From positions 1-20,189 of the forward strand of contig CAIQEX010000382.1 of NCBI GenBank assembly GCA_903870955.1: a DNA stretch of 20,189 nucleotides, in the 5' to 3' direction. Of this stretch, positions 1 to 20,189 are shown piece after piece (position 1 is the first letter of the stretch; each line of letters begins with the position of its first letter). The position numbers and the translations under genes are program-made. The notes beneath the pieces were generated by a model. The model had not been told where the DNA came from and searched no databases. It saw only the letters and a program-made list of their open reading frames with translations. Origin of the DNA: an uncultured beta proteobacterium. Lineage in GTDB: Bacteria; Pseudomonadota; Gammaproteobacteria; Burkholderiales; Burkholderiaceae_C.

Positions 1-915
1 ATTGGCCGTCAAATTGACTACGCCAATACCCAGCATGACAACAAAGCCGTTGCGAATCTGCCGCTTGGGTGTCAGCTTACCGGCGGCACGTCCGCTGACC
101 CAGGCCCCCGCCATGATGCCGAAGATGGTGAGCATGAAAAACCAGAAGAAGTGCTCGGGTGGCAAGCCCAGGCTCTGACCCAAAAATGCCGGCGCACTCA
201 ACACGTACAAGAACATGCCATTGAAGGGAATGCCGCTAGCCAGCGCCAGCAAAAAGAAGCGCGGATCGGAACCCAGTTTCCAGTAACCCGCCAGCAGATT
301 GCGAGGGTTGAATGGCTGGCGCTGATCGCGGTGCAAGGTCTCTGGCAGCAAGCGGTAATTGGCCACCCCTAACGTGACGCCCACGCCGCACAGAAACCAG
401 AAGATGGCATGCCAATTGAAATGGATCAACAACCAGCCCCCCAGCATCGGCGCAATGGCGGGAGCGGCGCCAAAGAAGATGGTGACTTGGCTCATCACCT
501 TTTGCGCTTGCGACGGTGGGTACATATCGCGCACGATGGCGCGCGACACAACGATGCCTGCCCCCGTGGATAGACCCTGCAGCACCCGGAAAAAAATCAA
601 CTGCCCGATGCTTTGTGAAAGCGCGCAGCCCAGCGATGCAAGTGTGAATACCGCCAGCCCGCACAGCACCACCGGCCTGCGCCCCAGGCTGTCCGAAATC
701 GAGCCATGAAACAGGCTCATGAAGGCAAAACCAAAGAGATAGGCCGACAGCGTTTGCTGCATTTGCACCGGCGTGGCGTCCAGCGAAAGTGCGATGCCAG
801 AGAAAGCCGGCAGGTAGGTGTCAATCGAAAAAGGCCCGAGCATGCCAAGCAACGCAAGAAGAATGGCGAAGGCCCATTGGGGGGCGCGCCAGAGCGTTTT
901 TGCATCAGGATTCAT
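1..915 (-). CDS. Bcr/CflA-family MFS drug efflux transporter (3' end cut by window edge)
   Basis: This is a multidrug/proton antiporter of the inner membrane, MFS superfamily, Bcr/CflA type. I translated the minus strand from an ATG at 915; 305 codons stay open to base 1, so roughly the last quarter is missing if the usual length is about 400 residues. Residues 15-38 form a first membrane helix ending in DTYLPAF, a hallmark of Bcr/CflA proteins. Residues 71-80 (GSISDSLGRR) are the MFS motif A loop between helices 2 and 3. Residues 149-161 (GAAPAIAPMLGGW) are motif C of drug/H+ antiporters. Further hydrophobic helices lie near 84-100, 170-190, 218-240 and 255-275. The gene diverges from the acyl-CoA synthetase at 1042, with 126 bp between them. 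No strong ribosome binding site is visible. The substrate cannot be told from sequence. Confidence 0.9.
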   Translation of the reverse strand, partial: MNPDAKTLWRAPQWAFAILLALLGMLGPFSIDTYLPAFSGIALSLDATPVQMQQTLSAYLFGFAFMSLFHGSISDSLGRRPVVLCGLAVFTLASLGCALSQSIGQLIFFRVLQGLSTGAGIVVSRAIVRDMYPPSQAQKVMSQVTIFFGAAPAIAPMLGGWLLIHFNWHAIFWFLCGVGVTLGVANYRLLPETLHRDQRQPFNPRNLLAGYWKLGSDPRFFLLALASGIPFNGMFLYVLSAPAFLGQSLGLPPEHFFWFFMLTIFGIMAGAWVSGRAAGKLTPKRQIRNGFVVMLGIGVVNLTAN

Positions 916-1041
916 ACCGCCATTGGAACACGGCGTCCGTGCCAAAAAATACAACTTGGGACTTACGTGAATAGGGTAAGCCCCAAACGGAGTTTGCGAT
1001 ATATCCGGAGAATACAAAGCCTTCATTCCACACAAGAGGGC

Positions 1042-2727
1042 ATGCCCGTGCCACAAGAAAAACTAATTCTGGATTACGTGTACGCCCATGAGAAACAGTA
1101 CGCCGACAGGGTATTCATGACACAGCCGGTTGGGGCCGGACGGGTGGTGGATTACACCTGGGCGCAAACCATGGACCAGGCGCGCCGTATGGCGAACCAC
1201 CTCAAGTCCCAGGGCTTTGAGCCCGGCGCACGCGTCGCCATCCTGTCCAAGAATTGCGCCCATTTTTTTATGGCCGAATTGGCCATCTGGATGGCCGGCT
1301 GCACCACGGTGGCCATTTTTCCAACCGAGACGGCCGAGACGATTCGCTTCGTGCTGGAGCACAGCGGTGCCAGCCTGTTGTTTGTGGGCAAGCTGGACCT
1401 GTGGGAACACCAGGCGGTGGCGGTCCCTGCGGGCATGCCGTGTGTTGCGATGCCACTGGCACCCAAAACCACGTTTGAAGGCTGGGAAGCCATCACCCGT
1501 CGCACCCCACCCTTCACGGGCAAGGCCATGCGCGCGGCAACGGATATCGCCATATTGGTGTACACCTCGGGCTCCACCGGTCAACCCAAGGGGGTCATGC
1601 ACAGCTTCCAGGGCGCGACGGCTGCCTGCCTGGGCATGCAGCAATACATTCAGCAGCAGATTGGCGCCGATGTCGTCATGCGGGTGTTGTCTTACCTGCC
1701 GTTAGCCCATATTTACGAGCGCGCATGCATTGAATGCATCGCCCTGATAGACGGACGTACGCACATTTACTTTGCCGATTCGCTGGACACTTTTTTGCAG
1801 GACCTGAACCGGGCACGGCCCAATGTGTTTCAGTCGGTTCCGCGTTTGTGGTTGAAGTTTCAACAAGGCGTGTTTCAGAAGATGCCGGCCAAGAAGTTGG
1901 ACCGGTTGCTGGGCATCCCGATTCTTGGGCGCATCGTGGCCCGCAAAGTCCTCAAGGGATTGGGCCTAGATCAGGTGCTGCTGGCCACCAGCGGTTCAGC
2001 GCCCATCCCACCAGAGTTGATTTCCTGGTACCGACGCGTAGGTCTGAACCTCATGGAGGCCTACGGCATGACCGAGGACTTTGCCTACTCGCACGCATCC
2101 AGGATGGGGCAAGCCGCGCCTGGCTGCGTGGGCACACCCATGCCGGGTGTGGAGGTACGCCTGAGCGACGAACACGAGATCCTGATCAAATCGCCCGGCC
2201 GGATGGTGGGCTATTACAAACGCCCCGATCTGGATGCCGAAGTGTTTACCGAGGATGGTTTTTTTCGCACCGGCGACCAGGGCGAGCGCACGGCCGACGG
2301 GTTGTTGAGGCTGACTGGCCGCGTGAAGGAGTTGTTCAAAACTTCCAAGGGCAAGTACATCGCGCCTGCCCCGATTGAAAACATGCTCAATGCGCACGGC
2401 ATGATCGAACTCAGCATGGTGTCGGGTGTCGGTCAACCTTCAGCCTACGCCATGGTGGTGTTGGCCGAGGGCCTGCGCCCGCGCGTGCGTGCACCAGAGG
2501 TGAAGGCCGAGGTAGACCGTGAACTGAGCCGGCTACTCAAGGAGGTGAACCAGCAATTGGCCGACTATGCGCAGCTCCGTATGCTGGTGATTGCACCCGA
2601 ACCCTGGTCTATCGAGAACGGCTACCTGACACCGACCATGAAAATTCGCCGCAACCGCATCGAAGCGGCTGTCGAGGAGAACATGGATAAATGGTATGCC
2701 AGCCAAGGGTCTGTTCACTGGGCCTAG
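1042..2727 (+). CDS. AMP-binding long-chain fatty-acyl-CoA synthetase family protein
   Basis: An ANL-superfamily adenylating enzyme of 561 residues, most like bacterial long-chain fatty-acid--CoA ligases. These activate fatty acids with ATP and CoA for beta-oxidation or lipid synthesis. The phosphate-binding loop YTSGSTGQPKG is at residues 174-184. AYGMTE (340-345) and RTGD (409-412) bind the adenylate and ATP. GRVKE (426-430) opens the mobile C-terminal domain. YLTPTMKIRR near 528-537 carries the probable catalytic lysine, K534. The frame extends upstream to 706, but that part overlaps the divergent efflux gene and lacks family sequence. I chose ATG 1042. GTG 1048 is an alternative with better spacing to the AAGAGGG at 1034-1040, which is only one base from the ATG. 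The acyl chain length preferred is unknown; a carboxylic acid other than a fatty acid is possible. Confidence 0.88.
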   Translation: MPVPQEKLILDYVYAHEKQYADRVFMTQPVGAGRVVDYTWAQTMDQARRMANHLKSQGFEPGARVAILSKNCAHFFMAELAIWMAGCTTVAIFPTETAETIRFVLEHSGASLLFVGKLDLWEHQAVAVPAGMPCVAMPLAPKTTFEGWEAITRRTPPFTGKAMRAATDIAILVYTSGSTGQPKGVMHSFQGATAACLGMQQYIQQQIGADVVMRVLSYLPLAHIYERACIECIALIDGRTHIYFADSLDTFLQDLNRARPNVFQSVPRLWLKFQQGVFQKMPAKKLDRLLGIPILGRIVARKVLKGLGLDQVLLATSGSAPIPPELISWYRRVGLNLMEAYGMTEDFAYSHASRMGQAAPGCVGTPMPGVEVRLSDEHEILIKSPGRMVGYYKRPDLDAEVFTEDGFFRTGDQGERTADGLLRLTGRVKELFKTSKGKYIAPAPIENMLNAHGMIELSMVSGVGQPSAYAMVVLAEGLRPRVRAPEVKAEVDRELSRLLKEVNQQLADYAQLRMLVIAPEPWSIENGYLTPTMKIRRNRIEAAVEENMDKWYASQGSVHWA

Positions 2728-2800
2728 GCAGAGAACTGCGTTCTGGCAAATAATTTGACCGGGAACTTTCCCTCAATACAAATTTTCAGGAGATTCATCC

Positions 2801-3430
2801 ATGCAACAACCATCCCGATTGAAGCCTGTCACCCGCGTCGTCGCCGCAACGCTGTTCAGCCTGGGCACCTTGGCGTGCAGCACCCTGCACGCCCAAAGCG
2901 GAGCCTTCACACTCAGCAGCCCGGACTTGGCCAGCGGCAGCTTTGACAACAAATTTGTGCTCAATGGCTTTGGTTGTAAAGGTGAAAACGTATCGCCCGC
3001 GCTGGAGTGGAAGAACGTGCCCCCGGGCACCAAATCGCTGTCGTTGCTGGTGCACGACCCCGATGCCCCCACCGGCAGTGGTTTTTGGCATTGGACGGTG
3101 TTGAACATGCCCGCCAGCACCACCGGCCTGCCCCAGGGGGCAGGTAACTCGCCCGCCACCTTGCCAGCCCCGGCCTTCGGCGGCAACACCGACTTCCAGG
3201 ACACCGGTGCGACGGGCGTAAACGGCAACTACGGTGGCCCCTGCCCACCGGTGGGCGACAAGCCGCACCACTACCACTTCACGCTCTACGCGGTGGGTGT
3301 CGAAGACGTGCAGAAGGCCGCCGGCGTGCCCAAGACGGGCAGTGCAGCGCTGTATTCCTTTGTGCTGAACAAGGGCATTGGCCCAGGCTTGCTGGGCACC
3401 GCCACCTTCACCGCCACCTACGGACGCTAA
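2801..3430 (+). CDS. Exported YbhB/YbcL-type phosphatidylethanolamine-binding-like (PEBP) protein
   Basis: A 209-residue member of the PEBP family (Raf-kinase-inhibitor-like, YbhB/YbcL branch). The biochemical role of bacterial members is mostly unknown; ligand binding is usual. Residues 1-32 look like a Sec signal peptide: a basic start, a hydrophobic stretch ending in LGTLACSTLHAQ, and probable cleavage near residue 31-32. The cysteine at about 26 does not sit in a good lipobox, so a lipoprotein is less likely. The conserved ligand-site motif DPDAPTGSGFWHW and the later YGGPCPPVGDKPHHYHF segment are both present. An AGGAGA ribosome binding site at 2788-2793 fixes the ATG at 2801. It lies 73 bp after the acyl-CoA synthetase and may share its transcript. 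Its stop codon overlaps the stop of the convergent molybdenum enzyme gene by four bases. Confidence 0.9.
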   Translation: MQQPSRLKPVTRVVAATLFSLGTLACSTLHAQSGAFTLSSPDLASGSFDNKFVLNGFGCKGENVSPALEWKNVPPGTKSLSLLVHDPDAPTGSGFWHWTVLNMPASTTGLPQGAGNSPATLPAPAFGGNTDFQDTGATGVNGNYGGPCPPVGDKPHHYHFTLYAVGVEDVQKAAGVPKTGSAALYSFVLNKGIGPGLLGTATFTATYGR

Positions 3431-5691
3431 GTCTGCAAGGGCAAGCTGCGCTGGCGCTTGCCAGTCAGCTTGAAGAGCGCATTGGCCAGGGCTGGCGCCA
3501 GTGGCGGCACCCCTGGCTCACCCACCCCGGCCGGTGGGCGCAAGCTGGGCACCAGCCAGGTCTCCACCACGGGTGCCTGCGCCAAGGTAAGCATGGGGTA
3601 GCTATCGAAATTGCGCTGCTGCACCACACCCTCAGCGATGTCGATACGGCCATAGAGCGCCGCAGTCAGGCCAAAAATAACGGCGCTTTCCATCTGTTGC
3701 GCCACCAAGCCCGGATTGATGACCGTGCCACAGTCCACGGCGCACACCACGGTGTGCACACGTGGCTTGCCACCTTCCAGCGAGACTTCAACCACTTCAG
3801 CGACGATGGAGCCAAAAGACTCATGCAGCGCGATACCACGCGCATGGCCCTCTGGCAGTGGCGAGCCCCAAGCCGCCTTTTCGGCCGCCAGATTCAGCAC
3901 CGCCAGATAACGCGGCGCATCCTTCAGCAGGGCCTGTCGAAAAGCTAGCGCGTCCTGTTGCGTCTCGTGCGCCAATTCATCGATAAAACTCTCGGAAAAG
4001 AAGGCATTGTGTGAATGACCCACCGAGCGCCAGAAACCCACCGGCACGCCCGAGTGCGTGGCCACATGGGCCATGTGCTGATTGGCAAAGCCGTAGGGCA
4101 AATCAAACAACCCTTCGGCCGTTGTTTTATCGGGCGTGTCAAAAGGTCCGGCTAGCGCAGGCAGGCCACGCGCCATCCAGCGCGGGGTAATGGCGTCACC
4201 CGCAGAGTGAATACGCAGGCTGCTGACGTGGCCCTGGGCGTCAACCGCCGCACGCAACTGTGCCACATGCAGCGGCCGATAAAAGTCGTGCGTGGTGTCT
4301 TCCTCGCGCGGCCACAGCAGTTGCACCGGCAAGCCGTCGCAGGCCATGGCCACGCGCACCGCCTGGGCAACATAATCAATTTCAAGGCGACGCCCGAAAC
4401 CGCCGCCCATGTAGGTGACATGCAGCGTGACATGGTCCACATCCACACCGGCCACGCGTGCTGCCACATCGCGGGCAAATCCGGGCACCTGGGTGGGAGC
4501 CCAGACTTCCACTTTGCCGTCCTTGAATTGCGCCGTGCAGTTCATAGGCTCCATGGTGGCGTGGGCCAGATACGGTGCCGTGTAACTCGCCTCGATGACA
4601 CGTGCAGCACTGGCTTCGGCCACTGCAGCGTCGCCTTTTTCGTAAAAAGTAAAACCCTTGTCGGTCTTCAGGGTGTCCAGCAGATTTTGCTGAATGCGCG
4701 CCGAGTCCAGCGCGCCCTCTTTGCGCTGCTGCCATTGCACCGGCACGGCTGACGCCGCGGCGCGCGCATGCCAACTGGTTTTGGCGACCACGGCAAAGCC
4801 TGCCGTGGAACCGGCGACGGCCTCCAGCAGCACCAGCTTTTTCACACCGGGCAGGGCTAGTGCGGCCTTTTCATCCAGCGTGGCGACCGTGCCGCCCAAC
4901 ATCGGACACATGTGCACTGAGGCAAACAACAGTCCGGGCAGACGCACGTCAATGCCAAAGGCGGCGCTGCCATCGACCTTGGCCGGGATATCCCTGCGCG
5001 GCGCACTCTGGCCAATCAGCTTCCAATCTTTGCGGTCTTTCAACACGACAGGTGCCGGGCTTTGCACCGCACCGGCGACCAGTTCACCAAAATGCATGCT
5101 CTTGCCGGAACGGTGCTGCACCCTGCCGGCCTGAATCGTGAGTTCTTCGAGCGGCATTTGCCACTGCCTGGCAGCAGAACCCAGCAGTGCAGCACGGGCC
5201 GCCGCAGCCGCCAGCGGCACCGTGTCCCAGGCATCTGCCAGACTGGAGGAACCACCCGTGGCGTTGATACCCAACTCGCGCGCAATCTTGCCCACCATCC
5301 ACTCACCCATGCGAACCTTGGCGGGCTTGTCGCGCCCTTCCGACTCGAGTGGATGAAACGGCAGCGATGCCACCAGCATGCTGACGTTGCCGTAAATTTT
5401 GTCGGCCGTGGCTTGCTCCAGGCGCACCAGGCTAAGGGGCGCATCAAGTTCCTCGGCCACCAGCATGGCCAGGCCAGTGTGCACTCCCTGCCCCATCTCG
5501 CTGCGCGGCATAGCCAGAATGATGCTTCCGTCCTTGGCAATTTTGATCCAGCCATTGAGCGCTACATCGCCCTCGGTGGGCAGCATCGTGGCAGCCGTGC
5601 CCAGGCGTGGGCGCGGCGGCAAAATGCCCCAGCCCACCACCAGTGCGCCGGTTGCGCCCAGGGCGCTGAGTAGCCAGGTGCGGCGCTTCAT
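3427..5691 (-). CDS. Molybdopterin-binding subunit of an IorB-like xanthine dehydrogenase family oxidoreductase
   Basis: The large catalytic subunit, 754 residues, of a molybdenum hydroxylase resembling isoquinoline 1-oxidoreductase beta or membrane-associated aldehyde oxidases. It hydroxylates an aldehyde or N-heterocycle using Mo-molybdopterin. The N-terminus [15 protein letters not shown] has a twin arginine followed by a hydrophobic segment, which suggests Tat export with bound cofactor. [13 protein letters not shown] (61-73), [12 protein letters not shown] (374-385) and GGGFGRR (429-435) are typical cofactor-contact motifs. [17 protein letters not shown] near the C-terminus carries the expected catalytic glutamate, about E725. 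The open frame extends upstream to 5868, but the start at ATG 5691 overlaps the stop of the 2Fe-2S subunit gene as ATGA, so the two are translationally coupled. The substrate is unknown. No cytochrome c subunit or Mo-cofactor insertion factor follows in this window. Confidence 0.92.
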
Positions 5692-6152
5692 GCTGCACTC
5701 CCGGCAACGGCTTGCGCGGCACGGTGGATGGCCGCCCGCACACGCTGGTAGCTTCCGCAGCGGCAGATGTTGGTCATGGCGGCGTCGATGTCGGCATCGC
5801 TGGGTTTGGGGTTGGTTTTGAGCAAGGCGGAGGCGGCCATCAACATGCCACTTTGGCAGTAACCGCATTGCGGCACCTGCTCGGCAATCCAGGCCGTCTG
5901 TAACGGGTGCAGCACGCCGTCTTTGGCCAGTGCTTCAATCGTCGTGATGGACTTGCCTTCGGCCGCTGAGACGGGCAAAACGCACGACCGCACCGCTTGT
6001 CCATCCAAATGCACGGTGCAGGCACCACAGGCGGCAATGCCGCAGCCAAATTTGGTTCCGGTGAGGTTCAAGGCATCGCGCAACATCCACAAAATGGGCA
6101 TGTCGGGCTCGACGTCGACCTGCATGGTTTTGCCATTGATGGAGAGTTGCAT
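5688..6152 (-). CDS. 2Fe-2S subunit of the IorAB-like molybdenum hydroxylase
   Basis: A 154-residue small subunit that passes electrons from the molybdenum centre through two [2Fe-2S] clusters. The plant-ferredoxin-type cluster ligands are C37, C42, C45 (CGIAACGAC) and C57. The second, helical-domain cluster is bound by C96, C99 (CGYC) and C130, C132 (CRC). Spacing and length match IorA/CoxS-type subunits. The frame is open upstream to 6437, but that portion is antisense-like sequence inside the sugar kinase. The ATG at 6152 is supported by an AGAGG ribosome binding site just upstream and by homology starting at MQLSINGK. The gene follows the kinase by 41 bp on the same strand and overlaps its partner by four bases. 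I find no separate promoter in the 41-bp gap, so co-transcription with the kinase is possible. Confidence 0.93.
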
Positions 6153-6193
6153 GGTGAGCCTCTGGATTGCTGGCGGCGACTGGCGCCGTTTGT

Positions 6194-7135
6194 TTATTGC
6201 TGTTGTTGCTGCTGCTGTTGCGCCTGTCCGAACAACTCGGCATGTGTGGGCGGCTGGCAGCCCGCACGGGTGCAGTTGATGGCGGCCGCACGCATGGCAT
6301 TCTTCAAGGTATCGCCGACGCTGGCCGCGGCGTTGTCGGCTTGCAGGGTCCAGTCGGCCAGGCAGTTGCCCCAGAAGGTGTCGCCAGCACCCACGGTGTC
6401 GATCACGCGTACTTGCGGAACGCCATCCTGCGCCCACTGGCCATCCACGCTAAGCCATGCGCCATCGCCACCAAAGGTCAGCGCAATGCGGCTGGCACCT
6501 TGGGCGGCAAAAGATTGGGCAATGCTGGCGGCGGTGTCTTTATTGGCCGCGCCAAAGCCCAGCAACTCCAGATCTTCGTCGCTGGCTTTGATCCAGTCGG
6601 CGAGTGCCGCGACCTGCTGCACGGCGGCCACATAGGCGCCCAGGTCGGCAGCCAATTTGGGGCGTAAATTCACGTCCACACTAATCGTCCAACCCTGCGC
6701 CTTGGCCCCTTGCAGCACCGCCAGCACCTTGTGGTGTTCGGGGGGCACCAGCATCAGCGAGCCGGTGTGCAGCACACCGGGCGTTTGCTGCGCGAGCACG
6801 TGCAGCACTTCGTCCACGCTGTAATCGCGGTCGGCGATGCCTTCGCGATAAAAGCCGTAGCTGGGTTGGCCATCTTTCACCTGCACCACCGCAAGCGAGG
6901 TCGGCAGACGGCTGTTGCCCAACATCATCTGCACCTTGTCCTTGGCCAATTGCGCCTGCATCTGCTCGCCGAACTGGTCTTGTGAAAAACGGTTCAAAAA
7001 GCTGACGTTGGCACCGCGCAAAGAAGCGGCCCGCGCCAGATTGAAAGGGCTGCCGCCGACATGGGGACGCAGCAGGCCATCGGCCGTGGCGACGCAATCC
7101 ATCAAAGCTTCACCGAGTACGAAAATGGAGGTCAT
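6194..7135 (-). CDS. PfkB-family sugar kinase, fructokinase-like
   Basis: A cytoplasmic ribokinase/PfkB-fold kinase of 313 residues that most likely phosphorylates fructose or a related sugar with ATP. The N-terminal PfkB signature is at 27-36 ([10 protein letters not shown]). The C-terminal signature DTVGAGDTF is at 246-254, with the catalytic base at about D252 in the GAGD anion hole. VLGEALMD at the start and the [12 protein letters not shown] segment resemble bacterial fructokinases. I chose ATG 7135 because the family begins there; an in-frame ATG at 7180 adds 15 unrelated residues, and neither has a strong ribosome binding site. The C-terminus ends in eight consecutive glutamines, which is odd for this family. 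It diverges from a transaldolase/aldolase homologue at 7269, suggesting linked hexose-phosphate metabolism. Exact sugar specificity is inferred. Confidence 0.88.
6197..6220 (-). repeat. CAG/CAA trinucleotide tract encoding C-terminal polyglutamine
   Basis: Eight consecutive glutamine codons (mixed CAA and CAG) form the last eight codons before the stop of the sugar kinase. The tract is directly visible as TTG/CTG triplets on the plus strand. Mixed codons make slippage less likely than in a pure repeat, but four triplets (6209-6220) keep runs of similar composition. The tail lies beyond the conserved kinase fold and would probably not affect catalysis. Confidence 0.9.
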
Positions 7136-7268
7136 GGTGCAGTGTGCCAAAAGGCAAAAGTTGGGATAAAACAGATTCATCGCCTGCCAGACGGAGTCGG
7201 TGCACAGGCGAATGCCAGCGATTTTGCCACTACATTAGGTAACCGCTTTTTTCACCAAGGGGACTGGT

Positions 7269-7937
7269 TTGAAAGTATTTCTGGATTCCGCTATTGCCTC
7301 ATCCTGGACGCTACCAACGGGTTGTCCGCCGGTACAAGGCGTGACCACCAATCCGACCCTGGTACTGCAGGCCAATCTGCCGGTCACGTTGGCAACCTAC
7401 ACCGGTTTGCTGCGTGCCGCTTCCGACGCGGGCCTGGCCGAGTTGATGCTGCAACTGCCGCGCCCGGACGTAACCGAGGCGTTGCAATGGCTGGAAGTTT
7501 TACAAACCACGGCCGCAGATGCGCGCGTCAAGCTGACCATCAAGTTGCCCTGCCATCCGGATTGGCTGGCCTGCATCCAGGCCGTGCAGGACACAGGCCA
7601 GGCTATTTTGCTAACAGGCTTGTCGAATCCGGTGCAATTGCTGTGGGCCCAAGGTTTACGGGCCGAATATGTCGCGCCTTATATCGGGCGCCTGAGCGCA
7701 GACGGTCGCGATGTCTGGCCCTTCATACAGGCCTGCGTGGCGGTGCAAAAAAACGGCGGTCCGGCGCTGCTCGCGGCCAGCATCAAATCGCCCGAGGTGC
7801 TGAGTCATTTAATCGCTGCTGGTGCAGCGGCGGTCACCCTGCCACCGGCAAGCTTGATCGCCTGGGCGGGTGACGCTCTAACCAATGCGGCCATGGCACA
7901 GTTTGAGCGGGACGTGGCAACCAGCCTGACGCTTTAA
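7269..7937 (+). CDS. Transaldolase / fructose-6-phosphate aldolase-like protein
   Basis: A short (222-residue) class I aldolase of the TalC/FSA family, which transfers or cleaves a dihydroxyacetone unit through a lysine Schiff base. GVTTNPT (24-30) is the family signature. K92 in IKLP matches the Schiff-base lysine of FSA (K85 in VKVP). EYVAPYIGR (133-141) supplies the tyrosine seen in FSA, followed by LAASIKSPE (168-176) and VTLP. Position 58 is glutamate, as in true transaldolases; FSA has glutamine (Q59). This hints at transaldolase rather than FSA activity. Translation starts at TTG 7269; AAGGGG at 7257-7262 lies six bases upstream and supports this rare start. The gene diverges from the fructokinase-like gene and ends at a strong terminator. 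Confidence 0.85.
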   Translation: MKVFLDSAIASSWTLPTGCPPVQGVTTNPTLVLQANLPVTLATYTGLLRAASDAGLAELMLQLPRPDVTEALQWLEVLQTTAADARVKLTIKLPCHPDWLACIQAVQDTGQAILLTGLSNPVQLLWAQGLRAEYVAPYIGRLSADGRDVWPFIQACVAVQKNGGPALLAASIKSPEVLSHLIAAGAAAVTLPPASLIAWAGDALTNAAMAQFERDVATSLTL

Positions 7938-7947
7938 ACGCTGAACG

Positions 7948-7983
7948 AAAAAAAAACCGCCGGATCACTCCAGCGGTTTTTTC
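7948..7983. terminator. Bidirectional intrinsic terminator between the transaldolase-like gene and phasin gene
   Basis: A GC stem CCGC/GCGG with a single mismatch and an inner GGA/TCC extension closes a four-base loop. It is flanked by a run of nine A on the left and six T on the right. Both strands therefore read as a hairpin followed by a U tract, fitting termination of both convergent genes. Confidence 0.92.
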
Positions 7984-8024
7984 TTCACCAGCGACACAAG
8001 GCCACTGGCGATAAGTGCAAAGAA

Positions 8025-8582
8025 TTACTTCTTCTTGGCAGGAGCCTTGACCACAGAGCTCAGAGCTTGTTCGGTAGCGCTGATGGCTTGCTTTTCAGCC
8101 AGTTCAACAGCCTTCTTGGCGGAAGCCTTGGCAGACTCCAGTGCGTTCTGGCTAGCGGCAACAGCCGACTTCACCACAGCGAACACGGACTCAGAACCGG
8201 CGGGTGCGTTCTTGGCCAGGTTGTCGAAAGCAGCGGTAGCAGCCTTTTGGGCTTCAGCCAGCTTGGCTTCGGTAGCGGAAGTCAGTTCAGCGCTGGTTTC
8301 AGTAGCGATAGCGTAGACCGAACGGCCGTAAGCGATAGCTTGTTCAGCCAGGGGCTTGACCAGGGCAGCTTGTGCAGCCAGGGCGTCGGTGGGGTTCTTG
8401 GCGCTGAAAGCGGAAGTGAAGTCACCGGTGGTGTCAAACAGAGCAGACTTGGTGGTAGCCACGTTCAGGGCAACCAGCTTTTCGAAGCCAGCGAAAGCGG
8501 AAGCAGCCAGGGCTTGGGCTTCAGCAACGGCAGTCTTGTTAGCGGCCAGGATTTGTTCAACGTTCAAAGTAGTAGCGGTCAT
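8025..8582 (-). CDS. phaP: Phasin family protein (PHA granule-associated)
   Basis: A 185-residue phasin that coats polyhydroxyalkanoate storage granules and controls their size and number. The sequence is almost entirely amphipathic helix rich in Ala, Lys, Glu, Ser and Thr. It carries the N-terminal EQILAANKTAVAEAQALAAS segment and FEKLVALN typical of betaproteobacterial phasins, and a Lys-rich tail (KAPAKKK). Length fits the family (about 180-190). ATG 8582 is chosen because GGAG lies six bases upstream. An upstream in-frame TTG at 8594 would begin inside that site. Codon use is highly repetitive and biased, as expected of an abundant protein. It is probably monocistronic, with its own promoter and a shared terminator downstream. 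PHA synthesis genes are not in this window. Confidence 0.93.
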   Translation of the reverse strand: MTATTLNVEQILAANKTAVAEAQALAASAFAGFEKLVALNVATTKSALFDTTGDFTSAFSAKNPTDALAAQAALVKPLAEQAIAYGRSVYAIATETSAELTSATEAKLAEAQKAATAAFDNLAKNAPAGSESVFAVVKSAVAASQNALESAKASAKKAVELAEKQAISATEQALSSVVKAPAKKK

Positions 8583-8644
8583 AAAATTCTCCAAAGGAAG
8601 GTTTAAGAAAATTCTGCGCTACAAACCCGCCCCGGGTAATTTGA

Positions 8645-8659
8645 TGTTGCAGTGCAGTA
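8645..8659. promoter_or_regulatory. TGC-rich repeat, copy 2, possible PhaR operator over the phaP transcription start
   Basis: TGTTGCAGTGCAGTA lies just downstream of the candidate -10, where a bound repressor would block initiation. It is a direct repeat of the copy at 8703-8717, with start positions 58 bp apart, so the two sites flank the promoter on both sides. Confidence 0.5.
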
Positions 8660-8666
8660 TGGCGCA

Positions 8667-8694
8667 ATCATAATGGGATTTTTTAGCCATGCAA
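8667..8694 (-). promoter_or_regulatory. Candidate sigma-70 promoter of phaP
   Basis: On the minus strand, TATGAT (8672-8667) is a near-consensus -10 element. TTGCAT (8694-8689) is a weak -35 placed 16 bases upstream. The -10 lies about 85 bases before the phaP start codon. The -35 matches only its TTG, so the promoter may rely on the -10 and the AT-rich spacer. Confidence 0.55.
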
Positions 8695-8702
8695 GACTTT
8701 TT

Positions 8703-8717
8703 TGTTGCGTTGCAGCA
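8703..8717. promoter_or_regulatory. TGC-rich repeat, copy 1, possible PhaR operator upstream of the phaP -35
   Basis: TGTTGCGTTGCAGCA on the plus strand shares 12 of 15 positions with the second copy at 8645-8659. PhaR repressors of PHA-producing proteobacteria bind TGC/GCA-rich sites in phasin promoters (established knowledge). Assignment to PhaR here is inference, based on position and sequence character. Confidence 0.5.
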
Positions 8718-8750
8718 TTTTAGAGACAGCGACCTAAAAAGGCCTTGTCA

Positions 8751-8781
8751 TGCGGTCCAGCCAGGCAATTGCTGAACCGCA
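8751..8781 (-). terminator. Hairpin downstream of nrdJ, possible terminator
   Basis: An 11-base inverted repeat (TGCGGTCCAGC and GCTGAACCGCA, one mismatch) with a nine-base loop begins nine bases after the nrdJ stop. On the minus strand it is followed about ten bases later by TTTTT (8736-8740 region), not immediately. It may therefore be a weak intrinsic terminator or a 3'-end stabilising structure. Confidence 0.5.
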
Positions 8782-8789
8782 CACCAAGT

Positions 8790-11700
8790 CTATCCACACG
8801 TCCCAACGTGACCACACTGGGTGCAGTAGTCACAACCGTCCTTGCGAATAACGGCATAGGCACCGCATTCGCCACACTTCTTGCCAACCATCGCCGGGGG
8901 CGATGCGGGGGCGCTGACCGATTCGTCCGAATGTGCAGCAGCGTTTGCATGGGCGACGGGTGACTCGTTGCGGTGCGCGATGATTTGCTGGATGGCATAG
9001 GCAATAGCGGCCACTTCAGAGTCGTGCCAGAGCGGCACCAGCGAACCATCGGCCTTGAGGTAAGTGCCCAGGCGCACTGGACCACGGTCCCAGGCGACCT
9101 TGCGCATGTCGCGCAGCGCACGTTCCAGAAAGCCGCCACGGGCCGCCAACGACAGCAGGCGCATGCTGGAGGTAATCCACTGCTGCGACTCGCCGCTTTG
9201 TCCCAGCGGCATAAAGAACTCAATGGCGCGTTGCACCGTGCTCTTGCCATCTGCCGTGGGCACAGGCAGGAAGGAAGCCACGATGTAGAGCGTCTTGTGG
9301 CCTTCCTGGGTCCAGTACTCGATCTTCTCGGCCACCGCCGACAGCGCACCCTTGGGCCGCTTTTCGATCACGGTGCGCATCGGGTCGACAGGCGCTGCGA
9401 CCGCCGGGGCTGCCGGCTTGGTAACTGCGCCGGTGTCCAGCACCGAGCCCAGAATGGCGTTGGGGCGGTATGTGGCGAGACCCTTGAGGCGTGCGCGCCA
9501 GGCTTGCTGATACAAGCCCTTGAAATCGTCATAGGGATAGTCGGCGGGCACGTTCACCGTCTTGGAGATGGCGGTGTCCACCAGCGGCTGCACCGCCTCC
9601 ATCATGGCGATGTGGTCGCTGGCTGCCATTTCCAGCGCCGAGACAAAGTACTCGGGCAACTTGTTGACGTCGCCGCCCAACTCGCGGTACAGACGCCAGG
9701 AATGGTCTTCCACCGCGTATTCGCTGGTGGTGCCGTCGGACTCGCGCTTCTTGCGGCGATACATCCAGGAGAAAGCCGGTTCGATTCCGTTCGACGCGTT
9801 GTCGGCAAAGGCCAGGCTGACGGTGCCGGTGGGCGCAATCGACAACAGATGGCTGTTGCGGATGCCATGTTCACGAATCGACTTCTGAATGTCGGCTGGC
9901 AGGCGACTGGCAAAGGTGCCGGGAGCCAGATAACCGTCCGCATCAAATTTGGGGAACCGGCCCTTCTCTTGTGCCAGTTCCACCGAGGCGCGGTAGGCAG
10001 CATCGCGCATGCAGGTGGCAATGCGCTTGGCCATTTCGCGGCCTTCTGCACTGTCATAGCGCAGGCACAGCATGGTCAAGGCATTGCCCATGCCGGTAAA
10101 GCCGACGCCGATGCGGCGTTTGGCTGCAGACTCTGCGCGTTGTTGTTCCAGTGGCCAGAAGGTCACATCCAGCACGTTGTCGAGGGCGCGCACTTGCGTT
10201 GCGACCGATTTGGCAAAGGCGTCAAAGTCGAAGTCGGCAATGCCATCGAAACCAAAGGCGTGGCGCACGAAGCGCGTCAGAATAATCGGCCCCAGATCGC
10301 AGCAACCATAGGGTGGCAAGGGTTGCTCACCGCAGTTGTGTGCATGCAGACCGTTGGCGTCAAAGGCGTGGACATCGGAAACGGTGACGTCAAAAACTTC
10401 TTCCACACCGTCTTCCAGAATGGATTCCACGGTGGTGGTAAATCGCTCGCGGTTCAGGCTGCGACGGAAGCCGCCCAGCAGTTCGTCTAGACGTGCGGCC
10501 TTGTCGGCGTCGCAAAAGCCCACACGATCTGCAAACACTTGCAGGTTGTCACCACTGACCATCAGTTCGTGCTGTGCCTGCGTGTCATACAAAGCCGTAC
10601 CGCCTTTGCCGTCCGGCAGGACAGATACAGAAGCCGTGCGGCGGTTGCGATAGAGCGTGCTTACCACGCCCAGGCGCAAAAGCATGCGCTGCGCGCTTTG
10701 CAACAAGGCCTCGTCGCTTTGCGAGAGGCGAACGCTGACGCCCTTGTCCTGCGTGCCCTGCACCGAGCCATCGGCATCAAACAGGCCGCGCAAGGTGGCG
10801 GCAACGAACTCGGAAGAGCCGCGCTCCATGGCGGGGGTCAGGGTCTTGTGGCCCACTTCCAGTCCGAAGGAGAAGGCCAGATCGCGCAAAGCTGCAGAGG
10901 CCAAACGGCGCTCGCCGCGCCCGGCGATGGGGCGCTGGAATCCTGCAAAGTCGGCGCGATGAGCCAGGGTGGCGGCAGCCGCCTCGGCCGCTTCGATAAC
11001 ACCGGCCACGCCGGATCGCGTATGAATCGCGCTACCGTTGCCAACCTCCTTGAACTCCGGTGCCCAGACCGAAAGCACCGCCTTATCCATCTTGAGCGTG
11101 CCGTCGCCAATCAACAGCCCCAACAAATAGCCTTCCGCCGCTGTTCCCTGCCCTTCCCAACCGCCCAGGCTGCGGTGATTTTGCAGCAGCAACTCGTCAC
11201 CGGCTTGCAGATCGCCTGCGGCAACCCATTCAGTCTGCAGCGCATAGCGCGTCTTGTGGGAGACGCGGCGCACACGGTGGTCAGTCGTCATACGCAACCG
11301 ATAGCCTGCTGTGGTTTGCAGCGACAGCACAGCCTTGACGCCAGTGGAAAAGAAACCTTGGCTCTCAACCGGGTAGGCGCGGCCATCGACCACGGCACTG
11401 AAGCTGCGGCCCAGCAGATCGGCCACCTGCGCGGCGCCATCGGTGGTCATGACCCAGGTGTCGGCTGTGACACACGGGTTGGTGGCCGCAATGTCTTCGC
11501 AATACGACAGGTTGTTGTCCTGGTTGATATGGTCCAGAAACAGAATGCCGGGCTCGGCGAAGTCGTAGGTGGACTTCATTACGGTGTCCCACAACTCACG
11601 CGCGGGCAGGGTCTGATATACCCATAAACCATCTGCACGCTGATAGGCACCGTTGGCCATGATGTCCGCACCGGGCTTCGCGCGGTGTACCAACTCCCAG

Positions 11701-12365
11701 GAGGCGTTGTCGTCCAGGGCGCGCATGAAGGTGTCTGGCATGCCGACCGACACATTGAAGTTGTTCCAGCGACCCGGTGTGCGTTTGGCGGTGATGAATT
11801 CCAGAACGTCCGGATGGTCAATGCGCAGCACACCCATCTGGGCGCCACGGCGTGCACCGGCACTCTCGACCGTGGAGCAGGACTGGTCAAACACGTTGAT
11901 ATAGCTGCACGGACCGGAGGCCATGCTGTGCGTGCCCTTGACGTCGGCCCCCTTGGGGCGAATGCGTGAAAAGTCGTAACCCACGCCACCGCCACGGCGC
12001 ATGGTCTCCGCAGCCTCGCGCAGGGCTTCGTAAATGCCGGGATAACCGCCATCGTCCACACCCTGGATGCAGTCGCCCACGGGCTGTACAAAGCAGTTGA
12101 TCAGGGTGGCCTGGATGTCGGTGCCTGCAGCACTCATGATGCGACCGGCGCCAATGGCTCCGGCATACAGATTTTCCAGGAACACCACTTCATAACGTTC
12201 ACGGTCGGCTTCTTTTTCGACGCTGGCCAGAGCGCGGGCAACGCGCTTGAAGACATCGGCGTAACCGGTTTCACCCGGCTTGAGGTATTTTTCTTTCAGC
12301 ACATCGTGGCTGATGGGTTGCACTTCGCTATGTTGGGAATCTGTTGCGGAACGGTCGCGTTTCAT
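8790..12365 (-). CDS. nrdJ: Adenosylcobalamin-dependent class II ribonucleotide reductase, intein-containing precursor
   Basis: NrdJ reduces ribonucleotides to deoxyribonucleotides with a B12-generated thiyl radical, so it needs no oxygen. The precursor is 1191 residues. Removing the intein (298-677) leaves an 811-residue enzyme. The catalytic motif N-P-C-G-E is formed by N296, P297 and C678-E680; C678 is the expected radical cysteine. C91 (LINCFV) and C689 (C678+11) fit the reducing pair of class II enzymes. APTGTVS (844-850) is the phosphate-binding loop, and the finger-loop region IGVGFTGMGNAL is intact. The C-terminal part resembles the extended NrdJ form and ends in a cysteine cluster (C1164, C1167, C1178, C1181, C1184, C1190), a possible zinc ribbon or redox arm. 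ATG 12365 is the first family-like start; its ribosome binding site is weak. No B12 riboswitch box was seen upstream. Confidence 0.95.
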   Translation of the reverse strand: MKRDRSATDSQHSEVQPISHDVLKEKYLKPGETGYADVFKRVARALASVEKEADRERYEVVFLENLYAGAIGAGRIMSAAGTDIQATLINCFVQPVGDCIQGVDDGGYPGIYEALREAAETMRRGGGVGYDFSRIRPKGADVKGTHSMASGPCSYINVFDQSCSTVESAGARRGAQMGVLRIDHPDVLEFITAKRTPGRWNNFNVSVGMPDTFMRALDDNASWELVHRAKPGADIMANGAYQRADGLWVYQTLPARELWDTVMKSTYDFAEPGILFLDHINQDNNLSYCEDIAATNPCVTADTWVMTTDGAAQVADLLGRSFSAVVDGRAYPVESQGFFSTGVKAVLSLQTTAGYRLRMTTDHRVRRVSHKTRYALQTEWVAAGDLQAGDELLLQNHRSLGGWEGQGTAAEGYLLGLLIGDGTLKMDKAVLSVWAPEFKEVGNGSAIHTRSGVAGVIEAAEAAAATLAHRADFAGFQRPIAGRGERRLASAALRDLAFSFGLEVGHKTLTPAMERGSSEFVAATLRGLFDADGSVQGTQDKGVSVRLSQSDEALLQSAQRMLLRLGVVSTLYRNRRTASVSVLPDGKGGTALYDTQAQHELMVSGDNLQVFADRVGFCDADKAARLDELLGGFRRSLNRERFTTTVESILEDGVEEVFDVTVSDVHAFDANGLHAHNCGEQPLPPYGCCDLGPIILTRFVRHAFGFDGIADFDFDAFAKSVATQVRALDNVLDVTFWPLEQQRAESAAKRRIGVGFTGMGNALTMLCLRYDSAEGREMAKRIATCMRDAAYRASVELAQEKGRFPKFDADGYLAPGTFASRLPADIQKSIREHGIRNSHLLSIAPTGTVSLAFADNASNGIEPAFSWMYRRKKRESDGTTSEYAVEDHSWRLYRELGGDVNKLPEYFVSALEMAASDHIAMMEAVQPLVDTAISKTVNVPADYPYDDFKGLYQQAWRARLKGLATYRPNAILGSVLDTGAVTKPAAPAVAAPVDPMRTVIEKRPKGALSAVAEKIEYWTQEGHKTLYIVASFLPVPTADGKSTVQRAIEFFMPLGQSGESQQWITSSMRLLSLAARGGFLERALRDMRKVAWDRGPVRLGTYLKADGSLVPLWHDSEVAAIAYAIQQIIAHRNESPVAHANAAAHSDESVSAPASPPAMVGKKCGECGAYAVIRKDGCDYCTQCGHVGTCG
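10335..11474 (-). mobile_element. Full-length LAGLIDADG intein inside NrdJ
   Basis: A 380-residue protein intron, in frame, between NrdJ residues 297 and 678. Block A starts with the nucleophile Cys in CVTADTWVMTTDG. Block B is MTTDHRV (359-365) with the T-x-x-H pair T360/H363. Block F is EEVFDVTVSDVHAFDANG. Block G ends in HAHN, with penultimate His and terminal Asn, followed by Cys+1. Both ends were checked codon by codon (TGT at 11474-11472, AAC at 10337-10335). The central part carries a dodecapeptide homing endonuclease with YLLGLLIGDGTL (413-424) and LRGLFDADGSV (525-535). The catalytic aspartates D421 and D532 are both kept, so the endonuclease could be active. All splicing residues are present. 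Inteins at RNR active sites are known in other bacteria; whether this allele is described cannot be told here. Confidence 0.95.
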
Positions 12366-12765
12366 GGATCAAGTCTTTCGGTTATTCATCGGCCAGCAGC
12401 AAAAGCACGTGCTTCAGCCCGTGTGCAGCGCACACAGCCAAGGCCATTTTCAACCATTTAGAGTGACCTTTATTGCGCTAGGTCAGAAATGAATTCACCA
12501 ATATATTTGCTTTGGAATCGGGGTCAGAACGGCCTTTTGTGGTAGCGCACGGGCCATTGCAAAGCAGCCCGCGCTGGCCTTGGCAAGCAAGCGAAGTGGG
12601 CACTACTGCGACTGCGTCAAGTGCCCTGGTCGCCTACAAATGTCGCCTACAAATGCCTGCCTGCATGCACCCATGGGTCGTCCGGTATAGCCTCTTCATG
12701 GCCAGGGTCTGATACAAAATTGCATGCACTTTCCAGTCGAGGATGGTCCACCTCACCGCTGGCCG
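12366..12765. other. Gene-free leader upstream of nrdJ with several inverted repeats
   Basis: About 400 bp separate nrdJ from the next minus-strand gene. I find no convincing ORF. Next to nrdJ lie a perfect 12-bp palindrome AAGCACGTGCTT (12403-12414), a hairpin GTGTGC-AGC-GCACAC (12421-12435) and an inverted repeat TGACCT-N10-AGGTCA (12464-12485). AATATATT at 12500-12507 is the core of an NrdR box, but its flanks match poorly. Farther up are a tandem 13-mer and the palindrome ACCCATGGGT (12669-12678). No cobalamin riboswitch box is apparent. A promoter for nrdJ must lie here, but I cannot place it with confidence. Confidence 0.6.
12630..12655. repeat. Perfect 13-bp tandem duplication
   Basis: TCGCCTACAAATG occurs twice head to tail (12630-12642 and 12643-12655). 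It lies outside any gene and looks like a replication-slippage duplication. No function is apparent. Confidence 0.9.
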
Positions 12766-13458
12766 TCAAGCCGAGGCAGCCTGCTCAAAAGCCTTCAATG
12801 CTTTTTGCTGCGCCGTGAGGGCGGTATTGCGCTGTCCGAGGTCGGTTAGCGCTGAGCCCACCGTGCCCGAGGTGGCCAACTCTTTTCCATTGACTGCATC
12901 CATCTTCTTGCCGACCAGCGCCAAGGCGCTGCGCACAGCTGCGCCATCGCTTGCCAGCGAGGTGGCAAACTTTTTGGCATCCTGCAGCAGGCTGCCATCG
13001 CTTTGCAAGGTCAAGCCCAATTTTTTCATGGCGTCCGCCACGGCCGGGTCGGAACGCAGGGCTGACTTCGCGTCATTGATCACACGCTTGGCACTGTTGG
13101 TCGTGGCGGTGGATGTTGAACTATTCGCTGCGACGTTTGCAGCACCGACAGCCGCATTGAATTTCTTGAAGAAGCTACCCAAGGCAGAGGTCACAAGCTC
13201 GGGCGTGGCCGTGTAAGACAGTTGGGCCAGCGCCTGTGCTGCGGCCTGTCCGTCCACCAGGGCCGACTTAAGCAACCCGAACTTGGAAAGCTGCGCCGTC
13301 GTCGCATCCAGCGCGGACTGAACGCGCTGCTCGGCTTTGAGCAGCAGAGATGACGCCGCGTTGACCGAAGTGGCAGCCTGCGTTGCACTGCTCCCGCTGC
13401 CGATGCCGCTGCCCGTTGTCCCCGAGGTGTTGCCGCTCGATAGTGAATTGACATTCAT
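12766..13458 (-). CDS. Hypothetical Ser/Thr/Gly/Ala-rich protein
   Basis: A 230-residue protein that I do not recognise. The first 40 residues (MNVNSLSSGNTSGTTGSGIG and onward) are low-complexity Ser/Gly/Thr, like the flexible ends of exported axial or surface proteins. The remainder is Ala/Lys/Leu-rich and probably helical, with recurring S-A-L and V-x-x-A-L-x-x-L patterns near 45-85 and 150-210. There is no cleavable signal peptide and no membrane helix. No catalytic motif is visible. ATG 13458 is preferred over an in-frame GTG at 13470, which adds four residues. Codon usage and reading-frame length argue it is real; the competing plus-strand frame across the same stretch (12743-13216) is shorter. 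It stands alone between nrdJ and the HDOD gene, in the same direction. A structural or flagellum-related role is possible, but only speculative. Confidence 0.7.
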   Translation of the reverse strand: MNVNSLSSGNTSGTTGSGIGSGSSATQAATSVNAASSLLLKAEQRVQSALDATTAQLSKFGLLKSALVDGQAAAQALAQLSYTATPELVTSALGSFFKKFNAAVGAANVAANSSTSTATTNSAKRVINDAKSALRSDPAVADAMKKLGLTLQSDGSLLQDAKKFATSLASDGAAVRSALALVGKKMDAVNGKELATSGTVGSALTDLGQRNTALTAQQKALKAFEQAASA

Positions 13459-13573
13459 CGTTTTGTCCACGCCATTGCGCCAAGTTGACGCAGAAAAGAT
13501 CCCAGACTAAACGCCCACCCCGCGCGCAAGTCCGGAATATGCAGCACCATTGCAGCGCATTTATGAATCGGTG

Positions 13574-13590
13574 TTCAACCGTTGGTTGAA
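13574..13590 (-). terminator. Hairpin just after the HDOD gene stop codon
   Basis: TTCAACC-GTT-GGTTGAA on the plus strand forms a perfect 7-bp stem with a three-base loop, one base beyond the HDOD stop codon. No T run follows on the minus strand, so termination is uncertain; it may only stabilise the 3' end. Confidence 0.4.
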
Positions 13591-13591
13591 A

Positions 13592-14470
13592 TCAATCAAT
13601 ACCGACGGCGAAATCTTCCACGATTTGCTCTATCCATTCCTCGACCTCGTCCGGCGAGAGGACCAAGGCACCCGCAACATAATCGCCGCCCTTGACCCAC
13701 TCGACGGTGGAGTGAAGGCGTGCAAACCGCTGAATAGCCACCTCAGCGACCAGCCCGAGGGCAATCAGCCGTGAGACATCGCGGGGAACTTTGGGATCCA
13801 GAAATACCGCGTAGTCGTGGTGCAGCCGGATGGCCAGGGCCACCGTGTCCGGGAGCTGCCAGGATTTGGCCATCATGGCGCCCATCAATGCGTGGTCCGT
13901 ATTGTGGGCATCCTGTTCAATCTGCGTAAAAGAACGCTCAGGGTCGATATTCGCCACCTTGAGTGTTTGCAGGTAGTTGGGAAATCGACTGCTCAGCAAG
14001 GTAATGCCCACGTCGCAGAAAAGGCCGAACATTTGCGCCAGTCCAACATCCACCGTCTTGGTTGCCTTGGCCATCCGGGTCATGGCGTAAGAGCGCTTGG
14101 CAGAGGTATCAAAGAACCGGCCTAGCGTTTGTGTATCGCCCTTGAGAAGGCTTCGCACGGATAGTGCCGTCACCAAATTGGACAGCTGTCGCAAGCCAAT
14201 CAAGCCCACAGCCTCCTCAACCGATTCCGCCTTGCGACGCAACCCGAACAAAGGCGAGTTGACCATCTTCAGCACGGCCACCGTGAGACCTATATCCTGG
14301 CTCACGATATATGCGGCGTTGCGGATGTCTGGCTCCGCCTTACCCAGTTCGGTTTGCATGTGTTGCACGACAGCCGGCATGGGGGGTATCGGGATACCCT
14401 TGATCATGTCTTGTATGGCTGAAGAACTAAGTTGTTCTGCGGCTTCAGCTACCGTGATTACGTGAGTCAT
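13592..14470 (-). CDS. HDOD domain signalling protein
   Basis: A 292-residue cytoplasmic protein whose body is an HDOD domain, an HD-like fold lacking the full set of metal ligands and used as a regulatory module in signal transduction, motility and stress responses. The hallmark region IVSQDIGLTVAVLKMVNSPL at about 54-73 is followed by SVEEAVGLIGLRQLSNLV, which fits HDOD well. The C-terminal half has further helices, with HNTDHALMGAMMAKSWQLPD resembling the second part of the fold. No receiver, GGDEF or EAL domain is attached. The start at ATG 14470 has no clear ribosome binding site. The gene diverges from an HD-GYP gene at 14681, with 210 bp between them, which suggests a shared regulatory region and a common signalling theme. 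The partner protein and output are unknown. Confidence 0.9.
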   Translation of the reverse strand: MTHVITVAEAAEQLSSSAIQDMIKGIPIPPMPAVVQHMQTELGKAEPDIRNAAYIVSQDIGLTVAVLKMVNSPLFGLRRKAESVEEAVGLIGLRQLSNLVTALSVRSLLKGDTQTLGRFFDTSAKRSYAMTRMAKATKTVDVGLAQMFGLFCDVGITLLSSRFPNYLQTLKVANIDPERSFTQIEQDAHNTDHALMGAMMAKSWQLPDTVALAIRLHHDYAVFLDPKVPRDVSRLIALGLVAEVAIQRFARLHSTVEWVKGGDYVAGALVLSPDEVEEWIEQIVEDFAVGID

Positions 14471-14680
14471 CGTGCAGGGTGTTTGGATCGAACGTTTATT
14501 GTCGCAGCCATTCGCAGAGCGAAATGAGCCGGTTTAGTTGCAAGCGCGTGGCCAAAGTCCATTGTCCGTTGGGCATGTCACACTTGGACTTGAAGTATCC
14601 CTGTTTTGCCAAGACCGCGTCAAACGACTGGGAACTTAGCTAAACTGCCGTTCAACTCATTTTCTGACTGAAAAAACCCG

Positions 14681-15982
14681 ATGTGGAAAAGTCCCGGTAC
14701 GCCCGTATTGCTCGAGGAATCGCAGCTTGCTGTGGGTCTTTATGTCTGGCTGAACATGAGTTGGGATGAGCATCCCTTTCTGACCAACCGGTTCCTGATC
14801 AAGTCCATAAAGGAAATTGAAACCATAAGGTCTTTGGGTGCAGCGGGTCGACTCTATTACTACCCCGAGAAGAGCACCACTTCGCCGAACCGCAAGGCGA
14901 TCCTGGAGACCGCGTTAGCGGACATCGAAGAAGAGAAATCGGCTGGCATTATTTCTTCCAATAAGGCCGCACTGGCGCAAGAGATCCTGCGTGCCGAGCG
15001 CGTCAAAAAAGATGCCTACCGGGTTCAGAAAGATGCGGCCGTGCGTGCCGAGCGGGCTTGGGAAAATGCCGCCCGATCAACCAAGGACGCCCTGCTGACC
15101 ATGGCCCGCTCGCCCAAGTCTGCGGGTGAACAACTCAGCTTGCTGTCAAGGGAAACGGCATCGACGATTGCAAAGGGACAAGAGGTGTTACTGCACCTCT
15201 TGGGGGACAAGAAAGACAGCGGGCCCCAGTTTCATGCCTTGAACACCATGACTCTGTGCATGGTGCTGGGTAAGAGAGCGGGCTTAACGGAAGCAGAATT
15301 GGGTGAGTTGGCGCTCGGTGCACTGGCCCATGATGCAGGCAAGGCGCTGATACCCGCTCAAATAATGAAGACCTGGCCGCGAAAGAAGCACGAAGAAGAC
15401 TTTTACCGCCAGCACGTGCATCTCAGTGTCGAATTGGCAACTAAGTCAGGCGTCTTCAGCCAGCCGGCACTCGACGTGATTGCCGACCACCATGAGGCGG
15501 TGGACGGCACGGGTTGGCCCAAGGGCAGAAAAAATATTTCAAAAGGCGCGCGAATCCTGGCCTTGGTCAATCTCTACGACCGTTTGTGTACCCCCGAAGT
15601 ACCCTCGCGGGAAGCCCTGATGCCTTCGGAGGCACTGGCGACTTTGTTTCGACACCACGCGACCAAAGTCGACAATGAATTGCTGCGCATGCTGATCAAG
15701 CTGCTGGGTATTTATCCGCCAGGAACCGTCGTAAAACTAAGCGATGATTCCCTGGCTTTGGTGGTGGCACCCGGGCCCGATAGCCTGCGACCCCGGGTCG
15801 TGATTTATACGCCTGAGATATCCAAAGACTTGGCGCCAATGCTGGATCTGTCGCACGAGAGCGACTTGAAAATTGTCGAGGCCCTTAAGCCCTCATCGCT
15901 GCCGCCCGATGCACTGGAATGGCTCAATCCGCAGCAGCGTTTGTCCTACTTCTACTCGGTAAGCAACGGGCAGACCAACTAA
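14681..15982 (+). CDS. HD-GYP domain protein, probable cyclic-di-GMP phosphodiesterase
   Basis: A 433-residue protein predicted to hydrolyse c-di-GMP. The N-terminal 65 residues (VGLYVWLNMSWDEHPFL) resemble the DUF3391-type domain often fused to HD-GYP. Residues 75-140 are rich in Ala, Glu, Lys and Arg and probably form a long helical or coiled-coil linker. The catalytic domain has H185, the HD pair H217/D218 (LAHDAGK), histidines at 245/247, HHE at 270-272 and an aspartate near 300 (NLYDRLC). The signature loop is DGTGWP, so GYP is replaced by GWP at 278-280. A C-terminal extension of about 110 residues (TVVKLSDDSLALVVAP) is beta-rich, as in other HD-GYP proteins of this type. No receiver domain is present. 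There is no ribosome binding site of note before ATG 14681. Metal ligands look intact, so activity is plausible. Confidence 0.9.
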   Translation: MWKSPGTPVLLEESQLAVGLYVWLNMSWDEHPFLTNRFLIKSIKEIETIRSLGAAGRLYYYPEKSTTSPNRKAILETALADIEEEKSAGIISSNKAALAQEILRAERVKKDAYRVQKDAAVRAERAWENAARSTKDALLTMARSPKSAGEQLSLLSRETASTIAKGQEVLLHLLGDKKDSGPQFHALNTMTLCMVLGKRAGLTEAELGELALGALAHDAGKALIPAQIMKTWPRKKHEEDFYRQHVHLSVELATKSGVFSQPALDVIADHHEAVDGTGWPKGRKNISKGARILALVNLYDRLCTPEVPSREALMPSEALATLFRHHATKVDNELLRMLIKLLGIYPPGTVVKLSDDSLALVVAPGPDSLRPRVVIYTPEISKDLAPMLDLSHESDLKIVEALKPSSLPPDALEWLNPQQRLSYFYSVSNGQTN

Positions 15983-15993
15983 GGTTTTCCACT

Positions 15994-16047
15994 GTCGCAG
16001 GCACTCTTCGTTCTCCGGAGACGCTGCGACTTCCGGCCCCATGGGCC
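15994..16047. other. Inverted repeats between convergent HD-GYP and binding-protein genes
   Basis: GTCGCAG (15994-16000) pairs with CTGCGAC (16024-16030) around a loop containing the perfect palindrome TCTCCGGAGA (16012-16021). A second hairpin GGCCC-CAT-GGGCC follows at 16035-16047. These lie in the 69 bp between two convergent stop codons and may act as transcript ends for both, although neither has a U tract. Confidence 0.45.
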
Positions 16048-16051
16048 AGGC

Positions 16052-17182
16052 TCACAAACCGGATTTGAACTTGGTATACAGGCGCGTCATGATGCGCCTT
16101 GTGTCGGCCTTGCGGACTTCATAAAACTGCGCTTTGTTGGCCAAATAGTCCTCTGGCGGAAAGGCAATGGGGTTGGCCAGAACTTCGGGTTTGATGAACT
16201 TGCGCGCAGCCAGGTTGGGGCTGGTAAACATGACCTTGTTGGTAATTTCCGCCTGCACTTGCGGTCGCAATATGTAGTTAATCCAGGCGTGGGCGTACTC
16301 AGGGTGCGGCGCATCGACCGGAATCATCATGGACTCAAAACCAAACTGGCTACCGCCGGGAGGCAATGGCGCTTCGATGTGTATGGCTTTGCCTCCCGCT
16401 TGGGCTTTGCTGTTGGCATTGTTAAAGTCGCCGCTATAGCCCAGCGCGACACATATATTTCCACCCGCTAGGTCGGTGATGTAGCCGTTGTAGCTGAACA
16501 GGGCAATGTCCTGACGCACTTTCTGCAGCATGGCGAAGGCATCGTTGTAGTCAGCCTGGTTGTTGCTGAAAGCCGGCTTGCCCACATACATCAGTGCCGA
16601 AGGAAACAGGTCGCTCGCGGTGTCGAGTATCGAGATACCGCACTTCTTCAGTTTGGCGGTGTATTTCGGGTTGAACACCAGGTCAAATGGATTCGCGGGA
16701 ATCGGATCTGTGCCCAAGGCCGCCTTCACCTTTTCAGCGTTGTAGCCAACGCTCACGGCGCCTCCCAACCACGGCACCATGAACTGGTTGCCCGGGTCCA
16801 GCTTGGACATCAATTGCATCACTGCAGGATGAAGGTTGCCCCACAGCGGCAACTTGCTGCGGTCGAGCTTTTGCACCAGGCCACCGTCCATCATCATGCG
16901 GCCGAAATCACTGCTCGGCACAATGATGTCGTAACCGGTTCGACCCGCAATCATCTTGGCCAGCAAAATTTCATTGGAGTCAAAGTTGTCGTAGTGGACA
17001 CGGATTCCGGTTTCGGCCTCAAAGGCTTTCACCGTGTTCTCGCCGATGTACTCGGACCAGTTATATATATTCAGCACCTTTTCGGGCGCAGCCTGGGCAT
17101 GGCCCGTGTTGGCGCAGAGTGCCAACAGCCCGGCGCTTAAAGCGACCAGACTTCGACGCGTAAATGTTCCATTTAGTGACAT
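16052..17182 (-). CDS. Polyamine ABC transporter periplasmic binding protein (PotF/PotD-like)
   Basis: A 376-residue solute-binding protein of the spermidine/putrescine family, acting in the periplasm to deliver polyamines to an ABC permease. Residues 1-31 form a signal peptide (RRSLVALSAGLLALCANTGHAQA). The mature part begins with the family pattern LNIYNWSEYIGENTVKAFEA, then YDNFDSNEILLAKM and GYDIIVPSSDF, all typical of PotF. Near the C-terminus, WINYILRPQVQAEITN also fits. GGGGAA-like sequence before ATG 17182 supports the start. It begins 17 bp after speB, so the two are probably one operon. Its permease and ATPase genes are not in this window, because the next gene downstream is convergent. 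Putrescine is the likely ligand given the agmatinase next door, but this is inferred from context. Confidence 0.92.
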   Translation of the reverse strand: MSLNGTFTRRSLVALSAGLLALCANTGHAQAAPEKVLNIYNWSEYIGENTVKAFEAETGIRVHYDNFDSNEILLAKMIAGRTGYDIIVPSSDFGRMMMDGGLVQKLDRSKLPLWGNLHPAVMQLMSKLDPGNQFMVPWLGGAVSVGYNAEKVKAALGTDPIPANPFDLVFNPKYTAKLKKCGISILDTASDLFPSALMYVGKPAFSNNQADYNDAFAMLQKVRQDIALFSYNGYITDLAGGNICVALGYSGDFNNANSKAQAGGKAIHIEAPLPPGGSQFGFESMMIPVDAPHPEYAHAWINYILRPQVQAEITNKVMFTSPNLAARKFIKPEVLANPIAFPPEDYLANKAQFYEVRKADTRRIMTRLYTKFKSGL

Positions 17183-17199
17183 GGTTTTCCCCGGAAAAA

Positions 17200-18162
17200 T
17201 TAACTTTTGCTGGCGTGCAGTTCAGACAACAGGCACAGCATTTCGGCACTGATCTGTGCCGCAGCCAGTGCCGTGATTTCGGCATGGTCATAGGCCGGTG
17301 CCACTTCGACCACATCCATGCCCACCCACTGCACACCCACCAGTTTGCGCAAGATGCCCAAGGCCTGCGCCGAACTGAGTCCACCCGACACCGGCGTGCC
17401 GGTACCGGGTGCAAAGGCCGGGTCCAGGCAGTCGATATCAAAGGTCAGGTAGGTCGGACGTTGGCCAACGACGCGGCGAATCTCCTGCGCCGTGGCCGCC
17501 ACGCCATGCTCATGAACCCAGTCCGCGCCCAAAATGTTGACGCCCATGAAGTCTTCGTTCCAGGTGCGAATGCCGACCTGTACCGAGGTGGCGGGGTCAA
17601 TCAGTCCATCGTTGATCGCCTTGTAAAACATGGAGCCGTGGTTCAACGACAGCGGCTCGTCATCGGCCCAAGTGTCGCAGTGGGCATCGAAATGGATGAT
17701 GGACAGGGGCGCGCCATGCCGTTCGGCATGCGCCTTGAGCAGCGGATAAGTAATGTAGTGGTCGCCTCCCAGCGTCAGCATCTGCGCACCAGAGGCCAGA
17801 ATGCTTTGGGCATGCTGGTGGATCGACGAAAAAATGGTCAACGGATTGTGGGTATCCAGCCAGCAATCGCCATAGTCGATCACGCTGAGCCGGTCGCACG
17901 GTCCGTAGCCCCAGGGATGCAGGGGTTCGTTCATCTGCACCGACGCTGCACGAATCGCCGCCGGTCCCAGACGCGCACCGGTGCGATTGGTGGTAGCCAA
18001 GTCCAGCGGCACACCGGACACGACGACCTGTGCGTCAGCCAGATTTTTGGTGTACTGGCGGCGCATGAAAGACAGCACGCCGGCAAAGGTGTTTTCTTTT
18101 TCGTAGCCCCGCTTGTTGCTGCGGGTGATGGCGCTGTCGCCGGTTGGGATGGTGTTTTCCAT
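17200..18162 (-). CDS. speB: Agmatinase (ureohydrolase family)
   Basis: A 320-residue Mn-dependent ureohydrolase. Agmatinase splits agmatine into putrescine and urea; arginase or guanidinobutyrase activity cannot be excluded. Metal-binding motifs are all present: GGDHYITYP, FDAHCDTW (D-A-H-x-D), and FDIDCLDPAFAPGTGTPVSGG, the ureohydrolase signature. The terminal glutamate sits in MDVVEVAPAYD. About 45 residues precede the conserved core, as in many SpeB-like proteins of this clade. The start ATG 18162 has AAGGA five bases upstream. It is the first gene of a unit with the polyamine binding protein, and diverges from a LysR regulator. This layout suggests a regulated agmatine/putrescine pathway. 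A urea-using gene is not in the window. Confidence 0.93.
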   Translation of the reverse strand: MENTIPTGDSAITRSNKRGYEKENTFAGVLSFMRRQYTKNLADAQVVVSGVPLDLATTNRTGARLGPAAIRAASVQMNEPLHPWGYGPCDRLSVIDYGDCWLDTHNPLTIFSSIHQHAQSILASGAQMLTLGGDHYITYPLLKAHAERHGAPLSIIHFDAHCDTWADDEPLSLNHGSMFYKAINDGLIDPATSVQVGIRTWNEDFMGVNILGADWVHEHGVAATAQEIRRVVGQRPTYLTFDIDCLDPAFAPGTGTPVSGGLSSAQALGILRKLVGVQWVGMDVVEVAPAYDHAEITALAAAQISAEMLCLLSELHASKS

Positions 18163-18250
18163 GTTTGTCCTTGAGTGACTTCTATGGTCTTTGATTTACG
18201 CCTGCGAAGCAATTAGCTATGCTGGGTTAGAAATTAAATAAATTAATACC
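18163..18250. promoter_or_regulatory. Divergent speB / LysR control region
   Basis: An 88-bp gap, notably AT-rich close to the LysR start codon (ATTAA-N5-TTAAT at 18233-18247). LysR proteins usually bind in such divergent gaps at T-N11-A sites; a repeated TTAG (18213-18216 and 18227-18230) may be part of one. I cannot fix promoter elements. Confidence 0.4.
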
Positions 18251-19153
18251 ATGCACAAACCGCTGCCGCCGTTCAAGAGCTTGCTGGCCTTCGATGCGGC
18301 GGCTCGCCTGGGAAGTTTTTCCAAAGCCGCAGAGGAGTTGTCACTGACGCAGTCCGCGGTCAGCCAGCAGTTGCTCAAACTCGAAGAGTCGGTTGGCCAA
18401 AGCCTGTTTTTTCGCAATGGCAAGGGCGTAGGGTTGACCGCCGCCGGAGAGCTGTTGCACGAAACGGTGCGTGAGACCCTGGTGCGTCTGGCCGCCGGAC
18501 TGGACCGGATCGAACCCTACAAGAGCAAGGAGTCGCTGCTGATCGCCTGCCCGGCTGACTTTGCCCAAGGCTGGTTGATGCCACGCGTGGCCGCCATGCG
18601 GCGTGACCATCCCGGTATTGAGATCTGGTTTATTACGGAACGCGCGGTGCGTGAAATTGACCGCATCGATGTGGACCTGGTGATTTCCCGCCGTCCCATT
18701 CATACGGCTGATGTGGAGTGCGCGCCGCTGCTGGAGGACTATTCGGTGGCCTTGTGCGGGCCGCTCACCGCGCAGATGATTGGTCAAACACCCTATCCCA
18801 AGGTATTAGAGTGCGCACCGCTATTGATGCTGGAAAGCGAACCACAGTGGGGTGACAAACTGTCGGCCCCAGCCCTGAAGAAAATTCGGATCACCCGCGG
18901 CGCCACCATGGATGACAGCCGCCTGCTTCTCGAAGCCACCATGCGGGAACAAGGCATCAGCTACATGTCGCATGCGGTGGCGGCACAGGCCATTCAGGAA
19001 AAACGCGTGCAGATGCTGCCACAAATACCCACGGTATCCCGGCAACGCTTCTGGCTGATGCGCACCCGTCTGACACCCCGAACGCCCTTTGCGAACCTGG
19101 CATTTCAATGGCTGCTAAAGGAATCCCGCGCGACAAGCGCAAATATGGATTGA
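18251..19153 (+). CDS. LysR-type transcriptional regulator (GcvA-like)
   Basis: A 300-residue LysR regulator. The N-terminal winged helix-turn-helix covers about residues 6-65, with FDAAARLGSFSKAAEELSLT and QSAVSQQLLKLEESVGQSLF, the classic LysR recognition region. The rest is the periplasmic-binding-like effector domain, with SLLIACPADFAQGWLMPRV opening it and a GcvA-like segment following. It reads away from speB across an 88-bp gap, so control of speB and the polyamine binding protein is likely by genomic context; the effector could be agmatine, arginine or putrescine. ATG 18251 has no Shine-Dalgarno sequence and sits in an AT-rich stretch, so translation may be leader-poor. The MgtC-like gene follows 56 bp later and might be co-transcribed. 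Confidence 0.92.
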   Translation: MHKPLPPFKSLLAFDAAARLGSFSKAAEELSLTQSAVSQQLLKLEESVGQSLFFRNGKGVGLTAAGELLHETVRETLVRLAAGLDRIEPYKSKESLLIACPADFAQGWLMPRVAAMRRDHPGIEIWFITERAVREIDRIDVDLVISRRPIHTADVECAPLLEDYSVALCGPLTAQMIGQTPYPKVLECAPLLMLESEPQWGDKLSAPALKKIRITRGATMDDSRLLLEATMREQGISYMSHAVAAQAIQEKRVQMLPQIPTVSRQRFWLMRTRLTPRTPFANLAFQWLLKESRATSANMD

Positions 19154-19209
19154 TAATGATTTGAAGCCCATCGGTGGTCGCACGATGGGCAAACTGGAGT
19201 GGGAGAAAT

Positions 19210-19971
19210 ATGCATGACTTGCTAGCTGCGTTGATGGTCGGATACTGGTCGCCACAAGAGGTGTCCGTCAACCTGATCGTTTTTGCCAACCTGTTTGGCG
19301 CCCTCATTCTGGGTCTTATTGTGGGCTACGAGCGTTCCTACCACGGGCGCGCTGCAGGCATGCGAACCTACGGACTGGTGTGCATGGCGTCCTGTGCCTT
19401 GACCGTGATCGTCGGCTACCCGAGCTTTTGGTACGGGGGTGTTGCACAAGGCTCGCTGCTTGAACATCTGCCGCCCGATCCCACGCGGGTGATTCAGGGC
19501 ATCGTCACCGGGGTGGGCTTCCTGGGCGCTGGCGTGATCATGAGAGAGGGCCTGAACATCAGTGGCCTCACCACCGCCGCATCCATTTGGTCATCCTCGG
19601 CCATCGGCATTCTGGTGGGCATTGGCTTTTATTCCGCCGCGATTCTGCTGACCTTCCTGTCCGCCGGGCTCATGATGTGGGCTGCTATTTTGGAGCGGGC
19701 ACTGCCCTCACGACCCGCCGTCGCCATCCGCATGACGTTTCACAAGGGCTTTGTGCCGAACAAGGCGGTTCTGCAAAAAGCTGCGCTGGAACGCGGCTAC
19801 GAAATTGCCGGTGCCACGTTGCAGATTCAATGCACCGACGATTGCGAGGAATGGCGTTTCATTGCGGTCTTGTTGAACCACAGAGACGCCGTTCCCATAT
19901 CAGAACTGTCGCACGAACTCAGAAAATTTGAAGGGGTGGACAGCTTCAGCCTGTCCCATGCGCGCAACTAG
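19210..19971 (+). CDS. MgtC/SapB family inner-membrane protein
   Basis: A 253-residue membrane protein of the MgtC/SapB family, linked in other bacteria to growth at low magnesium, to intramacrophage survival, and to F1F0-ATPase control. The N-terminal half has four to five helices. Family motifs are LGLIVGYERSYHGRAAGMRT, VTGVGFLGAGVIMREG and GLTTAASIW. The last approximately 80 residues are soluble (ATLQIQCTDDCEEWRFIAVL), resembling the ACT-like C-terminal domain seen in some MgtC proteins. ATG 19210 is preferred over an in-frame GTG at 19174, because GGGAG at 19201-19205 lies just upstream. It could be co-transcribed with the LysR gene. Its physiological role here is unknown; no magnesium-responsive leader was identified. 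Confidence 0.9.
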   Translation: MHDLLAALMVGYWSPQEVSVNLIVFANLFGALILGLIVGYERSYHGRAAGMRTYGLVCMASCALTVIVGYPSFWYGGVAQGSLLEHLPPDPTRVIQGIVTGVGFLGAGVIMREGLNISGLTTAASIWSSSAIGILVGIGFYSAAILLTFLSAGLMMWAAILERALPSRPAVAIRMTFHKGFVPNKAVLQKAALERGYEIAGATLQIQCTDDCEEWRFIAVLLNHRDAVPISELSHELRKFEGVDSFSLSHARN

Positions 19972-20006
19972 CAAAGCCCCTTTTCATTTTTTGGAATAAG
20001 CATAAA

Positions 20007-20189
20007 TTGGAGCTGATCCCCGTCGCCGATTCGGCGCCCACTCCGGTCCACGCCCTGCCCGCCCTGATGCGCATGACGTCGCCCGAGTTGCAGGCATTGA
20101 TAGCCGAGGCCCATCAGGCTAGCCACGCGGGCCAGCCGTATATACAAATGGCAAGCGTCTTCATGCTGAACAACCAGCACGAGGCCGCC
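20007..20189 (+). CDS. Partial ORF of unknown function running off the right edge
   Basis: An open frame of 61 codons from a TTG at 20007 to the window end, starting 35 bp after the MgtC-like gene. The sequence is helical, with MTSPELQALIAEAHQASHAG and YIQMASVFMLNNQHEAA, which resembles the start of a TPR-type repeat protein, but the fragment is too short to assign. GGAA at 19993-19996 might be a weak ribosome binding site, ten bases upstream. ATG 20080 or 20086 are later alternatives. The opposite-strand frame across the same stretch lacks recognisable sequence. Confidence 0.5.
   Translation, partial: MELIPVADSAPTPVHALPALMRMTSPELQALIAEAHQASHAGQPYIQMASVFMLNNQHEAA

Follow-up and report, generated by a model that had tools for sequence, protein, structure and literature searches.

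The nrdJ gene of an uncultured beta proteobacterium, which encodes a class II ribonucleotide reductase (RNR), carries an intein between Pro297 and Cys678 of its 1,191-amino-acid product, directly before the cysteine that is predicted to carry the thiyl radical. The gene lies in a 20,189-nucleotide stretch of DNA (contig CAIQEX010000382.1 of assembly GCA_903870955.1; the whole stretch that was analyzed is called the window here). We put the probability of a mobile class 1 LAGLIDADG intein belonging to the allele rir1-b at roughly 90%. The placement before the radical cysteine is not new, and the intein is a real, intact, mobile-looking new member of what is probably a catalogued allele.

The nrdJ gene and its intein

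nrdJ is a single uninterrupted open reading frame (ORF) of 1,191 codons plus a stop codon (window 12365..8790, minus strand), and the intein coordinates given in the original prediction (10335..11474) proved exact to the base, corresponding to residues 298 to 677 (Table 1). The product scored 548.8 bits with the NCBIfam model NrdJ_Z (TIGR02504; cut-off, 399.95 bits), 397.7 and 31.2 bits with the Pfam models Ribonuc_red_lgC and lgN, respectively, and 82.4 bits with LAGLIDADG_3 (PF14528); the Pfam model Intein_splicing reached 31.9 bits in the protein and 35.3 bits in the genome search, both slightly below its cut-off of 35.8. The model score, the radical cysteine, the redox cysteine pair, and the Asn and Glu of the NxCxE motif together mark the predicted product as a class II RNR of the NrdJ type.

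Table 1. Features of the intein-containing nrdJ gene in the window
Feature	Position in window	Strand	Length or remark
nrdJ with intein, class II (adenosylcobalamin-dependent) ribonucleotide reductase precursor	8790..12365	-	1191 aa
N-extein, residues 1-297, C-terminal end ...IAATNP, contains Cys91	11475..12365	-	
Intein, residues 298-677, CVTADTW...GLHAHN	10335..11474	-	380 aa
Intein Cys1 codon, splicing nucleophile 1	11472..11474	-	invariant in 49/49 inteins, own included
N-terminal splicing region, blocks A and B, intein Thr63 and His66	11142..11474	-	approximate boundary
LAGLIDADG endonuclease region, intein Asp124 and Asp233	10470..11141	-	approximate boundaries of our choice; PF14528 at protein residues 519-616
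C-terminal splicing region, blocks F and G, Asp362, His379, Asn380	10335..10469	-	
Cys678 codon, C-extein +1 nucleophile, predicted thiyl-radical cysteine	10332..10334	-	aligned to 1xje_A residue 322
C-extein, residues 678-1191, Cys689 and cysteine-rich C-terminal tail	8790..10334	-	

The genome is a draft of 787 contigs with 86.84% completeness and 5.58% contamination, and an assembly or binning artifact might be suspected on these grounds, but the probability of this is negligible, given the in-frame single ORF, the precise junctions, and the recurrence of this arrangement at 48 further loci, of which 16 come from records whose titles do not mark them as metagenome-assembled genomes (MAGs).

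The intein was aligned with those of the 48 genome loci (49 sequences in total; 44 to 81% identity to our intein by tblastn and 45 to 81% in a second comparison). Blocks A, B, F, and G, whose residues the original prediction called visible, are all present, and the catalytic residues Cys1, Thr63, His66, Asp362, His379, and Asn380 are invariant in all 49 inteins, as are Asp124 and Asp233 of the LAGLIDADG motifs. With its nucleophile, the TxxH motif of block B, the Asp of block F, the terminal His-Asn, and a Cys at +1, the sequence reads as that of a canonical class 1 intein, and the two LAGLIDADG motifs with their acidic residues point to a homing intein. An AlphaFold2 model of the intein alone (pLDDT, 91.5; pTM, 0.91) has a predicted HINT fold; its best PDB matches in a Foldseek search were the intein-endonucleases TliVMA, PI-SceI, and PI-PfuI, which likewise combine a HINT splicing domain with a LAGLIDADG domain but share only 13 to 16% identity with our intein in the structural alignments. 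The host of PI-SceI is VMA, and so is that of TliVMA, unlike the NrdJ host here; PI-PfuI corresponds to the Pyrococcus RIR1-1 intein, called PfuRIR1-1 in the available text of PMC7090010. A profile search of PDB sequences matched the inteins of DnaB, GyrA, and RecA, among others. An AlphaFold2 model of the 1,191-amino-acid precursor, built from a 40-sequence alignment, was too poor (pLDDT, 54.8; pTM, 0.44) and was discarded. The intein of one aligned locus (L028) has about 28 extra residues near its C-terminal part that are absent from the other rows shown (every second row was displayed).

Insertion at the predicted radical cysteine

In a phmmer alignment with the Thermotoga maritima NrdJ structure (1xje_A), intein Cys1 (residue 298) and the +1 Cys (residue 678) both fell on chain residue 322, which we take to be the radical cysteine of that enzyme; on this alignment to a solved class II RNR, the claim that the +1 splicing nucleophile and the radical cysteine are one and the same residue held, and Cys678 is therefore predicted to fill both roles. 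Cys689 fell on chain residue 333, and Cys91 fell on the cysteine of the LSACF motif of 1xje_A; Cys91 is presumably the counterpart of the N-terminal cysteine in the RNR redox pair. Residues corresponding to Cys678, Cys689, Cys91, Asn296, and Glu680 serve as catalytic or redox residues in class II RNRs. Among 40 precursors, our own included, position 678 was Cys in all 40, Asn296 and Glu680 (NxCxE) were kept in all 40, and the extein residues Cys91, Cys688, and Cys689 were invariant. Residues 688 and 689 (window 10299-10304, minus strand) form a double cysteine at the redox position, with Cys688 being extra relative to Cys689; Cys688 is constant in these 40 close precursors, but several hosts among the gamma- and alphaproteobacteria have Ser or Ala in its place.

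In RNRs, the radical cysteine is located on a finger loop that connects two half-barrels, according to the available text of PMC9669993, so at its predicted position the intein would part the half-barrels at the catalytic loop. This anatomy supports the view that the unspliced precursor would be inactive. Because the catalytic cysteine is also the predicted +1 nucleophile, imprecise loss of the intein should be fatal to the enzyme. The gene is a clear example of an intein that takes the catalytic cysteine of its host for its own +1 nucleophile. Inteins are described in the available parts of PMC7765530 and PMC5874633 as preferring active or otherwise critical sites; no statement that an intein +1 residue is the radical cysteine was found in the literature text at hand, and such a statement may be in print elsewhere.

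Sporadic distribution and probable mobility

We compared 100 genomes of the genus, our own included, of which 59 contained an NrdJ-type match of at least 180 bits to NF005401, a model whose cut-off of 906 bits was reached by no match in this sample; a match of at least 180 bits was missing in 41 of the 100, many of them incomplete. The intein was present in 5 of the 59 NrdJ-bearing genomes (G000, G003, G008, G074, and G089) and absent from 52, with 37 of these read as uninterrupted NPC[GA]E and 15 judged from a contiguous match span, while G055 (partial) and G064 (contig ending at the site) were left unassigned. The 37 empty sites read directly supply, within the same genus, the intein-free alleles of close relatives to which the original prediction had pointed. 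Four genomes (G014, G018, G077, and G097) have a second, weaker NrdJ-like match on another contig (238 to 263 bits; ORFs of 548 to 617 amino acids).

A host-gene tree built from 40 rows of the genus places the five carriers on five separate branches, each with an empty sister; they require five changes, all of them forced by starred branches. Shuffled labels gave a mean of 4.9, so the carriers are not clustered. Among the host genes, the one nearest to ours (L073; 96% identity) is empty, and our host gene has a short end branch (0.011) in this tree. In the intein tree, our intein forms a clade with those of L083, L084, and L085 (support, 100). An AU test on the host genes rejected this clade (P = 0.0099; the group was picked post hoc from the intein tree); when unconstrained, the host tree pairs our host gene with that of L083, with a weak support of 51. 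Identity to L085 is 85.3% for the intein and 73 to 74% for the host, and identity to L003 is 69.5% for the intein and 82 to 83% for the host. The dN/dS ratios in comparison to L085 were about 0.09 for the endonuclease and about 0.10 for the splicing region, with dS near saturation, and about 0.03 for the host in comparison to the empty relative L073; owing to these low values, both the host and the intein look functional. The sporadic distribution, the intact empty sites, and the discordance with the host phylogeny point to a mobile element and not a fixed switch.

Co-conversion was scanned in 38 bins of 20 codons, and the two largest identity shortfalls against empty genes (measured against empty-empty pairs) lay at most 60 codons from the insertion. 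These bins, -60 and 0, correspond to window 11595-11654 and 10275-10334, and the host DNA there is more diverged from the empty genes than empty pairs are from each other, a pattern that, picked out post hoc, is suggestive of a co-conversion tract. With five carriers on five branches, each with an empty sister, the genus is well suited to measuring homing among betaproteobacteria from the environment.

The same insertion site elsewhere and the catalogued allele

The best 120 of 4,363 protein matches, our own included, all read TNP^C...HN^CGE (with ^ marking the junctions), and NP^C...HN^C(G/A)E was found at each of the 48 genome loci, with Cys at +1 throughout. The titles of these loci cover beta-, gamma-, and alphaproteobacteria, one Bacillota, one Bacteroidota, and two Heimdallarchaeota bins. 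The Heimdallarchaeota bins (L046 and L047) carry, at this very position, an intein 44% identical to ours, compared to only about 31% for the host NrdJ, and these identities suggest an old transfer between domains. The Bacteroidota locus (L004, a Chitinophaga pinensis bin) groups with Malikia (Comamonadaceae), with supports of 100 for the intein and 97 for the host, and its contig is probably mis-binned.

On viral contigs, at least 80 loci matched, and junctions were read in 61 of them (19 partial or weak matches were left out): NP^C with N^CxE was found in 52 of the 61, an insertion one residue later (NPC^) in 4, and one elsewhere in 5. The related inteins of the four viral loci L116, L138, L147, and L149 sit at NPC^C or NPC^S, so that two adjacent insertion sites, NP^C and NPC^, flank the predicted radical cysteine. 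Eighteen records of the phage collection matched (14 Bacillus and 4 Staphylococcus phages, several named SPbeta or SPbeta-like), all with identities of <60%, as did two plasmid records, also with <60%; the best identity to a viral contig among the matches listed was 46% (best segment). A phage or plasmid was considered as the vehicle, and no recent viral donor of our copy was found among the matches listed.

An allele is defined as a distinct insertion position in the text used of PMC4071816 (2014), which names members of rir1-b, including those of Acidovorax CF316, Acidovorax NO-1, Polaromonas JS666, Delftia, and Rhodanobacter, and does not contain the insertion-site coordinates. Each of the CF316 and NO-1 genomes has just two PF02867 matches, and the NrdJ match alone is interrupted, at NP^C; by elimination, the allele of our intein is therefore probably rir1-b. 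The inteins of CF316 (L006) and NO-1 (L008) occupy the same NP^C site as ours with 69% and 67% identity, respectively, and the rir1-b members differ from our intein by sequence divergence only.

Three other RNR inteins invite comparison. NrdJ-1, whose host we take to be a class II RNR, presumably lacks an endonuclease and is presumably inserted one residue further, at NPC^S. It is likewise named for a class II RNR gene, but it is split and has a +1 Ser (PMC13123727, available text). The NrdJa intein of Azotobacter chroococcum NCIMB 8003 (residues 321-690), compared by its description, is a LAGLIDADG intein of about the same size in a class II RNR and is absent from Azotobacter vinelandii, as far as the available text of PMC4465626 goes. 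The intein of Aquifex aeolicus NrdB (R2) is also a LAGLIDADG intein within an RNR active-site motif, where it lies between di-iron ligands; it has been shown to splice and affects iron loading, and it differs from the NrdJ intein in RNR subunit, class, and site (PMC8772380, available text).

The -1 proline

Proline occupies the -1 position in all of the best 120 of 4,363 proteins and in all 48 genome loci. A -1 Pro was reported to be incompatible with splicing elsewhere and to compromise the fidelity of NrdJ-1 (PMC13123727, in the text available), so the suggestion that the proline is native here and may slow splicing raised a fair question as to the residue itself; it signals no special weakness of this intein, since Pro precedes every intein read at NP^C. 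Inteins at NP^C must have a way round the incompatibility, or they splice slowly. The reported incompatibility would also fit a degenerate intein in which the -1 Pro blocks splicing, NrdJ is silent, and class I RNR supplies all dNTPs, and the 41 genus genomes without an NrdJ-type match of at least 180 bits, many of them incomplete, make the enzyme seem dispensable. We nevertheless judge a dead intein to be very improbable: the exteins are under strong purifying selection and have a short end branch, every splicing residue is intact, the frame is open throughout, and the identical proline recurs in all proteins and loci counted above. This set with its invariant -1 Pro provides natural inteins for asking how splicing tolerates a residue that halts model inteins, a question useful to protein engineering, and we regard it as the part of the finding most worth specialist testing.

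dNTP supply and the question of conditional splicing

The original prediction held that splicing gates the dNTP supply from NrdJ and might act as a redox or other regulatory switch on DNA synthesis. Our genome encodes an intein-free class I large subunit, NrdA, and a small subunit, NrdB, and splicing of NrdJ can therefore not gate the aerobic dNTP supply; an intein-free second RNR large subunit is likewise present in each of the 16 further carrier genomes checked (those of the 48 loci that are not titled as MAGs; large subunit only). NrdD had no match in our draft genome, whereas the control search found it in 6 of 14 genomes, so NrdJ may be the only oxygen-independent RNR of this genome and splicing may matter for the oxygen-independent part of the supply. 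The gating claim thus fails for the supply as a whole and may stand for this part.

A switch by which redox state, metal, or oxygen would turn on NrdJ for oxygen-independent dNTP synthesis appears quite unlikely to us, and no result obtained here lends support to regulated splicing or a redox response. Cys689 lies near the C-terminal junction in sequence, and we assume that Cys91 lies near the insertion junction in the folded enzyme; the proximity of this redox pair keeps the idea conceivable, as does the invariance of Cys91, Cys688, and Cys689 in all 40 precursors. By anatomy, splicing must come before catalysis (finger loop; PMC9669993, available text), NrdJ is perhaps the only anaerobic enzyme here, and inteins with an active-site Cys can be oxidation sensitive (PMC4031507, available text). 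The distribution argues against a switch, with carriers making up only 5 of the 59 NrdJ-bearing genomes and each having an empty sister, and so does the presence of NrdA and NrdB. Within the intein, Cys1 is the sole invariant cysteine, the next column being Cys in 8 of 49 sequences at most; an intramolecular disulfide switch within the intein as a conserved feature was ruled out, since there is no second conserved cysteine. No NrdR-box-like site with at least 12 of 16 matches to the consensus used was seen in the window. Oxidation- and metal-sensitive inteins were noted in the available text of PMC4031507, which as of 2014 found no evidence for physiologically relevant conditional splicing; that of PMC7765530 (2020) is more open to regulated splicing. 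Searches of the window yielded no cobalamin riboswitch, no Rfam family at gathering score, and no tRNA. A more specific variant is quite unlikely as well: a splicing center adapted to the obligatory -1 Pro, with splicing coupled to how the half-barrels fold round the finger loop, would make maturation of the only oxygen-independent RNR a controlled step dependent on conditions. The sporadic occurrence and the single conserved intein cysteine speak against splicing as a regulatory switch on DNA synthesis, and a regulatory role is not needed to explain the intein.

A probable mobile intein at the predicted catalytic loop

For the mobile intein that we favor, we infer both splicing and DNA cutting. 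The intein would fold after translation, and Cys1 would accept the N-extein from Pro(-1) through a thioester linkage; the N-extein would then pass to Cys678 (+1), and Asn677 would cyclize, joining NP to CGE. This ligation would close the finger loop that joins the half-barrels, with the +1 nucleophile becoming the radical cysteine. The endonuclease would be expected to cut empty NPCGE-coding alleles, into which the intein would be copied. NP^C may be favored because the site is nearly invariant and because imprecise loss would kill the enzyme.

Two further features of the window lie outside nrdJ. The ORF of a PfkB-family kinase has a run of eight glutamines directly before its stop codon (window 6197-6220, minus strand), and a Ser/Ala-rich protein with a weak FliD_C match (20.9 bits, below the cut-off) is encoded beside an HDOD gene at window 12766-13470 (minus strand).
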